A stretch of DNA of 64,000 nt from Paenibacillus lactis (GTDB lineage Bacteria; Bacillota; Bacilli; Paenibacillales; Paenibacillaceae): contig NZ_JAGGKI010000014.1 of assembly GCF_017873605.1 (NCBI RefSeq), positions 62,001 through 126,000 on the forward strand, written 5' to 3'. The position numbers were made by a program, and so were the translations under genes. Shown here in pieces: positions 1-64,000 of the stretch. The notes beneath the pieces were generated by a model that worked only from the letters and a program-made list of their open reading frames with translations, did not search any database and was not told the origin of the DNA. Position 1 is the stretch's first letter. Each line of letters starts with the position of its first letter.

Positions 1-38
1 CTAAAACTTTGATTAAACTACATATGAGGTGAAGGCTG

Positions 39-632
39 ATGAACGGCTACGAACGACGGAAGCAGAAGAAGATGGAGCAAATTTTCGAATCAGCGATTGA
101 ATTATTTTTCAAACACGGCTTTCAGAAGGTCAACGTTAATGAAATCGCGCAGAAAGCAAAGGTCTCTCCTGCAACGATATATAATTACTTCGGTACGAAA
201 GAGCAGCTTTATGCCGATTCTCTGGTCCATTGGATGGACAAGCAGCTCGAGCAGTATGAGGCTATTCTGGATTCCGCGCGGACTTTTCCGGAGAAGACGA
301 AGGAAATCATGCTGCTGGAGGCGCGTAATCTGAACATTTTAGGCGAGGAATTTCCGAAAGTCCCATCCTCCGAATTAAGTGGGCTGATGGACATGATGGA
401 CCGCTACAGCGAGGAGAAAATCGTCGGCTTTTTCAAAAGGTTTATCGCGCTAGGCAAGCAGGAGGGATATATTCGGGAGGATCGATCAGAAGAGATGCTG
501 GTGCGTTACTTCACGATGTTCCAGAATGAACTGCGTCGGCACTGGGAGTCAGCGAATCAAGAGCGGATGACCTGGCGCATGGATCAATGGATGGAATTGT
601 TTTTCTACGGGGCAGCTGGACTGGAAAACTAA
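39..632 (+). CDS. TetR/AcrR family transcriptional regulator
   Basis: A 197-residue one-domain repressor. The N-terminal helix-turn-helix spans about residues 10-55, with the family pattern of an AxELFxxxGF-like helix followed by VNEIAQKAKVSPATIYNYF. The rest is an all-helical ligand-binding region of normal family length with no recognisable ligand specificity. The start is fixed by a GAGGTG ribosome site seven bases upstream. A strong hairpin terminator follows the stop, so it is probably monocistronic. Its target is unknown. The nearest downstream gene is the ketosynthase at 895, on the same strand but behind the terminator. The family assignment is secure; any regulatory link is inference. 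Confidence 0.9.
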   Translation: MNGYERRKQKKMEQIFESAIELFFKHGFQKVNVNEIAQKAKVSPATIYNYFGTKEQLYADSLVHWMDKQLEQYEAILDSARTFPEKTKEIMLLEARNLNILGEEFPKVPSSELSGLMDMMDRYSEEKIVGFFKRFIALGKQEGYIREDRSEEMLVRYFTMFQNELRRHWESANQERMTWRMDQWMELFFYGAAGLEN

Positions 633-633
633 C

Positions 634-685
634 ATAAAAGGGCTCATTCTAACTTGACCATGAGTTAGAAATGAGCCTTTTGCAC
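634..685 (+). terminator. Rho-independent terminator after the TetR gene
   Basis: A long inverted repeat (AAAAGGGCTCATT... paired with ...AATGAGCCTTTT, extended by CTAACT/AGTTAG) with a short loop lies directly after the TetR stop codon. Confidence 0.75.
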
Positions 686-894
686 GTTAAAGTCCTCTGC
701 CCTTTACCGAGCCGATTCTTTGAAAGTGCCTCTCTCGGGCTCTTTGCGATGATACCTGAATCTATCTATGGATATTGATGGTCATCACAGGTTGCCAAAG
801 GCCGCTAGATTATTCTTTTAATTTAGTCATATCTTGCATTCATAGAAATATAATATACCAATATTAACCAAATTCTATATTTGCGAGGTGTGCT

Positions 895-2016
895 ATGAAT
901 TCCGTTTATATCACAAGTGTGGGAAAATTTCTCCCTGGTTCTCCGGTTAGTAACGAAGAGATGGAAGATTATCTTGGCAAGATTGGAGGGAAATCTTCCA
1001 AAACCAAAAGGCTCATTCTGGAGAAGAATCAAATTCGGTCCCGCTATTACGCCATAGATAAAGAGCAGAAGAGCTTATACACGAACGCTGAGATGGCTTC
1101 TTTAGCTATTCGGGATGCCTTGGAGCGAAACGGCAGCGTAACCGACCAAGATATCGATTTTCTAGCGACGGGCACGACAAGAGCAGATTTGCTCCTGCCA
1201 GGATTTGCGAGCATGGTGCATGCAGAGACGGGCTTGCCCCCTATGGAAATTGCGTCTCATTCCGGATTATGCGCCAGCGGAATGCATGCACTCAAGAATG
1301 CGTATGTACATATCAAAGCTGGGGAGCACCGGGCGGCCATCGCCTGTTCCAGCGAGTTTTTGAGCCGCGAATTCAAACATACGAAATTTGAAGCGCAGGG
1401 GATTTATAGCAATAGCCGGGTGCCTTTTGACACGGATTTCTTACGTTTTATGCTTTCAGATGGGGCAGGAGCAGCTGTATTGCAAAATGAGCCCTCCCCC
1501 AATGGACCGTCGCTGCGTATTGAATGGATCGATAACCAATCCTATGCGAACCAGTATGAGGTGTGTATGTATTCAGGCATGAGTAAGGAGAGTGGAATCC
1601 GTTCCTGGCTGGATTATCCATCCATTCATGAAGCAGCCGATCAAGGAGCTCTGAATTTGAAGCAGGATGTAAGGCTTGTCAATGAAATAACAAAGGTAGG
1701 CACCAATCGAATACTAGAGCTCGTGGAGGAAGGAAGGATTCATCCCGAGAGAATAGACTGGATGGTGTGCCACTATTCATCGCATTTTTTCAGGGACGAA
1801 GTCTTCCGGCTGCTGGACCTTGGCGGGGTGAGGATTCCGGAAGAGAAATGGTTTACGAATTTATATACAAAAGGGAACACAGGCGCAGCATCGATCTATA
1901 TTATGCTGGAGGAGCTGATGAATGAAGGACATCTCACTGAAGGAGAGCAGGTGCTCTGCATCGTTCCCGAAAGCGGTAGATTCCAAATCTCGATTATGCT
2001 GCTTAGCGTAGTGTAA
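895..2016 (+). CDS. beta-ketoacyl-ACP synthase III family protein (DarB-like)
   Basis: A thiolase-fold condensing enzyme of 373 residues. The KAS III catalytic triad is visible: Cys in SGLCASGMHAL (about residue 128), His in VCHYSSHF (about 290) and Asn in TKGNTGAAS (about 328). The N-terminus (KFLPGSPVSNEEMEDYLG, then IRSRYYAID) resembles, from memory, the DarB/StlD-type synthases of dialkylresorcinol and aryl-polyene-like pathways more than housekeeping FabH. It presumably condenses an acyl-CoA or acyl-ACP with a beta-ketoacyl-ACP. No acyl carrier protein or aromatase partner is adjacent. A GAGGTG ribosome site supports the start. A terminator separates it from the methyltransferase gene. 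Family secure; DarB-like subgroup moderate; product unknown. Confidence 0.85.
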   Translation: MNSVYITSVGKFLPGSPVSNEEMEDYLGKIGGKSSKTKRLILEKNQIRSRYYAIDKEQKSLYTNAEMASLAIRDALERNGSVTDQDIDFLATGTTRADLLLPGFASMVHAETGLPPMEIASHSGLCASGMHALKNAYVHIKAGEHRAAIACSSEFLSREFKHTKFEAQGIYSNSRVPFDTDFLRFMLSDGAGAAVLQNEPSPNGPSLRIEWIDNQSYANQYEVCMYSGMSKESGIRSWLDYPSIHEAADQGALNLKQDVRLVNEITKVGTNRILELVEEGRIHPERIDWMVCHYSSHFFRDEVFRLLDLGGVRIPEEKWFTNLYTKGNTGAASIYIMLEELMNEGHLTEGEQVLCIVPESGRFQISIMLLSVV

Positions 2017-2020
2017 GCAT

Positions 2021-2054
2021 AGAAGACGCCATCGTCGGACGGCGTCTTTTCTTT
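2021..2054 (+). terminator. Rho-independent terminator after the ketosynthase gene
   Basis: Stem AAGACGCC/GGCGTCTT with a 10-base loop, followed by a TTTTCTTT tail. Confidence 0.8.
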
Positions 2055-2174
2055 CCATCATATAAACAGCCATCATCCTGCGACGCATAAGAAGATTCTT
2101 TAATCATTTATAGAGGAATAACCCCCATATAATCGAATAACTCTAGAAACTAAAACGAAGAGAGGGATACTCTG

Positions 2175-3032
2175 ATGAACATGCAGACACTAGCAGAGAA
2201 ACTGAGTGCCGGCGCGTTTGATGATATTCTAAAACGTGACTTTTCGCGGGACATGATTTCTGAATTAGAACAGATGAACGCGGTCCAATTGGAAAATAAA
2301 TTGAAGGACACATTAGCAGTACCGATCGACATATCCAAGCCGAGGGTATTTGAATACCTTCAATTGTATTATTCAGCATCTTGGCACAATCTCTTCATGG
2401 AGCTGAATATGCCCCGTACATTAAGTCTTTTGGAGGTTGGTTCTGGTGATATTGTTTACATTCCAAAAGCTTTAGACGCTTATTCCAACAACATGGGCAC
2501 CTATGTGACTGCCAATCTCAACAGGGAGCTGACCCGAAGCTTTCAGGACAAAACGAAAGGGATGGCAATCAACGTACAGGTGATTGAGGACGATGCCGCA
2601 AATATCGGTTTATATTATCCAGCGTCTTCTTTTGACGTTGTCGCTTTCCATCACGCAATTAACGATATCATCCAGACCATTATCGCCGACCGTGAGGGCA
2701 TTGATACGGTAAATCATGATTGGTGGACCATCGAACCTCTAATGCTGCAAGCTGTCATGGATTATCACCGAAAAGGCATGTTGAAGGATGCAGCATACGA
2801 TGCGTTTATACAAATCATGGACACAAGCCGCAAGCAGTTAAAAAGCGGAGGATACATGATCTTCGATAACATTACGTATGCCGGATATGATGAGGTAGGT
2901 TATTCCTCCGAATTTCACAGCAGCTATATAGAGCTCGCAAGAAGCTGGATTAGCGAAGCAAACCTAGGTCTGGAAGAGATCGAAATCGATTCGTATGATA
3001 ACCAATGGTGGATGGTATTGAGAAAAGTGTGA
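2175..3032 (+). CDS. class I SAM-dependent methyltransferase
   Basis: A 285-residue protein. The Rossmann-type SAM site is suggested by motif I LLEVGSGD (about residues 90-97) and by a motif-III-like stretch PASSFDVVAFHHAIND. The C-terminal QLKSGGYMIFDN matches the end-strand motif of small-molecule methyltransferases. The substrate is unknown. It sits downstream of the DarB-like synthase on the same strand, so it could tailor that product, but a terminator lies between them and the link is only positional. The start has a GAGGGAT ribosome site. The first 80 residues are helical and not recognisable, which may reflect a substrate-binding cap. Confidence 0.75.
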   Translation: MNMQTLAEKLSAGAFDDILKRDFSRDMISELEQMNAVQLENKLKDTLAVPIDISKPRVFEYLQLYYSASWHNLFMELNMPRTLSLLEVGSGDIVYIPKALDAYSNNMGTYVTANLNRELTRSFQDKTKGMAINVQVIEDDAANIGLYYPASSFDVVAFHHAINDIIQTIIADREGIDTVNHDWWTIEPLMLQAVMDYHRKGMLKDAAYDAFIQIMDTSRKQLKSGGYMIFDNITYAGYDEVGYSSEFHSSYIELARSWISEANLGLEEIEIDSYDNQWWMVLRKV

Positions 3033-3083
3033 TTCGATTATCCAGGGGGAACCACTCGCCGCGCCACAAGGCATTCTCTCATC

Positions 3084-3872
3084 CTACGATTGCTTCTTCT
3101 CGAAATACTCCTGGTACTGGCTCGGCGTGACGTGGGCGTACTTTTTGAAGATGCTGATAAAATATTTGTAGTCGCTAAATCCGATATCCTGCGCGATGGT
3201 GTATACTTTGTTATCGCCCGACTTCAGTAAATCGATCGATTTCTGAATGCGATAGCGATTGAGAAAATCATTGAAGGTATAGCTTGTCTCGGCCTTGAAT
3301 TTCTGGTTCAGGTAGTAGGCGCTTAAGTCGAGCTCTTCCACGAGATCGTGAATGCTGATTTTCTTGGCATAGTTCTCTTGGACATAGGCGATCATCTTGG
3401 ACACATACTTCGAGGTTTTGGTTTCCTTCTCCAGAAATTTGCTGCTAAGAATCTCTTCCTTTTCCTGCGGATGCTTCGAGATCACTTCATATTTGCGGAG
3501 CAGGTCCACTTTAGACTTGGCCGATTCCAGGGCTTCAACCAGCTGCTCGTCCTCGAGCGGCTTCACGAGAAACTCGGTCACGCCTAATTGGAGTGCCTGC
3601 TTCGCAAGATGGAATTCATTATAGCCGGAGATAATGACGCTGCTGAAGGTATGCCGCTTGAGGCCTTCGCGAATCATCGAGATCCCGTCCATGATCGGCA
3701 TGGTAATGTCGGTGATGACGATATCCGGCTTCAGCTCACAGATCTTCTCGTAGCCATCCTGTCCGTTCAATCCTTCTTCCATGACGATGCAATCGTATTG
3801 AACCCAGTCGATGCTGAACCGTATCCCCCTGCGAATCATATCCTCATCTTCGACCAGCAGAACTTTAAACAT
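3084..3872 (-). CDS. response regulator, receiver + AraC-type DNA-binding domain (YesN-like)
   Basis: A cytoplasmic response regulator of 262 residues. The receiver domain begins FKVLLVEDEDMIRRG, with the phospho-acceptor Asp in DIVITDITMPIMDG and the conserved Lys in FLVKPLED. After a linker, two AraC helix-turn-helix motifs cover about residues 165-260 (YYLNQKFKAETSYTFNDFL and IGFSDYKYFISIFKKY). I chose the ATG at 3872 because it follows GGAGTGGATATC and overlaps the kinase stop by eight bases; upstream in-frame starts lie inside the kinase gene. It forms a pair with the kinase and probably controls the adjacent importer operon, as in other YesMN-ABC clusters. Confidence 0.92.
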   Translation of the reverse strand: MFKVLLVEDEDMIRRGIRFSIDWVQYDCIVMEEGLNGQDGYEKICELKPDIVITDITMPIMDGISMIREGLKRHTFSSVIISGYNEFHLAKQALQLGVTEFLVKPLEDEQLVEALESAKSKVDLLRKYEVISKHPQEKEEILSSKFLEKETKTSKYVSKMIAYVQENYAKKISIHDLVEELDLSAYYLNQKFKAETSYTFNDFLNRYRIQKSIDLLKSGDNKVYTIAQDIGFSDYKYFISIFKKYAHVTPSQYQEYFEKKQS

Positions 3873-5565
3873 GATATCCACTCCATTCGTAAGGAATCGT
3901 AAGTGCGACACAGGTGCCTGTTCCTTCCGCGCTGTCAATATGGATGCCGGATTCCTCGCCATAAAGAAGCACTAAACGGCGATGAACGTTGTACAGCCCG
4001 ATATGCTGCGTCGTATTCGTCTGACTCTGCAGAATGTGGTTCACTTCCTGCAGCCTCTGCGCACTCATGCCTTGTCCGTTGTCGCGCACCTCCAATATGA
4101 GCTTGCCGGTGGAGGTGTAAATGTTAATTTCGATCAGCACCTCGCTCTGATTCTCATAGCCATATTTGATAGCGTTTTCGATTATCGGCTGCAGCAGCAG
4201 CTTGGGGACGTATACATCCAGGGTTTCCTCCGCGACGTTAACCCGATATTCCAGCCGGTCGTTGAACCGGATTTGCTGCAGCTTCAGGTAATCGCGCACA
4301 TAGCTCATGTCATTCTTCAGCTGGACGCTGCGGTCAGGCCCGATGCTGTACCTTAGCAGCCGGGATAGAATCAGCACGATTTCCTGGGCTTGATTCGCGT
4401 CGATCTTAATGGCATAGCGCAGAGTTTCCAGAACATTGAAAATAAAATGCGGATGGAACTGCGATTGCAGCTGCTTCACCTCGATAATCGTGCGGAGCTC
4501 CGACAGCTCTTTATTTTTCTCGATCAACTCTTTCAACCGATCCAGCATTACATTGTACTCATTACCGAGAATTTGAAACTCGTCGTTCGTCTGAATGTCG
4601 ACATAGCCATTGAAATTACCTTCGCGCAGCTGTTCCAAGGCATGGATTAATTTATCGATCGATTCGGAGTTGCGCGCCGACATTTTATTCGCCAGAAACT
4701 CGATCAACACCCACAACAGCAGGCCGGCAGCAAGGACAAAAAACGATACCGTAAAGTAGGTATATTGCTCCGATTTGTAGGAATTCAGCGTAACGACTTG
4801 AATCGGCGTACCGGGGATTCGCTTGGCATACATGTAGTATTTGCCTTCGTTCAGCAGTACGCGTCCCTTGTTATCGAGCTTGGGGCTGAATTTATTCAAG
4901 CCGCCTTTGGTCACATTGCTCGTCGTGGCTATGATGGTGTTATGCTCATCGGTGATCATGGCAATCTCATTATTTTGCTTGAAAATCACCTTCTGCATAT
5001 CGGCTTCGTACAGCTGATAAATGATATAGCCGATCGTCTCGTTGTCCTTCACGATGGCTTGGCCAAACGTATAGCTCGTATCGCGGTCATGCGAATAACG
5101 GAAGCTGTTCATTTCCGATAGCGTGTCGCCGGGGCGCTGATCGATCCGGTGAATCAGGTTGCCGAAGGCGAAATTGGAATACAGCACGTCGGGCGGGGCG
5201 GAGCTTGCCAGAAAGACCCCGTTGGTATTGACGATATGAAAAATGCTCTTGACCTTCTGCCGATTGTTGAAATCATAGAACTCGGAATATACCTGCTCGC
5301 TGCCCAGATGGGAGCTTACATAATTGATCACGGTAGGAGAGGCGGCCATCCGCTGAATCTCCTCCTCGTACTGCCGGTATACGTCCGATATGGTCTGGCT
5401 GATGGACTGGGCGGCTTCGGTCGTTTTTTGGGTCAGGTTCATTCTGCCATTCACGATCGTAAACGCCAGGAACAATACGATTAAGATGGAGAACGGGATC
5501 ATCGCATAGATGCGAAATAAATGACGGGTTGATTCCTTGAAGTTACGATAACGGATATGCTTCAT
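3865..5565 (-). CDS. sensor histidine kinase (YesM/LytS type)
   Basis: A membrane kinase of 566 residues. An N-terminal membrane helix (about 20-42) is followed by an extracytoplasmic Cache-like sensor region, a second helix (about 275-300), a HAMP domain (LREGNFNGYVDIQTNDEF), then the His_kinase domain with HPHFIFNVLETLRY and the ATP-binding DNGQGM motif. The ATG at 5565 is preferred because GGTGGAGGG lies just upstream; the GTG twelve bases earlier is part of that ribosome site. It overlaps the regulator gene by eight bases. The ligand is probably the solute carried by the importer encoded immediately upstream. Confidence 0.92.
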   Translation of the reverse strand: MKHIRYRNFKESTRHLFRIYAMIPFSILIVLFLAFTIVNGRMNLTQKTTEAAQSISQTISDVYRQYEEEIQRMAASPTVINYVSSHLGSEQVYSEFYDFNNRQKVKSIFHIVNTNGVFLASSAPPDVLYSNFAFGNLIHRIDQRPGDTLSEMNSFRYSHDRDTSYTFGQAIVKDNETIGYIIYQLYEADMQKVIFKQNNEIAMITDEHNTIIATTSNVTKGGLNKFSPKLDNKGRVLLNEGKYYMYAKRIPGTPIQVVTLNSYKSEQYTYFTVSFFVLAAGLLLWVLIEFLANKMSARNSESIDKLIHALEQLREGNFNGYVDIQTNDEFQILGNEYNVMLDRLKELIEKNKELSELRTIIEVKQLQSQFHPHFIFNVLETLRYAIKIDANQAQEIVLILSRLLRYSIGPDRSVQLKNDMSYVRDYLKLQQIRFNDRLEYRVNVAEETLDVYVPKLLLQPIIENAIKYGYENQSEVLIEINIYTSTGKLILEVRDNGQGMSAQRLQEVNHILQSQTNTTQHIGLYNVHRRLVLLYGEESGIHIDSAEGTGTCVALTIPYEWSGYHV

Positions 5566-5632
5566 GCTGCCCTCCACCTGCGGTTAGCTGTCAAACCTAT
5601 TATACTGACTCGGAGCAACCGCAGATAATCCA

Positions 5633-5683
5633 AATACATCCAAGCCGCTCCCTTCAGACTGCAGGTGCCGACTTGGATGTATT
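5633..5683. repeat. Inverted repeat between importer operon and two-component genes
   Basis: Twelve-base arms AATACATCCAAG (5633-5644) and CTTGGATGTATT (5672-5683) around a 27-base loop, between the permease stop and the kinase start. No clear U-run follows on the minus strand. It may be a weak terminator or processing hairpin that lowers kinase expression relative to the transporter. A TATAAT box read on the minus strand (5604-5599) could start separate kinase transcription. Confidence 0.5.
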
Positions 5684-5699
5684 CTGTGTTCTAATGGTT

Positions 5700-7355
5700 T
5701 TACATGGAAACTTCCTTCTGTCCGGAGAGCTTCAGGAAGACGAGCAGGGATACCACCGTAATGACGGTCAGAATCGTGGACAGCGCTGCCGCCACCCCGT
5801 AGTTCCCGCGGACGACCTCGGTATAGATGGCCACCGTTACGGTCTTGGTCTTGCCTGTATACAGAATGATGGACGTGCTTAACTCCGTAATGATGGTAAT
5901 CCAGCTCAGGATCGCGCCGGACACAACGCCGGCCAGCATCATCGGTAGCGTAATCTTGAAGAACGTCTTCATCTGGGAAGCTCCCAGACTGATGGCTGCT
6001 TCCTCGATCCCGTCGTTAATCTGATGCAGGATCGCAGCGCTGGATCGGATCGTATACGGCAGGCGCCGGATGACAAAGGAGATGATCATAATGACGGCCG
6101 TTCCGCTCAAAGCGAGCGGCTTATTGTTGAACGTGATCAGCAGCGCGATCCCGAGAATGGAGCCGGGAACGATATACGGGAACATCGTGAAGATGTCCAG
6201 CGTGTTGGTTAGCGCATTCTTTCTACGAACGGTTACGTAGGCGATCAGAATCGCCAGCAGGATGATGACGATCAGCGACACGATGGCCAGGAAGAACGTG
6301 TTCAGAATGACGCCGCCAATATTACTGAAGGCATCCTGGTAGCTTCGGAGCGAGAACCCTTTAACGAACACTCTGCCGTTGGATTTCAGGAACGAAGTAT
6401 AGATGACATAGAGCTGCGGCAGCAGTGCGATTAACGTGTACAGATAGATAACGGCATGGGCCGCGATATTGCCGAATCCCTTCTTCTTCTTGGCTTCGAT
6501 CGGATGCAGTGCGCTCATCGTAAAGGACTTGCGATTGGCTACGAATTTTTGCAGCAGGAAGATCGTAGTGGCGAACAGAACGACGATGACGCTGATCGCT
6601 GCCGCAAAGCCGTCGTCGCCGCCGACCTCGCTGATGAACTCGTTAAAGATCAGCACGGGCACGGTCTTGTAGCCCTCGCCGATCAGCATCGGCGTACCGA
6701 AGTCGGCAAGCGCGCGCATGAAGACGAGCAGACCCCCGGCCAGCAAGGTTGGGGTAATGAGCGGGAGGAGCACTTTGCGCATTTTGCTTAAGCCCTTATA
6801 GCCCATGCTTTCCGCAGCTTCCATCAGCGATTGGTCCATATTCTTCAGGGCGCCCGATACATACATGAAGATCAGCGGGACCATCTGCAAGGTCAAGACC
6901 ACCAAAATTCCCGTAAACCCGTAGATATCCGGCATTTGGATTCCGAATGTGCTGCTCACGAATTTGGTAATGACGCCGCTTCTTCCCAGCAGCAGGATCC
7001 AGGAGTAGGCTCCGATGAAGGGGGCCGACATTGACGAGATCAGAATTAACACCCGAATGGCCGAGCTGCCTTTAATCTTCACCGTTGCCATGATGTAGGC
7101 CAGCGGCGTTGCGATAATCGCGGCAAGCAGGGTTACGCTGACGGTGACTTTGACGCTGTTGAACAGGGCATTTAAATAGTAGGGCTTGCTGAAAAATTTC
7201 GTGAAATAAGCCAGCGAGAAATCACCGGTCGTACCGTTGTACACACTTTTAAACAGCATCGTAAACAAAGGCAGGGCCAGAAACAGGATGTAGAACACAA
7301 AGATCAGTAACGAAATGTTGGTCCAGACATCAAATCGTTTGCGCGTGTCTCTCAT
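5700..7355 (-). CDS. ABC transporter permease, fused two-domain (Fe3+/hexose-phosphate type)
   Basis: A 551-residue integral membrane protein made of two homologous BPD_transp_1 halves, about twelve membrane helices. Each half carries an EAA coupling loop: EAAESMGYKGLSKMRKVLLP in the first and EAAISLGASQMKTFFKITLP in the second. Fusion of both permease copies is typical of the FbpB/AfuB/PhnU group, which imports ferric ions, hexose phosphates or aminoethylphosphonate. Its start overlaps the ATPase stop by four bases (7352-7355), so the genes are translationally coupled. Family secure; substrate not settled by this subunit. Confidence 0.92.
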   Translation of the reverse strand: MRDTRKRFDVWTNISLLIFVFYILFLALPLFTMLFKSVYNGTTGDFSLAYFTKFFSKPYYLNALFNSVKVTVSVTLLAAIIATPLAYIMATVKIKGSSAIRVLILISSMSAPFIGAYSWILLLGRSGVITKFVSSTFGIQMPDIYGFTGILVVLTLQMVPLIFMYVSGALKNMDQSLMEAAESMGYKGLSKMRKVLLPLITPTLLAGGLLVFMRALADFGTPMLIGEGYKTVPVLIFNEFISEVGGDDGFAAAISVIVVLFATTIFLLQKFVANRKSFTMSALHPIEAKKKKGFGNIAAHAVIYLYTLIALLPQLYVIYTSFLKSNGRVFVKGFSLRSYQDAFSNIGGVILNTFFLAIVSLIVIILLAILIAYVTVRRKNALTNTLDIFTMFPYIVPGSILGIALLITFNNKPLALSGTAVIMIISFVIRRLPYTIRSSAAILHQINDGIEEAAISLGASQMKTFFKITLPMMLAGVVSGAILSWITIITELSTSIILYTGKTKTVTVAIYTEVVRGNYGVAAALSTILTVITVVSLLVFLKLSGQKEVSM

Positions 7356-8473
7356 AGCCGGGCGCCCCTTGTATAGTTCAGGTCTCCTGCCGCATCATAG
7401 ACATTAATCTTCTCTTTCTTTACCTTGAGATAGATGACTTGACCAGGCTCGAGGATCTGTGACGCTTTCGATTCCTGGGTGATTTCCACGCGTTGACCGG
7501 ACGCCAAGTCCACAAAATAATGGGTGTTCTGCCCCAGAAATACGCTGTGTACGATCGTTGCTTTCATGCCGGTCTGATCCTCGGTCAGAATGAACTCTTC
7601 CGGCCGAACCGAGATTTGAACATTTAGCGTATTAGCTGCGGCATCGGCCCTCGGAACCTCGATGTTAGACAGCTCTTCCGCATAGCCGGAGCCGAGCTGC
7701 AAGGCATAGCTGCCGCCTGCCGCTTTCGTTATACTTCCCGCCAGAATGTTGGTGCGGCCGATAAAGGTCGCAACGAATACGTTCGCTGGACGCTGATAAA
7801 TCTCCTGAGGCGTTCCGAGATGCTGAATGACGCCGGATTTCATGACCGCAATGCGGTCGGATACCGCCATGGCTTCCTCCTGATCATGCGTAACGTAGAC
7901 GGTGGTGATTCCGACTTCTCTTTGAATGTCTTTAATTGCGTTACGCATGTCGACGCGAAGCTTGGCGTCGAGGTTGGAGAGAGGTTCGTCCATCAGCAGG
8001 ACATCCGGCCGGATCACAATCGCTCTTGCTAGCGCTACGCGCTGCTGCTGACCGCCCGACAGGTTCTTCGGCATGCGGTCCTTATAGGGCTCGATCTGAA
8101 CGACCTTCAAGATGTCGTCGACCTTGGCGTTAATCTCCGCCTTGGATAATTTCCGATTCTCCAGTCCGAACGCAATGTTACCTTTGACGGTCAGGTGGGG
8201 GAAGATCGCATAGCTTTGGAAAACCATCCCGATATTCCGCTTGCCCGGCTCCACCTGGTTAATAACGCGCTCGTTAAAGTGAATGGTTCCGCCTTCAATG
8301 CTGTTAAAGCCGGCGATCATGCGCAGCAGCGTCGTCTTGCCGCATCCCGAAGGCCCGAGCAGGGTGAAGAATTCACCCTGCTTGATCTCCAGGGACAGCT
8401 CGGGAATGACGGTCGTGTCGCCGTATTTTTTAACTAAATCTTGAATGGTTATGGTCACGCTCATGGTTGTCAC
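7352..8473 (-). CDS. ABC transporter ATP-binding protein (FbpC/PotA type)
   Basis: A 373-residue importer ATPase. Walker A is GPSGCGKT (about residue 40), the signature is LSGGQQQR, Walker B is VLLMDEPLSNLD and the switch His is in VTHDQEEAM. A C-terminal TOBE-like beta region (about 240-373) is present, as in iron, spermidine and sugar importers. The gene lies between the binding-protein gene (13-base gap) and the permease gene (four-base overlap), so the three form one operon. The ATPase energises uptake at the inner face of the membrane. Confidence 0.93.
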   Translation of the reverse strand: MTTMSVTITIQDLVKKYGDTTVIPELSLEIKQGEFFTLLGPSGCGKTTLLRMIAGFNSIEGGTIHFNERVINQVEPGKRNIGMVFQSYAIFPHLTVKGNIAFGLENRKLSKAEINAKVDDILKVVQIEPYKDRMPKNLSGGQQQRVALARAIVIRPDVLLMDEPLSNLDAKLRVDMRNAIKDIQREVGITTVYVTHDQEEAMAVSDRIAVMKSGVIQHLGTPQEIYQRPANVFVATFIGRTNILAGSITKAAGGSYALQLGSGYAEELSNIEVPRADAAANTLNVQISVRPEEFILTEDQTGMKATIVHSVFLGQNTHYFVDLASGQRVEITQESKASQILEPGQVIYLKVKKEKINVYDAAGDLNYTRGARL

Positions 8474-8486
8474 CTGATTCTATAAT

Positions 8487-9509
8487 TTATTTAACGCTAG
8501 TGAACAAATCGACATAGCGCTCAACGATTTCGGATTTATGCTCACTTACATAGTCTGTGTCTTCCTCAATCATGTAGATCTCCTCATAAGGCTTCATATG
8601 GTCGCCGAGCTTCGTATCTTGGCGAAGCGGACGGTTCGTTAATTGGGTGCCGAATGCATCTTGTGCTTCTTTAGAGAGAATGAAGTCGATGAACTTCTTG
8701 GCATTGTCCATATGCGGAGCGTCTTTGACAATCGCCGAGCCCGCGTCGAGGAACACCGCGCCTTCTTTCGGATACACGATTTCGACCGGAGCCCCGTTCT
8801 TCACATAGGTGCTGGAAGGGTCTTCGTAAGTCAGGCCGACGACATATTCACCGTCTGCCACGCTTTTGTGCACCGCGCCGGAGCCGCTGGCGATTTTGCC
8901 GTCGAGGTTCTCGATCAGCTGGGCTACATAGCTCCAGCCTTGCTCGCTCTCATAATCGCCGCCCATCGCCTTCAGCATATTGGTTAGCTGGGCGAAAGCG
9001 GAGCTGGAGCTTGCCGGGTCGGCGGAAGCGATCTTCCCTTTGAGCTGCGGGTTCAGCAAATCCGCATAGCCTTCGATTTTGATGTCGCCGATGAGGTTTT
9101 TGTTGACGAGCAGCACGCTGCCATCCGAGATATAAGGAGTGGCGAAGCCTGTTTTATTGCGGTGGCCTTCGATCAAATTTTTGTCTTCGGGAGAGACGTA
9201 AGGCTCCCACAGCGCGGCATTTTCACGGAAGCCGGCCATCGAACCGCCGAACATCACATCAGCGTAAGGGTTTTGTTTTTCCGACTGTAAGCGTTTAATA
9301 ATTTCGCCCGTACCGGCCGTGACAAGCTCAACCGTAATCCCGGTTTCCTTCTCGAACATCGGAATGATCGTTTTGATGATCTCCTCGCTATTCGGGCTGT
9401 AGATGACGAGCTTATTCGACGAACCGGAGTCGGACTCGCCGCTGGCGCAACCGCTTAGCGCTCCTATAATGAGCACGCAGGTTAATAGTAAAATCGACAG
9501 CTTTTTCAT
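8487..9509 (-). CDS. extracellular solute-binding lipoprotein (AfuA/FbpA-like)
   Basis: A 340-residue lipoprotein with a signal peptide ending in the lipobox ALSGC, then a Ser/Gly linker and a type-2 periplasmic-binding fold (KLVIYSPNSEEIIKTIIPMF, ADVMFGGSMAGF). The ATG at 9509 follows AAGGGGGATCAATC; an in-frame start further upstream lacks a ribosome site. FbpA-like proteins normally bind iron with a Tyr pair, but the AfuA branch binds hexose phosphates. A cre site overlapping this promoter favours an organic, catabolite-repressed substrate over iron. First gene of the importer operon; the substrate is inference. Confidence 0.88.
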   Translation of the reverse strand: MKKLSILLLTCVLIIGALSGCASGESDSGSSNKLVIYSPNSEEIIKTIIPMFEKETGITVELVTAGTGEIIKRLQSEKQNPYADVMFGGSMAGFRENAALWEPYVSPEDKNLIEGHRNKTGFATPYISDGSVLLVNKNLIGDIKIEGYADLLNPQLKGKIASADPASSSSAFAQLTNMLKAMGGDYESEQGWSYVAQLIENLDGKIASGSGAVHKSVADGEYVVGLTYEDPSSTYVKNGAPVEIVYPKEGAVFLDAGSAIVKDAPHMDNAKKFIDFILSKEAQDAFGTQLTNRPLRQDTKLGDHMKPYEEIYMIEEDTDYVSEHKSEIVERYVDLFTSVK

Positions 9510-9566
9510 GATTGATCCCCCTTGAACATAGTTCATTTCGTAATTACATGTTCATTGTAGCAGGGG

Positions 9567-9580
9567 TGATAGCGTTTACA
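9567..9580 (-). promoter_or_regulatory. cre site (CcpA operator) of the importer operon
   Basis: Read on the minus strand it is TGTAAACGCTATCA, which fits the cre consensus TGWAANCGNTNWCA at every position. It lies about 58 bases upstream of the binding-protein start, next to a TACAAT -10-like box, so CcpA binding there would repress the operon. Confidence 0.75.
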
Positions 9581-9752
9581 TAATCCCATAATCCGCAAAC
9601 ATCGTCTAAAATACGCAACCTATTTTGGAGTGGAGAGGAATCCGGGCAGGAACAATTGTAAGAATTCTTTCTCCACGGTTAGGGCAAGATAGGCTTTGGA
9701 ACGGGTCTGGCAAGAAAGCTGTTCCTGTCACCATTTTTCGAGGGAGTGAGCT

Positions 9753-9995
9753 ATGATGGCTAACAAAAACGATCGTAATTCAAAGGTTGATTCTAACCGC
9801 GACACAACCAAGATGGATGTTAACGCTGGAGAAGCTTTGGGCACCGCTGGCGGTGGCGTTGCAGGTGCTGTTGTAGGCTCCGTTCTAGGTCCAATCGGCA
9901 CCATTGCGGGTGGTATCGCTGGTGCAGCATTGGGGAACAAAGCAGGCGAGGCAGCAGACGATAACGGCAAGAATCAAGATACAGAGCGGCGTTAA
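9753..9995 (+). CDS. small glycine-zipper protein
   Basis: An 80-residue protein with a charged, Asn/Asp-rich N-terminus (about 1-27), a central glycine-zipper hairpin made of two short membrane-compatible helices (GTAGGGVAGAVVGSVLGPIG and TIAGGIAGAALGNKAG), and a charged tail. It has no signal peptide. Similar small proteins occur in spore-formers and are usually of unknown function; a stress or spore role is only a guess. A GAGGGAGTGAGCT ribosome site precedes tandem ATG codons at 9753 and 9756. A strong terminator follows at 10077. Confidence 0.7.
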   Translation: MMANKNDRNSKVDSNRDTTKMDVNAGEALGTAGGGVAGAVVGSVLGPIGTIAGGIAGAALGNKAGEAADDNGKNQDTERR

Positions 9996-10076
9996 ACCAG
10001 CCATCTGTACGAGTGAAAAAATAAGAAGAGACCGAGGAATGTCGGCGCTCTTGATCATTTAAGCTGTATTGTAGAA

Positions 10077-10108
10077 AGAACCGCGCTCCCGCGCGGTTCT
10101 TTAATTTT
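10077..10108 (+). terminator. Rho-independent terminator after the glycine-zipper gene
   Basis: Perfect 10-bp stem AGAACCGCGC/GCGCGGTTCT with a TCCC loop and a T-rich tail. Confidence 0.85.
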
Positions 10109-10112
10109 ACAT

Positions 10113-10175
10113 ATAAGCTCGATGTACGTATAAGCTCGATGTACGTATAAGCTCGATGTACGCATAAGTTCGATG
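10113..10175. repeat. 17-bp tandem repeat, about 3.7 copies
   Basis: The unit ATAAGCTCGATGTACGT repeats at 10113, 10130 and 10147 with at most one change, then a partial divergent copy from 10164. It lies between the glycine-zipper terminator and the BlaI-type promoter. The near identity of copies suggests recent expansion. Confidence 0.85.
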
Positions 10176-10199
10176 AAGTCGTACATTCACTCCCTTCGC

Positions 10200-10254
10200 T
10201 TGACATATCACTACATGATGTAGTAGGTTATAATCACTACACAGTGTAGTGATT
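10200..10254 (+). promoter_or_regulatory. BlaI/MecI-type promoter with two palindromic operators
   Basis: TTGACA (10200-10205) and TATAAT (10229-10234) are present, but 23 bases apart, so the true -35 is uncertain. Operator 1 is ACTACAT-G-ATGTAGT (10210-10224). Operator 2 is a perfect 23-bp palindrome (10232-10254) with core CACTACAC-A-GTGTAGTG. Both carry the TACA/TGTA half-sites of BlaI/MecI operators, so the operon is very probably autorepressed. Confidence 0.85.
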
Positions 10255-10296
10255 AAACTCGTTATGGACGCATAACGACGTAAAGAGGTGTTCACC

Positions 10297-10671
10297 GTGA
10301 ACCAGGTTCAAAAATTATCGGATACTGAGATGGAGCTCATGGAGGTGATTTGGGAGTGTACTCCGCCTGTCACATCCACCGAACTACTTGCACTGTTCGC
10401 CGAGAGAGGGAAGGAATGGAAGGCGCAGACCATTTCCACCTTCTTATCGCGCTTGGTGGACAAAGGGGCACTAACGGCTACGAGGCATGGACGGACGAAT
10501 AAATATACGCCTCGCATTTCGCCTGAAGATTATAAGCTCATGGAAACGCAGCATGTTCTGGACGGATTATATCAAGGCTCGGTTAAAAATCTAATTTCAG
10601 CTTTGTATGACGGCGATAAGCTTTCAGATGAAGATATCGCAGAGCTGAAGCAATGGTTCTCGGAAAAGTAG
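10297..10671 (+). CDS. BlaI/MecI/CopY family transcriptional repressor
   Basis: A 124-residue winged-helix repressor. It starts NQVQKLSDTEMELMEVIWE and continues with the family pattern WKAQTISTFLSRLVDKGALT (recognition helix and wing), then a C-terminal dimerisation tail. I chose the GTG at 10297 because AGAGGTG lies six bases upstream; an in-frame GTG at 10288 is inside that site. It binds DNA as a dimer and is normally inactivated by proteolysis triggered by its M56 membrane partner, encoded six bases downstream. Two matching operators sit upstream. Confidence 0.92.
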   Translation: MNQVQKLSDTEMELMEVIWECTPPVTSTELLALFAERGKEWKAQTISTFLSRLVDKGALTATRHGRTNKYTPRISPEDYKLMETQHVLDGLYQGSVKNLISALYDGDKLSDEDIAELKQWFSEK

Positions 10672-10676
10672 GGGGC

Positions 10677-12203
10677 ATGATGAATACGATTCTCCAAATG
10701 CTGTTTACCCTTACCGTTGCTGGAAGTGCCGTCGTAGCCTGCATACTATTGCTGCGGACCGTATCCGCCAATGCCTTTCCTGCAAAGTGGCGCTATGGAA
10801 TGAGCAAAATGGCGGTAGGCTTTTATCTTGTACCCGTAGCCCTTGGCATTCAGTGGATCTCGCCGTTGTTTACATTCAATGCAACAGCAACCGCTCCCAC
10901 CGCGAACGAGCTGTCTTCAACTGTGCAGCATGCGCTGCCTGGTCCATATTCGGCAGTTCATCCGAAGCTGCTTGTCCCGGAACTGACCCTGTCAGCAACC
11001 GCGGCCGTTGTACTTATTGTCTTATGGGCATTCGGCGCTATAGCTTTTGCTGCATGGCAGATGTATTGTTATCGCAGATTTTTAATGAAACTAGAACCAA
11101 CCCGTACGATCGCTCCGGAAAGCAGCGAAGCAGCCAAACAGCTCGCTTTCGTCAGGGAAGCCCTTGGCGTGAAAAGCAGCGTCAGGCTTGCCTACAGCCC
11201 CATCGTTCGGAGTCCCGTTCTCGTCGGCCTATGGAGACCAACCATTTATCTCCCTATAGAGAATACCGTTAACCTGGACATGGTGATTCGTCATGAGTTG
11301 GTCCATCTGAAACGGAAGGATCTATGGATCAAAGCGTTCACGCTCGGAGCAAGCGCCTTGCACTGGTTTAATCCCTTGGTGCACATCCTTCGCAAGGATA
11401 TTCATCTTTGGAGCGAGCTGTCCTGTGATGAAGAAGTCGTAAAAGAGATGTCTCATGCCCAGCGAAAACGCTATGGGGAGACGATCTTAAGCGTCATGGC
11501 AGGATCAAGGAATTTGCCCGTGCAATTTTGTGCCTCCTTATCCGGTGACGGCAAACAATTGAAAAGGAGATTGATGATGATGCTTAATGTAAAGAAGCCT
11601 AAAAAGAAAACAGTGTATCTCACCATAACAGCGTTGTTTTTAGTGGGTGCAATTAGCACATCCGCAGCGGCATGGGCGTCTGGCAATTCGCCCAAAGTCG
11701 TTGGCAATGAGGAAAGCCGGCCGGAAGCTAAACCAAGCGAAGCGGCCCCTAAAGCGGCGCCTTCTGAAGCCGTAGCTGGCAATGAAGGGAACCAAGTTGT
11801 AACTTATCCCAAAGAAGCTGCCCCTGCCCCTAGAGAAGTCGTCGTTGAGAATGAAGGAAATCATGTTGTAACTCTTCCCAAAGAAGCTGCCCCTATGGCG
11901 GTCATTGTCGAAAATAGAGGAAGCGATGTTGTAGCTGCTCCAATAGAAGCTGCTCCTAGGGGAGCTGTCGTTGAGAAAACAGGGAACCAGGTTGTAACCT
12001 ATCCAACAGAAGCTGCCCCGGCGGAAGCCGGCGTTCAGAATGAAGGAAGCCAGGTTGTAGCTCCTCCTAAAGAAGCAGCTCCTTCGGAGGCGGTCGTAAG
12101 TGAAGGGAACCAAGTTGTTGCTCCTTCAACAGAAGCTCGACCTGCCAAGGAGGGTTATAAGCTGCAGCCAAACGAGGCCCCACGGGAAATTCCGTCACGC
12201 TAA
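10677..12203 (+). CDS. BlaR1-like M56 family membrane metallopeptidase with repeat tail
   Basis: A 508-residue protein: N-terminal membrane helices (about 5-100), a peptidase M56 region with the zinc motif HELVH (in VIRHELVHLKRKDLW) and downstream LWSELSCDEEVV, a last membrane helix (about 310-335), then a Pro/Ala/Glu-rich extracytoplasmic tail. The tail has six copies of a core like GNQVVTYPKEAAP spaced 23-24 residues. True BlaR1/MecR1 end in a penicillin-binding sensor domain with SxxK; that domain is absent here. It presumably cleaves or triggers cleavage of the upstream repressor in response to an unknown envelope signal. ATG 10677 has a GGGGG ribosome site. Confidence 0.88.
   Translation: MMNTILQMLFTLTVAGSAVVACILLLRTVSANAFPAKWRYGMSKMAVGFYLVPVALGIQWISPLFTFNATATAPTANELSSTVQHALPGPYSAVHPKLLVPELTLSATAAVVLIVLWAFGAIAFAAWQMYCYRRFLMKLEPTRTIAPESSEAAKQLAFVREALGVKSSVRLAYSPIVRSPVLVGLWRPTIYLPIENTVNLDMVIRHELVHLKRKDLWIKAFTLGASALHWFNPLVHILRKDIHLWSELSCDEEVVKEMSHAQRKRYGETILSVMAGSRNLPVQFCASLSGDGKQLKRRLMMMLNVKKPKKKTVYLTITALFLVGAISTSAAAWASGNSPKVVGNEESRPEAKPSEAAPKAAPSEAVAGNEGNQVVTYPKEAAPAPREVVVENEGNHVVTLPKEAAPMAVIVENRGSDVVAAPIEAAPRGAVVEKTGNQVVTYPTEAAPAEAGVQNEGSQVVAPPKEAAPSEAVVSEGNQVVAPSTEARPAKEGYKLQPNEAPREIPSR
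11780..12147 (+). repeat. Coding repeat: six 69-72-bp units in the M56 protein tail
   Basis: Core peptide variants are GNQVVTYPKEAAP, GNHVVTLPKEAAP, GSDVVAAPIEAAP, GNQVVTYPTEAAP, GSQVVAPPKEAAP and GNQVVAPSTEARP. Copies differ by substitutions at both synonymous and replacement positions while keeping the VV..P.EA.P skeleton, so the repeat is kept as protein. Confidence 0.85.
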
Positions 12204-12298
12204 GATTCATGACACTTGAAGAGCTTGCTGAGTATGTTTGATACTGATAAGTGGCGCATTCCAATATATACGGTGAACGTTAATTCGAGCAAAATGAG

Positions 12299-12324
12299 AG
12301 AAGAGGGGGCCCCCTCTTCTTTTT
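12299..12324 (+). terminator. Rho-independent terminator of the BlaI/M56 operon
   Basis: Uninterrupted palindrome (12299-12320) with arms AGAAGAGGGGG and CCCCCTCTTCT, then a T-rich run. Confidence 0.8.
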
Positions 12325-12352
12325 ACTTTATACAGAATGGCATCAGATTAAT

Positions 12353-12386
12353 ATTTACAGCTGTAGCTGTAGTTGTAGCTGTAAAT
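12353..12386. promoter_or_regulatory. Inverted repeat with internal GCTGTA repeats upstream of the radical SAM gene
   Basis: Arms ATTTACAGCT (12353-12362) and AGCTGTAAAT (12377-12386) flank a run of GTAGCTGTAGTTGT. It lies about 90 bases upstream of the radical SAM start and could be an operator or leader hairpin. No regulator is identified. Confidence 0.4.
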
Positions 12387-12478
12387 GCCAGCCTATGGTA
12401 CGATGTGGATGATTGATAGCTAGCAAACTAGCAGATCATCATCATGCGATCATAAACATCTGGATAGGGGATAAGATC

Positions 12479-13354
12479 TTGAAGAAATTTAAGAAGGTTT
12501 ACATAGAAATTACGAGTATTTGCAATCTGGCCTGCACGTTCTGCCCGCCTACGGAGCGTAAGGCCAACTTTATTAAGGTGGAGGACTTCGCGAGAAGATT
12601 GGACGAGATCAAGCCGCATACGAGTTACATTTATCTGCATGTGAAGGGGGAGCCCCTGCTTCATCCGAAGATCGATCAGCTGCTGGATGTTAGCCATGAA
12701 AAAGGGTTCAAGGTCAACATCACGACCAACGGCACGCTGATCGCCAAGAACCGGCATAAGCTGCTGGGCAAGCCGGCCTTAAGGCAGATGAACTTCTCGC
12801 TCCACAGCTTTGACGGCCATGTCGGCTCCACGGACCGTGAGGGATATTTGCGGGACATTCTCTCTTTCGTACGGGATGCCAAGGAGCATAATGTGATCTT
12901 CTCCTTCCGCTTGTGGAATTTGACGCAGGACAACCAAACGAACCTGGAGAAGCAGCGAAACCGCCAGACGCTTGAAATTTTGGAGAAGGAATTTAATCTC
13001 GACTACCGCATCGAGGAAAAGGTGGAGCCCGGCGGTGGCGTGAAGGTGGCCGAGAACGTCTACCTGAACCAGGACTACGAATTCCAATGGCCAAGCCTGT
13101 CGGCACCTGAGGATGACGGCAAAGGCTTCTGTCATGCGCTTCGCAGCCAGGCCGCCATTCTCGTGGACGGGACGGTCGTGCCGTGCTGTCTGGACGGGGA
13201 AGGCGTCATTAATTTGGGTAATATCCACCGAACGTCGTTCTCGGATATCGTTGACGGGGAGCGGGCCAACAACCTTGTGGATGGATTTTCGCGCCGGGAA
13301 GCCGTCGAGGAGCTATGCCGAAAATGCGGGTATCGGCAGAGATTTGGGGCGTAA
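12479..13354 (+). CDS. radical SAM/SPASM domain protein
   Basis: A 291-residue enzyme. The radical SAM [4Fe-4S] motif CNLACTFC (CxxxCxxC) lies at about residues 14-21, followed by HVKGEPLLHP and NITTNGTLI, typical of the TIM-barrel core. The C-terminus carries a SPASM-like auxiliary cluster region (CHALR...VPCCLDG...CRKCGY). I prefer the TTG at 12479, seven bases after GGATAGGGGAT, giving an N-terminus MKKFKKVYIEITSICN; an alternative in-frame start lies at 12413. SPASM enzymes often modify peptides, but no precursor peptide is visible nearby, so the substrate is unknown. Confidence 0.85.
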   Translation: MKKFKKVYIEITSICNLACTFCPPTERKANFIKVEDFARRLDEIKPHTSYIYLHVKGEPLLHPKIDQLLDVSHEKGFKVNITTNGTLIAKNRHKLLGKPALRQMNFSLHSFDGHVGSTDREGYLRDILSFVRDAKEHNVIFSFRLWNLTQDNQTNLEKQRNRQTLEILEKEFNLDYRIEEKVEPGGGVKVAENVYLNQDYEFQWPSLSAPEDDGKGFCHALRSQAAILVDGTVVPCCLDGEGVINLGNIHRTSFSDIVDGERANNLVDGFSRREAVEELCRKCGYRQRFGA

Positions 13355-13392
13355 TCTGACTGCATATAAAAGCGATTGATCGGGGCTGCGCG

Positions 13393-13695
13393 CTAAGGCA
13401 TCAGCATATTGTAATTAAAAAAACGATCCATAACAGGATCGTTTTGTATATACGTGAGGTCCATCTCGACGTTTAGCTTTTCTCTTGTGATTTGGTTAAC
13501 TGCCTCCACGACCTCGGCGGTATCTTTCTTGTTATTGCCCATTATGACAACGTTAAGCTTTACGAGCTCCTTTTCTTTCAAATCTCCTTCAGCGACAGGT
13601 CCAGAATCGTTCTTGGCGCCGGAACCGGAATCTTTGCCTCCGCAAGCGGCAAGGATCATCGAAAGCGCTAACATGATGACGAGCCCGCATGACAA
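13393..13695 (-). pseudogene. 5' remnant of an extracellular solute-binding lipoprotein gene
   Basis: The open frame encodes 100 residues: a signal peptide with lipobox (SMILAACGG), a Gly/Ser/Asn linker, and the start of an LplA-like sugar-binding protein (KLNVVIMGNNKKDTAEVVEA, then VEMDLTYIQ). Full proteins of this family are about 500 residues. Similarity stops after YIQ, where the frame runs into the terminator hairpin of the radical SAM gene (13417-13448). The 5' end abuts the ATG of the sugar isomerase gene at 13689. Both ends look like rearrangement junctions, so I call it a leftover fragment. Confidence 0.7.
13417..13448. terminator. Bidirectional hairpin terminator after the radical SAM gene
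   Basis: Stem AAAACGATCC/GGATCGTTTT, loop ATAACA, with A and T tracts on both sides. Confidence 0.7.
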
Positions 13696-14444
13696 ATCTG
13701 AAGGTTGCGTTACAGTTGTATACTTTGAGGGATTACGATCAGGAGGATTTCGCTGCGAAGCTTGGAAAGGTAAGGGAGGCCGGCTATGACGGCGTTGAAT
13801 TCGTAGGATTTGCCGATATTTCGGCAGAAGCGATGAAGGCGATGCTCGAGAAGTCAGGACTGGAAGCCATGGGCAGCCATACCCGAGTGGAGGAGCTGAT
13901 GGATCATCTGGACGAGGTTATTGCTTACAATCAAGTGATCGGCTCGTCCTATATCGTGATCCCGTACTATAAGATTGAATCGATGGAAGACGTACATAGC
14001 CTGGTCGATATTGTGAAAGAGATGGGTCCGAAAATCAAGGCTGCCGGCATGGATCTTCTATATCATAACCATTACCATGAGTTTACGAATGAGTTCGGAG
14101 ACAAGCCGATATTGGAGATGCTGCGAGAAGCAACAACGGAAGCAGAGCTGGGCTTTGAAATCGATATGTTCTGGACGACGCATGCTGACCGTGAGCCGGT
14201 GGGGGTTATGGAACACTTCGGTTCCCGCTGCAAGACCGTTCACGTGAAGGACATGGTAAATAAAGAAGGTAAAGAGATGACCGAGGTAGGAACGGGCATC
14301 CTTGATCTGAAAGGCATTATCGAAAAGGCCAAGTCCTTGGGTTACAAGTGGGTCGTTGTTGAGCAGGATCGCATCAAGATCGATGGCTATGAGAGTGTCA
14401 AGATTTCGCTTGATCATGTGAAAGCAATGCTGGAGGATCATTAA
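13689..14444 (+). CDS. sugar phosphate isomerase/epimerase (AP endonuclease 2-like TIM barrel)
   Basis: A 251-residue TIM-barrel protein of the xylose isomerase-like superfamily. Hallmarks are VALQLYTLRDYD at strand 1, GYDGVEFVGFADIS, the metal-ligand region LLYHNHYHEF, and EIDMFWTTHAD followed by CKTVHVKDM. The length is normal and the N-terminus looks complete. The promoter region has been replaced: the sequence immediately upstream of the ATG is the reverse complement of a truncated lipoprotein gene, and only a weak ACGAG ribosome site is visible. Expression may therefore be reduced. Substrate unknown; relatives act on inositol- or sugar-derived ketoses. Confidence 0.87.
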   Translation: MTNLKVALQLYTLRDYDQEDFAAKLGKVREAGYDGVEFVGFADISAEAMKAMLEKSGLEAMGSHTRVEELMDHLDEVIAYNQVIGSSYIVIPYYKIESMEDVHSLVDIVKEMGPKIKAAGMDLLYHNHYHEFTNEFGDKPILEMLREATTEAELGFEIDMFWTTHADREPVGVMEHFGSRCKTVHVKDMVNKEGKEMTEVGTGILDLKGIIEKAKSLGYKWVVVEQDRIKIDGYESVKISLDHVKAMLEDH

Positions 14445-14501
14445 GGTTAGGTAAAAGCTATATCAACAGTTCGGGGATCGCCAACAGCATAGCCGGACTT
14501 C

Positions 14502-14532
14502 AAGAGGCGGAGATAAATTCCGCTTCTTTTTT
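14502..14532 (+). terminator. Rho-independent terminator after the sugar isomerase gene
   Basis: Stem AGAGGCGGA/TCCGCTTCT (one G-U pair) with loop GATAAAT and a six-T run. Confidence 0.8.
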
Positions 14533-14600
14533 CATGCCGATCTGTGGTATCGTTATGTGTTATGACTTAAATTTCAGGTATTCACCATAAAGGAGACCCC

Positions 14601-16073
14601 ATGACATTTCAAGATTTAAATATATCCCCGATCATTCTCAAGGCGCTGGCCAAGGAGAATTACAAGACGCCGACGCCTATTCAGGCTCAGGCCATCCCGG
14701 CTGTGTTAGCCGGCAGAGATTTGCTTGGCTGTGCCCAAACCGGGACAGGGAAGACCGCTGCTTTTTCGGTACCGATGATCCAGCTGTTAAACGAACAGCC
14801 TCCTAAACCAGGTATGGGACGCCGCATTCGCGCGCTGGTGTTGTCGCCGACTCGCGAGCTTGCCCTGCAAATTTCGGATAACGTCAAAGCTTATAGCCAG
14901 TTTACGAAGCTGCGTTCGACCGCAATTGTCGGTGGCGTTTCGCAAAAAACGCAGGAGCGGGCCCTTCAGCAAGGAGCGGACATTCTCATCGCCACCCCGG
15001 GCAGACTTATCGATCTCATAAATCAGAAGCACGTCGATCTGCAGCATGTGGAGATTTTGGTGCTGGATGAAGCTGACCGTATGCTGGATATGGGCTTTAT
15101 TCATGACGTGAAGCGGATCATCGCCAAAATGCCGAGCAAAAAACAAACGCTCTTCTTCTCGGCAACGATGCCTTCAGAAATCACCCAGCTGGTCAAAACA
15201 CTACTGCATAATCCCGTGAAAGTAGAGATTACCCCGGTTTCCTCTACGGCCGAGCGTATCGTGCAATCCGTGTACCTGCTGGAAACGGGGAGTAAGCAGA
15301 AGCAATTGAACGAGCTGCTGAAGGATCCATCGATTGCATCCGCATTGGTCTTTACCCGTACGAAACGCGGAGCTGACCGGGTTGCGCGCGGTCTGAACAA
15401 GGTGAATATTACGGCTCAGGCCATTCACGGCGACAAATCGCAAACCAGCCGTCAGAACGCACTTAATAATTTCAAAAGCGGCGAGACGCGGGTATTGGTG
15501 GCAACGGATATCGCCGCGCGAGGCATTGATATCGACGAGCTGTCACATGTCATTAACTTCAACCTCCCGAATATCCCCGAAACGTATGTTCACCGGATTG
15601 GCCGAACAGGGCGCGCGGGGCTGAGTGGAACGGCAATTTCGTTCTGTGAAGTGGACGAGGTGCCTTTGCTCCGGGATATAGAGAAGTTAATCGGAAAGTC
15701 CATTCCGGAAGTGAAGGATCATGCCTATCCGATGTCCGGCTCATTAAGAGCCGCCAAGGTAGACCAATCCCCGAAATCGGGCTCGGCCAAGCCCGGCCAA
15801 GCTAAGTCGGCAGCAGTCAGACCTGCTAAACCGAAAGCTGATACCACTCGCAAGCCAAAGACCGACAAGGCTCGTAAACCGAAATCAGACGCGGCTCGCG
15901 ATTCGAGCACGAATTCGCCACGTAAGCCGAAAGCGGAGGCAGTTAATAATCCGTATTTAGAGATGGCACGTAAGCTGAAGTCGGAAGCTGCTCTGAACCC
16001 TAAGGATGGCCAAGCCCGTAAGCGCAAGTCCGATGGATTCAAAAAGGGAAGCAAGACGGGCAGATCCTCGTAA
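14601..16073 (+). CDS. DEAD-box ATP-dependent RNA helicase (RhlE-like)
   Basis: A 490-residue helicase with the complete motif set: Q motif around TPIQAQAIP, motif I AQTGTGKT, Ib TPGR, II DEAD, III SAT, then VATDIAARGIDI and HRIGRTGRAG in the second RecA domain. Residues about 375-490 form a Lys/Arg/Pro-rich tail with repeated RKPK elements, likely an RNA-binding or ribosome-associating extension. It probably remodels structured RNA during ribosome assembly or cold growth. AAAGGAG lies five bases before the ATG. Monocistronic by layout. Confidence 0.93.
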   Translation: MTFQDLNISPIILKALAKENYKTPTPIQAQAIPAVLAGRDLLGCAQTGTGKTAAFSVPMIQLLNEQPPKPGMGRRIRALVLSPTRELALQISDNVKAYSQFTKLRSTAIVGGVSQKTQERALQQGADILIATPGRLIDLINQKHVDLQHVEILVLDEADRMLDMGFIHDVKRIIAKMPSKKQTLFFSATMPSEITQLVKTLLHNPVKVEITPVSSTAERIVQSVYLLETGSKQKQLNELLKDPSIASALVFTRTKRGADRVARGLNKVNITAQAIHGDKSQTSRQNALNNFKSGETRVLVATDIAARGIDIDELSHVINFNLPNIPETYVHRIGRTGRAGLSGTAISFCEVDEVPLLRDIEKLIGKSIPEVKDHAYPMSGSLRAAKVDQSPKSGSAKPGQAKSAAVRPAKPKADTTRKPKTDKARKPKSDAARDSSTNSPRKPKAEAVNNPYLEMARKLKSEAALNPKDGQARKRKSDGFKKGSKTGRSS

Positions 16074-16200
16074 GCAGAAATAACGTATGGGGGATGATTT
16101 CATAGGCGACAGCCATCCGGGCATACTCCAAACCACGCATCGTGCGAACGATGTATACGGGCATTCCCGGCATTTCTGACAATCCCCCTAATAGAAAGCA

Positions 16201-16245
16201 CCCTGTCTCACTTTGTTGAGAATGACCCCCGTTTGTGAGACAGGG
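16201..16245. repeat. Inverted repeat, 11-bp perfect arms
   Basis: CCCTGTCTCAC (16201-16211) pairs with GTGAGACAGGG (16235-16245) across a 23-base loop, downstream of the helicase gene. It has no U-tract. It could be a transcript-stabilising hairpin or a relic of a mobile-element end. Confidence 0.5.
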
Positions 16246-16272
16246 ATCAAAACGCCTTGCAAGTTTAAGCAG

Positions 16273-16308
16273 CCAGTCGCCGTAAATTATTCGGTGACTG
16301 GTTATTTA
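16273..16308 (+). terminator. Probable terminator downstream of the helicase gene
   Basis: Stem CCAGTCGCCG/CGGTGACTGG (one G-U pair), nine-base loop, followed by TTATTTAGTTT. Confidence 0.6.
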
Positions 16309-16416
16309 GTTTCGTTTGAATGGGAGACTAACGATGATGCATCCTAACAATTTTGGAACAATAGCAATATTCCAGCGTATATACAGGAAATGATGCGGGA
16401 TGTAGTGGGAAAGGCA

Positions 16417-16537
16417 ATGAGCAAGGACAAACGGTCGTACTGGGGACTAGCTATGGGCTTTTCATAGGCGTCATCTTGGGTTGGATTATGGATAATTTTA
16501 TTTCTGGCATTTCGATTGGGATCGTGTTCGGATATCA
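16417..16537 (+). pseudogene. Frameshifted small membrane protein gene remnant
   Basis: The ATG at 16417 begins MSKDKRSYWGLAMG and then hits a stop at TTTTCATAG. Shifting one base at about 16456-16462 continues as LFIGVILGWIMDN, then FISGISIGIVFGYHY, a hydrophobic helix pair. Together this resembles the roughly 45-residue membrane proteins common in bacilli. The 3' end runs into the convergent lipoprotein gene, so a native stop is also missing. Single-base indel plus truncation fits decay; a sequencing error cannot be excluded. Confidence 0.5.
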
Positions 16538-17266
16538 TTATCGAACAATTTCATGTAGTTTCCCACCTTTTACAATCCAATTCGTAGTACCCACTACAAA
16601 TGTATTGGCTTCATTGTCATAAGTTACTTCCTGAACTCCCAGCGTTTCATTTAGGTTTGTTACAACAGTATGAGAAGGCTCTAGTTTGTAAATTGAAGTT
16701 TGAGCAATCGTACCAACGGTAGCGACAATTTCCTTGATGCCATCCTTGTCAACGTCAGCTTCCACGGTATGTGCTTCAATTCGCATGACTTTTGGAGAAT
16801 TCGTATTTACATCAATGTAGTCGCTAATCGGACAGTTTGCTCCGCATACGCCATTGACTTTTATATAGTTTTTGCCGAACGCATCTACTTGTCTAACTGT
16901 AAACAGTTCAGTATTTTGTGCAGAGTAGCCAACCTGACCGATCTCGAATCGATTTGTTCCCAGCTGTATAGCTGCGTTAACCTCTCCATGATCTCGATTT
17001 TTATGATAAAAATACACGGTGTAGTCACCGATCTTTTGTGTAAGTATGCTATTGGTTAGTTGCTTTGCAGTTAGTTCCATTAGCGGCTTCTCTATGTCAG
17101 CAATTTCAAAACTTAAGGTATATTGCTGAGCTTCATTGGTGTCTGTGTTCAACCCATGGATATCGGATTCATAAAGTGTTGAATTCATTGCGGGGACGTC
17201 AGATGCTTGATTGCAACCTGCGAGAAGACATAGTGCGGTTAAGATTGTAAATCTTAGTTTCTTCAT
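16538..17266 (-). CDS. hypothetical lipoprotein
   Basis: A 242-residue secreted lipoprotein. The signal peptide MKKLRFTILTALCLLAGC ends in lipobox LLAGC. The mature part is beta-rich, with one Cys pair candidate (GVCGANC) and an EADVDKDGIKEIVA segment reminiscent of FG-GAP or calcium-binding loops. I do not recognise the family. An AGAAGGGATG ribosome site supports the start. Its local base composition is more AT-rich than the flanks and it overlaps the end of a decayed gene, so it may be a later arrival. Confidence 0.75.
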   Translation of the reverse strand: MKKLRFTILTALCLLAGCNQASDVPAMNSTLYESDIHGLNTDTNEAQQYTLSFEIADIEKPLMELTAKQLTNSILTQKIGDYTVYFYHKNRDHGEVNAAIQLGTNRFEIGQVGYSAQNTELFTVRQVDAFGKNYIKVNGVCGANCPISDYIDVNTNSPKVMRIEAHTVEADVDKDGIKEIVATVGTIAQTSIYKLEPSHTVVTNLNETLGVQEVTYDNEANTFVVGTTNWIVKGGKLHEIVR

Positions 17267-17651
17267 TATTTCATCCCTTCTGCTCCGATTTGTTATATTT
17301 GGAATAAGTAGAAATCCAATTCCGGACTTATTATAGTAGATTCTCTGGACTGGAAAGTTGATACAATGTATTTCTTTTATGAAAGATTAGTAATCTTTTG
17401 ATTAGCTGACGAACTTACATAAGGTCCTTGACCGGGAAGCTTGCTTGAAAAAATGCCTCGAAAGCTTTTTGCATATTGCGAATAATAAAAGTCGGCCTGG
17501 GCTGGCCCCCTGCAAACCGATTTGGAACATGGACCAGCAAGTCTAAACGCAAATTTATAGCTGCCGTGCAGACGTGAATTCTCCAATGTCTGCTTCCGTT
17601 CCACCAACAGGAAAATCATGTTAAAGTTATGGAGAAGAGGAGGGCGATTCG
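17267..17651. other. Intergenic gap between divergent genes
   Basis: This AT-rich gap contains the minus-strand promoter area of the lipoprotein gene (a CTATAAT box near 17335 read on the minus strand) and the GAGGAGGG ribosome site of the Nudix gene. An 80-codon minus-strand open frame (17377-17619) has no ribosome site and no recognisable domain, and I do not call it a gene. Confidence 0.5.
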
Positions 17652-18089
17652 ATGTTCATCGTCAACGTGGAAGGCGCTGTATATAGGGACAAGCAATGGC
17701 TCCTGATTACTCGCAGCATGAAGGAGGAGCATGCCGGGGGGACTCTCTCGCTTGTAGGAGGCAAAGTCGATGCGGAAGGGCATTCGCAGGAGATTCTTGA
17801 GCGAACGGTAAGGCGCGAATTGTTCGAAGAGGTCGGAATCCGGGTTAAAGATGAGGCTGCATTCGTATACAGCTCTTCCTTTGTAACCGACGATGGAAGT
17901 CATGTCATTAACGTGGTTTTCCTGTGTGAATACGAAGAGGGAACGGCCTATTGCAAAAGTCCGGACGAGGTCGAAGCGGTGCATTGGCTGGATTACGAGG
18001 CTATTATGAATCACCCGCAGGCGCCGCCTTGGACGAAAGAGAGCATTAGAAGGGCGGCGTTGATGAAGGAGAACAGCTGCTCATCGTGA
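17652..18089 (+). CDS. NUDIX hydrolase
   Basis: A 145-residue Nudix fold protein. The Nudix box is recognisable as GGKVDAEG...RRELFEEVGI; the catalytic REL-EE-GI half is canonical, while the first half has extra residues between the GG and the first Glu. The N-terminus MFIVNVEGAVYRDKQWLLI is typical of housecleaning pyrophosphatases acting on nucleoside diphosphate derivatives. GAGGAGGG precedes the ATG. The substrate cannot be read from the sequence. The next gene starts 50 bases downstream, so they may be co-transcribed. Confidence 0.9.
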   Translation: MFIVNVEGAVYRDKQWLLITRSMKEEHAGGTLSLVGGKVDAEGHSQEILERTVRRELFEEVGIRVKDEAAFVYSSSFVTDDGSHVINVVFLCEYEEGTAYCKSPDEVEAVHWLDYEAIMNHPQAPPWTKESIRRAALMKENSCSS

Positions 18090-18138
18090 TAGATCGTTAA
18101 CGAATGATAGAGTATGCCTGGCAAAAGGGGGTCATCCT

Positions 18139-18555
18139 TTGGCGGTGCTTCAGGATATGCGCGAGCCGGGGACATGGGTTGAATTTAGGTTCATATCCCG
18201 GATACCTGGTGAGGATGAGGGATGTAGGCTTCAGTTCAAGTTTTGCAAGGCGGGGCAGCTTGTATATGACCTGGAGTTTGGCTGGACCAATATTACGATC
18301 AGGAACTATATCAAGGTCACTTCACGCTTTCCCGTTGAACCCCCGCACAGCATGCCTTCGAAAGGATTGTTCATGTCGTTCGAAAAACATCTATATCAGC
18401 TGGACTGGGAGGAGACAGGACCAGAAGGTTGCTACAGGTTAAGATTTTTTGGATCGGATCAGGATTTTACGCTGACCGTCCATGAGGAGTCCGTAAGAAA
18501 CTTTGGCATGGAATTCAGTAAGGAATGGGAGCATGCACCTTCAACTGTTCTATAA
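18139..18555 (+). CDS. hypothetical protein
   Basis: A 138-residue soluble protein starting at a TTG codon six bases after AAAAGGGGG. It is predicted as mixed alpha/beta with many aromatic residues and no signal peptide or membrane helix. Segments such as VEFRFISRIPGEDEGCRLQF and YRLRFFGSDQDFTLTVHEES suggest a compact beta barrel or sandwich. I do not recognise the family. It follows the Nudix gene closely and precedes ung, but nothing ties it functionally to either. Confidence 0.6.
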   Translation: MAVLQDMREPGTWVEFRFISRIPGEDEGCRLQFKFCKAGQLVYDLEFGWTNITIRNYIKVTSRFPVEPPHSMPSKGLFMSFEKHLYQLDWEETGPEGCYRLRFFGSDQDFTLTVHEESVRNFGMEFSKEWEHAPSTVL

Positions 18556-18638
18556 AGCGCATACGACATATTCATGAAATGGATAATTTAGGACAAGCCC
18601 CTTACTCAACATCCATTGTTTAACCGAGGTGATACACA

Positions 18639-19313
18639 GTGGCGATATTGAAAAATGACTGGGCCGACTATTTGGCGCCGGAGTTTGAGAAGCCCTATTA
18701 TTTGAAGCTGCGCAAATTTCTTGCGGAAGAGTATAAGACGAGACGGATTTATCCGGATATGTACGATATTTTTAACGCGTTGCATTATACGTCGTTTGCC
18801 GATACGAAGGTGGTCATTCTGGGGCAGGACCCATATCACGGACCCGGGCAGGCCCATGGGCTTAGCTTCTCGGTCAAACCGGGGGTGACGCCGCCGCCGT
18901 CGCTGCAGAACATTTTTCAGGAGCTGCACGATGATCTGAACTGCGAAATTCCGAACAACGGTTATCTTGTTCCTTGGGCCAAGCAGGGAGTGCTCCTGCT
19001 GAACACGGTGCTGACGGTTCGAGCGCGCACGCCCAATTCGCACAAGGAGATGGGATGGGAAACCTTCACGGATCAGGTGATCCAGACGCTGAATCGGAAG
19101 GAGGAGCCGGTCGTCTTCCTGCTGTGGGGGAGCCATGCCCAACGGAAGGCGGAGCTGATTACGAACCCGAAACATCATCTGATCCGGTCACCGCATCCGA
19201 GTCCGTATTCGGCAATGCGCGGTTTTTTCGGAAGCCGTCCGTTCTCCCGGACCAACCGCTTCTTGCGTGAGGCGGGTCTGCCGGAGATCGATTGGCAGAT
19301 TCCAAATATATAA
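18639..19313 (+). CDS. ung: uracil-DNA glycosylase
   Basis: Family 1 uracil-DNA glycosylase of 224 residues, which removes uracil from DNA to start base excision repair. The catalytic water-activating motif [17 protein letters not shown], the FLLWGSHA strand and the minor-groove loop HPSPYSA are all intact. GTG start after GAGGTG. Length matches the family. Standalone transcription is likely. Confidence 0.97.
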
Positions 19314-19362
19314 GGGCACTGCGCTCAAAAATATCGTTAGGTTAACAGGGGGAATGTAGAAA

Positions 19363-19911
19363 ATGAGTAAGCCTGTCATGCAGGTCGCGCTGGTATGCGG
19401 ACCGGATAGTGATATGGAGGCCCAGGCCGTGCGAGCGGCATTGGAGTATTTTGGGGTACGCGTCTTTACCTACTGGATCGGCAGGCCGAATGACCTGATC
19501 GACGTCTTGTCCGGCGATGATTTATATGAAGGCACCGATATGATTCTGCTGAGCTTTCACGGGGATGAAGGCCGTCTAATCATGCCGGAGCTCGGCGATG
19601 ACGTATATGAGCCGAACGAACCGAGAGGAGATTTCGGGCCGGACGAGATCCGGCGATTTGCGAGGCTGGACGGAAAGACGGTGATCGCGAATGGCTGCAC
19701 GCTGGGAGATCCGGCGCTGGCCGAAGCCTTTCTTGCCAGTGGCTGTAACATGTTCATCGGACCGGATGACTATCCGGACGGCAACGATGCGCTAATGTTC
19801 GTGCTCCGGCTGTTCTATGAGATCATTCAGCAGGGCCGGGATGTGAAGGAAGCTTTCGCGATGACCGTACCTATGAGCAGCGAGCTGTCCATGTACCGTT
19901 TGTATGAATGA
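19363..19911 (+). CDS. caspase/CHAT-like hypothetical protein
   Basis: A 182-residue cytoplasmic protein. Two blocks resemble the catalytic dyad of clan CD peptidases: ILLSFHGDEGRL (His-Gly after a hydrophobic strand) and VIANGCTLGDPALAEAFL (Cys after a hydrophobic strand). A CHAT-like end follows: CNMFIGPDD, then DALMFVLRLFYEII and VKEAFAMT. The order and spacing match CHAT/caspase folds, but the protein is minimal, without fused sensor or effector domains. The function is unknown and protease activity is an inference from two motifs. It lies 49 bases after ung with its own GGGGG ribosome site. Confidence 0.7.
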   Translation: MSKPVMQVALVCGPDSDMEAQAVRAALEYFGVRVFTYWIGRPNDLIDVLSGDDLYEGTDMILLSFHGDEGRLIMPELGDDVYEPNEPRGDFGPDEIRRFARLDGKTVIANGCTLGDPALAEAFLASGCNMFIGPDDYPDGNDALMFVLRLFYEIIQQGRDVKEAFAMTVPMSSELSMYRLYE

Positions 19912-20090
19912 AATGATGAATGTAGAAAGACAGATAGACTATTGAAAATGCTATTTTGCCATCTCCTAGCTGTTCCGCAGGAAAGTCCTTGGAGATCTGC
20001 CGGGTAATGGATACATAAGAAAGTCGCCGGTGATGGGGCGGCTTTTGTTTTCACGAACAGGAATGCCTGAAATCGATTCCGGAGATGCAT

Positions 20091-20204
20091 ATGCCGCAGC
20101 TGACCCTGCTCGAGCATCCGGAGGAGGATTATATGTACGGACTGATCACAATGACCCTCGAAAGCCTGGCCTATTCGCTTCAGCTGGTGGAGAAACGATT
20201 GTAG
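20091..20204 (+). CDS. possible small protein (37 residues)
   Basis: ATG at 20091 follows CCGGAG at six-base spacing and opens a short frame MPQLTLLEHPEEDYMYGLI ending ESLAYSLQLVEKRL. Codon use is similar to neighbouring genes. It could also be the decayed 3' end of a longer gene, since upstream sequence in the same frame is open for another 18 codons. No family recognised. Confidence 0.35.
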   Translation: MPQLTLLEHPEEDYMYGLITMTLESLAYSLQLVEKRL

Positions 20205-20303
20205 GCAATTAACCGCTGATATCCCGGGTTCTTCGGCCATATTCGCCGGACGCTAACCATTTCGGAACAAATACCTGATATGAGAGAGGATTGGGAGTAC
20301 CAC

Positions 20304-20864
20304 ATGAAAACAGAAAAGCAAAAAATGCTCGATGGAGAGCTATACAAGGCTTGGGACCCTGAATTGGTGCGTGAGCAGGCCTATGCCAGACGGATGACGC
20401 GCATGTATAACCAAACCACTGAAGCCGACGAGAATCTGCGGGTGCGGATTCTTAAAGAGCTGCTGGGATCGACCGGGAATAACCTGAAGATGGAGCCGAA
20501 CATCCGATTCGATTATGGCTACAACATTCATGTCGGTGAAAATTTCTTCGCCAACTTTGACTGCACTATTCTGGATGTATGCGAGGTACGGATTGGCGAT
20601 AACTGTATGTTCGGACCTGGCGTTCACATCTACACGGCTACGCATCCGGTGGATCCGTATGAACGGATAAAGGGACCGGAATACGGGAAGCCGGTTATGA
20701 TCGGCAACAATGTATGGGTTGGCGGACGCGCCGTCATTAATCCGGGTGTTACGATTGGCAATAATGTGGTTATCGCATCAGGAGCCGTGGTGACCAAAGA
20801 TGTTCCGGACAACATGATTGTCGGCGGCAATCCTGCGAAGGTGATTAAAGAAATTCACATTTAA
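20304..20864 (+). CDS. maa: maltose O-acetyltransferase (LbH hexapeptide family)
   Basis: A 186-residue left-handed beta-helix acetyltransferase. The N-terminal Mac domain ([18 protein letters not shown]) is followed by hexapeptide repeats, with the acetyl-CoA site region [21 protein letters not shown] containing the catalytic His, and the trailer [11 protein letters not shown]. It transfers acetyl from acetyl-CoA to maltose or other sugars. I chose the ATG at 20304 after GGGAG; an upstream in-frame ATG at 20280 lacks a ribosome site. A terminator follows. Confidence 0.93.
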
Positions 20865-20930
20865 AAAGATGTCGCTGCCTCGCATTGTATAAGGAACATT
20901 TCGCTTTCGACGGATCTCCTGGATGAAATA

Positions 20931-20967
20931 AAGAAGCGATATTATTGGCGATATCGTTTCTTTTTAT
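20931..20967 (+). terminator. Rho-independent terminator after maa
   Basis: Stem GAAGCGATAT/ATATCGTTTC, eight-base loop, followed by five Ts. Confidence 0.8.
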
Positions 20968-21049
20968 ATACTTGAGGTACTAATATAGAATCAGCAGCCG
21001 ATCAGATTTGCCTCTATGTTGACGCTTCTCGGTGAATAAGTGGGGAGGG

Positions 21050-21817
21050 ATGATGTTGCCTGTGAAAAAGAAGCTTGGTTTCGTCCTATTGATGATCTTT
21101 TCGCTGTTTATGATCAGTCCGGCTGAGGCATCCGTAGCTCCCGTTGAGCAAATCCGGGAACTGGTAAACCCTGAGTTTATGACTTACACATCAGGCTCTT
21201 TACGTCCGGTTAAGGATGATTATGGGATCACCGACACGGAGGATGTACAGCTTGGTGAAGGGCAGCCTTACTACATCGTCTCATCCGAATTTCTGAAGTC
21301 TTCGAGTGCAGACGGGGAGCACACAGACGATGATATTTTTGAACACGGCGGGTATTTATTTGTTATGGAGGAGAACGGAAAACCTGTTGGGAACGTAGAC
21401 GTTACCAAAGAAAATGGGGCTTGGAGCATCTTCAAGCTTTCGAGTGGAATCAGCCCGGTTCAGGCGATAGTCGATACCCGTCAACAATCAGCAGCCGTTC
21501 CGGATACCAAGCTGATCTACGATCAAGCCTTTGGTCTGTTGGGGATTAGTCAAAATGAGAAATATATACAAAAAGCAGGTGAACACCAACTGAGTACTGC
21601 ACAGGAAATCGATATCCGTTCGCTTGGAAATCAACTGATTCAGCAATATCAAGCAAGCCGGAAGCTCCCTCCTGGTTCAGCGGGGGGAAGGCTGTTTCCG
21701 TCTGATTCTACACATGCACATGGGAAATATTATACTGTGGGAGCTGTTATTTTTGCCGGATTCGCCATCATCGGAGCCGCAGTCATGCTGTTTAGGAAAA
21801 GAAGATCCAAGCTTTAA
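21050..21817 (+). CDS. hypothetical secreted, membrane-anchored protein
   Basis: About 255 residues. The signal peptide covers roughly residues 4-30 (KKKLGFVLLMIFSLFMIS) with a likely AEA cleavage site. A soluble domain of about 190 residues follows, then one C-terminal membrane helix (YTVGAVIFAGFAIIGAAVML) and a basic RKRRSKL tail, giving a type I topology. The start is ambiguous: ATG 21050 and 21053 sit right behind GGGGAGGG, while TTG 21056 has better spacing. Family not recognised. Its 3' end overlaps an antisense frame extending from the convergent lipoprotein gene. Confidence 0.75.
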   Translation: MMLPVKKKLGFVLLMIFSLFMISPAEASVAPVEQIRELVNPEFMTYTSGSLRPVKDDYGITDTEDVQLGEGQPYYIVSSEFLKSSSADGEHTDDDIFEHGGYLFVMEENGKPVGNVDVTKENGAWSIFKLSSGISPVQAIVDTRQQSAAVPDTKLIYDQAFGLLGISQNEKYIQKAGEHQLSTAQEIDIRSLGNQLIQQYQASRKLPPGSAGGRLFPSDSTHAHGKYYTVGAVIFAGFAIIGAAVMLFRKRRSKL

Positions 21818-22225
21818 ATAGGAGCAATGGATTGGTGTTACTGAACAATAAAAGCTTCGTATGTCCTCCAGCTCCTGAGTTTTCAGCACCACTTCCTTAT
21901 CGTTCGTTACCATGATCGCAGGAAATCGATCGAGGCCGATTTTGTCGGCGATGTCTCGGTTTGTCGGGGTCTCGAGATCATATACCTGAATGCCTTGAAT
22001 CACTTTCAAGAGAACATCGCTGGAGTTCATGAATTCAAGAAGCTGCATGTCGAGACCCGAGTAAGTTTCATAGAATAAATGGATTTTATATTGATCTTTC
22101 GAATCGGATGATAGAAAATCTAGCACATCCTGCTTGCTGGTTCCCGAGCAGCCAAGGGCCATAACCAACAACAGCATCGCGAAAATCTTACCAAATACAT
22201 TAACGAAATACCGTTTGCTCCTCAT
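21677..22225 (-). CDS. thioredoxin-like lipoprotein, probably with a frameshifted C-terminus
   Basis: The first 130 residues form a lipoprotein (lipobox ALGC) with a thioredoxin-like fold: KIHLFYETYSGLDMQLLEF in place of the CxxC helix, and the cis-Pro loop FPAIMVTN. No CxxC is present, so it is not a classical disulfide reductase. After ELEDIRSF the sequence becomes Cys/Ser/Pro-rich and runs antisense through 141 bases of the convergent gene. Removing one T from the TTTT run near 21853 would give RSFIVQ and a stop at 21838. I infer a single-base insertion that extended the frame. GAGGTG supports the start. Confidence 0.6.
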   Translation of the reverse strand: MRSKRYFVNVFGKIFAMLLLVMALGCSGTSKQDVLDFLSSDSKDQYKIHLFYETYSGLDMQLLEFMNSSDVLLKVIQGIQVYDLETPTNRDIADKIGLDRFPAIMVTNDKEVVLKTQELEDIRSFYCSVTPIHCSYLKLGSSFPKQHDCGSDDGESGKNNSSHSIIFPMCMCRIRRKQPSPR

Positions 22226-22250
22226 GTATTCACCTCACTAACATAATTTC

Positions 22251-23081
22251 CTATCCCTTTGGCACTTCTTCCTTACAGGCCGAGACGATGCCGTACCGTT
22301 CCAGCGCCTTCGTGGATGACTCCAGCATCCGCCGCCGTAAATAGGCACCCTCCCGGATGCGCACCCGCCGGCCGAGAAAGCGGAGCTTGGATAGCAGATA
22401 CTCCTGCTCGTCACCGGGCACCAAGAGCCGGACACTGTAGGTATCCTGCCCTTCGTCATACGTTACTTCCTTATCGAAGCAGGAGAGAGCGTACAGAATT
22501 CGGGACAGCTCCCCGTTATACCGGGGGACGACGTCAATGACGGCTTCCGTCCGCCTTGCATCGAGCAGTTGCGGAATCCTCTCCAGGATGCGGTCCGCAT
22601 CGGATTCGGCGATCGGTTCCTCGGACACCGACAGGATGCTGTACAGCCGGGTGCGGAGCAGCGAGCGGTTCTTCCGGTGATACCAGAGCAGGTACCACTC
22701 CTGCTTGACCATGGAGAACTCCAGCTTATAAGGCAGCCCAGGCTGGTCCTTATGGGTACGCCCGCCCTTGATCGCGTAGGAGATGTTGATCGCGCGCTTG
22801 CGCATGATCGCTCGGCGCAATGGCCGCAGCAGCGGGTGGACGACCGGTTTGCCAGCGGCCTTCGCTTTTTCCAGCAGATGCTCCGGGGTTTCCATTCCCG
22901 CATCGGGTTCCAGGATCGCCCGCAGCTTCTCCAGCGTGGCAGGGGAGAAGGCATCCGCTGCAGCCGGATGGTCCAGCATCGTTTTCAGCCAGCTGCGCTC
23001 CTGCGAGGTCACCATGAACGTGCCCGAGTCCTCGAGACGGGATAGGATCTGGTAGTTAAAAATTTTTTCAAACGGATTCAT
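22251..23081 (-). CDS. WYL domain-containing protein
   Basis: A 276-residue regulator-like protein. A WYL/Sm-like domain occupies about residues 85-170 (RAINISYAIKGGRTHKDQ...KQEWYLLWYHRKNRSLLRTRL) and a WCX-type C-terminal extension follows (YSVRLLVPGDEQEYLLSKLRF). The N-terminal part is helical but not a clear winged helix. WYL domains sense ligands, often nucleotides or nucleic acids, and control stress and defence genes. It overlaps the upstream WYL regulator by 14 bases, so the pair is co-expressed and may act as a heteromer. Divergent from the RNA-repair genes. Confidence 0.85.
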   Translation of the reverse strand: MNPFEKIFNYQILSRLEDSGTFMVTSQERSWLKTMLDHPAAADAFSPATLEKLRAILEPDAGMETPEHLLEKAKAAGKPVVHPLLRPLRRAIMRKRAINISYAIKGGRTHKDQPGLPYKLEFSMVKQEWYLLWYHRKNRSLLRTRLYSILSVSEEPIAESDADRILERIPQLLDARRTEAVIDVVPRYNGELSRILYALSCFDKEVTYDEGQDTYSVRLLVPGDEQEYLLSKLRFLGRRVRIREGAYLRRRMLESSTKALERYGIVSACKEEVPKG

Positions 23082-24375
23082 AGGCAGCCTGGATCTCCTT
23101 CCATTCGTCGATCATTTCCTGGCGGAGCGTCAGCGGCTCCAGAATTTCGCAGGCAGAGCCGAAGCTCCGCAGCCAAGGCTTGATCTCGGTTGTGCCGTTC
23201 ACGGTAATTTCGTATATGAAGGAGACCTCGTCTTCTTCGATGATCTCTCCCCATTGTCCTTGCAGCAGTACGCGTTCCTTCACGAAGCTCGGCCCGGAGA
23301 CCCCGGGGTGGAAAAATCGGGCCCGAACCGTCACCGGACGGCCGGTATCGATCAGCCAGCTGTGCCGGATACGCTCCTCCAGCTCCTGCATTTTCGCCTC
23401 GAACCATGCCTCGTCAACCGCCGCGTCTTCCTCAATTTGAGTCATGCCCTCCATTCGATATTTGCGAATGCCTTCCCGGCCATTAGCGAGCAGATACCAT
23501 CTGCCGTACTGGTGGTCGTAGACGACCTTCAACGGAAGCACCTTTTCCCATCTGCCCTTGGATTCCCGCTCGAACAGCGGGTTTGTATTTTTAGACGCAT
23601 AGCTGAGCTCCGTTTTCGGCGAAAAGTACAGAAAGCGTACCTTGTGCCGATTACGGATGGCCTTAAGGAGGGTGAACAGATGCGCTTCGTCTAAGATGCG
23701 GGAATGATAGTGATACTTGTATAAAAAGGTTTCGGTAAACGGCATGGCTTCGCTTCGCTGAAGCTGCTTTTTAAGCCCGTCGCGGAGCAGGTATCCCGGC
23801 ACGGATGGCACCTGCGTATTTGCCATGATATCAACGAAGTCATAGAGGTCCAGGAGCTCCTCTTCGGACAGCTCATGGACCAGCTCGCCGCGGATCCGGT
23901 ACCGGTAAGGCCGGGGACCGGGCTCCCTGCAAATGACGCCGACCTCCTCGAGATATTTCAGATCGGAGCGGACGGTTTTTTCATCCGGGTAGGGAACGCC
24001 GTCCGGGGTTCCGCCGCAGCAGGCGTCCAGCAGCTCCGAGACCGTTAAGGTCTCATCACGCATGGCGCTGAGGAGCAAAGAAATCCGGAGTCCCTCGGAT
24101 TCCTTGACCGACTTGGCGCGGAACAGGAACAGCAGTACCGGATCGGCCGACTCATAGTAGCTGAACCGGAGGGCATCAGCCAGCTCGGCGCCCTGCTCCA
24201 TGGGCAGCTGCTGGTGCACGGTGCTGACGATGTCCTTCAGCTTCCGGATGGTTTTATCAAAGGTATGTACGGAAATGCCGAGCCGGTCGGCGAACTGCTG
24301 CCGGCTGTAGGCGCCGCTCGTCAGTGCAAGCATGCGCAGAAACTGGATCTCCTTGTCAAAGCTTTCCTTGGCCAT
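23068..24375 (-). CDS. WYL domain-containing transcriptional regulator
   Basis: A 435-residue regulator with an N-terminal helix-turn-helix (YSRQQFADRLGISVHTFDKTIRKL), a central region with a second wHTH-like segment (VRSDLKYLEEVGVICREPG), a WYL domain (KVRFLYFSPKTELS...VVYDHQYGRWYLLANGREGIRKYRM) and a WCX C-terminus. The ATG at 24375 follows GGAGGTTGACC. It is the first gene of the minus-strand pair and diverges from nucleotidyltransferase, repeat protein and rtcB across an 886-base gap full of repeats. It is the best candidate to control that operon; the inducing signal is unknown. Confidence 0.9.
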   Translation of the reverse strand: MAKESFDKEIQFLRMLALTSGAYSRQQFADRLGISVHTFDKTIRKLKDIVSTVHQQLPMEQGAELADALRFSYYESADPVLLFLFRAKSVKESEGLRISLLLSAMRDETLTVSELLDACCGGTPDGVPYPDEKTVRSDLKYLEEVGVICREPGPRPYRYRIRGELVHELSEEELLDLYDFVDIMANTQVPSVPGYLLRDGLKKQLQRSEAMPFTETFLYKYHYHSRILDEAHLFTLLKAIRNRHKVRFLYFSPKTELSYASKNTNPLFERESKGRWEKVLPLKVVYDHQYGRWYLLANGREGIRKYRMEGMTQIEEDAAVDEAWFEAKMQELEERIRHSWLIDTGRPVTVRARFFHPGVSGPSFVKERVLLQGQWGEIIEEDEVSFIYEITVNGTTEIKPWLRSFGSACEILEPLTLRQEMIDEWKEIQAAYESV

Positions 24376-24410
24376 GGTCAACCTCCGTTCGTTAAGCAGG
24401 CTATCTCTCT

Positions 24411-24439
24411 ATTGTATCAGGGGTTGAAAAGCGGTGAAA
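24411..24439 (-). promoter_or_regulatory. Candidate sigma-A promoter of the WYL pair
   Basis: Read on the minus strand: TTTCAC (24439-24434), a 17-base spacer and TACAAT (24416-24411), about 36 bases before the ATG. If correct, the 51-bp repeat array lies upstream of this promoter rather than in the mRNA leader. Confidence 0.45.
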
Positions 24440-24533
24440 CGGAAAACTTTAACCCGGATTTGCCGCTTCGTAATACTTTTGCCATGTTCAATACCCCCGG
24501 AATGCGCGAAGATAGAGGCAACAAAGATAACCG

Positions 24534-24920
24534 AGTCCCTAAAAAGGACTTGTGGAGCGTGAACGAGCCGGACAGTGGCGAGCAAGTCCCCAAAAGGGAC
24601 TTGTGGAGCGCAAACGAGCGCGCCAGGAGCAAACAAGTCCCGAAAAGGGACTTGCGGAGCGCGAACGAGCGCTGCCGGAGCAAACAAGTCCCAAAGAGGG
24701 ACTTGTGTAGCGCGAACGAGCCCGGCCGAGGCAAACAAGTCCCGTAAAGGGACTTGCGGAGCGCAAACGAGACGGGCAGTGGCGAGCAAGTCCCTAAAAA
24801 GGACTTGTGGAGCGTGAACGAGCCGGGCAGTGGCGAGCAAGTCCTCAAAAGGGACTTGTGGAGCGTGAACGAGCCGGGCAGTGGCGAGCAAGTCCCTAAA
24901 AGGGGCCTTCGGAGCGCGAG
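24534..24920. repeat. Eight-unit 51-bp tandem array of hairpin repeats
   Basis: AGTCC boxes begin at 24534, 24585, 24636, 24687, 24738, 24789, 24840 and 24891, exactly 51 bases apart. Each unit holds an inverted repeat CAAGTCCC-(5 nt, A-rich)-GGGACTTG, followed by a segment like GGAGCG..AACGAGC and a variable GC-rich spacer ending in GCGAG or GCAAA. The last unit is degenerate and the first lacks the leading CA. Because 51 is a multiple of three, frames stay open on both strands, but none has a ribosome site and one plus-strand frame is broken by TAA in unit 5. I read it as noncoding: DNA-binding sites or a multi-hairpin RNA. Confidence 0.9.
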
Positions 24921-25026
24921 CGAGCGCTGCCAGCGCACGAGTGAGTTGTACTACGTGAGTTAGCTCTCAAAAACCTGCTTCAACGGAGCAGGCGGAATCA
25001 GGTCGGAAAAGCGCTAGCGTTCTCCT

Positions 25027-25078
25027 TTGTCCTCTAATTTTAACAACTGTGAAGATCATTCCAAAAATTAGAGGACAA
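25027..25078. repeat. 15-bp perfect inverted repeat (long hairpin)
   Basis: TTGTCCTCTAATTTT (25027-25041) pairs with AAAATTAGAGGACAA (25064-25078) across a 22-base loop. No U-run follows, so it is not an ordinary terminator. It lies between the 51-bp array and the nucleotidyltransferase gene. Confidence 0.8.
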
Positions 25079-25093
25079 CAGAGATTGGAGACA

Positions 25094-25159
25094 TGATCCG
25101 CATGCGGAGTGCTGATAGGCGACGAACAAAGGATTGATCCGCATGCGGGGTGCTGACAG
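25094..25159. promoter_or_regulatory. Duplicated palindrome upstream of the RNA-repair operon
   Basis: A 25-base element, TGATCCGCATGCGG followed by (A/G)GTGCTGA(T/C)AG, occurs at 25094-25118 and again at 25135-25159, four helical turns apart. Each copy contains the palindrome CCGCATGCGG. The spacing and position about 100 bases before the first gene suit paired operator sites, perhaps for the WYL proteins. Confidence 0.6.
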
Positions 25160-25261
25160 ACACCAATTTTGGTTTTCGGCCCCACGTTTAGTGGACGATG
25201 ACGCTTCCGGCATCCGAAGTGATGCGACCGCACCAATAGACCCCCAAAGGAGGAATTCAAC

Positions 25262-26080
25262 ATGTCGCAGATCAAGCAAACGATCCTCGAAGAACTGAAG
25301 CGCATTGAACGGGAGGAGGGCGTCCGGATTCTATATGCGTGCGAGTCGGGCAGCCGGGCGTGGGGCTTTCCTTCCCGGGACAGCGATTATGACGTGCGTT
25401 TTCTATATATCCGGCCGGTTGAGTGGTACTTATCCATATTCGACAAGCGGGACGTGATTGAACGACCGATCAGCGATAGGCTGGACATCAACGGGTGGGA
25501 TTTGAAAAAAGCGCTCCGTCTCTTCCGCAAATCAAACCCGCCGCTGCTCGAATGGCTGCAGTCGCCAATCCGGTATTTGGAATGCTACTCGGCCGCTTCG
25601 CGAATCCGGGAGCACGCGTCGCAGATGTTTTCGCCTAGAGCGTGCATGCATCATTACTTGCATATGGCCAGAGGGAACTACCGGACCTACCTCCAAGGCG
25701 ATACCGTCAAGATCAAAAAATATTTCTACGTGCTTCGTCCGATCCTGGCTTGCGAGTGGATCGAGAAGCATGGCGCGATGCCGCCTATGGAGTTCCAGCG
25801 GTTGGCGGATGCATTGATTCCCGAAGGGAGCGGGCTGAAGACGGCCGTTCAGGAGCTGCTCGCCCGCAAAATCGCCGGGGATGAAATGAAAGATGAGCCT
25901 AAAATCGCCGTGATCAATGAATATATTGAGACCAAATTAGCCGAATACGAGCGGATCGCGAAGGACATGCGGACGGCCGAAAGGGACGAAGTCGGCATCG
26001 ATGCGAAGCTTGACGATCTGTTCCGGTCGGTAGTATATGAAGGATGGGAGAAGGATGAGTGCGATGGTCATTTTGTTTAA
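25262..26080 (+). CDS. nucleotidyltransferase domain protein (YcgL-like, DNA polymerase beta superfamily)
   Basis: A 272-residue predicted nucleotidyltransferase of the YcgL/COG3541 group. The active-site pattern GSRAWGFPSRDSDYDVRF (about residues 25-42) gives the GS helix and the DxD metal site, followed by the group's helical C-terminus (LLEWLQSPIRYL, KKYFYVLRPILACEWI). It would add nucleotides or nucleotidyl groups to an RNA end or another acceptor. A near-perfect AAAGGAGG precedes the ATG. It is the first gene of the operon leading to rtcB; comparative genomics has linked this type of enzyme with RtcB-based RNA repair. Substrate unproven. Confidence 0.88.
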   Translation: MSQIKQTILEELKRIEREEGVRILYACESGSRAWGFPSRDSDYDVRFLYIRPVEWYLSIFDKRDVIERPISDRLDINGWDLKKALRLFRKSNPPLLEWLQSPIRYLECYSAASRIREHASQMFSPRACMHHYLHMARGNYRTYLQGDTVKIKKYFYVLRPILACEWIEKHGAMPPMEFQRLADALIPEGSGLKTAVQELLARKIAGDEMKDEPKIAVINEYIETKLAEYERIAKDMRTAERDEVGIDAKLDDLFRSVVYEGWEKDECDGHFV

Positions 26081-27659
26081 TCAAGCGAAACGGATGCCTT
26101 GGGAGGGGAGGACCTCTATATACGATCATATTCGGCAGCAGGGCGGCACGGTGGACGGCTCCCTGCCGGATGATGAGGAATTCTGGGCGGGAAGCCGAAT
26201 GCGTTGGGTGGCCGGAGGATTGGATGGCGCGCTTGGGCACCATGCGGCACCAGCCGGCGCTTCGGAGGATGTCCGGGAGCTGATCCGCCTGCTGGTAAAG
26301 CTGACGAGAAAGCCTGGGGCGTTGAAGCGTAAGGCCGTATACGAACAGCTGATGAAGCTGGATATCGGCGGCAGCATCGATGCCGTGCTGGAGGAGATTC
26401 GGCAAGCTCCCGGCATCGAGCCGGAGCCGCTGTTTTACGAAGCTAAATGGTTTGCGGAATGCGGGGCACACCGCAATGTCGTCAAATTCGGCATGGCCGT
26501 GCTCGGGTTGTTCCGAAACGAAGCGGCGAAGGACCTGCTCCTGACGCTGGGAAGGCATGAAGAATTTACACTGTATGCCGCCGTAGCGATCACGAACGGG
26601 ATGGAAAACAGCAATGACGTGTTGTTTGAATTGGCCCAGACGGTCCATGGCTGGGGAAAAATCCATACAGTCGAACGGCTGCAGCCCGATACACCGGAAA
26701 TTCGGGCGTGGCTGCTTCGTTACGGCTGCCCAAACAGCATCATGGATGAATACCTGGCTTGCATTTGCGCACGGAACGGCGAGCTTCATGAAGCGCTCTC
26801 GGCAAGCCGCGTCGATGACGAGCTGTTTGAAGGCGCGACTGATATCATTCAGGCGCTGCTCCATGGCGGACCCGCCGAGGATATCGACGATTACGAGTTC
26901 GCCCCGCAGGTTGTAACGGACTACGTGCGGCTCGCGGAGGAGCAGGGGCGGACGGCGAAGCATCTGACGGTCATTCTGAAGCTCCGTGAATATCTGGACG
27001 CTTCGGATGAAGGCTGGGTGCAGCGGTTAACCGCGGGATGGACCGAGGAGCGGAGACAAGCCGCTGCCGGCACTTGCGAACGCATCCTATCGAAGCCGAT
27101 GTGGCAAGAAGTCGTCATGGGAGCGGTCAAGAGCGGAAGTCCCACGGAGCAATGGTACGGGGTGTCCGCTGCCCGCAGGCTGGGCGTTGATATCTGGCAG
27201 GAGCTATTTGCTCAGCTTACGGTGAACCCGCTGCTAGATTCGCACTATTTGGAGCTGATGAAATCCAACGATTCCATGCGAATCCGGGAGCTTGTCGACT
27301 TCGCCGGGCAGCGGCTGCCGCTCGCGGAGATTGCCTCGGGCCCGGGCGAGGAGATGGGGTTCGGCGAGGAATTTGCGGCACACCGGTGCCTTAGCAGCAT
27401 CCTTCAGAACCTGGACCGTCATGAAGGGATCGGCCTTGAGCTGATCGCAGCCGGCCTAAACAGCCCGGTGGTGAATAACCGGCATATGGCGCTTACCGCG
27501 CTGGAGGCATGGACGGTAGCTTCTTGGAAAGCACGGCTGTCCGAAGTGCTGGTTCAGGTGTTGGCGGTTGACCCGGATGAATCGGTCCGGGAACGCATTC
27601 GCTCCCTTTTGGAGGAGATTGGAATTTCAAACAAACAGGCAACGCAGGGAGAAGCATAA
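26055..27659 (+). CDS. hypothetical alpha-helical repeat (HEAT-like) protein
   Basis: About 534 residues, almost wholly helical, with repeated helix pairs such as ELIRLLVKLTRKPGALKRKA, DVLFELAQTVHGWGKIH and RHMALTALEAWTVASWKARL, suggesting a HEAT-like solenoid. The first 50 residues are compact and conserved-looking (NQAKRMPWEGRTSIYDHI). The start is uncertain: ATG 26037, 26055 and 26064 are all in frame; 26055 follows GGGAGAAGG. Whichever is used, it overlaps the nucleotidyltransferase gene, so translation is coupled. It has no catalytic motif I recognise. A scaffold or RNA-binding role beside the nucleotidyltransferase and ligase is inference. Confidence 0.75.
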   Translation: MSAMVILFNQAKRMPWEGRTSIYDHIRQQGGTVDGSLPDDEEFWAGSRMRWVAGGLDGALGHHAAPAGASEDVRELIRLLVKLTRKPGALKRKAVYEQLMKLDIGGSIDAVLEEIRQAPGIEPEPLFYEAKWFAECGAHRNVVKFGMAVLGLFRNEAAKDLLLTLGRHEEFTLYAAVAITNGMENSNDVLFELAQTVHGWGKIHTVERLQPDTPEIRAWLLRYGCPNSIMDEYLACICARNGELHEALSASRVDDELFEGATDIIQALLHGGPAEDIDDYEFAPQVVTDYVRLAEEQGRTAKHLTVILKLREYLDASDEGWVQRLTAGWTEERRQAAAGTCERILSKPMWQEVVMGAVKSGSPTEQWYGVSAARRLGVDIWQELFAQLTVNPLLDSHYLELMKSNDSMRIRELVDFAGQRLPLAEIASGPGEEMGFGEEFAAHRCLSSILQNLDRHEGIGLELIAAGLNSPVVNNRHMALTALEAWTVASWKARLSEVLVQVLAVDPDESVRERIRSLLEEIGISNKQATQGEA

Positions 27660-27737
27660 GTAAGTTGTTTATGGGAGCTCTTAAGGTGGGGTCATGAAAA
27701 GAACGCTTGAGGCTGGCTCCAAGAAAAACGCCTTGGA

Positions 27738-27856
27738 AGAACTCCTAAGGAACCTCCCAAGGAACTCCCAAGGAACTCCCAAGGAAAAAACTCCTAAGGA
27801 GGACTCTTGAGAATGAGGAGAACTTTTGAAGAGAACTCCTCAGGTCACTCTTAGGA
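27738..27856 (+). repeat. Degenerate 11-12-bp tandem repeat before rtcB
   Basis: Units of the type AACTCCCAAGG repeat from about 27738, five of them nearly identical, then decay. The gap 27660-27974 has no gene. On the plus strand the repeat is rich in AAGGA and GGAG, which resemble ribosome sites, and CTCC/GGAG segments can pair with one another, so it may fold or recruit ribosomes upstream of rtcB. Confidence 0.75.
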
Positions 27857-27974
27857 GACGGCCCCTAAAAAACGCTTAGAAAAATACGCTTAACGAGCAA
27901 TCATACGTGTAACCTTGGGGAGAAGCATTAGTACAGAAGGCTTTCATTTTTTAAGAAACTGGAGTGAACGGAAA

Positions 27975-29201
27975 ATGGGATATCAAAACATCGACGGTGT
28001 ACGGGTGTGGGGAAAGCCGGATGAAAGCGCGGTGGCCCAAGCGCGCAGATGCGCCGAAACCGGCAATGTCATCCGGACCTTGCTCATGGCCGACCATCAT
28101 AAAGGGTACAGTCAGCCGATCGGAGGCGTCGTTGTATACGACGGCCAGATCTCACCCTCCGGCGTAGGCTACGATATTGCCTGCGGGAACAAGGCGGTAC
28201 GGACGAACCTGCATGCGAAGGACATCAAGCCAGTGCTGGGACGCATAATGGACGACATCGCGCGCAGCATTTCCTTCGGGATCGGGCGCGTCAACAACAC
28301 ACGGGTCGATCATGAGCTGTTTGATGATCCGGACTGGGACGTGTACCGCTCGATCGGGAAGAAGGAGCACGACAAGCTGCTGGCGCTGGCCCGGAGCCAG
28401 CTTGGCACGGTCGGCAGCGGCAACCATTTCGTCGATCTGTTTGAGGAGCAGGAGACGGGACGGCTGTGGGTCGCCAATCACTTCGGCAGCCGGGGCTTTG
28501 GACATAAAACGGCGAGCGGCTTCCTCAATCTGAGTGCCGGACGCGATTTTCTGGCAAATGCCCCGGGGGAATCGATGGACCAACCGCCGGTGCTGTTCGA
28601 CCTGGACAGCGAGCTTGGCGATATGTATTATCGGGCGATGAAGCTTGTGGGCCGTTACGCCTATGCCGGACGGGATTACGTCATCGGGCAGGTGCTGTCG
28701 ATGCTCGGGGCCGAAGCCGACTTCGAGGTGCATAATCATCACAATTATGCTTGGAAGGAGACGCATGACGGGAGAGAAGCCATTGTCGTGCGGAAGGGAG
28801 CCACGCCGTCGGCACCGGGGCAGACCGGGTTTATCGGCGGCAGCATGGGTGATATATCCGTGATCGTTCGGGGCAAGGATTCGGAGGAAAACCGGGACGC
28901 TTGCTACAGCACCGTACATGGGGCAGGACGCATCATGAGCCGGACGCAGGCGGCCGGCCGAATGAACTGGAAGACCCGGACCCGCAGCGGCGGACAAATC
29001 TCGACAGCACAGATGCTGTCGGCAGTTAAGGAATTTGGCGTGGAGCTGCGCGGCGCCGGTACGGACGAAAGCCCGTTTGTGTACCGCAAGCTCCAGGACG
29101 TTCTGGATGCGCACGCCGGGACGATTGAGGTACTGCATGTGCTGAAGCCGATCGGCGTCTGCATGGCGGGTGCAGATGAATTCGATCCGTACAAGGATTA
29201 A
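27975..29201 (+). CDS. rtcB: RNA-splicing ligase RtcB
   Basis: A 408-residue GTP- and Mn-dependent ligase joining 2',3'-cyclic phosphate or 3'-phosphate RNA ends to 5'-OH ends. Recognisable blocks are ADHHKGYSQPIGGV, SGVGYDIACGN (metal-binding Asp and Cys), GTVGSGNHFVDL (metal His), ANHFGSRGFGH, and the guanylylation-site region YSTVHGAGRIMSR. The ATG at 27975 gives exactly the length known for E. coli RtcB; an in-frame TTG at 27915 would add 20 unlikely residues. GGAG lies ten bases upstream. It follows the nucleotidyltransferase and helical repeat genes on the same strand. No rtcA or archease gene is in the window. Confidence 0.95.
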   Translation: MGYQNIDGVRVWGKPDESAVAQARRCAETGNVIRTLLMADHHKGYSQPIGGVVVYDGQISPSGVGYDIACGNKAVRTNLHAKDIKPVLGRIMDDIARSISFGIGRVNNTRVDHELFDDPDWDVYRSIGKKEHDKLLALARSQLGTVGSGNHFVDLFEEQETGRLWVANHFGSRGFGHKTASGFLNLSAGRDFLANAPGESMDQPPVLFDLDSELGDMYYRAMKLVGRYAYAGRDYVIGQVLSMLGAEADFEVHNHHNYAWKETHDGREAIVVRKGATPSAPGQTGFIGGSMGDISVIVRGKDSEENRDACYSTVHGAGRIMSRTQAAGRMNWKTRTRSGGQISTAQMLSAVKEFGVELRGAGTDESPFVYRKLQDVLDAHAGTIEVLHVLKPIGVCMAGADEFDPYKD

Positions 29202-29224
29202 CGCGTATACTGGTATCATCGGAC

Positions 29225-29435
29225 TTACATGGATTACATTGGATTACATTGGATTACGTTGCTTTGCATTGCATTGCATTGTGCCGTATTGCATGTACCG
29301 TGCTGCATGTATCCGTATTATGTATCGTATTGCATGTATCGTACTACATGTATCGCAATGTATTATATCGCATTGCATTTTATTTTATTGTATTGCATTG
29401 AAATGAATAAATATGAAATGAATGAATTGAACAGC
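29225..29435. repeat. Low-complexity ATTGC/ATTACATTGG repeat tract
   Basis: Begins with GGATTACATTGGATTACATT and continues with many ATTGCATTGC and CATGTATCGTATTG blocks, then decays into AT-rich sequence. It fills most of the gap between rtcB and its downstream terminator and has no ribosome site or convincing frame. Confidence 0.75.
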
Positions 29436-29444
29436 ATTGAATTG

Positions 29445-29490
29445 CGGCCGTTTCCTGGAATATCACCAAGGAAACGGCCGTTATTATTTC
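29445..29490 (+). terminator. Rho-independent terminator of the rtcB operon
   Basis: Twelve-bp perfect stem CGGCCGTTTCCT/AGGAAACGGCCG, loop of 12 bases, tail TTATTATTT. Confidence 0.8.
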
Positions 29491-29590
29491 ACGGATTATC
29501 ATAGGACGAATGAAGTCCTGAGTCGTTCATTGGAACACATGATTGAACATCTAATGCCAGACTTTTCGTGGTCATCAACGCAATGAAGCC

Positions 29591-30322
29591 CTACCCGTTC
29601 TTAACCCCCTCCAAGAACAAAAACAGCGGAATCCGCCGCCGGCGTTCATACGTCTCCTCGGTTAGGAAATGCTCCCGAACCGGCCTCGACTCGCGAAGAG
29701 ACGCTACGCGAAAGCCTGCTCCCGTAAGTGCCATAAAATAATCCTCCACCGTGCGATGATATTTATGGACCGTTCCCCCAAGCCACTGCTGCTCCCGGTA
29801 CCCCTCGATGAAGTAGTTGTCCACGACCCAATTCGTTCTGATCCCGGACGGCTGAAGGGTAGAGGTAATGACCGGATGCTCAATGGAGAAGATGAATTTT
29901 CCGCCGGGCTTAAGGGTCTGATGAATGCCTCGAAAGACGCTCTCGATATGTTGCAGATAATGAATGGCGAGTCTGGAGATTACCACATTATAGGTATCCC
30001 GCGGATACGTATATTCCTCCATCCTCATGTGCAGAACGGTCCCGTTGTTGTATGCCGTTAGGTTGCTCGTAGAGGCATCCGTCATTTTGCGGGAACCCTC
30101 GATTCCCACGTAGGCTGCACAACCTTTTTTCAACAATTCCACGCCAAATCCCGCATCCCCGCACCCCAGATCCAGTATATGACGATCCGAAATATCCCCG
30201 AGCAGCTCCATAATGACGGGCTTCTCTAAGGTATCGTTAGCGTTCTCCTGCCATTGCCGGCGCTGCATATACTTCTCAAAGTTAGCGTCGTTGTCATAAA
30301 AATCAGTTCCGTGATTGCGCAT
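29591..30322 (-). CDS. class I SAM-dependent methyltransferase
   Basis: A 243-residue methyltransferase of the UbiE/COQ5-like type: motif I HILDLGCGDAGFG, acidic end of strand 2 YVGIEGS, motif VISRLAIHYLQHIE and the LKPGGKFIFSIEHPV strand. The C-terminus is helical. A strong GGGAGGG ribosome site precedes the ATG. It is transcribed toward the rtcB terminator as a single gene. The acceptor is not recognisable. Confidence 0.9.
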   Translation of the reverse strand: MRNHGTDFYDNDANFEKYMQRRQWQENANDTLEKPVIMELLGDISDRHILDLGCGDAGFGVELLKKGCAAYVGIEGSRKMTDASTSNLTAYNNGTVLHMRMEEYTYPRDTYNVVISRLAIHYLQHIESVFRGIHQTLKPGGKFIFSIEHPVITSTLQPSGIRTNWVVDNYFIEGYREQQWLGGTVHKYHRTVEDYFMALTGAGFRVASLRESRPVREHFLTEETYERRRRIPLFLFLEGVKNG

Positions 30323-30394
30323 TAGGTCCCTCCCTCGGATAATGTCCTAAATCCTACCATCGTGTACTTTACCACATAAGCGGAGCTGGAAGCT

Positions 30395-30475
30395 ATGGGT
30401 ACAGAGAAAGGCATGATCATGGCGCTAATTCACCGTGCCGTGCTGCAAGGAGTCCTCAAGGTAGAGGGAAAATGA
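30395..30475 (+). CDS. possible 26-residue peptide
   Basis: ATG at 30395 follows GGAG at nine-base spacing and encodes MGTEKGMIMALIHRAVLQGV plus six residues. It could be a genuine small protein or the tail of a lost gene. No family recognised. Confidence 0.3.
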   Translation: MGTEKGMIMALIHRAVLQGVLKVEGK

Positions 30476-30565
30476 AATGACATCCGGTAGATGAAGACGC
30501 ACCAACAACCGGCCTTTTTCATATGGTACAGGAGCGGATCTTATGATGAGGGGAGTTATTGATCG

Positions 30566-30811
30566 ATGTACGGAAATTACTATCATGTCCCGGGACCCAT
30601 GACTAGGCAGAGAGTTTCAATGCAGCAAGCCCAAGAAATAGCACTGGCCCGCGTTCCGGGGCGAATTGTGCATGTCGATATGGAGCTGGAGCACGGCGTG
30701 TTGGTATACGAAGTATTTATCCTGACATCCGAGAACAGGCTATTCGAAGTCGAGGTACTCGCGAAGTCAGGAAGAATCTTGAAGATCGAGGAAGAAGACG
30801 ACGAAGATTAA
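30566..30811 (+). CDS. PepSY domain-containing small protein
   Basis: An 81-residue protein with one PepSY domain: MQQAQEIALARVPGRIVHVDMELEHGVL, then YEVFILTSENRLFEVEVLA and a highly acidic end IEEEDDED. It has no signal peptide, unlike most PepSY proteins, and no recognisable partner. PepSY domains are thought to inhibit peptidases or bind envelope partners. GAGGGGAG precedes the ATG. A terminator follows at 30838. Confidence 0.82.
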   Translation: MYGNYYHVPGPMTRQRVSMQQAQEIALARVPGRIVHVDMELEHGVLVYEVFILTSENRLFEVEVLAKSGRILKIEEEDDED

Positions 30812-30837
30812 GGCGGGTCGGGTTTATAGAAACAACG

Positions 30838-30881
30838 AACCGAGTGAGACGTGGGAAAACCATCGTTTCGCTCGGTTTTTT
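30838..30881 (+). terminator. Rho-independent terminator after the PepSY gene
   Basis: Stem ACCGAGTGAGACG/CGTTTCGCTCGGT (two wobble pairs) followed by six Ts. Confidence 0.75.
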
Positions 30882-31221
30882 ATCATGGAGATGCAAAGGC
30901 ATCCCCGCCTGTCATGTTCATGATTTACAGCGGGACAGCAAAATTCCGGATATCCATATCCCCGAAGCTTGCCGCATACATTCGATATCAAGATTAGGTG
31001 AAGCTCGAACCTCGAAGCGATATATGTAAAAAAGGTTTAGAGGCGTTTATTCCCTATATTTTGCATCAAGCTGGCCTCTATAATGGAGTTGAACATGCAT
31101 AGCGGCTTGTGTCCCTAAGGATGTGGATTCTCATAACATGGGATAAACGCATCAAGGGAGCTGCTCGTGTACAGGTTCGCTGAAACAAGAGAGAGATATC
31201 AAACTAAAGGAGATATGAAAC
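30882..31221. other. Intergenic gap
   Basis: I see no gene, repeat or structured RNA here beyond the AAAGGAG ribosome site of the zinc-ribbon gene at its end. Confidence 0.5.
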
Positions 31222-31410
31222 ATGGCTAAAACGAAACGGGGCCGAGCCCTGTGGAACACGCCTTCCCGGGGCCGCGGCACATGTCCGGTATGCAGCACGA
31301 AGCGCATCAAGCTGCTCTATACCGCGAACAAATCGGACGGCACGGCGCTGAAGGTATGCAAGCGATGCCAGAACGCCGACCCGGCCAGGGTGGACGCTCC
31401 CGTAATCTAG
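31222..31410 (+). CDS. small zinc-ribbon protein
   Basis: A 62-residue basic protein with two CxxC knuckles, CPVC (residues 21-24) and CKRC (46-49), expected to bind one zinc ion. The rest is rich in Lys, Arg and Gly. Similar very small zinc-ribbon proteins are common in Paenibacillus and Bacillus and may contact RNA or ribosomes, but the function is not established. AAAGGAG gives a clear start. Confidence 0.8.
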   Translation: MAKTKRGRALWNTPSRGRGTCPVCSTKRIKLLYTANKSDGTALKVCKRCQNADPARVDAPVI

Positions 31411-31474
31411 AGGGGGTCGGTGCAAGGCGCCGGATGGCGGGAGTGAGCCGCCTTTCTAATAAGAGGCATCCATC

Positions 31475-31515
31475 AAAAAGTCCATTCCTTATTCAAGGGG
31501 ATGGTCTTTTCATTT
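31475..31515 (+). terminator. Terminator after the zinc-ribbon gene
   Basis: Imperfect stem AAAAGTCCATTCC/GGGGATGGTCTTTT with an eight-base loop and a T-rich tail. Confidence 0.65.
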
Positions 31516-31622
31516 TGACAGGATAACGCTGCCGATGGTGTAGACCTCCAGCAGACCAATGGTAAGCGAGCTGAGGTGTACGTACGTCGTGCCCATGCTG
31601 GTTTACTTTTCCCTGCCGTTGG

Positions 31623-31650
31623 TTTAATATTTAATTAGATGAATATTAAA
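31623..31650. promoter_or_regulatory. Candidate operator of the ArsR-type regulator
   Basis: Dyad TTTAATATT (31623-31631)/AATATTAAA (31642-31650), followed by a direct-repeat-like ATTAGACGATGATTAAAC, 40-70 bases upstream of the start. AT-rich dyads of this kind are typical ArsR/SmtB operators, so autoregulation is plausible. Confidence 0.45.
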
Positions 31651-31691
31651 TTAGACGATGATTAAACTAACGGATTGGAGGGACCCGGACA

Positions 31692-32297
31692 ATGCAACTG
31701 GATAAAGTGGTCAACTATCACAAAGCACTTGCGGATCCAACGCGGATTAAAATCCTCATCCTGCTCGCCGAAGGGGAATTGAACGGGCAGGTCCTTGCGG
31801 AGAAGCTCGGCGTTACGCCGGCAACGATTACGCATCATGCCGCCAAGCTGCGGGAAGCGAGCCTCATTAAAGAGCGCCGGGACAAGAACACGATTTATTT
31901 TTCGCTCAATCATTATTTCATTAAGAACAGCGCGTCGGCAACGGAGAATTTAATCTACCAGCGCGTGAACCCGGAGCATACAGCCGAGCGCATTCCGGAT
32001 GCGGATCAGCAGCTGCGGGAATCGGTGATCAAGAACTTCTTCACACAAGACGGGAAGCTGAAGAGCATTCCGGCACAGCTGAAGAAGAAGCTCATCGTGC
32101 TGACGCATATCGTATCCATGCTGGAAAATGGACGAAAGTACAGCGAGAAGGAGATCAACGAGTTCATCGCCGGATTCCATGAGGACTTTGCGACGATTCG
32201 CCGGGAATTCATCATGCACCACTTCATGTACCGGGACAATGGCGTGTACGAGCTGAACCCGCAGGAGATGTGGGCCCGGTGGGAGGATTTAAAGTAA
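31692..32297 (+). CDS. ArsR-type HTH regulator with DUF2087 domain
   Basis: A 201-residue regulator. The ArsR winged helix occupies residues 8-80 (KALADPTRIKILILLAEGELNG, GVTPATITHHAAKLREASLI). The C-terminal DUF2087 domain spans about 110-200 (FFTQDGKLKSIPAQLKKKLIVL, KYSEKEINEFIAGFHEDFATIRREFI, ending MHHFMYRDNGVYEL). No metal-binding Cys pair is visible, so it is unlikely to be a metal sensor. GGAGG lies ten bases before the ATG. A strong terminator follows, so it is monocistronic. Target and ligand are unknown. Confidence 0.9.
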   Translation: MQLDKVVNYHKALADPTRIKILILLAEGELNGQVLAEKLGVTPATITHHAAKLREASLIKERRDKNTIYFSLNHYFIKNSASATENLIYQRVNPEHTAERIPDADQQLRESVIKNFFTQDGKLKSIPAQLKKKLIVLTHIVSMLENGRKYSEKEINEFIAGFHEDFATIRREFIMHHFMYRDNGVYELNPQEMWARWEDLK

Positions 32298-32378
32298 AAA
32301 CAGCGCGCAGCTTGCACCTTAGCACTCCATTCCATGCATGGAATCCGTTTTGATATATAACAATGAAAAGAGCGGATG

Positions 32379-32427
32379 GCAAGCCCTCGGACCTTTTTAG
32401 AATGCTGGTCCAAGGGCTTGCTTTCCT
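32379..32427 (+). terminator. Rho-independent terminator after the ArsR/DUF2087 gene
   Basis: Stem GCAAGCCCTcGGACC/GGTCCaAGGGCTTGC with one mismatch, followed by TTTCCTT. Confidence 0.8.
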
Positions 32428-32538
32428 TATGTCCGGTCCGCATTCGCAGACGCTCCCGATACCGAACCGTAGCCAACCGACCCGGCAGCGGTTACAATAA
32501 GAAAATACAAGGATAGAAATTCCAAGTGAGGTGAAAGG

Positions 32539-32802
32539 ATGGACGTTTACCGCTGCATGAACCATCCTGAAGCGCCGGCCATCGGTCAATGCAGGCGCTG
32601 CGGGAAACCGATCTGCAAGGACTGCTATAACCTGGACACCGGCTGCTGCCGCTACCGCTGCGGCGAGATCGGCTATGCTCCGCATACGCCGCCCCGGCCC
32701 AAGAGCGCGTTTTGGAGCGTCATTGTGTCCCTGCTTGCCATTCTCGGCGGATTGGCGGTGCTGCTGCTTGCGATTTGCGGCGCCATGCTGTTTTCCTATT
32801 AG
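32539..32802 (+). CDS. small membrane protein with N-terminal zinc finger
   Basis: An 87-residue protein. The cytoplasmic N-terminus has a B-box-like zinc site (CMNHPEAPAIGQCRRCGKPI, then CKDCYN and CCRYRC), followed by a Pro-rich linker and one membrane helix (about 62-85). GAGGTGAAAGG precedes the ATG. It is the first gene of a four-gene run with gaps of 45, 23 and 5 bases, so it probably belongs to the lipid-related cassette. Its zinc finger could recruit a cytoplasmic partner to the membrane; that is inference. Confidence 0.78.
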   Translation: MDVYRCMNHPEAPAIGQCRRCGKPICKDCYNLDTGCCRYRCGEIGYAPHTPPRPKSAFWSVIVSLLAILGGLAVLLLAICGAMLFSY

Positions 32803-32847
32803 GCAATGAATCTTATGCGTTAAGTTTGTAAATCAAGGAGTGGGCAG

Positions 32848-33636
32848 ATGGAATTTCCCGTTTATATATACCTAGGTTCCTGGCGGATTCATCCGCATGT
32901 GCTGTTTGAAGCACTGGCCTACTTTATCGGCTTTCGCGTCTATTTGTGGACCCGGCGGCCCAGCGGCATGTCCAAGCTGATGAGCCTGCAAATTTTGGCA
33001 GGGACGATCGCGGGCGCGGCCATAGGGTCCAAGCTGCTGTTTTGGCTGGAGGATCCGGCCGCCACGTGGGAGCAGCTGAGCCAGCTCCATTTGCTGTGGG
33101 GCGGGAAAACGATTGTTGGGGGTCTCCTAGGGGGCCTAATCGGGGTGGAGCTGACGAAACGCTGGGTGGGCTGGAAGCATTCTACCGGCGATGATTTCGT
33201 ATACCCGCTTATCCTGGGCATGGGGCTGGGACGGATCGGCTGCTTTCTGACCGGTCTGGACGACCATACGTACGGCACGGCGACGTCCTGGGTGACGGGC
33301 GTGGATTTCGGCGATGGAGTCCTTCGCCATCCGACTCAGCTGTATGAGATTGTTTTTCTGATCGTCCTGGCACTGCTGCTTATCCCGCTGTACCGTCAGA
33401 GCCGCAGCCAATCCCCCGGTGAAGGTTATGTATCGGGCCGGATGTTCCAATGGTTCATGGCCGGGTACCTGCTGTTCCGTTTAGGGGTCGAATGGATCAA
33501 GCCGACGCCTCACCCCTACCTGGGGCTGAACAATATCCAGCTGGCCTGCATTGCCGGCCTGATCTACTACGCCTGGCTCATCGGCGGCAAGAGCAAGCTT
33601 CGCCGATCGATCCCGGAGTCCCATCTTCCAAGCTGA
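32848..33636 (+). CDS. Lgt-like membrane transferase (divergent prolipoprotein diacylglyceryl transferase family)
   Basis: A 262-residue protein with about seven membrane helices and an Lgt-like layout: FPVYIYLGSWRIHPHVLFEALAY at the start, WGGKTIVGGLLGG (the Lgt YGGL-like loop) and GLGRIGCFLTGLDD where true Lgt has GRIGNFxNGE. The two signature asparagines are replaced by Cys and Thr; the signature Arg is kept. The C-terminus (YLLFRLGVEWIKP) also fits the family. It may move a diacylglyceryl or related group from phosphatidylglycerol to an acceptor other than lipoproteins. Co-located with a Tes-like radical SAM gene. Family 0.85; activity unknown. Confidence 0.83.
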   Translation: MEFPVYIYLGSWRIHPHVLFEALAYFIGFRVYLWTRRPSGMSKLMSLQILAGTIAGAAIGSKLLFWLEDPAATWEQLSQLHLLWGGKTIVGGLLGGLIGVELTKRWVGWKHSTGDDFVYPLILGMGLGRIGCFLTGLDDHTYGTATSWVTGVDFGDGVLRHPTQLYEIVFLIVLALLLIPLYRQSRSQSPGEGYVSGRMFQWFMAGYLLFRLGVEWIKPTPHPYLGLNNIQLACIAGLIYYAWLIGGKSKLRRSIPESHLPS

Positions 33637-33659
33637 TCAAGATAAAGGAGCGTTACATT

Positions 33660-35075
33660 ATGCCGAACCGGCCTTATCTGTATCATGAACTGACGAATAG
33701 CATTTGCACGACCTGTTACCGTAAAGTCGAAGCCAAAATCATTGAGGAGAACGGCAAGATCTATATGGTCAAGCGCTGCCTTGTTCACGGCCCGGAGAAA
33801 GTGCTGATCTCAACGGAGGTCGATTACTATCACCAGACCCGGAAGTTTATTAAGCCCTCCGAAATGCCGCTTAAGTGGAACACGCCGATACGTTACGGCT
33901 GTCCCTACGACTGCGGTCTATGCCCCGATCATGAGCAGCACAGCTGCTTGACCCTCCTCGAGATTACGGACCACTGCAATCTGCAGTGTCCGATCTGCTT
34001 CGCGGAATCATCGCCGCACCGTACCTCTTACCGGTCGCTTGAACAGATCGAGTTCATGCTCGACCGGATCGTCGAGAACGAAGGCGAGCCGGATATCGTG
34101 CAGATCAGCGGCGGGGAACCGACGACGCACCCGAATTTCTTCGAAATCCTGGATATGTGCAAGAGCCGTCCTATCAAACACATCATGGTGAACACCAACG
34201 GCATCCGTATTGCTCAAGATGCCGATTTTGCCCGGCGGTTGTCGGAATATATGCCCGGATTCGAGATCTATTTGCAGTTCGACAGCTTTGAAGCCCATGT
34301 ATTGAAGGAGCTGAGAGGGGCCGATCTGAGACGTATCCGCCAGCAGGCCATCGATCGCTTAAATGAATTTAATATCTCCACTACGCTCGTGGTTACGCTG
34401 AAGAAAGGGCTCAATGACGGCGAGATCGGCGACATTATCCAGTATGGGATGAAGCAGCGGGCGGTGCGAGGCGTGACGATTCAGCCGATTCAGGCGGCAG
34501 GTCGTCTGGAAGGCTATGACCCGTCGACGGATCGGCTTACGGTTAGCGAAGTGCGCAGGATGATCATCGATCAGTCCGGAGTGTTCCAGGAGGCCGACAT
34601 TCTGCCGGTGCCTTGCCACCCGGATTGCCTGGCGATGGGCTATGCGCTCAAGCTGGGCGGGGAGGTGCTGCCTCTGACAGGCATGATCGATCCGAACATT
34701 CTGCTTGAGGGCGACAGCAATACGATCGTATTTGAGCAGGATCCGGTCATTCGCGGCAAAATGTTCGAGCTGCTCTCTACCGGACATTCCCCGCAGTCCT
34801 CGGCGCTGTCCTTGAAGAGCCTGCTTTGCTGCCTTCCTTTGGCGGCTGTGCCGGAGCAAATTACCTATGATAATGTGTTCCGCGTCATTATCATGCAGTT
34901 CCTCGATGCCCATAACTTCGATGTCCGCTCGGTCAAAAAATCATGCGTTCACATCGTCCATCCTGACGGGCGGATGATCCCGTTCGATACCTATAATCTG
35001 TTCTATCGGGACGATAAGGAAGAGCTGCTGAAGGAACGCAAAGAAGAGCTGGTCACCGCCTGGGACAGGGGGTAA
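33660..35075 (+). CDS. radical SAM protein, Tes/MJ0619-like (lipid cross-linking family candidate)
   Basis: A 471-residue enzyme. Order: N-terminal zinc or iron site (SICTTCYRKV, KRCLVHGPE), an auxiliary cluster motif GCPYDCGLCPDHEQHSC, the radical SAM CxxxCxxC motif in EITDHCNLQCPICFAESS, QISGGEPTTHP, MVNTNGIRI, and a C-terminal third region with CHPDC and KKSCVHIVHPDGRM. This is the architecture of MJ0619/Tes, which joins lipid tails into membrane-spanning tetraethers in archaea. ATG 33660 follows AAGGAG. It sits between the Lgt-like and SGNH genes. Tes-like membership is from pattern memory; the bacterial substrate is unknown. Confidence 0.85.
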   Translation: MPNRPYLYHELTNSICTTCYRKVEAKIIEENGKIYMVKRCLVHGPEKVLISTEVDYYHQTRKFIKPSEMPLKWNTPIRYGCPYDCGLCPDHEQHSCLTLLEITDHCNLQCPICFAESSPHRTSYRSLEQIEFMLDRIVENEGEPDIVQISGGEPTTHPNFFEILDMCKSRPIKHIMVNTNGIRIAQDADFARRLSEYMPGFEIYLQFDSFEAHVLKELRGADLRRIRQQAIDRLNEFNISTTLVVTLKKGLNDGEIGDIIQYGMKQRAVRGVTIQPIQAAGRLEGYDPSTDRLTVSEVRRMIIDQSGVFQEADILPVPCHPDCLAMGYALKLGGEVLPLTGMIDPNILLEGDSNTIVFEQDPVIRGKMFELLSTGHSPQSSALSLKSLLCCLPLAAVPEQITYDNVFRVIIMQFLDAHNFDVRSVKKSCVHIVHPDGRMIPFDTYNLFYRDDKEELLKERKEELVTAWDRG

Positions 35076-35080
35076 ACAAC

Positions 35081-36193
35081 ATGGGAAGTGATAGCGAGAA
35101 GCTAACATCCAGCCCTCTGTATCAATTGGACCGCAATATGAGCATCGGCAGCCCGCTCTCGGACCGCCTGCAGTGGCATTCCCCGCTGGAGGCCCCGTTT
35201 CTCGTAGCCGGATTCGGCTGGTTTCAGGCCGAGCGCCTGTACCGGAGATTGCCGGCGGTGCCGGATGTACCGGTCCGCCCGGAAGTGGATGCTTTGTCGA
35301 ACTGCACCTCGGGAGGCCAGATCCGGTTCCGAACCGATTCGCGCACCGTATCGGTTCGCGTCCGCTTAACGTCAGGCTCCGGCATGTACCATATGCCGCC
35401 GACCGGGGAGTGCGGCATGGATGCCTATATCGGAGGCCCCGGGCATTGGATTCACGCGGGAACGGCAAGCTTCAAGCCCGGTCAGGAAGAATACGAGAGC
35501 AGCCTGTTCACCTGCGAGGACGCCGAGGAGCGCTCCTTCATGTTGAACATGCCGCTATATCAGGGCGTACGAGAGCTATGGATCGGATTGGAACCAGGTG
35601 CGAAGGTGTGGGCACCAGAACCGTATGATTCAAGCAAAAAGGTGATCCTGTACGGCACTTCCATCACCCAGGGCGGGTGTGCGTCACGGCCCGGCATGTC
35701 CTATCCGAATATCCTTAGCAGGCATATCCATCTGGAGTTTATAAACCTCGGCTTTTCCGGCAACGGAAAAGGCGAGCCGGAGCTGGCAATGCTCGCCTCG
35801 CAGATTTCGGATCCGGCATGCTTCGTTATCGATTATGAAGCGAACTGTGGAGGAACCGAGGAATACCGGCATACCTTGCCGGGCTTCATCAAGACGTACC
35901 GGGAAGCCCATCCGGATGTGCCGATCATTCTCGTATCGCGGATTCCGCATGGAGCGGAGTCCTTCAAGCCGGAGATCCGGGAAGGGCGGCTCGCCAGGCT
36001 GAAGTTCCAGTCGGAGCTTGTCGCGGAGCGGAATAAGGCCGGGGACCGGCATATTGTGTTCGTGGACGGGTCGGATCTGCTCGGCGACGATCCGGGCGAG
36101 GCGATGGTGGACGGCGTTCATCCGACGGATCTGGGCTTTCAGCGGATCGCAGACGGTCTGCTGCCGGTTATTCGGCAAGCGACGAGCCGGTAA
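35081..36193 (+). CDS. SGNH/GDSL hydrolase with GxDLY-type N-terminal domain
   Basis: A 370-residue two-domain esterase. Residues about 30-175 are a beta-rich GxDLY-like domain (CTSGGQIRFRTDSRTVSVRV, MYHMPPTGECGMDAYI). Residues 180-365 are the SGNH domain: VILYGTSITQG (catalytic Ser), INLGFSGNGKGE (Gly and oxyanion Asn), and DGVHPTDLG (catalytic Asp-His). No signal peptide, so it acts in the cytoplasm or at the membrane. Relatives deacylate sugars. Its start is five bases after the radical SAM stop, with GGGGG upstream, so the genes are co-translated. Confidence 0.9.
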   Translation: MGSDSEKLTSSPLYQLDRNMSIGSPLSDRLQWHSPLEAPFLVAGFGWFQAERLYRRLPAVPDVPVRPEVDALSNCTSGGQIRFRTDSRTVSVRVRLTSGSGMYHMPPTGECGMDAYIGGPGHWIHAGTASFKPGQEEYESSLFTCEDAEERSFMLNMPLYQGVRELWIGLEPGAKVWAPEPYDSSKKVILYGTSITQGGCASRPGMSYPNILSRHIHLEFINLGFSGNGKGEPELAMLASQISDPACFVIDYEANCGGTEEYRHTLPGFIKTYREAHPDVPIILVSRIPHGAESFKPEIREGRLARLKFQSELVAERNKAGDRHIVFVDGSDLLGDDPGEAMVDGVHPTDLGFQRIADGLLPVIRQATSR

Positions 36194-36261
36194 TACCAAG
36201 CATCCGGCTGGTAATGGCCGATTCGTTCAATCATTTACCGCCGAATAGCGGCGGGAAACAA

Positions 36262-36298
36262 GACGGCACGGGAGTCATTCCTGCGCCGTTTTTATTTT
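36262..36298 (+). terminator. Rho-independent terminator of the Lgt-like/Tes-like operon
   Basis: Stem ACGGC-A-CGGGA/TTCCTG-C-GCCGT followed by TTTTTATTTT. Confidence 0.75.
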
Positions 36299-36318
36299 GC
36301 TTAGCTCCGCTACAAAAA

Positions 36319-36626
36319 CTTCACTGTAGGCTCAATCGCAAGTCCTCAGCAGTAAGCTCGATCGCAATACCTCCATTGTGAGCTCCACACTCATGTTCAC
36401 TGCAGACCCTCCATTGTAAGCCCCACCGCAGATTCTCCGCTTTAAGCTTCATCGCAAGTCCTTCACTGTGAGCACCATTGAAACTCCTCAACTATAGGCT
36501 CAGCCTCGAGTCCTACACATCTCCTCCACAGCTTAACCACAGGTCCTTCCACCGTAGCCCCACCGCATGTCCACTGGCGTCAAGCTCGACCTCACATTCA
36601 CTACCGCAAGTTCTCTACCGCAAGGC
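36319..36626. repeat. 26-bp degenerate tandem repeat, about 11 copies
   Basis: Unit approximated by CTTCACTGTAAGCTCCATCG followed by CAAGTC, with copies starting near 36319, 36345 and 36371 and then more diverged copies to 36626. It fills the gap between the SGNH terminator and the LacI promoter. Frames through it are open by chance but have no ribosome site. Confidence 0.75.
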
Positions 36627-36721
36627 AAAAGATAAAAATCACGATTGTTTTCCTAATTATTATGATGTTATGATAACAACAAACTAACATAATGATGATA
36701 GAAAAAGGATGTGCTGTTCAC

Positions 36722-37777
36722 ATGGCAGGCAAAGTAACGATGCAGCAAATTGCCGATCATCTCGGCCTTTCGAAGTTCGCGGTTTCTAAAGCGCTTTCAG
36801 GAAAGCCCGGCGTTAGTCTGGAAACGCGGGAGCGAATTGTGAGCGTGGCGACGCAGCTCGGGTATTTCGCGAATAAAGCGCCAAAAAACGGAAGCCGGAA
36901 GAGCGAGGCGGCGGGCGGGCAGACGGCTGCGCGCGAAACCGTCATCGTGCTCGTCCCGAACGTCCGCTATCAGACCCGCGACTCGATGTATTGGGGGCGC
37001 ATCATCGACGGAATAACGAGCGAGCTTGAGCGCAGAGATATGGGGATGGTGATCGTGACCGACCAGTTCAAGGACAGCTTCGCCAATCTCATCAATCCCG
37101 CCGGCGTCAAGGGCATCATCGGCGTGGGCTTCATCTCGTCGCAGCTGCTGCTTGAGATCCGCAGCCTCGGCATTCCGTTCGTGCTCATTGACCATGAAGA
37201 CCCGCTGATCCCGTCGGATGCGCTGTTCATGAATAATGTGGAATGTATCCGCAGGACAGCCAGCTACCTGATCGGCTGCGGCCACCGGAAGCTGCAGTTC
37301 GTCGGCAACATCCACTTCTCGAGGAGCTTCGCGGACCGCTATCAGGGATATCGGGCCATTCTGGAAGAGCAGGGGATACCGCTCGGCCAGAACGAGGAGC
37401 TGCTTCGTCTTGAGGGCGAGAACCGATCCGAGTTGACCGAGGCGCTGGAAGGAATTTTGGGGAGGATGGATGAGCTGCCGACGGCCTTCGTATGCGCGAA
37501 CGACTCCATTGCCATTTGCGTCATGACCGTACTCGGAAGAATGGATGTAGCGGTACCGGAGCAATGCTCGGTTACCGGCTTCGATAACATCGAGGATGCG
37601 GCGAGCTCGTCCCCGTCGTTAAGCACGATCCATGTGCATAAGGAGGCGCTCGGCCAGCGGGCGGTGGAGAGCTTGCTAAGACGCGTGGAGCAGCCGGACA
37701 GCCCGCTGGAGAAAATACTGCTGGCCGGGGACTTCGTCATCCGGAATTCAACAGCTTATGCAAGGAAGGTTGACTGA
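36722..37777 (+). CDS. LacI family transcriptional regulator
   Basis: A 351-residue repressor: N-terminal LacI helix-turn-helix VTMQQIADHLGLSKFAVSKA plus hinge helix, then a type-1 periplasmic-binding-like sensor (VIVLVPNVRYQTRD, GIIGVGFISSQLL, CANDSIAICVMTVLG, SVTGFDNIEDA). I prefer ATG 36722 over the upstream ATG 36692, which has no ribosome site. It is the first gene of a carbohydrate operon and presumably represses it until an oligosaccharide binds. The following kinase gene begins one base after its stop. Confidence 0.93.
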   Translation: MAGKVTMQQIADHLGLSKFAVSKALSGKPGVSLETRERIVSVATQLGYFANKAPKNGSRKSEAAGGQTAARETVIVLVPNVRYQTRDSMYWGRIIDGITSELERRDMGMVIVTDQFKDSFANLINPAGVKGIIGVGFISSQLLLEIRSLGIPFVLIDHEDPLIPSDALFMNNVECIRRTASYLIGCGHRKLQFVGNIHFSRSFADRYQGYRAILEEQGIPLGQNEELLRLEGENRSELTEALEGILGRMDELPTAFVCANDSIAICVMTVLGRMDVAVPEQCSVTGFDNIEDAASSSPSLSTIHVHKEALGQRAVESLLRRVEQPDSPLEKILLAGDFVIRNSTAYARKVD

Positions 37778-37778
37778 T

Positions 37779-39650
37779 GTGACAGGCTTCCGCCGTATTG
37801 CGCAGCTATGGAGAGAGCGGCCGGCCGGCCGGCTGGACCGCAAGCTGTCTGTCGTATTTTTATTTCTGATCATGCTGCCGATGGGGCTCATCACGTATTT
37901 TGCGGCGGAGCGTTATACGGCTTCGATCGAAAAGAATACCGTGGCCTATGTCTCCCAGCTGTCGAGCAAGATGATGGGCAAGCTGGACGATTACGTGAAT
38001 GACATGATGAAGATTTCCATTATCCCTTCGTATTTGAATGAAATTCAATCAGGGCTGGACATGTCGAACCGGTATTACGAAGAGGGAGGCCCGTCTAAGG
38101 CAGCGGACCGCCCGAACGAGAGCGAGGTCAAGCTGCAGATTACGCGGAAGGTCGAGCGCAGCATTTATTTTATGAACAATATCAAGGAAGGTACCAGCAA
38201 CGTATATCTGTTCGATCTTTACGGCAACCCGTATTTCGTGGTCAAAAGCGGCGGCAGCCGCTCGAATCTGCAGCAGTATTACGAGGGCTGGAGAAAGCTC
38301 GCCACCGCGGCGAACGGCCGGCCCGTGCTGGTCAGCACGCAGGAGATTGCGGTTCCTGCCGGAAGCAAGCAGTATATGTTCACGGTCGTCCGCGACATCA
38401 TCGACAAGTCATATCACTCCATCGGGACGATTGCGGTCGATGCAAACATCGGCGTGATCGAGAATATCGTGACCGACCTCGAGGATACGACCCGCGGAAA
38501 GACCTTTATTTTGGATGATAACGGAACCGTCATTTACGACAGCGAGAAAAAATACTTGGCGCGCAGCATGAACGAGCATGCGGCCCTGGCCCAGGTTACC
38601 GGAAGGGAGGGGAGCTTCCGCATGACGATTGAGGGCGAGCCTCAGCTCGTCGTGTACAAGAAATCCGAGAAGACGGGATGGCTGATCCTGATAACGGTAC
38701 CGGAGCAGCCGCTGATGAAGGAGGCCTTCGATACCCGCCGGATCACCATTGCCGCCGCCGTAGGCGTCACCGGATTTGCGCTCATGATCTCGCTCGTCCT
38801 TATCTATGCGCTGATGCGGCCGCTGAGATCCATTGTCCAGCATATGAAGCAGGTGCAGACCGGCAACCTGGATGTCGTATTTCCGGTCCGCAGGCGGGAT
38901 GAAGCGGGTTTGATCGGGATTTCCTTCAACCGCATGATGGCCCGGATCAAGCAGCTGATCGACGATATCTACGCGATGGAAGCGAGGAAGAAGGAAGCTC
39001 AGCTGGAGAGCCTGCAGCACCAGATCAACCCGCATTTTATTTACAATACGCTCGAGACGATCCGGATGACGGCCGTGCTTCATGATGATGCCGAGGTAGG
39101 AGAAATGGTTCAGCTGCTGGGACAGCAGCTGCGGTACAGCATTCACGCCGGCAGCGAAATCGTCGAAGCGAGGCAGGAGTGGGCACATATTAAAGCCTAT
39201 ATTGAGCTGCTGAATTACCGATATGGAGATCGTTTCGTGCTCTCGCTGCCGGAAGAGGAAGCCGTTCATTCCATCCGGGTCATGAAGCTGCTGTTCCAGC
39301 CCATCATTGAGAATGCCGTGAATCATGGCTTCGATGAAACGAAAGCCGTCCTGCATCTGACGATTACCCATGAACGCGAGGGGGATCATCATATCTTCAC
39401 CGTAGCGGATGACGGCCTGGGCATGCCGCCGGCAGCGCTAGTGCGGCTGCGCCGAGCGTTGGAGGAGGAGCAGCCGCAGGCAGCGGAAGGGCGGGGAATC
39501 GGTCTGCGCAACGTTCATGAACGCTTACAGCTGCGATATGGCAGAGCTTACGGGCTTGCCGTTCAGAGCGAGGAGGGGCTCGGAACGACGGTCCGGATTA
39601 CGATTCCAAGTGACGATACAGAGCAGCATTTAAGAACAGGAGTTGGTTGA
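37779..39650 (+). CDS. sensor histidine kinase (YesM-like)
   Basis: About 623 residues. Membrane helix 1 (about 28-50), an extracytoplasmic dCache-type sensor (RKVERSIYFMNNIKEGTSNVY, TFILDDNGTVIYDSEKKYL), membrane helix 2 (about 300-325), HAMP (LMRPLRSIVQHMKQVQTGNL), then NPHFIYNTLETIRM with the phospho-His and the ATP-binding VADDGLGMP. I chose GTG 37779, nine bases after AGGAAGG; ATG 37758 lies within lacI. It is directly followed by its response regulator, three bases apart. It probably senses the sugar or its binding protein. Confidence 0.92.
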   Translation: MTGFRRIAQLWRERPAGRLDRKLSVVFLFLIMLPMGLITYFAAERYTASIEKNTVAYVSQLSSKMMGKLDDYVNDMMKISIIPSYLNEIQSGLDMSNRYYEEGGPSKAADRPNESEVKLQITRKVERSIYFMNNIKEGTSNVYLFDLYGNPYFVVKSGGSRSNLQQYYEGWRKLATAANGRPVLVSTQEIAVPAGSKQYMFTVVRDIIDKSYHSIGTIAVDANIGVIENIVTDLEDTTRGKTFILDDNGTVIYDSEKKYLARSMNEHAALAQVTGREGSFRMTIEGEPQLVVYKKSEKTGWLILITVPEQPLMKEAFDTRRITIAAAVGVTGFALMISLVLIYALMRPLRSIVQHMKQVQTGNLDVVFPVRRRDEAGLIGISFNRMMARIKQLIDDIYAMEARKKEAQLESLQHQINPHFIYNTLETIRMTAVLHDDAEVGEMVQLLGQQLRYSIHAGSEIVEARQEWAHIKAYIELLNYRYGDRFVLSLPEEEAVHSIRVMKLLFQPIIENAVNHGFDETKAVLHLTITHEREGDHHIFTVADDGLGMPPAALVRLRRALEEEQPQAAEGRGIGLRNVHERLQLRYGRAYGLAVQSEEGLGTTVRITIPSDDTEQHLRTGVG

Positions 39651-39652
39651 GG

Positions 39653-41167
39653 ATGCTTACGATTGCTGTGGTGGATGACGAGGAGCGAATTCGGCTGGGG
39701 CTGGGCAAGCTGATTCGGGACGCGGGCGAGCCTTACCGTGTCGTCGGGACGTTCGCAAGCGGCCAGGAGCTGCTCGACCGAATGCATGAGCTGCAGCCGG
39801 ACCTTGTCATTACCGATGTCAAAATGCCGCAGATGGACGGCCTACAGCTGATGGCCCGCGTGCGGGAGCTCGCGAGCGGCGCGAAAATCGCCGTGCTGAG
39901 CGGCTACAACGATTTTGAGTACGCCCGGACGGCCATGCGCCAGGGCGCCGTGGAATATTTGTTGAAGCCGGTCAACATCAAGGAGCTGCATCAGCTGCTT
40001 GCAAACGTGCTTGAGATGGTGCAGAAGGAGCGAAGCGAACGAAGACTCGAATCGGATGATCTGGTGAGCTTCCTGCTGGGTCCGGGTGAGAACAGGGTGC
40101 CGGAGCATCTCTTCGAAGAGGTGTGCGCAAGACTGGACCGCCAGCCCTTGTTCCGGGGCTATTATGCCATCCTGCTGCTTCAGACTTCCTCAGAGGTGAC
40201 GCCGGCCGGACTGGAGCATCTCACCGCCGAGTGGGGGGAGGAGCGCAGAATCGTGGGCTGCATCGACGGCCGAAGGGCCGTGATCCTGCCGGTGAGGCCC
40301 ATCGAGCATGCCGGCATAGCCAGGGAACGCTCGGTGATGCTGCTGCAGCAGCTGCCTGCCGGAACCGCAGTCAAAGCGGGCATCAGCGGCGTGTTCTCCG
40401 GCAGCCAGTGGCTACCGCAGGCCTACGAGGAAGCGCTGCGCTCGTTGGAGCAGGCGTGGTACAGCCGAGAACGGCGGGTATGCGGAGCCCAGGGGGACGG
40501 GCAAGGGGCGCGGAGGCAGCCGGAGGAGCGCTACCGCCTGGTGCGGCTGCTGGACAAGCAGCTGTTTCCGGCTCTGCACGGGGGCGATTATGCCCGACTG
40601 CCGGATTTGGCCGGCGCCTGGCTGGATGAGGTTGCACCGTTGGCACCCGGGTGGGCGGAGCTTAAAGAAGCGTGCGCAGCGATTGCGGCCCATGGCTCGG
40701 AGGAGCTGGTGCACCGCGGGATTCCCAAGGATGAGGTTGAATGGCCCCATGATCCGGGGCGGTTCGAGGATTGGCGTGCATTTGCCGCAGCGCTGAAGGG
40801 CGCGGTAGAGAAGCTTGCAGGTCTGCTGGAGCAGGTAAAGACTGAGCACCGGGCCGTTGAAACGGTCAAAGCTTATATCCAGCAGCATTTTACCGAGGAG
40901 CTCGAGCTTCAGCATTTGGCCGATCTCGTTTACTTAACGCCGAGCTATTTAAGCAAGCTGTTCAAGACCGAGACGGGAGAGACGATTACGGACTATATCA
41001 TCAGCGAGCGGATCGCGCTGGCGAAGCGGCTGCTGAAAGAGGATCGCGGCCTGAAGACGTATAAGGTCGGCGAACGGGTAGGGTACCCCGACCCGGCTTA
41101 TTTTACGAAGGTGTTCAAGAAGATGACGGGAAAAACGCCGAAGGAATACCGGGACTTTGTTAGGTGA
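39653..41167 (+). CDS. response regulator, receiver + AraC-type output (YesN-like)
   Basis: About 504 residues, long for the family because of a middle domain. Receiver: LTIAVVDDEERIRLG, phospho-acceptor in DLVITDVKMPQMDG, Lys in YLLKPVN. The middle region (about 130-390) resembles the degenerate regulatory domain of YesN-type proteins. Two AraC helix-turn-helix motifs close the protein (YLTPSYLSKLFKTETGETI, VGYPDPAYFTKVFKKMTGKT). ATG 39653 is preferred over an in-frame TTG at 39647 overlapping the kinase. It likely activates the downstream permease and binding-protein genes. Confidence 0.92.
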   Translation: MLTIAVVDDEERIRLGLGKLIRDAGEPYRVVGTFASGQELLDRMHELQPDLVITDVKMPQMDGLQLMARVRELASGAKIAVLSGYNDFEYARTAMRQGAVEYLLKPVNIKELHQLLANVLEMVQKERSERRLESDDLVSFLLGPGENRVPEHLFEEVCARLDRQPLFRGYYAILLLQTSSEVTPAGLEHLTAEWGEERRIVGCIDGRRAVILPVRPIEHAGIARERSVMLLQQLPAGTAVKAGISGVFSGSQWLPQAYEEALRSLEQAWYSRERRVCGAQGDGQGARRQPEERYRLVRLLDKQLFPALHGGDYARLPDLAGAWLDEVAPLAPGWAELKEACAAIAAHGSEELVHRGIPKDEVEWPHDPGRFEDWRAFAAALKGAVEKLAGLLEQVKTEHRAVETVKAYIQQHFTEELELQHLADLVYLTPSYLSKLFKTETGETITDYIISERIALAKRLLKEDRGLKTYKVGERVGYPDPAYFTKVFKKMTGKTPKEYRDFVR

Positions 41168-41280
41168 TTGTTATCTAAAATGAGGACAATAAAACGAAAC
41201 CGAATCTATTATTTTTCAGCATGCTGTCTTTTATAATTATGAAATCGGTACCACTTCAAGCAGAAAGCGAGGAAGGGAGC

Positions 41281-42165
41281 TTGTTCAATTTCAGTTATAA
41301 AACACAGCGCTATCTTATTCTGTTCGGGTTCCTCACCATTCCTGTTGTCCTGTCTCTGACCTTCTCGTATTATCCGGCGATTTCCCTGCTGTATTACAGC
41401 TTGACGGATTGGACCGGCCTCGGCTGGGATATGAATTTCATCGGACTGGATAATTATGTGGAAATATTTACGAAGCCTGAAGTGTTCAGCACATTGAAGA
41501 ACAATCTGTACTATTTGGGCGGCGGTCTGGTGCAGGTCGTCTTTGCCCTGTATTTCGCGGTCATTCTGACCGGGAAGCTGAAGGGGAGAAACGGCTTTCG
41601 CGTAGCTCTGTTTCTGCCGTATGTTCTGCACAGCGTCGCGACGGTGATCATGTTCAAGAACGTGTACCACATGGAATACGGCTCGCTGAACACGCTCCTT
41701 GGCGCGCTCGGGCTGGATTCTTGGCAGCAGAGCTGGCTCGGCGACAAGCGGATCGTGAATTTCGCGCTGGCATTCATCTCCATGTGGAAATACATGGGGC
41801 TGAACATGGTGATCTTCATCGGTGCGCTCCAGTCCATCCCCGGCGATCTTTATGAGGCCGCTTCCATCGATGGCGCGTCGGGCTGGCAGAAGTTCCGCTA
41901 TATTACGCTGCCAAGCATCCGCGGCGTACTGGAGCTGATGCTCATCCTGACCCTGACGGGCGCGCTTGAGGCATTCGATATTCCGTTTGTCATGATGCTG
42001 GGCGCAAACGATACGTCAACCTTTGTCATCCATACGGTGAATACGGCGTTTAAGTATCAAAACTTTGGTCTGGCTTCGGCCATGGCGGTCGTGCTGCTCA
42101 TCATGGTGCTGCTGTTTATCGTCATTCAGCGGAAGCTGTTGTTTAGGGAGGGGAGAAGCGAATGA
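41281..42165 (+). CDS. carbohydrate ABC transporter permease (MalF/UgpA type)
   Basis: About 294 residues with six membrane helices. The EAA loop is EAASIDGASGWQKFRYITLP. I prefer TTG 41281, which yields MFNFSYKTQRYLILFGF, the N-terminus usual in this family; the ATG at 41221 would add a non-family 20-residue extension. GAGG lies eight bases upstream. It overlaps the next permease by four bases. The pair forms the membrane channel of a CUT1-type oligosaccharide importer; the ATPase is not encoded here and is probably a shared MsmX-like protein. Confidence 0.92.
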   Translation: MFNFSYKTQRYLILFGFLTIPVVLSLTFSYYPAISLLYYSLTDWTGLGWDMNFIGLDNYVEIFTKPEVFSTLKNNLYYLGGGLVQVVFALYFAVILTGKLKGRNGFRVALFLPYVLHSVATVIMFKNVYHMEYGSLNTLLGALGLDSWQQSWLGDKRIVNFALAFISMWKYMGLNMVIFIGALQSIPGDLYEAASIDGASGWQKFRYITLPSIRGVLELMLILTLTGALEAFDIPFVMMLGANDTSTFVIHTVNTAFKYQNFGLASAMAVVLLIMVLLFIVIQRKLLFREGRSE

Positions 42166-42992
42166 AGCGGGAACGATCCATCGCAATGACGATTTTTAAT
42201 TATTTTACGCTGGCGGTTGCGCTGTTCGTTGTCTTCTTCCCGATCTACTCGATCGCGGTGGGAGCCTTCAAGACCCAGGTGGAGTATTATCAATCGGGTC
42301 TTGCGCTGCCGGACAATTTCTTCAACCTGGAAAACTTCAAGCGGGTGATCGACATTGGCGATCTGGGCCTCGGCTTCCGCAATATCCTGATCATTCTGGC
42401 CATTTCCGTGGCGGGAAACATCGTGCTCGGAACAATGGTTGCCTATGCGGTAGGACGCTTTGATTTCAAGCTGAAAAAGGCGATCATGGGCATGTACCTT
42501 GTAGCCCAGGTTATCCCGATGGTCACGACTCAGGTCGCAACGTTCAGCGTGATCCAAAGCCTGGGCGCCTACAATACGATGCTTGCGCCGATTCTGCTCT
42601 ATTTGGGCGCGGACGTGCTCCAGATCGTCATTTATCTCCAATTCGTCAACAGCATTCCTAAAGATCTTGACGAGAGTGCCATGATCGAGGGAGCATCCCT
42701 GTTCAAAATCTATCGCTCCATCATCTTCCCGCTGCTTGCGCCGGCTACGGCAACGCTGATCATTCTGAAGAGCATTTCGATATATAACGATTTCTACACG
42801 CCGTATCTGTACATGCCGAAGCAGGATCTGAAGGTGGTATCCACCGCGATTTATTCCTTCATCGGTCCGAACGCGGCGCAGCTGAACGTCATTTCAGCGG
42901 GTATTCTGATTATCTTTATTCCGACGGTGGTGCTTTTCTTGTTCATGCAGCGGTATATTTTTGCAGGCGTGACGAACGGAGCGGTCAAGTAA
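42162..42992 (+). CDS. carbohydrate ABC transporter permease (MalG type)
   Basis: 276 residues with six membrane helices and an EAA-type loop of the form ESAMIEGASLFKIYRSIIFP. The ATGA overlap with the preceding permease shows translational coupling. It is the second half of the CUT1-type import channel. A 357-base gap with a tandem repeat separates it from the glycoside hydrolase gene. Confidence 0.93.
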   Translation: MKRERSIAMTIFNYFTLAVALFVVFFPIYSIAVGAFKTQVEYYQSGLALPDNFFNLENFKRVIDIGDLGLGFRNILIILAISVAGNIVLGTMVAYAVGRFDFKLKKAIMGMYLVAQVIPMVTTQVATFSVIQSLGAYNTMLAPILLYLGADVLQIVIYLQFVNSIPKDLDESAMIEGASLFKIYRSIIFPLLAPATATLIILKSISIYNDFYTPYLYMPKQDLKVVSTAIYSFIGPNAAQLNVISAGILIIFIPTVVLFLFMQRYIFAGVTNGAVK

Positions 42993-43039
42993 TTAGGGGA
43001 AGGCTGACGGTGACGGATCAAAAAGGGCTCGGTGGGAGC

Positions 43040-43218
43040 GATGTGACGGATAGGTGCATAGGGTTCGACGAGCCAATGTGACGGATGGATTGCATAGGGT
43101 TCGACGAGCCGGGGTGCGGATAGGTGCATAGGGCTCGGCGGGGCGATGTGACATATGGACGCACTAGGGTTCGACGGGCTCGATGTGACGGATGGACGCA
43201 CTAGAGTTCGACGTAGGC
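43040..43218. repeat. About 36-bp degenerate tandem repeat, five copies
   Basis: Unit of the form GATGTGACGGATAGGTGCAT followed by AGGGTTCGACGAGCC, starting near 43040, 43075, 43111, 43145 and 43182. It lies inside the sugar operon between the second permease and the hydrolase. GC content is high and frames are not conserved, so it is noncoding. Confidence 0.8.
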
Positions 43219-43349
43219 TAACGCCGAGTCCCCAACCTCCCGGACCCAACCAAATGATGAATTGTATACCGCTGTGAACAGCGTAGACCCGGTTTGCCGG
43301 AGCCTAAAAAAGAGATAAAAACGACATAACGGAGAGGGAGAGTGCCAAT

Positions 43350-44336
43350 ATGAATACAAACAAGATATGGCCGGAGTATGTCAACGGCATGACATGGGGG
43401 TGGACCGGCATCCGGGGCACCTGGAGCGGGCCTGAAGCGGAGTTCTCCATGGAGCGAATGGCGGAGATGAACGTGAACTGGACAGCACTCGCGCTTTCCG
43501 CCGTGCAAGCAACGCCGCAATCGACGGAGATTCCGTTTCGCGAGGAGCCGACGGTAACGGATGACGAGGTCCGATGGGCGATCCGCAAGGCGAAGCAGCT
43601 TGGCCTGAAGGTGTGCCTGAAGCCGGTCGTCAACGTTGGCAACGGCACATGGCGGGCGCATATCAGCTTCTTCGATGAAGAGGTGCCTGGCGAGCCAAGC
43701 TGGGCGGAATGGTTCCGTTCCTACGGGGAGTTCATCCGCCACTATGCTGTGATCGCCGAAGAAGAGGGCTGCGAAATGCTGTGCATCGGCTGCGAGATGG
43801 TACAGGCCGATAAGCGCGAGGCCGAATGGCGGTGCCTGATTGCGGATGTCCGGTCGGTATATGGAGGCTTGATTACCTATAATTGCGATAAGTACCAGGA
43901 GGATCGCCTGACCTGGTGGGACGCGGTCGATATCATCTCGTCGAGCGGCTATTATCCGATCGATCAATGGGAAGCGCAGCTGGACCGAATCGAAGACACG
44001 GTCAAAAAGTGGAACAAGCCTTTCTTCTTCATGGAAGCCGGATGCCCGAGCCGCGAAGGCTCCGCGGCCCGGCCGAATGACTGGTCGCTGCCGGGCGGGC
44101 CGTCCGAAGCGGAGCAGGAGCGGTACTATGAAGCGATGTTCGCTGCATGCGCACAGCGGGACTGGATGCAGGGATATATGCTGTGGGACTGGCCGGCCCG
44201 GCTGTACGACGCGCAGGAGGCTTCGGAGAACGACGATTATTGCATGTACGGCAAACGCGCGGCCGGAACGGTGCGGCGCTTCTACGCAAGCGGCTCCCTG
44301 GCATTGGAAGCCGGTGAGAGTTCCGATGCTCGATAA
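43350..44336 (+). CDS. glycoside hydrolase, GH113-like (beta-mannanase-type)
   Basis: A 328-residue (beta/alpha)8 enzyme without signal peptide. The N-terminus KIWPEYVNGMTWGWTGIRGT is characteristic of the GH113-like group. Candidate catalytic acid/base Glu is in LCIGCEMVQAD (about residue 149) and nucleophile Glu in FFFMEAGCPSREG (about 229). It would cleave imported oligosaccharides in the cytoplasm, plausibly beta-mannosides, though many relatives are annotated only as putative xylanases. GGGAG nine bases upstream. It lies between the permeases and the binding protein of the same operon. Confidence 0.85.
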   Translation: MNTNKIWPEYVNGMTWGWTGIRGTWSGPEAEFSMERMAEMNVNWTALALSAVQATPQSTEIPFREEPTVTDDEVRWAIRKAKQLGLKVCLKPVVNVGNGTWRAHISFFDEEVPGEPSWAEWFRSYGEFIRHYAVIAEEEGCEMLCIGCEMVQADKREAEWRCLIADVRSVYGGLITYNCDKYQEDRLTWWDAVDIISSSGYYPIDQWEAQLDRIEDTVKKWNKPFFFMEAGCPSREGSAARPNDWSLPGGPSEAEQERYYEAMFAACAQRDWMQGYMLWDWPARLYDAQEASENDDYCMYGKRAAGTVRRFYASGSLALEAGESSDAR

Positions 44337-44374
44337 CACGCAAGTTTAAATAGGTTTATTGCTTTGTGAAGTGA

Positions 44375-44420
44375 ACCGCATCGCATGCAGCTTCTGGCGC
44401 ATGCGGTGCGGTATTTGCTT
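44375..44420 (+). terminator. Probable terminator after the glycoside hydrolase
   Basis: Strong 13-bp stem CCGCATCGCATGC/GCATGCGGTGCGG (one wobble) followed by TATTTGCTT. The binding-protein gene downstream then needs its own promoter. Confidence 0.6.
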
Positions 44421-44508
44421 GGGAAGAGGCACGCTGTCGGGAGTCGGTATGATCGATAGAATCCCCGCCTAACAAAATAATCATAGGTTAGCATAATTTA
44501 TGACAATA

Positions 44509-44533
44509 AAAACAAATGTACTTCATTTGTTTT
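44509..44533. promoter_or_regulatory. Inverted repeat in the binding-protein promoter region
   Basis: AAAACAAATG-TACTT-CATTTGTTTT, ten-base arms. It may be an operator for the LacI-type or AraC-type regulator of this locus. The sequence GACAATAAAA just before it (44502-44511) also occurs upstream of the first permease (41185-41194). Confidence 0.5.
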
Positions 44534-44560
44534 GTTCTTGTTAGCTATTAATATTTGAGT

Positions 44561-44574
44561 TGTAAGCGATAACA
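44561..44574 (+). promoter_or_regulatory. cre site upstream of the binding-protein gene
   Basis: TGTAAGCGATAACA matches the cre consensus TGWAANCGNTNWCA at every position, about 62 bases upstream of the ATG. It indicates CcpA control of sugar uptake. Confidence 0.8.
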
Positions 44575-44635
44575 ATATCGGCATTCCCTTTTTGGGAGAC
44601 GCCGGATCATTACAAAGTACAGGGGGAAGAGACAA

Positions 44636-45946
44636 ATGAAGAACAGACTGACAATGCTGCTGCTTCTGTTATTTACCGTATCATCCATATTGGCCGCCTG
44701 CGGAGGCAACAAAGCGAATGATGCGGGCACGACGCCTGGTGCGAGCACGGGCAGCGAAACGGCCGGCACGGAGGGAGCGACCGAGCTTGGCGGCAAGCTA
44801 AAGGTGCTGACGCACCGTACGGATCTTGTGAATGACGGAACGCTCGATAAGTATGAGGAGGCTTTTAAAGCCAAGTATCCGAAGGCCGAAATCGAATTCG
44901 AAGGCTTGACGAACTACGCCCAGGATATCCAGGTACGTTTGACGACCGGAGAAGCCGGTGACGTGCTCATGATTCCGACCGGCCTTGCAACCTCGGAGTA
45001 TCCGAAATATTTTGAGCCGCTGCCGGATGCGATGTTCGAGAACGTGTATTTCGCGGACAACACGCTGTTCGAAGGCAAGCGTTACGGGATTTCGACCGGC
45101 GTGAATACGCAAGGGATCGTGTATAACAAAAAAGCGTTCGAGGCTGCCGGGATCGACAAGGTTCCGGGGACGCTGGATGAGCTCTATGCCGCGGCCGAGA
45201 AGCTGAAGGCAGCCGATATCATTCCGCTCTACATGAACTTCGGCGCTCAGTGGACGATGGGCAACTGGGCCGATAACTCGGCATGGTATGTGGCAGGCGA
45301 TCCGCAATATCACTCGAAGCTGGTATCGGAAGAGGCTCCGTTCCAGGTTGATAATGCATGGGGCACGCTGGCCCAGATTGCACGTACCTTCGTGCAGAAG
45401 GAGTGGGTAGAGAAGGATCTGTACACGAATAACTGGGAGATTTCGAAAGGGGAAATGGCTGCCGGCAAAGCCGGGATGTATTTCCTTGGCAACTGGGTCA
45501 TTCCCCAGGTGATCGGCGCAGGCGCCGCTTCAGAGGACATCGGGTTCTTCCCGCTCCCTTACGACAACAGCGGCAAGTATAACGCACCGCTTGGCTCGGA
45601 CTACTTCGTTGCAGTCAGCAAGGACAGCGAGAACAAGGAGCTGGCAACCGCGTGGGTGGAATTTTTCGTGAAAGAATCCGGCTACGTGGAAGATTCGGGC
45701 TTTATGCCGATTATCAAGACGGCCGAGTCCACCATTCCGCAGCTGGCTGAATTCCAGTCGTTCAATCCGACCCTCATCGAGAGTGAGGCGACCGATCCGA
45801 AGTTTAACGAGATTGCGAATAAAGCCCAGATCGGCATCGGAACCGGCGACTATGTACAGGAATATGTCGTGGCCGAGGATCTGCAGGCAGCGTTCGACAA
45901 GCTGAACGCGAAGTGGAAGGAAGCGAAAACCGCGCTCGGTTATTAA
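44636..45946 (+). CDS. extracellular sugar-binding lipoprotein (family 1 SBP)
   Basis: A 436-residue lipoprotein: signal peptide with lipobox SILAACGG, Gly/Thr/Ser linker, then a MalE-like fold (LKVLTHRTDLVNDGTLDKYEEAF, VLMIPTGLATSEYPKYFEPL, GKAGMYFLGNWVIPQV). It delivers an oligosaccharide to the two permeases upstream. It has its own promoter region with a perfect cre site, consistent with the high expression needed for binding proteins. GGGGGAAGAG precedes the ATG. A terminator follows. Confidence 0.93.
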   Translation: MKNRLTMLLLLLFTVSSILAACGGNKANDAGTTPGASTGSETAGTEGATELGGKLKVLTHRTDLVNDGTLDKYEEAFKAKYPKAEIEFEGLTNYAQDIQVRLTTGEAGDVLMIPTGLATSEYPKYFEPLPDAMFENVYFADNTLFEGKRYGISTGVNTQGIVYNKKAFEAAGIDKVPGTLDELYAAAEKLKAADIIPLYMNFGAQWTMGNWADNSAWYVAGDPQYHSKLVSEEAPFQVDNAWGTLAQIARTFVQKEWVEKDLYTNNWEISKGEMAAGKAGMYFLGNWVIPQVIGAGAASEDIGFFPLPYDNSGKYNAPLGSDYFVAVSKDSENKELATAWVEFFVKESGYVEDSGFMPIIKTAESTIPQLAEFQSFNPTLIESEATDPKFNEIANKAQIGIGTGDYVQEYVVAEDLQAAFDKLNAKWKEAKTALGY

Positions 45947-45954
45947 TTAGATCA

Positions 45955-45996
45955 AGCCGAAGCTGTCTCCATCACGGGGGCTGGCTTCGGTTTTCT
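45955..45996 (+). terminator. Rho-independent terminator of the sugar operon
   Basis: Stem AGCCGAAGC/GCTTCGG-type with a GGGGGCTGG side bulge, followed by TTTTCTTAC. Confidence 0.7.
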
Positions 45997-46079
45997 TACA
46001 TAACCAAGGCTGCTTGCTCCGAAATGAAGTATGTAAATCATGGGAAGGGATAAGTTTTTACAAATTTGTTACTTCTTAC

Positions 46080-46151
46080 TTGCATAAAATGAAATATTAT
46101 AGAATAATAAAATAGAGCGCGGCTTTCCACGAAGCAACCCGCGTTTTTTTT
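46080..46151 (+). promoter_or_regulatory. Promoter followed at once by a terminator hairpin (possible leader attenuator)
   Basis: TTGCAT (46080-46085), 17-base spacer, AATAAT (46103-46108), then a CGCGG/CCGCG hairpin (46118-46143) and eight Ts. The gap 45997-46314 has no gene. The arrangement suggests a very short RNA or an attenuator in the leader of the SEC-C gene. Confidence 0.4.
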
Positions 46152-46314
46152 GCTATTCGCCCCGGCCATTCGTCTCTGAGCGTAAAGGACTATCCCTTTA
46201 GGAGATGAATCAGGGGAGGAACGGGAAGCATGCATGAGCATTTTACAGGTAGAGGTGCGCTTTTCGAGCTTTTCCATGTATAATAGAAGAAATCATCTAA
46301 ATAGGAGCTAGGAA

Positions 46315-46893
46315 ATGAAAAAGCTAGGAAGAAACGATCTATGTCACTGCGGAAGCGGGAATAAGTACAAAAGATGTTGTCTTGAGAAGGATCAACGCAC
46401 GATCCAAGGTAAGGTCATTCCGTTCCCTGGTACCAGAGCTGCATCCGTACCACAGCAAAAGGCTGACCAGCTGCGCCAGATGATTCACGATAAGCTGGAT
46501 TGGATGGACTGGAATGCGGACGAGCACCGTGAGCTCGCCGAGTCGTTATTTCCGCAGATTTGCCGGGATTACGAGCTTAAGAGCGAGGAGCAGCTGTTTC
46601 AAGTGTTCAGCCTGCTGATCGTCTGGAATAACTTCTCCAGGGAAGCCAATCCGAAGTACCGCAAGCCAGGCGGATACGCCAGTGCATTAGAATATATTGC
46701 GACTTCACTGCTTAACATCTCCGTGACGAAGTCCGACATTGCGAAGAAGCATGAGGTTGCCGTAGCAACCCTGACCCGCAATAGCGGACAGATTCAAGAT
46801 TTTATGGATGGCATAGCGGCCTCCGGTGACCAGTTGGATTCCGAGGATGCAGAAGAAAGCCATGAGGATCAGGATTTGTCTGTAGGGCGTTAA
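46315..46893 (+). CDS. SEC-C metal-binding domain protein
   Basis: A 192-residue protein with an N-terminal SEC-C zinc motif ([18 protein letters not shown], residues 5-22), as at the end of SecA, but here at the N-terminus. The remainder is helical ([39 protein letters not shown]) with an HTH-like region near 135-165 ([20 protein letters not shown]). The function is unknown; such proteins may bind ribosomes, nucleic acid or secretion substrates. AGGAG seven bases before the ATG. Confidence 0.87.
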
Positions 46894-46915
46894 GCAGTCT
46901 TACGGAAATATAGAG

Positions 46916-46945
46916 AAGCCGTCCCGTTTCGGGGCGGCTTATTCG
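46916..46945. terminator. Bidirectional terminator between convergent genes
   Basis: Stem AAGCCGTCCCG/CGGGGCGGCTT with a TTT loop. Confidence 0.75.
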
Positions 46946-46951
46946 CGTTGT

Positions 46952-47410
46952 TTACTCCAAGCGCGTGCGTGCCCGTGCACCCGCCAATAGCCTCCCCAAT
47001 ACAACCCCATACAGCAAGTGGCCGGACAGCCACAGCAGGAAAGAGACCGGATCGGTAAGCTCCGGCGTCCGATCGGATAATGCCGTTGTCGGGTAGAGCA
47101 GAACGCCCACACCGGTGCAGGCGGCTGCGACAAAGGTGAAGGCTCGTGCAGGCGGCAAAAGCTGCATGCGCAGAATCTGAGCCAGCACAGCGCTAAGCAG
47201 GACGGAAATCGCAAGATGGAGCAGAAACTCCACCCATTCCGGCAGCTCCAGACGATTTAGGCCGGGGATATAATCGACGTTCAGAAGCAGCGTATACACG
47301 TTGAATGAAGTGAAATGCTCGATAAATTTAAGGTATATCCCCAGAAGGCTGCCTGCAGCTAAGCCAGAGCCGAGCATTCGAGCCGGCGTAATTATAGGTT
47401 CTTTCAACAT
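46952..47410 (-). CDS. YagU-like integral membrane protein
   Basis: About 152 residues with four predicted membrane helices (MLGSGLAAGSLLGIYLKFIE, WVEFLLHLAISVLLSAVLAQ, FTFVAAACTGVGVLLYP, FLLWLSGHLLYGVVLGRLLA). The layout resembles YagU/DUF1440-type proteins, whose role is unclear. ATG 47410 follows AAGGTGG at five-base spacing; the longer frame from 47458 lacks a ribosome site. It lies downstream of the siderophore transporter genes on the same strand but with a 130-base gap, so a functional link is not assured. Confidence 0.65.
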   Translation of the reverse strand: MLKEPIITPARMLGSGLAAGSLLGIYLKFIEHFTSFNVYTLLLNVDYIPGLNRLELPEWVEFLLHLAISVLLSAVLAQILRMQLLPPARAFTFVAAACTGVGVLLYPTTALSDRTPELTDPVSFLLWLSGHLLYGVVLGRLLAGARARTRLE

Positions 47411-47539
47411 ATACGCCACCTTGCTGTTTGTTGAACTGGTTTGTGTCGGATATTCCATACAGATAATTCCATACAGAAGGGCTGTTTCCCTTCACCTTCA
47501 CGACTTCGGTGAGGAATACAGCCCCGTGCATTTCGGTTG

Positions 47540-48394
47540 CTATGCGGTTGTCAGCTCTCGGAGCCGTTCCGTCTCCTCTGGAGCAGACGAGGCGGTTTGC
47601 GTCCGGCGAAGGCCCTTTCCATGCGGAACGCACATCGGCGTCCCGTACAGCGGGTCGGGAATAATCTCGCACGGCAGCTGGAACACCGTCTGCATCAGCT
47701 CGGAGCAGATAATATCCTCCGGTCTTCCCATCGCCTTGATGCTGCCGTCCCGGATGGCGACAATATGATCGGCGTAACGGCAGGCCAGATTGATGTCATG
47801 CAGCACCATGACAATGGTTCGTTGTTCCTGCACGTTCAGTTCGTACAACAGATCAAGCACCTCGATCTGGTGCGTCAGGTCCAAATACGTCGTAGGCTCA
47901 TCCAGCAGAATCAGCGGCGTCTCCTGCGCAAGCGTCATCGCGATCCAGGCCCGCTGACGCTGCCCGCCGGATAGCGAATCCACCGTTCGATCGGCAAGGC
48001 CCGTAAGTCCGGTCGACTCAAGAGCTGCCATGACGGCCTTCTCGTCTTCAGGCGACCATTGGCGAAGCCAGCTCTGGTAAGGGTAGCGTCCCTGCTTGAC
48101 GAGCTGCAGGACGGTCAGCCCTTCCGGTGCCGTCGGACCCTGGGGCAAGATGGCCAGCTTGCGGGCCACATCCTTGGTCGACATGCCGGCAATGTCGGCG
48201 CCGTCGAGCACGACCGCGCCGCGCTGCGGCTTCAGCAGCCGGGCCATGGAGCGCAGCAGCGTCGATTTGCCGCATCCGTTGCTGCCGATGAACACGGTGA
48301 TTTTACCTACGGGCACGGTCAAATCCAAATTTTCAAAGATGTAGTCTCCCCCATAGGAGAGGCTCAATCCTTTCGCTTCGAGTGCACTCATCAT
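47540..48394 (-). CDS. siderophore ABC transporter ATP-binding protein (FecE/FhuC type)
   Basis: A 284-residue ATPase: Walker [10 protein letters not shown], signature LSGGQRQR, Walker [13 protein letters not shown], switch MVLHDINLA. The [22 protein letters not shown] segment is typical of iron-siderophore and cobalamin importers. AAGGAG precedes tandem ATGs at 48394 and 48391. It is third in the operon after two FecCD permeases and is expected to be repressed by Fur-iron. Confidence 0.94.
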
Positions 48395-48414
48395 GTCAGC
48401 TCCTTTTTTTCATA

Positions 48415-49461
48415 TTAAAACCGATTCCGATTGCGGTACAGCAAATAGAGGAAGAACGGCGCCCCGATGGCGGCGGTGAATACGCCGGCCGGAACGTCGC
48501 GCGGCAGAAACGCCGTCCGCGCCACCAGATCGGCGGCAAGCAGCACGATCGCGCCGATCAGGGCGCTTACCGGCAGCAGGCTGCCGAAGGAAGGTCCGAC
48601 CAGCCTGCGGGCCATATGCGGGGCCATCAAGCCGATGAAGGCGATCGCGCCTCCGATGGAGACAGCCGCCCCGGCAAGCGCCACGCTTAAGCCGATCAGC
48701 AGCAGGCGCTGCTTCTGCACATGGGCGCCCGCGCTGCTGGCAACATCGTCCCCGAGTGCCTGGATGTTCACATTGCGGGCCTGCAGCCAGGTCACCGGCA
48801 GAAGGACCGCTACCCATGGCAGCAGCGTCATAACGTCCTTATCCCAGGACATTCCATATATGCTGCCTGCCATAAAAGTAAGAGAGCGATCGGCCAGCTG
48901 GAGCGGGCCGGAGATGATCAGCATATACGAGATCGATTTGACCGCCGCAGACACCCCGATGCCGATCAGCACGAGACGAAGCGGCGATACGCCCCCTTTC
49001 CAGGCCAGCACGTACAGCAGCCCGGTAATGAGGAAGGCGCCGAGGATTGCGAACAGCGGCAACCAGTGAATCGATACGGTTCCGGTGAACAGGAAGATGA
49101 ACAGCACCGCGCCGAGCGATGCGCCTTCCGTCATGCCGATCACGTCAGGAGAGGCGAGCGGATTGCGGATTACGCCCTGCAGGATGGCGCCGGCTACAGC
49201 CAGCGCCGCCCCGATCAGCACGGCGATGATCACCCGCGGCAGCCGGAGCTTCATGACGATGACCTGCTCCATCGGCGGGGCTTTGCCCGCCAGCGCTTTG
49301 ATGACGTTCAGCGGCGATATGGGCTGGCTTCCCATGCCCGTGCTAACCACAATGACGATGAAGCATACGGCAAGCAGGATGAGGGATACCCAGACGGTTC
49401 TTCGCTCCAGCATGAATGAGATGCCGGCCTTTCCTCCACGGAGGATGCGGTGCTTGCTCAT
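48415..49461 (-). CDS. FecCD-family siderophore permease
   Basis: A 348-residue membrane protein with about ten helices. Family marks are LRLPRVIIAVLIGAALAVAG, VIRNPLASPDVIGMTEGASL, GGAIAFIGLMAPHMARRLVG and the C-terminal DVPAGVFTAAIGAPFFLYLL. I start it at ATG 49461, which overlaps the preceding permease stop by four bases (ATGA) and has GGAAGG upstream; the frame is open further but that part is not FecCD-like. It forms a heterodimer with the other permease. Confidence 0.93.
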   Translation of the reverse strand: MSKHRILRGGKAGISFMLERRTVWVSLILLAVCFIVIVVSTGMGSQPISPLNVIKALAGKAPPMEQVIVMKLRLPRVIIAVLIGAALAVAGAILQGVIRNPLASPDVIGMTEGASLGAVLFIFLFTGTVSIHWLPLFAILGAFLITGLLYVLAWKGGVSPLRLVLIGIGVSAAVKSISYMLIISGPLQLADRSLTFMAGSIYGMSWDKDVMTLLPWVAVLLPVTWLQARNVNIQALGDDVASSAGAHVQKQRLLLIGLSVALAGAAVSIGGAIAFIGLMAPHMARRLVGPSFGSLLPVSALIGAIVLLAADLVARTAFLPRDVPAGVFTAAIGAPFFLYLLYRNRNRF

Positions 49462-50441
49462 GATGTTCGCCTTCCTTTCCTGGCAATGTACACGAAGAAC
49501 GGCACACCGATGATTGCCGTCATAACGCCGACAGGAACTTCCTTCGGCATCGCGATGTACCTGGAGCCCAGATCGGCCGTTACCAGCAGGATGGCGCCGA
49601 GCACCGCGCTGTAGGGCAATATCCATCTGTAATCATTTCCTATAAAATAGCGCACGATATGCGGAATAATAATGCCAATGAATGCAATCGGTCCGGCGGC
49701 GGCAACGGATCCGCCAGCCAGCAGAATGACGGCGGCCGCAGCAAGCAGCTTGATAAGCGCGGTCTTCTGTCCAAGGCTTTGCGCGATGTCATCGCCCATG
49801 GAGAGCGCGTTTAGATGCCGCCCGAGCAGGAGGGCGATCAGCATACCTGCCGCCATGTAAGGCCAGACGGCGTTCAATTGGTTCAAGTCCCGACCGGCAA
49901 CTGATCCAACGAGCCAGATCAGCACCTGGTCGAACATTTTACCGTCGGAGAGCATCAGTCCTTGGGTCAAGGAGTGGAAGAATGCGGCCATGGAGGCGCC
50001 TGCCAGCGTAATCTTGACCGGGGTCATGCCGTCACGGCCGATGCTGCCGAGCATAAATACGATGCCTCCGCTGACAGCGGCGCCGATCAGGGCCACCAAG
50101 GTAAATGCTTGCAGCCCGTCAACCCCGAGCCAGCCTGCGGCCATAATAATGAAGAAGGCTGCACCGGCATTCACGCCTAGCGTGCTGGGCGATGCAATAG
50201 GGTTGCGGGTGATGACCTGCATCAACGCGCCTGCGATTGCGAGGCTCGCCCCTACGGCTGCTGCGATGAGTGCCCGGGGAACCCTTGCGGTCAGGATGAT
50301 GAGATGCTCGTTGCCGCCATTATAGTGAGCGAACGAGTTCCATACTTCCGTTAGCGGAATGTTCGTTACGCCGAACGCGATGCTGCCCATCATCGCGGCG
50401 GCAAGCGCCAGCAGCGATATCAATAGTCCGAGTAAGCGCAT
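49458..50441 (-). CDS. FecCD-family siderophore permease
   Basis: A 327-residue permease with about nine to ten helices: LTARVPRALIAAAVGASLAI, VITRNPIASPSTLGVNAGAA, GPIAFIGIIIPHIVRYFIGN and EVPVGVMTAIIGVPFFVYI. It is the first gene of the minus-strand operon, divergent from the binding-protein gene across a region with two Fur boxes. The ribosome site is weak (GTGAG). Confidence 0.93.
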   Translation of the reverse strand: MRLLGLLISLLALAAAMMGSIAFGVTNIPLTEVWNSFAHYNGGNEHLIILTARVPRALIAAAVGASLAIAGALMQVITRNPIASPSTLGVNAGAAFFIIMAAGWLGVDGLQAFTLVALIGAAVSGGIVFMLGSIGRDGMTPVKITLAGASMAAFFHSLTQGLMLSDGKMFDQVLIWLVGSVAGRDLNQLNAVWPYMAAGMLIALLLGRHLNALSMGDDIAQSLGQKTALIKLLAAAAVILLAGGSVAAAGPIAFIGIIIPHIVRYFIGNDYRWILPYSAVLGAILLVTADLGSRYIAMPKEVPVGVMTAIIGVPFFVYIARKGRRTS

Positions 50442-50521
50442 ATATACTCACTTTCTTAAGTTCATGGATTATTAAGTTCATATGAATTTTAGGTGAAAGG
50501 GAGCCGATCTGTCAATGAACT

Positions 50522-50536
50522 TGATAATCATTCTCA
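50522..50536. promoter_or_regulatory. Fur box 1
   Basis: TGATAAT-C-ATTCTCA, one change from the 7-1-7 Fur consensus TGATAATNATTATCA, in the shared promoter region of the divergent siderophore genes. Confidence 0.8.
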
Positions 50537-50588
50537 AAAAATATATTGATATTTTTGCTGGAAACCGTTATAGTTTTGAATCGGTAAG

Positions 50589-50603
50589 TGATAATGATTT
50601 TCA
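50589..50603. promoter_or_regulatory. Fur box 2
   Basis: TGATAAT-G-ATTTTCA, one change from the 7-1-7 Fur consensus, 52 bases before the binding-protein start. Confidence 0.8.
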
Positions 50604-50640
50604 ATAAAGCGGAAATGATATGAGGGGGATTACGATAGGA

Positions 50641-51669
50641 ATGGGACAAGGAACAGCTAAGAAACCGGGCCGAAGCCTGAAATGGAGCTTGCTGGCGCTT
50701 ATTATGGTTGTCATACTCGCAGGCTGCGGATCGAATGGGACGCAGAATAATGCAAGCCAGCCATCGAACGGAGAAAGCGGAACGGCTCCTGCGAATAACG
50801 GCTCCGGTGCATCCGGCGATTCGTACGAAGTGGTGCATGCGATGGGAACCGAAACGATCAAGGGCACGCCGCAAAAAGTGGTCGTCCTTACGAACGAAGG
50901 AACGGAAGCCTTGCTCGCACTGGGCGTGAAGCCGGTGGGCGCCGTTAAATCCTGGACAGGCGATCCGTGGTACCCGCATATTAAAGACCAGATGGAAGGC
51001 GTTACCGTGGTCGGCGAGGAGAGCCAGCCTAACATTGAACTGATTGCCGGACTGCAGCCTGACCTGATCATCGGCAACAAAATGCGTCAGGAGAAAGTGT
51101 ATGAGCAGCTGAAGGCGATCGCGCCGACGGTATTTGCGGAGGATCTTCGCGGAGAATGGCAGAACAACTTCAAGCTCTACGCACAGGCAGTGAATAAGGT
51201 AAGCGAAGGGGAAGAGCTTCTCGCGGCGTACGACCAGCGTATTCAGGATTTCAAGGAGAAAGCCGGAAGCAAGCTGGATGAGACCGTTTCTGTGGTGCGC
51301 TTCATGGCCGGAAAGACGCGCGTTTACCATACGAACACCTTCTCGGGGGTTATTTTCGATCAGATCGGCATCGCACGTAATGAGATGACGAAGAACGCGA
51401 AGGACAATTTCGTGGACGAGATTACGAAGGAACGGCTTCCTGAGGTGGATGCCGACAGACTGTTCTACTTCACGTACGAAACCGGCGACGGCGGCGCCAA
51501 CCAGACCGAGCAGGAATGGGTCAACGATCCGTTGTGGAAAAACCTGAACGTCGTTAAGAACGGTCAAGCCCATAAGGTCGATGACGCGATTTGGAACACC
51601 GCAGGTGGCATTCTGGCGGCAAACCTGATGATTGATCAGCTGTATGAATTTTACGGCTTGGAGAAATAA
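50641..51669 (+). CDS. iron-siderophore substrate-binding lipoprotein
   Basis: About 342 residues: signal peptide with lipobox VILAGCGS, a Ser/Asn/Gly linker, and a type-3 helical-backbone binding fold (KVVVLTNEGTEALLALGVKPVG, IELIAGLQPDLIIGNKM, FGL-like end YEFYGLEK). It captures ferric siderophore for the divergent FecCD/FecE importer. The start is uncertain: ATG 50641 has a GATAGGA just upstream, ATG 50620 has a poor ribosome site. Two Fur boxes in the promoter show iron repression. A strong terminator follows. Confidence 0.93.
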   Translation: MGQGTAKKPGRSLKWSLLALIMVVILAGCGSNGTQNNASQPSNGESGTAPANNGSGASGDSYEVVHAMGTETIKGTPQKVVVLTNEGTEALLALGVKPVGAVKSWTGDPWYPHIKDQMEGVTVVGEESQPNIELIAGLQPDLIIGNKMRQEKVYEQLKAIAPTVFAEDLRGEWQNNFKLYAQAVNKVSEGEELLAAYDQRIQDFKEKAGSKLDETVSVVRFMAGKTRVYHTNTFSGVIFDQIGIARNEMTKNAKDNFVDEITKERLPEVDADRLFYFTYETGDGGANQTEQEWVNDPLWKNLNVVKNGQAHKVDDAIWNTAGGILAANLMIDQLYEFYGLEK

Positions 51670-51720
51670 ATCGTGTCCTGCCCCCATTTTATATAGAGAG
51701 TATGATGGGATACTAGTAAA

Positions 51721-51758
51721 AGCAGCCTGTTGAGTCCGCTCAACAGGCTGCTTTCGTT
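51721..51758 (+). terminator. Rho-independent terminator after the siderophore-binding gene
   Basis: Perfect 14-bp stem AGCAGCCTGTTGAG/CTCAACAGGCTGCT with TCCG loop and T-rich tail. Confidence 0.85.
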
Positions 51759-51828
51759 TGTCCATATGTCCGTTTATCTGTGTTTGACAGAATCCAGCAT
51801 AACATTTTATTTCTGTGCCTGTACAATT

Positions 51829-51880
51829 TCAATAAAAAGAAGAAGCTGCCCCATCTTAGATAACGAAAGGGACAGCTTCT
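51829..51880 (-). terminator. Rho-independent terminator of the MFS gene
   Basis: Stem AGAAGCTGTCCC/GGGGCAGCTTCT read on the minus strand, followed by TTCTTTTTATT. Confidence 0.75.
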
Positions 51881-51922
51881 ATTAATAACTTTCTTAAAGA
51901 TTACTACAGTATATGCCGATTA

Positions 51923-53110
51923 CTACCTCGGCTCATTTCCGGCAAGCCTTTTGCTCACAAAGATCATGGCAATGGACAGGCCTAGAAAATACAAAGGCAT
52001 CATCATTAACGAACCATTGTGAAGAACGCTCATGCCCGTGGTGATCAGGCTGACGACAACGTAATAACCCAATCCGAAGATCGCTCCTGCAGTGCCGAGC
52101 ACATCTGGATAAGACGTAAGCGCCAGACTTAGGCAATTGGGTATCGCCATTCCGATCCCGAGCAGAAGAACGAAAATACATGCTACCATAAGCACAAGAT
52201 CAAAGAAGGAGACCTTGATGCCGGTAGCCGCAAGTGCTGTAAGACCAAGAGCTCCCACCATCGTAAAGAGCGTGCCAATCACGATAATTTGCTCAGCCTG
52301 GAGCCTTTTCAGCAGTCTTTTCGACAGCATGGCACCCATTATAGATGAGAGCGCAACAAAGATGCCGAAGAAACCAAACCTGCCGGGACTCATCTGAAAA
52401 AACTCAATAAAAATAAACGGGGCCTCCGCATAATAACTGAATAATATGCCGTTCGTTGCTCCAATGAGAAACCCGAATCCCCATACGTTACGGTCGAAGA
52501 GCAGACGCTTGGCAACGGATAGGGTGTTTATCTTGGAAGCAGCCGTCACTCTGGTCTCAGGCAGAGAAGTCCATGTATAGGCCCAAATGGCTGCGCTCAT
52601 CAGAACGAGCGTCAAGAATACCCCTCTGAAACCTAACAATTGATCTACCCATCCGCCAATAAGAGGCCCTAGGGCAGGCGTAAACGCAAGCACTGCTGAT
52701 ATTTGGGCAAATACCGCATGACGCTTGGCTCCATCGATACTCTCGCGCAAAATGGTCTGCGTGACGACAGAACCGGTGCTGGCACCGAATGCCTGAACGA
52801 ATCGACTCGCGAATAGCCATTCGACTGAGCCTGACAGATAACAGCCCAAGCTGCCGATCCCATAAACCAGGATGCCCCACAGCATGGCCGGCCGCCGTCC
52901 GATGGAGTCGGAAAGCCTTCCCCAGCAAAAAACGCCGAGCGCAAAACCCAGAAAGTAAATGCTGAGCGTTAGCTGGACCGCATTATTGCTAGCGCCCAAT
53001 TGATGGGCAATGTCCGGTAATGAAGGTGTATATATCGTTTCACTGATCTGTGGAAAACCCACCAGGATCATGAACAACCATATGGAAGGAGTTGAGATTT
53101 TTCTTTGCAC
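51923..53110 (-). CDS. MFS multidrug exporter (Bcr/CflA family)
   Basis: About 395 residues with twelve membrane helices. Bcr/CflA marks are the first-helix ETIYTPSLPDIAHQLGAS, motif A GRLSDSIGRRPAMLWG and AFGASTGSVVTQTILRESID in helix 4-5. It probably expels drugs by proton antiport. I chose GTG 53110, nine bases after AAGGGGG; an in-frame ATG at 53131 lies upstream of that ribosome site and has none of its own. Single-gene transcript. Confidence 0.92.
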   Translation of the reverse strand: MQRKISTPSIWLFMILVGFPQISETIYTPSLPDIAHQLGASNNAVQLTLSIYFLGFALGVFCWGRLSDSIGRRPAMLWGILVYGIGSLGCYLSGSVEWLFASRFVQAFGASTGSVVTQTILRESIDGAKRHAVFAQISAVLAFTPALGPLIGGWVDQLLGFRGVFLTLVLMSAAIWAYTWTSLPETRVTAASKINTLSVAKRLLFDRNVWGFGFLIGATNGILFSYYAEAPFIFIEFFQMSPGRFGFFGIFVALSSIMGAMLSKRLLKRLQAEQIIVIGTLFTMVGALGLTALAATGIKVSFFDLVLMVACIFVLLLGIGMAIPNCLSLALTSYPDVLGTAGAIFGLGYYVVVSLITTGMSVLHNGSLMMMPLYFLGLSIAMIFVSKRLAGNEPR

Positions 53111-53336
53111 AGCTAATATCCCCCTTATCATTCAAAAATCTCAAGTTCGCTGGCAAAGAAATTACGGGATCGGGGGTTTGCACTTCGTTAGTCTTGCGAA
53201 TGAAAGCATGAACGGTCACCTTTTTTTCTGGAATAAGGGGGTTAGGGGGTTATATCTACCGAGTATTGCAGCAAACACGGAAACGTTTGACACCACCGCC
53301 AAACCTATGTACAGTAATAGTCAATAGAATAGGAAG

Positions 53337-53425
53337 TCCACTAGGGGAGCCGTCAGCGGCTGAGACAAGAGCGTATCTTGGACCCTTTGAACCTGATCTA
53401 GTTCGTACTAGCGTAGGAAAGTGGA
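53337..53425 (+). promoter_or_regulatory. TPP riboswitch (THI box)
   Basis: All conserved blocks are present: closing stem TCCAC/GTGGA, AGGGGAGCC, GGCTGAGACA, GACCCTTTGAACCTGATCTAG, and GCGTAGGAAAG. It binds thiamine pyrophosphate and shuts off the downstream tenA-thiM-thiD-thiE operon, probably through the terminator at 53485. Confidence 0.95.
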
Positions 53426-53484
53426 GCCTTCACGGATAGAGTCCTTTTTGCGCCTGCTTCTTCCGGGCAAGAGGACTATTGCTG

Positions 53485-53517
53485 AAGCCGCTCCGTTTTT
53501 CGGGGCGGCTTTGTTTG
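53485..53517 (+). terminator. Riboswitch-controlled terminator
   Basis: Stem AAGCCGCTCCG/CGGGGCGGCTT with TTTTT loop and TTGTTTGT tail, 60 bases after the TPP aptamer. An upstream GAGTCC/GGACT pairing (53440-53477) may form the alternative structure. Confidence 0.7.
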
Positions 53518-53591
53518 TCATGCTCCGAAGAACGTAAATTTTCTGCATCTTCGTTGCCCAGCACGATAGCGCACGAGTACGAGCTAGCAGC

Positions 53592-53820
53592 ATGCAAGGT
53601 TGCCATATGCCGTGCATAAAGGGTTGGCCGTGTACATAAAGGGTTGCCGGATATACACATGTAGCCGGGTACAACGGCTGCCGGATCTGCAAAGTTTCCC
53701 GGATGCAACCGTTGCTGATATGAAAAGGATGCACGGTATGCGTAGGTTTGCGGGACATGCAATGGATGCTTGGCTGCCAATGCCAGGATTGCCCGGATTA
53801 CCGGGATTGCCGGGTCGCTA
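53592..53820. repeat. Degenerate tandem repeat in the thiamine operon leader
   Basis: Units of the type GTGCATAAAGGGTTGCCGGA recur every 22-26 bases and decay into GGATTGCCCGGATTACCGGG. The tract lies between the riboswitch terminator and tenA, so it is transcribed when the switch is open. No gene is seen here. Confidence 0.65.
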
Positions 53821-53865
53821 GGAGGACTTCCTGCTCTTCATTTCAAGATGGAGGTGGGGAAAACC

Positions 53866-54570
53866 ATGACGTTTACTCAAGAGCTTCGCCAGCAGGCGGA
53901 CGGAATTTTCGAGGCGATCATAAACCATCCCTTCGTGCGGGGAATTGCCGCCGGGAAGCTGGACAGCGAACAGCTGATTCACTATGTGAAGCAGGACTTC
54001 GAGTATTTGAATGCCTACATTCGCATTTATGGCGTCGCCATATCCAAGTGCACGAGGCGGGAGGATATGGCGGCGTTCAACGAACAGATTGCGTTTATCC
54101 TCAACAGCGAGGTGCATCCGCATCAAAATTTCTGCTCGGTCGCGGGAGTGAACTATGAGCAGCTCCAGGGCTACCCTCTTGCCCCGTCTGCGCACCATTA
54201 CATCCGTCACATGCTGACCGTTGCGCACGAGGGAACCCTCGGCGAAATTATGGCGGTCCTGCTTCCTTGTCCGTGGACGTATTATGAGATCGGCCGCAGA
54301 CTGCTGGATGAAGTTAAGCCGGATCGCACCCATCCGTTCCATGAATGGATTCATTTTTACGGGAATCGAGGGGAGGATGCGGCAGGGAAGTTCCTTGGCC
54401 GTGTGGATGCGTGGGCGGAAGGAGCGACGATGAAGGAGCGCGAGCGGATGCGCGAGCATTTCATGCTGAGCTGCCAGCTGGAGTATATGTTCTGGGACAT
54501 GGCTTACAAGCAGGAGGAATGGCCCGTGCCGTTCCAGCCGTTGGTCGATGCCAAGGGGTATGGGCGCTGA
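53866..54570 (+). CDS. tenA: aminopyrimidine aminohydrolase / thiaminase II
   Basis: A 234-residue all-helical TenA protein. Family marks are FVRGIAAGKLDSEQLIHYVKQD, DFEYLNAYIRIYGVA and the catalytic Cys in VLLPCPWTYYEIG, with YSxWI-like HPFHEWIHFY. It hydrolyses aminopyrimidines from degraded thiamine so that HMP can be salvaged. ATG 53866 follows GGAGGTGGGG. First gene of the riboswitch operon. Confidence 0.94.
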   Translation: MTFTQELRQQADGIFEAIINHPFVRGIAAGKLDSEQLIHYVKQDFEYLNAYIRIYGVAISKCTRREDMAAFNEQIAFILNSEVHPHQNFCSVAGVNYEQLQGYPLAPSAHHYIRHMLTVAHEGTLGEIMAVLLPCPWTYYEIGRRLLDEVKPDRTHPFHEWIHFYGNRGEDAAGKFLGRVDAWAEGATMKERERMREHFMLSCQLEYMFWDMAYKQEEWPVPFQPLVDAKGYGR

Positions 54571-54717
54571 GCATTTGAGTTATGGGACAGACAGGGGTTA
54601 CGAAAGGTCATGCATTTTGAGAATGAATCAGAATTCGGGTTGAGATGAGATTATGGGTTTCATATGTCGTATGTCATATGCCAAAAACCAAGAAAAGAAT
54701 GGGAAAGGATGATGGCA

Positions 54718-55569
54718 ATGAGCGGAAATACATGGGATTCGGAGCTTGCGGGGCTTTTAACGAAGGTGCAGCAGCAGAAGCCTCTTGTCCATAACATGAC
54801 CAATGTGGTGGTTACGAATTTTACGGCCAACGGCTTATACGCGCTGGGCGCGTCGCCGGTAATGGCATTTTCCCCCGACGAGGTGGCGGATATGGCCCAA
54901 ATTGCCGGAGCGCTCGTGCTCAACATCGGCACGTTGTCCCGCGAACAAGTGGATGCGATGATCATTGCCGGGCAATCTGCCAATACGCATCGCGTCCCGG
55001 TTCTCCTCGATCCGGTAGGAGCGGGGGCCACGCCGTTTCGGACCGATTCGGCCCTGCGGATCATGCGTGAAGTGAAGGTTTCCCTGGTGCGGGGCAATGC
55101 GGCCGAGGTTGCCAATCTGATCGGCGAAGTCCGGGTGATCAAGGGGGTCGATGCAGACGACTCTGCGTCCGGCGGGAACTTGGAGCTGGCGCTGCGGGCT
55201 GCACAGCGGCTAAATACGGTGGTGGCCATTACGGGAGAGGAGGACGTGATCAGCGATGGTGTTTCGGCGCGAATCATACGCGGCGGGCATGCGATGCTGA
55301 CGAAAGTAACCGGAGCGGGCTGCCTGCTCACGTCCGTGCTCGGGGCCTTCGCCGCTGTGGAGCCGGATTTGCTGCTGGCGGGGACGGCTGGCCTTGCCTT
55401 CTATGGGGCAGCAGCCGCCCGCGCGGCCGAGCAAACGGCCGGACTCGGGCCGGGCAGCTTCCAGATCGCCTTCTTGGATGAGCTTGCAAAGCTCCACTCC
55501 GGTTCGCTCGAAGGGCACGCGTCGGTCCGCGAAGCGGACATCCTGACGGAAGGGAGCGTGTCCCGATGA
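54718..55569 (+). CDS. thiM: hydroxyethylthiazole kinase
   Basis: A 283-residue ribokinase-fold kinase that phosphorylates 4-methyl-5-hydroxyethylthiazole. Visible are [46 protein letters not shown] and the ATP/catalytic segment [17 protein letters not shown] with the conserved Cys. ATG 54718 has the best spacing from GGGAAAGG among several in-frame ATGs at 54709-54718. It overlaps thiD by four bases. Confidence 0.95.
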
Positions 55570-56399
55570 CAGACGCGCGGATTCCGAGAGCGCTGACGAT
55601 TGCCGGGTCCGACAGCGGGGGCGGCGCAGGTATTCAAGCGGATCTGAAGACGTTCCAGGAGCTGGGCGTATTCGGCATGTCGGCATTGACTGCAGTAACG
55701 GTGCAGAATACATTGGGCGTCCATGGCGTCTATCCGCTCCCGCCGGAAGCGGCGGCGGAGCAGATCGAGGCGGTGGGCGGCGATATCGGCGTGGACGCCT
55801 TAAAGACCGGGATGCTGTTTCATGCGGATGTTATCCGCCTGGTCAGCGCTAAGATCCGGTCGTTTGGCTGGGAGAACGTCGTTGTCGATCCCGTGATGAT
55901 CGCCAAGGGCGGTGCGGAGCTGCTGCGTACTGAAGCGGTTGATGCACTAAAGCGGGAGCTGCTTCCCTTGGCGATGGTGGTGACGCCTAATATTCCGGAG
56001 GCGGAGGTGCTGGCGGGAATGGGAATCCGCACGAGGCATGACTGCCGGGAAGCGGCTCGCCGCATCGGCGGGCTCGGTCCGCGGATCGTCATCATCAAGG
56101 GCGGTCATGGCAGCTTCGAGGAGGATGGAGATCAGGTGGTGGATCTGGTATATGACGGCACCGGCTTTACGGAACTCAGCGCCAAGCGCGTGAACACCGT
56201 TCATACGCATGGGACCGGCTGTACGTTCTCTGCAGCCATTACGGCAGGTCTGGCCCAGGGCTTGAGCGCCTTCGATGCGATTCAGAGCGGGCGTTTATTC
56301 ATTCAAGCGGCCATTGAGGACGGATTAAACTTGGGGCAGGGACAGGGCCCGACCAATCATTGGGCATACAATCGCCGCCGTCAGGAGGTGCTGCAATGA
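55566..56399 (+). CDS. thiD: hydroxymethylpyrimidine/phosphomethylpyrimidine kinase
   Basis: A 277-residue ribokinase-fold kinase making HMP-PP. Motifs: [20 protein letters not shown] near the N-terminus, [19 protein letters not shown] and [17 protein letters not shown] with the anion hole. Start after GGGAG; four-base overlaps with both thiM and thiE show tight coupling. Confidence 0.96.
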
Positions 56400-57070
56400 C
56401 AGGCAGAGTGGCACCTGAGATGATGAGGCGGCATCTGCGGATGTACCTCGTGCTCGGCAGCGTGAACTGCATCGTCGAGCCTAGCTTGGTCGTGCAGGAG
56501 GCGTTGGCTGGAGGCGCAACCATGGTCCAATTTCGTGAGAAGGGACATGGAGCACTCAACGGGGAGCCGATGCTCCGGCTGGCTCGCCGGATCCAGGAGC
56601 AGTGCCGGCAAGCACGCGTACCCTTCATCGTCAATGACGATGTAGAGCTGGCACTGAAGCTGGACGCCGACGGCGTGCATATCGGCCAGGACGACGAATC
56701 TGCGGCTTCGGTACGTGAACGGATCGGCAACCGGATGCTGGGCGTCTCGGCGCATACGGTGGAGGAAGCCCGGCGCGCGATCCTCCATGGTGCCGATTAT
56801 CTTGGCATCGGACCGATCTATCCGACCCGCTCAAAGGATGATGCCAAGGCTGCGCAAGGCCCGGCAATTCTCCGTGAGCTGCGCGAAGCTGGAATCCGAT
56901 TGCCGATCGTTGGCATTGGCGGGATTACCGTGGAGCGCGTGGAGGAAGTGATTGGAGCGGGTGCGGATGGCGTCGCGGTGATATCCGCCGTGACGGGAGC
57001 GGCGTCGGCGCAGGAGGCTGTGGAGGCTTTTATGGGAAAGATACGCCGAGGAGCCGAAGGGATTTCTTAA
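56396..57070 (+). CDS. thiE: thiamine-phosphate synthase
   Basis: A 224-residue TIM barrel that joins HMP-PP and thiazole phosphate into thiamine phosphate. Motifs: TMVQFREKGH, PFIVNDDVELALKLDADGVH, IGQDDES, GIGPIYPTRSKDDA and VGIGGITVERVEEV. ATG 56396 overlaps the thiD stop and follows GGAGGTG. Last gene of the salvage operon; de novo genes thiC and thiG are not in this window. Confidence 0.95.
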   Translation: MTGRVAPEMMRRHLRMYLVLGSVNCIVEPSLVVQEALAGGATMVQFREKGHGALNGEPMLRLARRIQEQCRQARVPFIVNDDVELALKLDADGVHIGQDDESAASVRERIGNRMLGVSAHTVEEARRAILHGADYLGIGPIYPTRSKDDAKAAQGPAILRELREAGIRLPIVGIGGITVERVEEVIGAGADGVAVISAVTGAASAQEAVEAFMGKIRRGAEGIS

Positions 57071-57098
57071 GTTGTACGAGGATTATAAGCGGATCAAG

Positions 57099-57138
57099 AA
57101 CAAGGGTGCCGACTTTTGAGGCATCCTTGTTTGGTTTA
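57099..57138 (+). terminator. Rho-independent terminator of the thiamine operon
   Basis: Stem AACAAGGGTGCC/GGCATCCTTGTT (one wobble) with a nine-base loop and TTGGTTT tail. Confidence 0.8.
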
Positions 57139-57298
57139 CCGCTCGCTCCGTTTTCCTGTCAACAAGCCCTTTTATAGCTCCCTTCCCGTGTAACGTCCCC
57201 GTTCAGATTGCCATAGCGACCCGGATATGATATACGTAGGACGATGTACCTGCTCTACGAAGCGTGAGCTCTCCCAATAAGCTGAATAGGAGACCGGA

Positions 57299-59251
57299 AT
57301 GAATAACAGGCAAAAAGAGATTTTTCGCAACTTGTTAATGGAAACGAACCGCCAATGGCTCGTTCAGGATCTCGCGGATCAGACCGAGTGCTCGGAGAAG
57401 ACGATCCGTAACGATCTGAAGGTGATTGAAGAATATATCGTTAAGCACTCCAGTGGCCGTCTGGTGAAAAGGCCGGGACTTGGCGTCTATCTGGAGATTG
57501 GAGAAGCGGATCGGGCTGATTTGTTCCACCGTTTGTATTCCAACGAGCGTACCGGCGAGGATGAATCCGATGAGGGAAGGGTGCTGCACCTGGCATATCG
57601 GCTCTTGATGAACGCGAAGCCCGTAACCCTGCAGAGCCTGGCTTCGCCGTTTTACGTGAACAAGGCGATTATCCGACGGGATATGGACAAGATTGCGGAC
57701 TGGCTGCGAAGCTTTGATCTGAGTTTAGTGACGAAGCAGCGCGTAGGCTTCATGATTGAGGGTACGGAGAAGAACAAACGGATGGCGCTGGCGCGGCTGA
57801 ACCAATTGATCAACCGTCCGGAGTTGACGGGACAGATGATGCGTAACCAGTTTGAACCGCACGAGATTGCAGCCGTGTCCCATGAGTTGAAGGAGCTGCA
57901 AAAGCAGCATCAGCTCCGCTTCACCGATGAAACCTTTGAAAGCCTGATGCTGCATATTCTGCTCATGGTCAAACGGACCAAGCTGGGTCAGCCGATTTCG
58001 CTCTCTGATCAGGACATGGCCTTTTTGGGAAACAAAACGGAATTTGCATGGGCGACGGACTTTTTGAAGCAGCTGCAAAAACTGTTTGCCGTCCCTTTCT
58101 CCAAGGAGGAAACCGCTTATCTAACCCTGCACCTGCTTGGCGGGAAGATCCGATACACGCAGGAGAATGAGGGCGTTGGACGAAGCGATCTGGCAGACAG
58201 CCACCCCCTCTTGCCCCGCCTGGTTGAGCAGCTGACCCAGCGGATGTCGGAGCTGAATATGCTTCCTTTCTCCAGGGACCCCGTATTGCTGAACGGGTTA
58301 AAATTGCATTTGTACACGACCATGAACCGTCTTCATTATGGTCTGCCTGTGTCCAACCCGATGCTGGCTGAGATCAAAAAGATGTACCCGTATATGTTCG
58401 ATCGGGTCATTATGGCACTGGAAGAGGTAGGGGAAGCGTTCCAGCTGTATTTTCCCGAAGAGGAGGCCGCGTACTTGACGCTGCATTTTCAGGCGTCCGT
58501 GGAGCGGCTTCACCAGAATGAAAGTCACCCTCAAAAGGTGATTATCGTGTGTCATATGGGGGTAGGGATGTCCCAACTCCTTCTCGCGAAGGTGGAGCGG
58601 AGATTCCCGTCCGTGCATGTAGAGACAACGATGTCCAAAGCGGAGGTAGAGGATTATCTGGCAGCTCATGAGGTGGATCTTGTCATAACGACCGTTGATC
58701 TTCCCAAGTTAAAAATACCGCATATCCTCGTTTCCCCTCTGCTCGAGGCCAGTGACGAGCGGAAGCTGGAGCAGGCGATCCGTCGGCTTGATGAGCCGGA
58801 CGGCAGGGCGGCTGAGGAATCGGTTTTTTTGAAATATACGACACCTTTTCTCATCTTTCCTCAGCAGGAGCTAGAGCGTCCGGAACAGTTAATCTCCAAG
58901 TTTGCGCAGATGCTGGTGGACAAAGGGTATGTCCAGGCCGGGTATACGGAAAGTGTGCTGGAACGTGAGAAACTGTCTGCTACAACGATAGGAGGAGGCA
59001 TTGCCATCCCTCATGGCGGCTCGGAGTGGGTTACACAGTCCTGCATCGTTGTCGTTACTTTGAAGCAGCCGATTACCTGGGGGACCGAGAAGGTAGAGCT
59101 TGTGTTCTTGCTTGCGATCCAGCATGATGAGCGAAAAGAGATGCGGCAGCTGTTCAAGGAATTGTCGCGCATCAGTGAGCAGCCGGCACTGGTCAGTGCG
59201 TTGTCTAAGGAAACGGATGCGATACGATTGCTGAATAGGTTAAAAGGGTAA
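57299..59251 (+). CDS. PRD-containing PTS-controlled transcriptional activator (ManR/MtlR type)
   Basis: A 650-residue regulator: HTH (WLVQDLADQTECSEKTIRND), second wHTH (PVTLQSLASPFYVNKAIIRRD), PRD1 and PRD2 (His in YLTLHLLGGKIRYTQ and YLTLHFQASVERLHQN), a GatB-like EIIB domain with CHMGVGMSQLL, and a C-terminal EIIA with IAIPHGGSEW. Domain order and length match B. subtilis ManR. Phosphorylation by the PTS tunes its activity. It precedes the EIIBCA gene and should activate it. AGGAG supports the start. ManR identity is likely by context; MtlR-like alternatives cannot be ruled out. Confidence 0.92.
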   Translation: MNNRQKEIFRNLLMETNRQWLVQDLADQTECSEKTIRNDLKVIEEYIVKHSSGRLVKRPGLGVYLEIGEADRADLFHRLYSNERTGEDESDEGRVLHLAYRLLMNAKPVTLQSLASPFYVNKAIIRRDMDKIADWLRSFDLSLVTKQRVGFMIEGTEKNKRMALARLNQLINRPELTGQMMRNQFEPHEIAAVSHELKELQKQHQLRFTDETFESLMLHILLMVKRTKLGQPISLSDQDMAFLGNKTEFAWATDFLKQLQKLFAVPFSKEETAYLTLHLLGGKIRYTQENEGVGRSDLADSHPLLPRLVEQLTQRMSELNMLPFSRDPVLLNGLKLHLYTTMNRLHYGLPVSNPMLAEIKKMYPYMFDRVIMALEEVGEAFQLYFPEEEAAYLTLHFQASVERLHQNESHPQKVIIVCHMGVGMSQLLLAKVERRFPSVHVETTMSKAEVEDYLAAHEVDLVITTVDLPKLKIPHILVSPLLEASDERKLEQAIRRLDEPDGRAAEESVFLKYTTPFLIFPQQELERPEQLISKFAQMLVDKGYVQAGYTESVLEREKLSATTIGGGIAIPHGGSEWVTQSCIVVVTLKQPITWGTEKVELVFLLAIQHDERKEMRQLFKELSRISEQPALVSALSKETDAIRLLNRLKG

Positions 59252-59278
59252 CATGAATGGTAGAAACGGTGATGATCA

Positions 59279-59308
59279 AGCAGGACGGCATACGTCCTGC
59301 TTTTTACA
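59279..59308 (+). terminator. Rho-independent terminator after the PRD regulator
   Basis: Stem AGCAGGACG/CGTCCTGCT with a GCATA loop and five Ts. The PTS gene therefore has its own promoter. Confidence 0.85.
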
Positions 59309-59428
59309 TTTTTCAGGATGCTGCAAAGCGTTTGGGATAAGCATCGTTGCATAGGCCCGTTTTGAGGGATATTTTGCTTGCGAAATAAATCCGTTTTTTC
59401 CGGAAGTTCCGGTAATAAGTTCATCCGA

Positions 59429-59442
59429 TAACAGCGCTTTCA
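59429..59442 (-). promoter_or_regulatory. cre-like site upstream of the PTS gene
   Basis: Read on the minus strand TGAAAGCGCTGTTA, one change from the cre consensus. It sits just before a TATAAA -10-like box (59453-59458) that lacks a good -35, consistent with activator dependence plus catabolite control. Confidence 0.55.
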
Positions 59443-59496
59443 GCGTGTACACTATAAATGTAAGCGGGAACATGACAGCGAAGGAGAATGACGAAC

Positions 59497-61503
59497 ATGA
59501 AAATACTAGCGATTACTTCATGTCCTAACGGAATTGCACATACCTATATGGCCGCCGAGAATCTGCAGAAGGCAGGCGCGAAGCTTGGCGTTGAGATGAA
59601 AGTCGAGACTCAAGGCTCCATCGGCGTAGAGAATCAATTCACGGAGCAGGATATCCGTGAAGCCGACGGTATTATTATTGCAGCGGATAAGACGGTGGTG
59701 AAGGACCGGTTTGTGGGTAAAAAACTGCTTGTCGTCGGGGTGCAGGACGGTATCCGTCGTCCGGAAGAGCTGATCCAACGGATGATGAAAGGGGATGTGC
59801 CCGTCTATCAGGCACAGTCCAAGTCAGCTGAAGATACGACAGGGGAGAAGAAACCTAAACAAAATCCGATTTACCGACACTTGATGAACGGCGTATCCTA
59901 TATGGTGCCGTTTATCGTGATCGGTGGGCTGCTCATCGCAATCGCACTGACGATGGGCGGCGTGAAGACGCCGGGTGGTTTGGTTATACCGGATGATTCG
60001 ATCTGGAAAACGATTGAAAGTATCGGCGCGGCTGCGTTTACCTTCATGGTTCCGATCCTTGCCGGATTTATCGCCATGAGTATTGCGGACAGGCCGGGCC
60101 TTGCGCCAGGTATGGTCGGCGGGTTCATTGCCGCGAACGGCAGCTTTTATGGAAGTGAAGCAGGGGCTGGATTCATCGGGGGGATTATAGCCGGCTTCCT
60201 GGCGGGTTATGTTGCACTTGCTATTAAAAAGATCAAGGTTCCTCGGTCGTTGCAGCCGATTATGCCCATTATCGTTATCCCGGTACTGGCTTCACTGGTC
60301 GTAGGGTTAATCTTCGTCTTTGTGATCGGAGCTCCGGTTGCGGATCTGTTTGAGGCATTGACCGTTTGGCTCGCGGGAATGCAGGGTACAAGTTCGATTC
60401 TGCTCGCGCTTATTCTGGGCGCGATGATTTCTTTTGACATGGGGGGGCCCGTGAATAAGGTTGCATTCCTGTTCGGCTCGGCCATGATCGGGGAAGGAAA
60501 CTATGAGATTATGGGCCAGATTGCCGTTGCCATCTGTGTTCCTCCGATTGCAATGGGATTGGCAGCAATGATAAACAAAAGAAAGTTTACACCTTCGGAA
60601 CGTGAAGCCGGAAAGGCAACATTTACGATGGGACTGTTCGGTATTACCGAAGGAGCGATTCCATTCGCGGCGCAAGATCCTCTACGCGTCATTCCGAGTA
60701 TCATGGTCGGTTCCATGACGGGCTCGGTGATTGCCATGTTGGGCAATGTCGGTGACAGCGTAGCCCACGGCGGTCCGATTGTAGCCGTGCTCGGTGCCGT
60801 TGATCATGTGCTGATGTTCTTCTTAGCGGTCATGGTCGGCGCAGCCGTATCGGTGATCATGGTGAGCCTGCTTAAGAAAAATGTTGCGGCAGTGACTCCG
60901 GCAGTTGTTGGAGAAGGAGCAGAAGCAGTAGCAAAGCCAGCCGGAGCCGAAGCGGCCCCAGCTGCAGCCGTGGCTGCGGACGCAACCGAAGCGGCTTCAG
61001 CCAAGAACAGTAACGGTACAACGACGGAAGCATCTCCTATCCGCGTTGAGAAATTGACGGATATCGTAACACCGGATCTCATTAACCTGAATCTGGCCGG
61101 TACGACACAGGATGCTGTTATCGACGAAATGATTGCTGTATTGGAGCGGAATGGGGCGGTCAGAGCTGACGGTGATTTTAAACAGGCCATATTAGCCCGG
61201 GAACAAGAAAGCTCCACCGGCATCGGCATGAATATTGCGATTCCTCACGGTAAATCGGAAGCTGTCCTGAAACCAAGCGTGGTCTTTGGTATTCAGCGGG
61301 ATGGTGTCGACTGGAAGAGTCTCGACGGCAGCGAAGCCAAATTGATCTTTATGATTGCCGTGCCGCGCAATAGTAAACAAAATGCGCATTTGAAAGTGCT
61401 GCAGATGCTGTCCCGTAAGCTGATGGACGATGATTTCCGAGAAGCGCTCTTGGCGGTGACATCGAAGGAAGAGGCCTATCGATTGCTCGATCAGGTGCAA
61501 TAA
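59497..61503 (+). CDS. PTS fructose/mannose-family EIIBCA permease (ManP-like)
   Basis: A 668-residue transporter. Order: EIIB-Fru (MKILAITSCPNGIAHTYMAA, phospho-Cys9), EIIC with about eight to ten membrane helices (YMVPFIVIGGLLIAIALTMG to HVLMFFLAVMVGAAV), an Ala/Glu-rich linker (about 465-510), then EIIA-Fru with the phospho-His in IAIPHGKSEAV. The B-C-A order is that of B. subtilis ManP; FruA is A-B-C. It imports and phosphorylates mannose or fructose. ATG 59497 is used because the ATG at 59488 is too close to AAGGAG. No manA follows. Confidence 0.93.
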   Translation: MKILAITSCPNGIAHTYMAAENLQKAGAKLGVEMKVETQGSIGVENQFTEQDIREADGIIIAADKTVVKDRFVGKKLLVVGVQDGIRRPEELIQRMMKGDVPVYQAQSKSAEDTTGEKKPKQNPIYRHLMNGVSYMVPFIVIGGLLIAIALTMGGVKTPGGLVIPDDSIWKTIESIGAAAFTFMVPILAGFIAMSIADRPGLAPGMVGGFIAANGSFYGSEAGAGFIGGIIAGFLAGYVALAIKKIKVPRSLQPIMPIIVIPVLASLVVGLIFVFVIGAPVADLFEALTVWLAGMQGTSSILLALILGAMISFDMGGPVNKVAFLFGSAMIGEGNYEIMGQIAVAICVPPIAMGLAAMINKRKFTPSEREAGKATFTMGLFGITEGAIPFAAQDPLRVIPSIMVGSMTGSVIAMLGNVGDSVAHGGPIVAVLGAVDHVLMFFLAVMVGAAVSVIMVSLLKKNVAAVTPAVVGEGAEAVAKPAGAEAAPAAAVAADATEAASAKNSNGTTTEASPIRVEKLTDIVTPDLINLNLAGTTQDAVIDEMIAVLERNGAVRADGDFKQAILAREQESSTGIGMNIAIPHGKSEAVLKPSVVFGIQRDGVDWKSLDGSEAKLIFMIAVPRNSKQNAHLKVLQMLSRKLMDDDFREALLAVTSKEEAYRLLDQVQ

Positions 61504-61608
61504 TTCAAGACGCTAGAATGACTTTACCTGGCCATTGGTTGGGTGGGCAGCAGCCCAAGGAGCTTGGTTTAAGCAAAAAATTAATGGCTGTCGTTAGACA
61601 GCGATGAA

Positions 61609-61646
61609 AGGGCCGGCCATCGGTAAAAGATGGGCCGGTTCTTTAT
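61609..61646 (+). terminator. Rho-independent terminator after the PTS gene
   Basis: Stem CCGGCCATC/GATGGGCCGG with one bulge, then TTCTTTATT. Confidence 0.7.
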
Positions 61647-61653
61647 TGATTAA

Positions 61654-61671
61654 TTAGTACGATCGTACTAA
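61654..61671. promoter_or_regulatory. TetR-type operator palindrome
   Basis: Perfect 18-bp palindrome TTAGTACGA/TCGTACTAA ending nine bases before the ATG of the adjacent TetR gene, the usual place for an autoregulatory operator. Confidence 0.8.
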
Positions 61672-61680
61672 AATATAAAC

Positions 61681-62322
61681 ATGAGTACTAAAAATAAAGC
61701 AAATGACCCCAATGACTTGTCGTTTATCGAAAAAGCCCGCCGTGCTCAAATCGTCCAATGTGCGATCGAGACGATTTCCGAAGTCGGCTATGCCCAAGCT
61801 TCCATCGGGCAAATCGCCAAGCGCGCCAATGTTAGCAAAGGGGTGATTACCTATCATTTTGCCAGTAAGGATGATCTGCTGGAAGAAGTGGTGGCGGCTT
61901 ACGCGATCTCGGCGGAGGCTTTTATCCGTCCAGTTGTGGCTAACGCAGCCACACCGAAAGAACGGCTTAGGAAGTATATGGAGGCGAATCTGGCGTTTAT
62001 TGCGGAGCACCGGGAAATGGTATTTGCCGTCGTGGAAATCGCGGCAGGCATGCGAACGAAGGATGGAAAGCTTCGGTTCTCAGCGGATGCGGACGAGGGC
62101 ATCTATCAGCCTATTGAGGAGATTCTATATGCGGGTGCGGAGGCTGGATGCTTCCGGACATTTACCCCGTTGTCGGCACGGGTCACGGCGCTAGCCATTC
62201 GCCATGCCATTGATGGATTCAGCCTTGAGCTGATGCGTACTCCGGATCTTAGCGTGAAGGAGTACACGGAGGAGCTGATCGGCATCTTTGAGCGGGCCGT
62301 AAGTAACGTAGATTACGAATGA
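61681..62322 (+). CDS. TetR/AcrR family transcriptional regulator
   Basis: A 213-residue repressor. HTH: AQIVQCAIETISEVGYAQAS, then IAKRANVSKGVITYHF and ASKDDLLEEV. The C-terminal half has a TetR_C-like helical ligand domain (FIAEHREMVFAVVEIAAG, VTALAIRHAIDGFSLELM). No ribosome site lies before ATG 61681, and the operator palindrome ends nine bases upstream, so the mRNA may be leaderless or nearly so. The next gene starts 14 bases downstream, but the regulated target is not evident. Confidence 0.9.
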   Translation: MSTKNKANDPNDLSFIEKARRAQIVQCAIETISEVGYAQASIGQIAKRANVSKGVITYHFASKDDLLEEVVAAYAISAEAFIRPVVANAATPKERLRKYMEANLAFIAEHREMVFAVVEIAAGMRTKDGKLRFSADADEGIYQPIEEILYAGAEAGCFRTFTPLSARVTALAIRHAIDGFSLELMRTPDLSVKEYTEELIGIFERAVSNVDYE

Positions 62323-62336
62323 GGAGGGGGCGGGGC

Positions 62337-62507
62337 ATGCTGTTCTACGAGGTGGAATGCTTCTGCTGCAAGAAGAAATTCCGGATTTACGAAGGAAGCG
62401 CGGGTTACGCTAATTTTAAGGAAAACAACCAACGCGGGAAGTATACCTGCGAGTCATGCAGCCATACGATCCGACTGGAGGCGATTTTCAACCTGCTGCG
62501 AAAATGA
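62337..62507 (+). CDS. small zinc-ribbon protein (DUF2197-like)
   Basis: A 56-residue protein with two CxxC knuckles: CFCC near residue 9 and CESC near 43, matching the DUF2197 pattern of a tiny zinc ribbon. ATG 62337 follows GAGGAGGGGG. It is 14 bases downstream of the TetR gene and probably co-transcribed. Function unknown. Confidence 0.75.
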   Translation: MLFYEVECFCCKKKFRIYEGSAGYANFKENNQRGKYTCESCSHTIRLEAIFNLLRK

Positions 62508-62532
62508 TGAATACTAACGCAACCAAACATGC

Positions 62533-62580
62533 GGGATCGCTGAGAAAAGGCAAGGATCCATACTTGCCTCAAACGATCCC
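62533..62580. repeat. Nested hairpin downstream of the TetR/zinc-ribbon pair
   Basis: Outer arms GGGATCG (62533-62539)/CGATCCC (62574-62580) enclose inner arms GGCAAG (62549-62554)/CTTGCC (62563-62568). There is no U-run, so it is a weak terminator at best. Confidence 0.45.
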
Positions 62581-62631
62581 TCCCTATACCCCAACAACAA
62601 GCCTATAAGGTATAATCATTTTAAAAGTGAT

Positions 62632-62645
62632 TGAAAGCGCTTTAT
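62632..62645 (+). promoter_or_regulatory. cre-like site upstream of the sensor/regulator gene
   Basis: TGAAAGCGCTTTAT fits cre except for its last two bases and lies 16 bases after a TATAAT box (62611-62616), a position suited to a CcpA roadblock. Confidence 0.5.
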
Positions 62646-62734
62646 TTAAGAACCCTGGAACGGCGGCTTGAACAGCACGATTCTCTACAGGTTCCGGCAT
62701 GCAATGTACATATTTCGGGACAAGGGGGATAGGG

Positions 62735-64000
62735 ATGATGTCTCAGCTGAGAACCTGGATCGATTCGATTGGAAGAATAAAAAGGCGTAAGTTCTTTTTA
62801 AAGTTAATCGTCACGACCGTGTTGATTACCGTGCTCCCAAGCTTGGTGTCCAATATCTTCGCTTATTACAGAGTATCTGACATTGTCGAGGAAGAGACGG
62901 GAAACAACAAGCTGCAGTATTTGAACCAAACGATCAACACGCTTGAGATTCTATTGAACCGGATTAAGGAAAATTCGAATTTGCTTGCGCTTAACCGTTC
63001 TTTTATCAGCTTCGAGAATTTTCCTAACGGTGCTTATTACGAGAGCCTTCAAGGGGAGATCCCGAAGGAGGATTTGCCTGCGCTGTATGCTTATTTGGAG
63101 GCTAAAAAGAACACCTTCCTCACGATGAACTCATTTAAACTTTCGGATCAATTCGTGGATTCCGTATATTTTTACGACAGCAGCAAAAACCTGGTGATTA
63201 CCTCGGACAATGACCGCTCGAACCGCCAGTTCCGCCGAGAGGACTTTTATGATCAAGGCTGGTATGAAGCCGTGCAAAACATGCAGATGAACCCCGTTTT
63301 CCTGGACACCCGAGTCGCCAAGCAATACCCTCAAGGCGAGAAAGAGCTCCTGTCCGTGATCTACAAGTCCAAGAAAGCCAACAATGCGATTATCGTTAAC
63401 CTCGATGCATCCATGATTTATGCGGATATTATCAGCAAACTGAACGCGAATGACGACATGTATGTCGTGTCCTCCAGCGGAAATATCGTGTTCCGCAGCC
63501 AAGCTTCCGGTAAGGATGACTTTCCGCGAATCGGATTATCCGAAGCGCTCCAACATGCAGGCGGGGCGGGATCTTACTCCATTGAGCTGGACGGCGGCAA
63601 AAAGCTGGTCAGCTACTCCTCCTCGAAACTGCTGGATTGGACGTTTGTCAACGTCTCCGATATGGGGGTATATACCCAGGGCACGATTGACATCAAACAG
63701 ACGATAACTTATACAGCCGGCGCCTTAATCCTCTTTTCGCTGCTGCTGTCCTATTTTTCGTCCAGAAGCTTGTATAAGCCCATTTCCCGCTTGAATGCGC
63801 TGGCGAAAGTCAGGGAGGATGATATCCGGCCGGATCGTGGAAAGGGTAACGATCATCAGGATTTCAGGCACCGTAAAGGGAGCGTTCACGTTTCGGATCA
63901 TACGCATAAGGGGGCGAATGATGAACTCAGCGTCATCGGCAGCTTTGTCAGTTCGACCATCGATGAGCGCAATTATTATAAAGAACGGCTGGAGGAAAGC
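62735..64000 (+). CDS. membrane sensor protein, probably YesS-like AraC regulator (incomplete)
   Basis: The frame opens at ATG 62735, six bases after AAGGGGG, and runs 422 codons to the window edge without a stop. A membrane helix (about 24-45, KLIVTTVLITVLPSLVSNIF) precedes an extracytoplasmic Cache-like sensor (NNKLQYLNQTINTLEILLN, SVYFYDSSKNLVITSDNDRS) and a second helix (about 308-330), then a HAMP-like or linker region. Layout and sequence type match YesS-like AraC regulators; a histidine kinase end is possible. The output domain lies beyond the window. Confidence 0.75.
   Translation, partial: MMSQLRTWIDSIGRIKRRKFFLKLIVTTVLITVLPSLVSNIFAYYRVSDIVEEETGNNKLQYLNQTINTLEILLNRIKENSNLLALNRSFISFENFPNGAYYESLQGEIPKEDLPALYAYLEAKKNTFLTMNSFKLSDQFVDSVYFYDSSKNLVITSDNDRSNRQFRREDFYDQGWYEAVQNMQMNPVFLDTRVAKQYPQGEKELLSVIYKSKKANNAIIVNLDASMIYADIISKLNANDDMYVVSSSGNIVFRSQASGKDDFPRIGLSEALQHAGGAGSYSIELDGGKKLVSYSSSKLLDWTFVNVSDMGVYTQGTIDIKQTITYTAGALILFSLLLSYFSSRSLYKPISRLNALAKVREDDIRPDRGKGNDHQDFRHRKGSVHVSDHTHKGANDELSVIGSFVSSTIDERNYYKERLEES

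Follow-up and report, generated by a model that had tools for sequence, protein, structure and literature searches.

The array and its gene context

The window analysed here is the whole 64,000-nt stretch of Paenibacillus lactis DNA, and positions given without a locus name refer to it. It carries an eight-unit array with a 51-bp period (Table 1) in the gap that separates a divergent WYL gene from rlaP. Each unit consists of a 21-bp palindrome, CAAGTCCC-n5-GGGACTTG, and a 30-bp spacer, and the palindromes start at 24532, 24583, 24634, 24685, 24736, 24787, 24838 and 24889. The original prediction, made from the letters of the window, described eight units with a period of exactly 51 bp. This description was borne out both by TRF (24534-24925, period 51, 7.7 copies, 83% matches, 0 indels) and by a stem scan, which found eight hairpins from 24532 with all seven spacings equal to 51. 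The stem that the prediction assigned to every unit, CAAGTCCC/GGGACTTG, is complete in units 2-5, and at least one stem change is present in each of units 1, 6, 7 and 8. Likewise, the segment GGAGCG..AACGAGC that it considered conserved is found in the window array and its close kin (L009 and L031); other arrays carry other spacers.

Open frames of 160, 173 and 177 aa cross the array. Pattern searches returned three promoter-like patterns (0.2 expected) and one terminator-like pattern (2.0 expected), none of which is decisive. The named relatives listed for rlaP are mostly from Paenibacillus, with identities of 72% or less. Between rlaP and the rtcB-family gene, a 540-aa protein is encoded at 26037-27659 (+); it has no Pfam match at E 0.001. 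No Rfam match was obtained up to E 1 for positions 23900-25700. At the gathering score, a TPP riboswitch was the only Rfam match in seven sources; it is located at 53333-53436 (+) of the window and scores 77.3 bits.

Table 1. Features around the 51-bp array, with positions in the window
Feature	Positions	Strand	Remarks
Second WYL-domain gene	22251..23081	-	
WYL/WCX regulator gene	23068..24381	-	divergent from the array
Eight-unit 51-bp array	24532..24925	+	strand with the A-rich loop
136-nt element (model R1)	24977..25112	+	one long imperfect hairpin, outside the array; strong covariation
Two copies of GATCCGCATGCGG-GTGCTGA	25095..25176	+	41-bp spacing; the 136-nt element has the first copy as its 3' end
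rlaP	25262..26080	+	PF10127, 335 bits
rtcB-family gene	27915..29201	+	PF01139, 227 bits

A dispersed family of intergenic arrays

We refer to the genome that carries the window as the own genome; G005, G018 and G094 are relatives from the same genus, and L numbers denote examined loci. Used as a query, the array has 52 matches in the own genome, in which palindrome arrays were found at 36 examined places (the window, L009-L042 and L208). Several of these places look like half-arrays at contig ends. Nine pairs of halves were matched by their spacers, five of them sharing a G005 partner, and at least 27 arrays are counted in the own genome once such halves are paired.

With at most one mismatch, AAGTCCNNAAAAGGGACTT matches the own genome 213 times and its reversed control not once. 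This sequence occurs in 13 of 100 same-genus genomes, with 46 matches in G005, 11 in G094, 3 in G018 and one in each of nine more besides those of the own genome. The reversed control gives one match apiece in eight of the 100 genomes, and the single matches are therefore taken as background. The palindrome family is present in 4/100 same-genus genomes, that is, the own genome and 3 of the 99 others. The exact symmetric palindrome was found in 22 of 392 genomes of the order (104 sites in the own genome, 16 in G005, 12 in G094, 3 in one genome and 1 in each of the rest), and its control over the same 392 genomes reached at most 3, in one genome. No hairpin lies within a predicted, script-called gene in any of three sets (0/59, 0/113 and 0/51).

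The arrays keep their places. Through their flanks, 18 of 21 examined G005 array stretches align with array loci of the own genome; for L185, L189 and L196 no such alignment was found. Copy number at shared loci differs widely. At the rlaP locus the own genome has eight units and G005 has two, one of them degenerate, which supports in part the original suggestion of a locally expanded repeat. L011 has 16 units versus 1 in L195, and L009 has 7, plus 2 in its other half L031, versus 17 in L182. We found rlaP in 55 of 61 genomes and examined 30 of its loci, the own and G005 loci among them. Of the 28 others, all from the same genus, 27 lack any hairpin-like match beside rlaP, and the remaining locus has just one, which stands by itself. 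The flank alignments, the copy-number differences and these other rlaP loci together indicate that the arrays are fixed in place, vary in length and have no tie to RNA repair.

The original prediction had suggested that the array may serve RNA repair or the WYL proteins, and had proposed to look for the unit genome-wide and beside rtcB in related species. Neither the genome-wide search nor the rlaP loci of relatives favoured this. The scattering of the unit over many unrelated loci is in fact part of the outcome that the prediction itself named as contradicting it. On the grounds of dispersal and the other rlaP loci, a specificity for RNA repair or WYL was rejected; the window array has no special tie to either, and our results give no sign that it regulates rlaP or the WYL genes.

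A replication-strand bias, apparent in a first count, was gone in the fuller census of 22 G005 loci, which has 9 minus and 5 plus loci in 0-3.3 Mb and 5 plus and 3 minus loci beyond. The distribution of the 22 array loci along G005:C1 is broken by two gaps of more than 1 Mb, at 2.39-3.71 Mb and from 5.98 Mb round to 0.57 Mb.

Shared palindrome and private spacers

Spacers of the own genome have an identity of 0.84 within arrays and 0.39 between arrays. We compared 284 spacers from 60 array pieces of four species (35 own, 14 G005, 8 G018 and 3 G094), taking spacings of 48-55 bp only, and 257 of them are exactly 30 nt long. The remaining 27 are 28, 29, 31, 32 or 34 nt long, and in no case (0/27) is the difference from 30 divisible by 3. 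Since the length variants never preserve the reading frame, coding is unlikely, and a coding tandem repeat of 17 aa was rejected.

The units of G018 have the same stem and period as those of the own genome. Their loops are mostly TGAGA-like, versus mostly nAAAA in the own genome, and such a species-specific loop on a kept stem hints at a genome-wide concerted change of the loop. A C6A stem mismatch is present in all counted units of L026 and of its G005 partner L192, and some arrays are mismatched throughout. A search of the array flanks for conserved modules brought out IS ends and the 136-nt element and nothing else. The palindrome ends in CAAG/CTTG. A GTAG or CGTC tag beside it is not conserved in 38 aligned units, and GTAG is present near the next bases after the palindrome in some arrays.

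The palindrome loop is the landing site of an IS3-family element, whose OrfA matches HTH_Tnp_1 with 42.3 bits. In the own genome, 12 right ends were detected (at most 3 mismatches), and every one of them abuts a half palindrome of this family at the A-rich loop; the left end is also in the loop in at least six examined pieces. No right ends were found in G005, G018 or G094. The element lies at contig ends of the own genome in L012, L016, L022, L024, L029, L030, L031, L033, L038, L040 and L042, and inside L036. It explains many contig breaks of the own assembly; because the draft breaks inside it, further copies may be hidden.

Helical phase and predicted curvature

When 36 non-redundant units are combined, the strongest harmonic in the A/T profile of the 51-bp unit is the one at 51/5 = 10.2 bp; it holds 29.5% of the power and also ranks first in own and G018 units separately. 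The 10.2-bp power of single spacers is 19.3, compared with 7.2 after shuffling; the arrays that gave rise to the idea of phasing are also those that served to test it. A unit of 51 bp corresponds to five helical turns, and the spacers hold A/T-rich patches every ~10 bp. Because the 51-base repeats thus hold A/T-rich patches on one face of the helix, the arrays are predicted to bend DNA. Agreement between arrays exceeds chance by 0.20 for the A/T-versus-G/C class (bootstrap 0.17-0.25), by 0.12 for purine/pyrimidine and by 0.06 for amino/keto. Within arrays, 56% of the changes are transitions, which alter the A/T-versus-G/C class yet keep the purine/pyrimidine class.

Curvature was predicted with a wedge model. 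When the spacers were shuffled and the palindrome kept, 33 of the 36 units lay above the control median, 17 of them at p<=0.05 (above the median: own 21/22, G018 6/8, G005 3/3, G094 3/3). With whole-unit shuffles, 32 of 36 were above it, 7 at p<=0.05; all 22 own units were among those above, and G018 was less clear, with one unit at p 0.995. Predicted curvature peaks at unit lengths of 51-54 and is low at 47-49. In the window, 12 of the 17 102-bp stretches that start in 24532-24810 exceed the window's 95th percentile of predicted curvature. Other own array pieces of at least five units also rank high, 20/22 above the window's 90th percentile and 22/22 above its 75th. Eight other tandem arrays fall at curvature percentiles of 0.17-0.70. 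Three of them are palindrome arrays that belong to another family, with periods of 38, 39 and 49, and provided unphased controls; the other five are tandem repeats of the window.

Spacer identity is 0.36 in register and 0.23-0.30 when shifted. This in-register similarity shows that the spacers share ancestry, and the helical phase may therefore be inherited. Upon cutting spacer identity to 0.5, 18 of 19 arrays remained above the control median, and upon cutting it to 0.4, 10 of 10 did so; at an identity of 0.34 or less, three arrays were left and the 10.2-bp signal was not significant (p 0.098).

The bias toward convergent gene pairs that is expected of a supercoil sink is weak. Convergent pairs make up 7/22 at the G005 arrays versus 16/127 (p 0.048), 4/15 at the own arrays versus 7/65 (p 0.20), and 0/13 at the G018 and G094 arrays together versus 7/59.

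Two possible accounts: curved docking sites or an inherited phase

Extragenic palindromes are common, and the reason for their persistence is disputed. Here one family provides many arrays in parallel: between their palindromes the sequence has diverged, yet unit length and helical phase have for the most part been kept. Shape is therefore separable from sequence, and selection for DNA architecture becomes testable in one genome, with the unphased palindrome arrays of these genomes as controls. In our best reading, to which we give a probability of about 0.45, the array belongs to a dispersed family of intergenic palindrome arrays that are REP/BIME-like sites with A/T patches in helical phase, predicted to be curved, and likely to be places where a DNA-wrapping protein, perhaps gyrase, docks. 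The arrays would offer curved, wrap-ready DNA to this protein. Slippage or unequal recombination would lengthen and shorten them, and selection would act on their phase instead of their sequence.

The choice of gyrase as the putative binder follows an analogy with E. coli BIME-2 and the E. coli gyrase motif. In the passages of PMC6379681 that describe it, this motif has two flanks in which GC content oscillates with the helix, and gyrase cleavage sites are over-represented in BIME-2, which makes gyrase a well-documented candidate. The helix-phased A/T patches resemble these flanks, and the arrays have the helically periodic composition of a gyrase-binding BIME-2-like site, as judged by the 10.2-bp harmonic and the predicted curvature. 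The E. coli motif places a central cleavage region between its two periodic flanks, whereas here the periodicity spans every unit. DNA-bridging nucleoid proteins are an alternative candidate, because genomes that have them tend toward stronger A-tract periodicity, as stated in the relevant part of PMC3940949.

The main rival, which keeps an appreciable chance of being correct, is a selfish or neutral minisatellite with an inherited phase. According to it, a REP-like palindrome spread long ago together with ~30 bp beside it, slippage lengthens and shortens the arrays, the phase is an ancestral relic and no protein binds. The big differences in copy number at shared loci (8 versus 2 at rlaP, 16 versus 1 in L011/L195, 7+2 versus 17 in L009/L182) are consistent with such a history, as are the residual in-register similarity of the spacers and the restriction of the palindrome family to 4 of 100 same-genus genomes. 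However, unit length and A/T phase are better preserved than sequence, and neither a fixed period nor predicted curvature is seen in other palindrome arrays of these genomes. These two observations count against the rival. A bolder form of the docking-site reading, which we consider rather unlikely, sees every array as a platform for DNA wrapping that is put together from five-turn modules. In each module the palindrome would be the fixed point of docking or nucleation, and the spacer would be free to drift as long as its A/T patches hold one helical face. Such a shape code would be kept at dozens of loci by selection on phase, and the IS that lands in the loop would exploit it.

Among known systems, the REP elements and BIME-2 of E. 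coli and its relatives come closest. Like them, the family is a short, high-copy intergenic palindrome in regularly spaced groups. REP elements are extragenic, high-copy and 20-40 bp long, and the palindrome here has 21 bp and 213 matches, with no hairpin inside genes. Both are also targets of IS3-family elements; IS1397 and ISKpn1 of this family insert into REP sequences, as described in the part of PMC1525189 that concerns them. Several features differ. REP sequences fall into GTAG/CGTC superfamilies, according to the account of them in PMC3733652, whereas no such end tag is conserved in the present palindrome. BIMEs alternate the orientation of REP, and the units here stand head to tail in a single orientation. 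Furthermore, the spacer here is private to each locus and the unit length is fixed near five helical turns. Mobilisation by a RAYT was rejected, as the sole Y1_Tnp match in the own genome fits the IS200 model (149 bits, cut-off 55) and scores 42 bits with the RAYT model (cut-off 80); in the 11-kb stretch around it (L217), no family hairpin was reported.

The BOX elements of pneumococcus and the MIRU units of mycobacteria are intergenic arrays with a central module that varies in copy number. Unlike them, the present arrays have no conserved flanking modules apart from those named above. As in a CRISPR, a constant palindromic piece alternates with ~30-bp spacers. In contrast to the unique spacers of a CRISPR, those of our arrays are alike inside an array (0.84) and different between arrays. 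Open-licence full-text literature yielded no description of this family or its kind, bcr repeats included, and we do not claim novelty.

Possible RNA structure at the array and in its neighbour

The original prediction also offered a multi-hairpin RNA: transcripts of the array would fold into hairpins that work as a decoy, an RtcB substrate or a signal. Four units do fold far better than their shuffles (z -6.74), yet this is expected of any tandem palindromes. The stem covariance test that the prediction called for came out against it. The eight pairs of the palindrome show one double change over 38 units, the same as in shuffles, and 145 distinct hairpins have 155 mismatched and 57 G-U-type cells versus four double changes. 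Since the palindrome shows no covariation, an RNA function for it is unlikely. A helix within the spacer, which joins columns 23-27 to 36-40, shows double changes in 34 cells compared with 22.9 after shuffling (0/500), but it was a post hoc choice that did not come first in its scan, and it pairs in 49.5% of cells. For G018 alone (n=8), four arm-swap tests gave p 0.049, 0.002, 0.446 and 0.037, whereas 15 such tests over 36 arrays gave p values from 0.042 to 0.993. The folding energies of the spacers are ordinary (mean z -0.16 over 35 own array pieces), and there is no Rfam match at the array. This second hairpin in the spacer looked good by eye but received no support from z-scores and arm swaps over all arrays; we keep it as a possible helix and count the palindrome as negative. 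Together with the scattered loci and the 27 rlaP loci without a hairpin, these results leave an RtcB-linked RNA unsupported, and we regard any multi-hairpin RNA as improbable. A series of sites through which a specific regulator, be it WYL or another, would control the divergent WYL and rlaP promoters is very improbable and unsupported as WYL-specific: the conserved palindrome does adjoin a divergent regulator gene, but dozens of unrelated intergenic places carry it too, nearly all of the other rlaP loci examined are without it, and its stem does not covary.

With the supposed link to RNA repair undone, attention moves to the strongly covarying 136-nt element, which begins 52 nt past the TRF end of the array. 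This element and the helical phasing are the points that the original prediction missed. We aligned eleven copies (window, L009, L011, L027, L037, L182, two in L183, L187, L195 and L200). Double changes are present in 18 of the 37 pairs and 96.8% of cells are paired, and none of 500 shuffles was as good on these measures. The pairing drops to 26-46% when the alignment is slid; the number of further pair types is not raised (473/500 shuffles). The R1 model matches all 100 same-genus genomes, with at least 33 copies in the own genome, G005 and many others. Its 65 matches in 31 sources include 34 full-length ones at 121 bits or more, which keep 1238 of 1258 cells paired in an alignment fitted to the R1 model. 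None of 29 copies overlaps a script-called gene. A search of Rfam with the element gave no match at the window and, over seven other loci, one match far below the cut-off.

Unlike the array, the 136-nt element has the look of a structured RNA or of a long, imperfect ERIC- or bcr-type palindrome, and is possibly an abundant, genus-wide structured RNA or an ERIC-like repeat. Some copies stand in clusters, at distances of a few hundred nt. The element's 3' end (CCGCATGCGG) is tandemly repeated with periods that are specific to the locus (41, 38, 49 and 39 bp), at 25095-25176 of the window, 3570-4000 of L009, 4900-5170 of L011, and in L187 of G005. These repeats combine a shared palindrome with a private spacer, as the 51-bp arrays do, but have no fixed period and no predicted curvature. 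The GATCCGCATGCGG-GTGCTGA piece forms the 38-, 39- and 49-bp arrays found elsewhere, which are the unphased controls.
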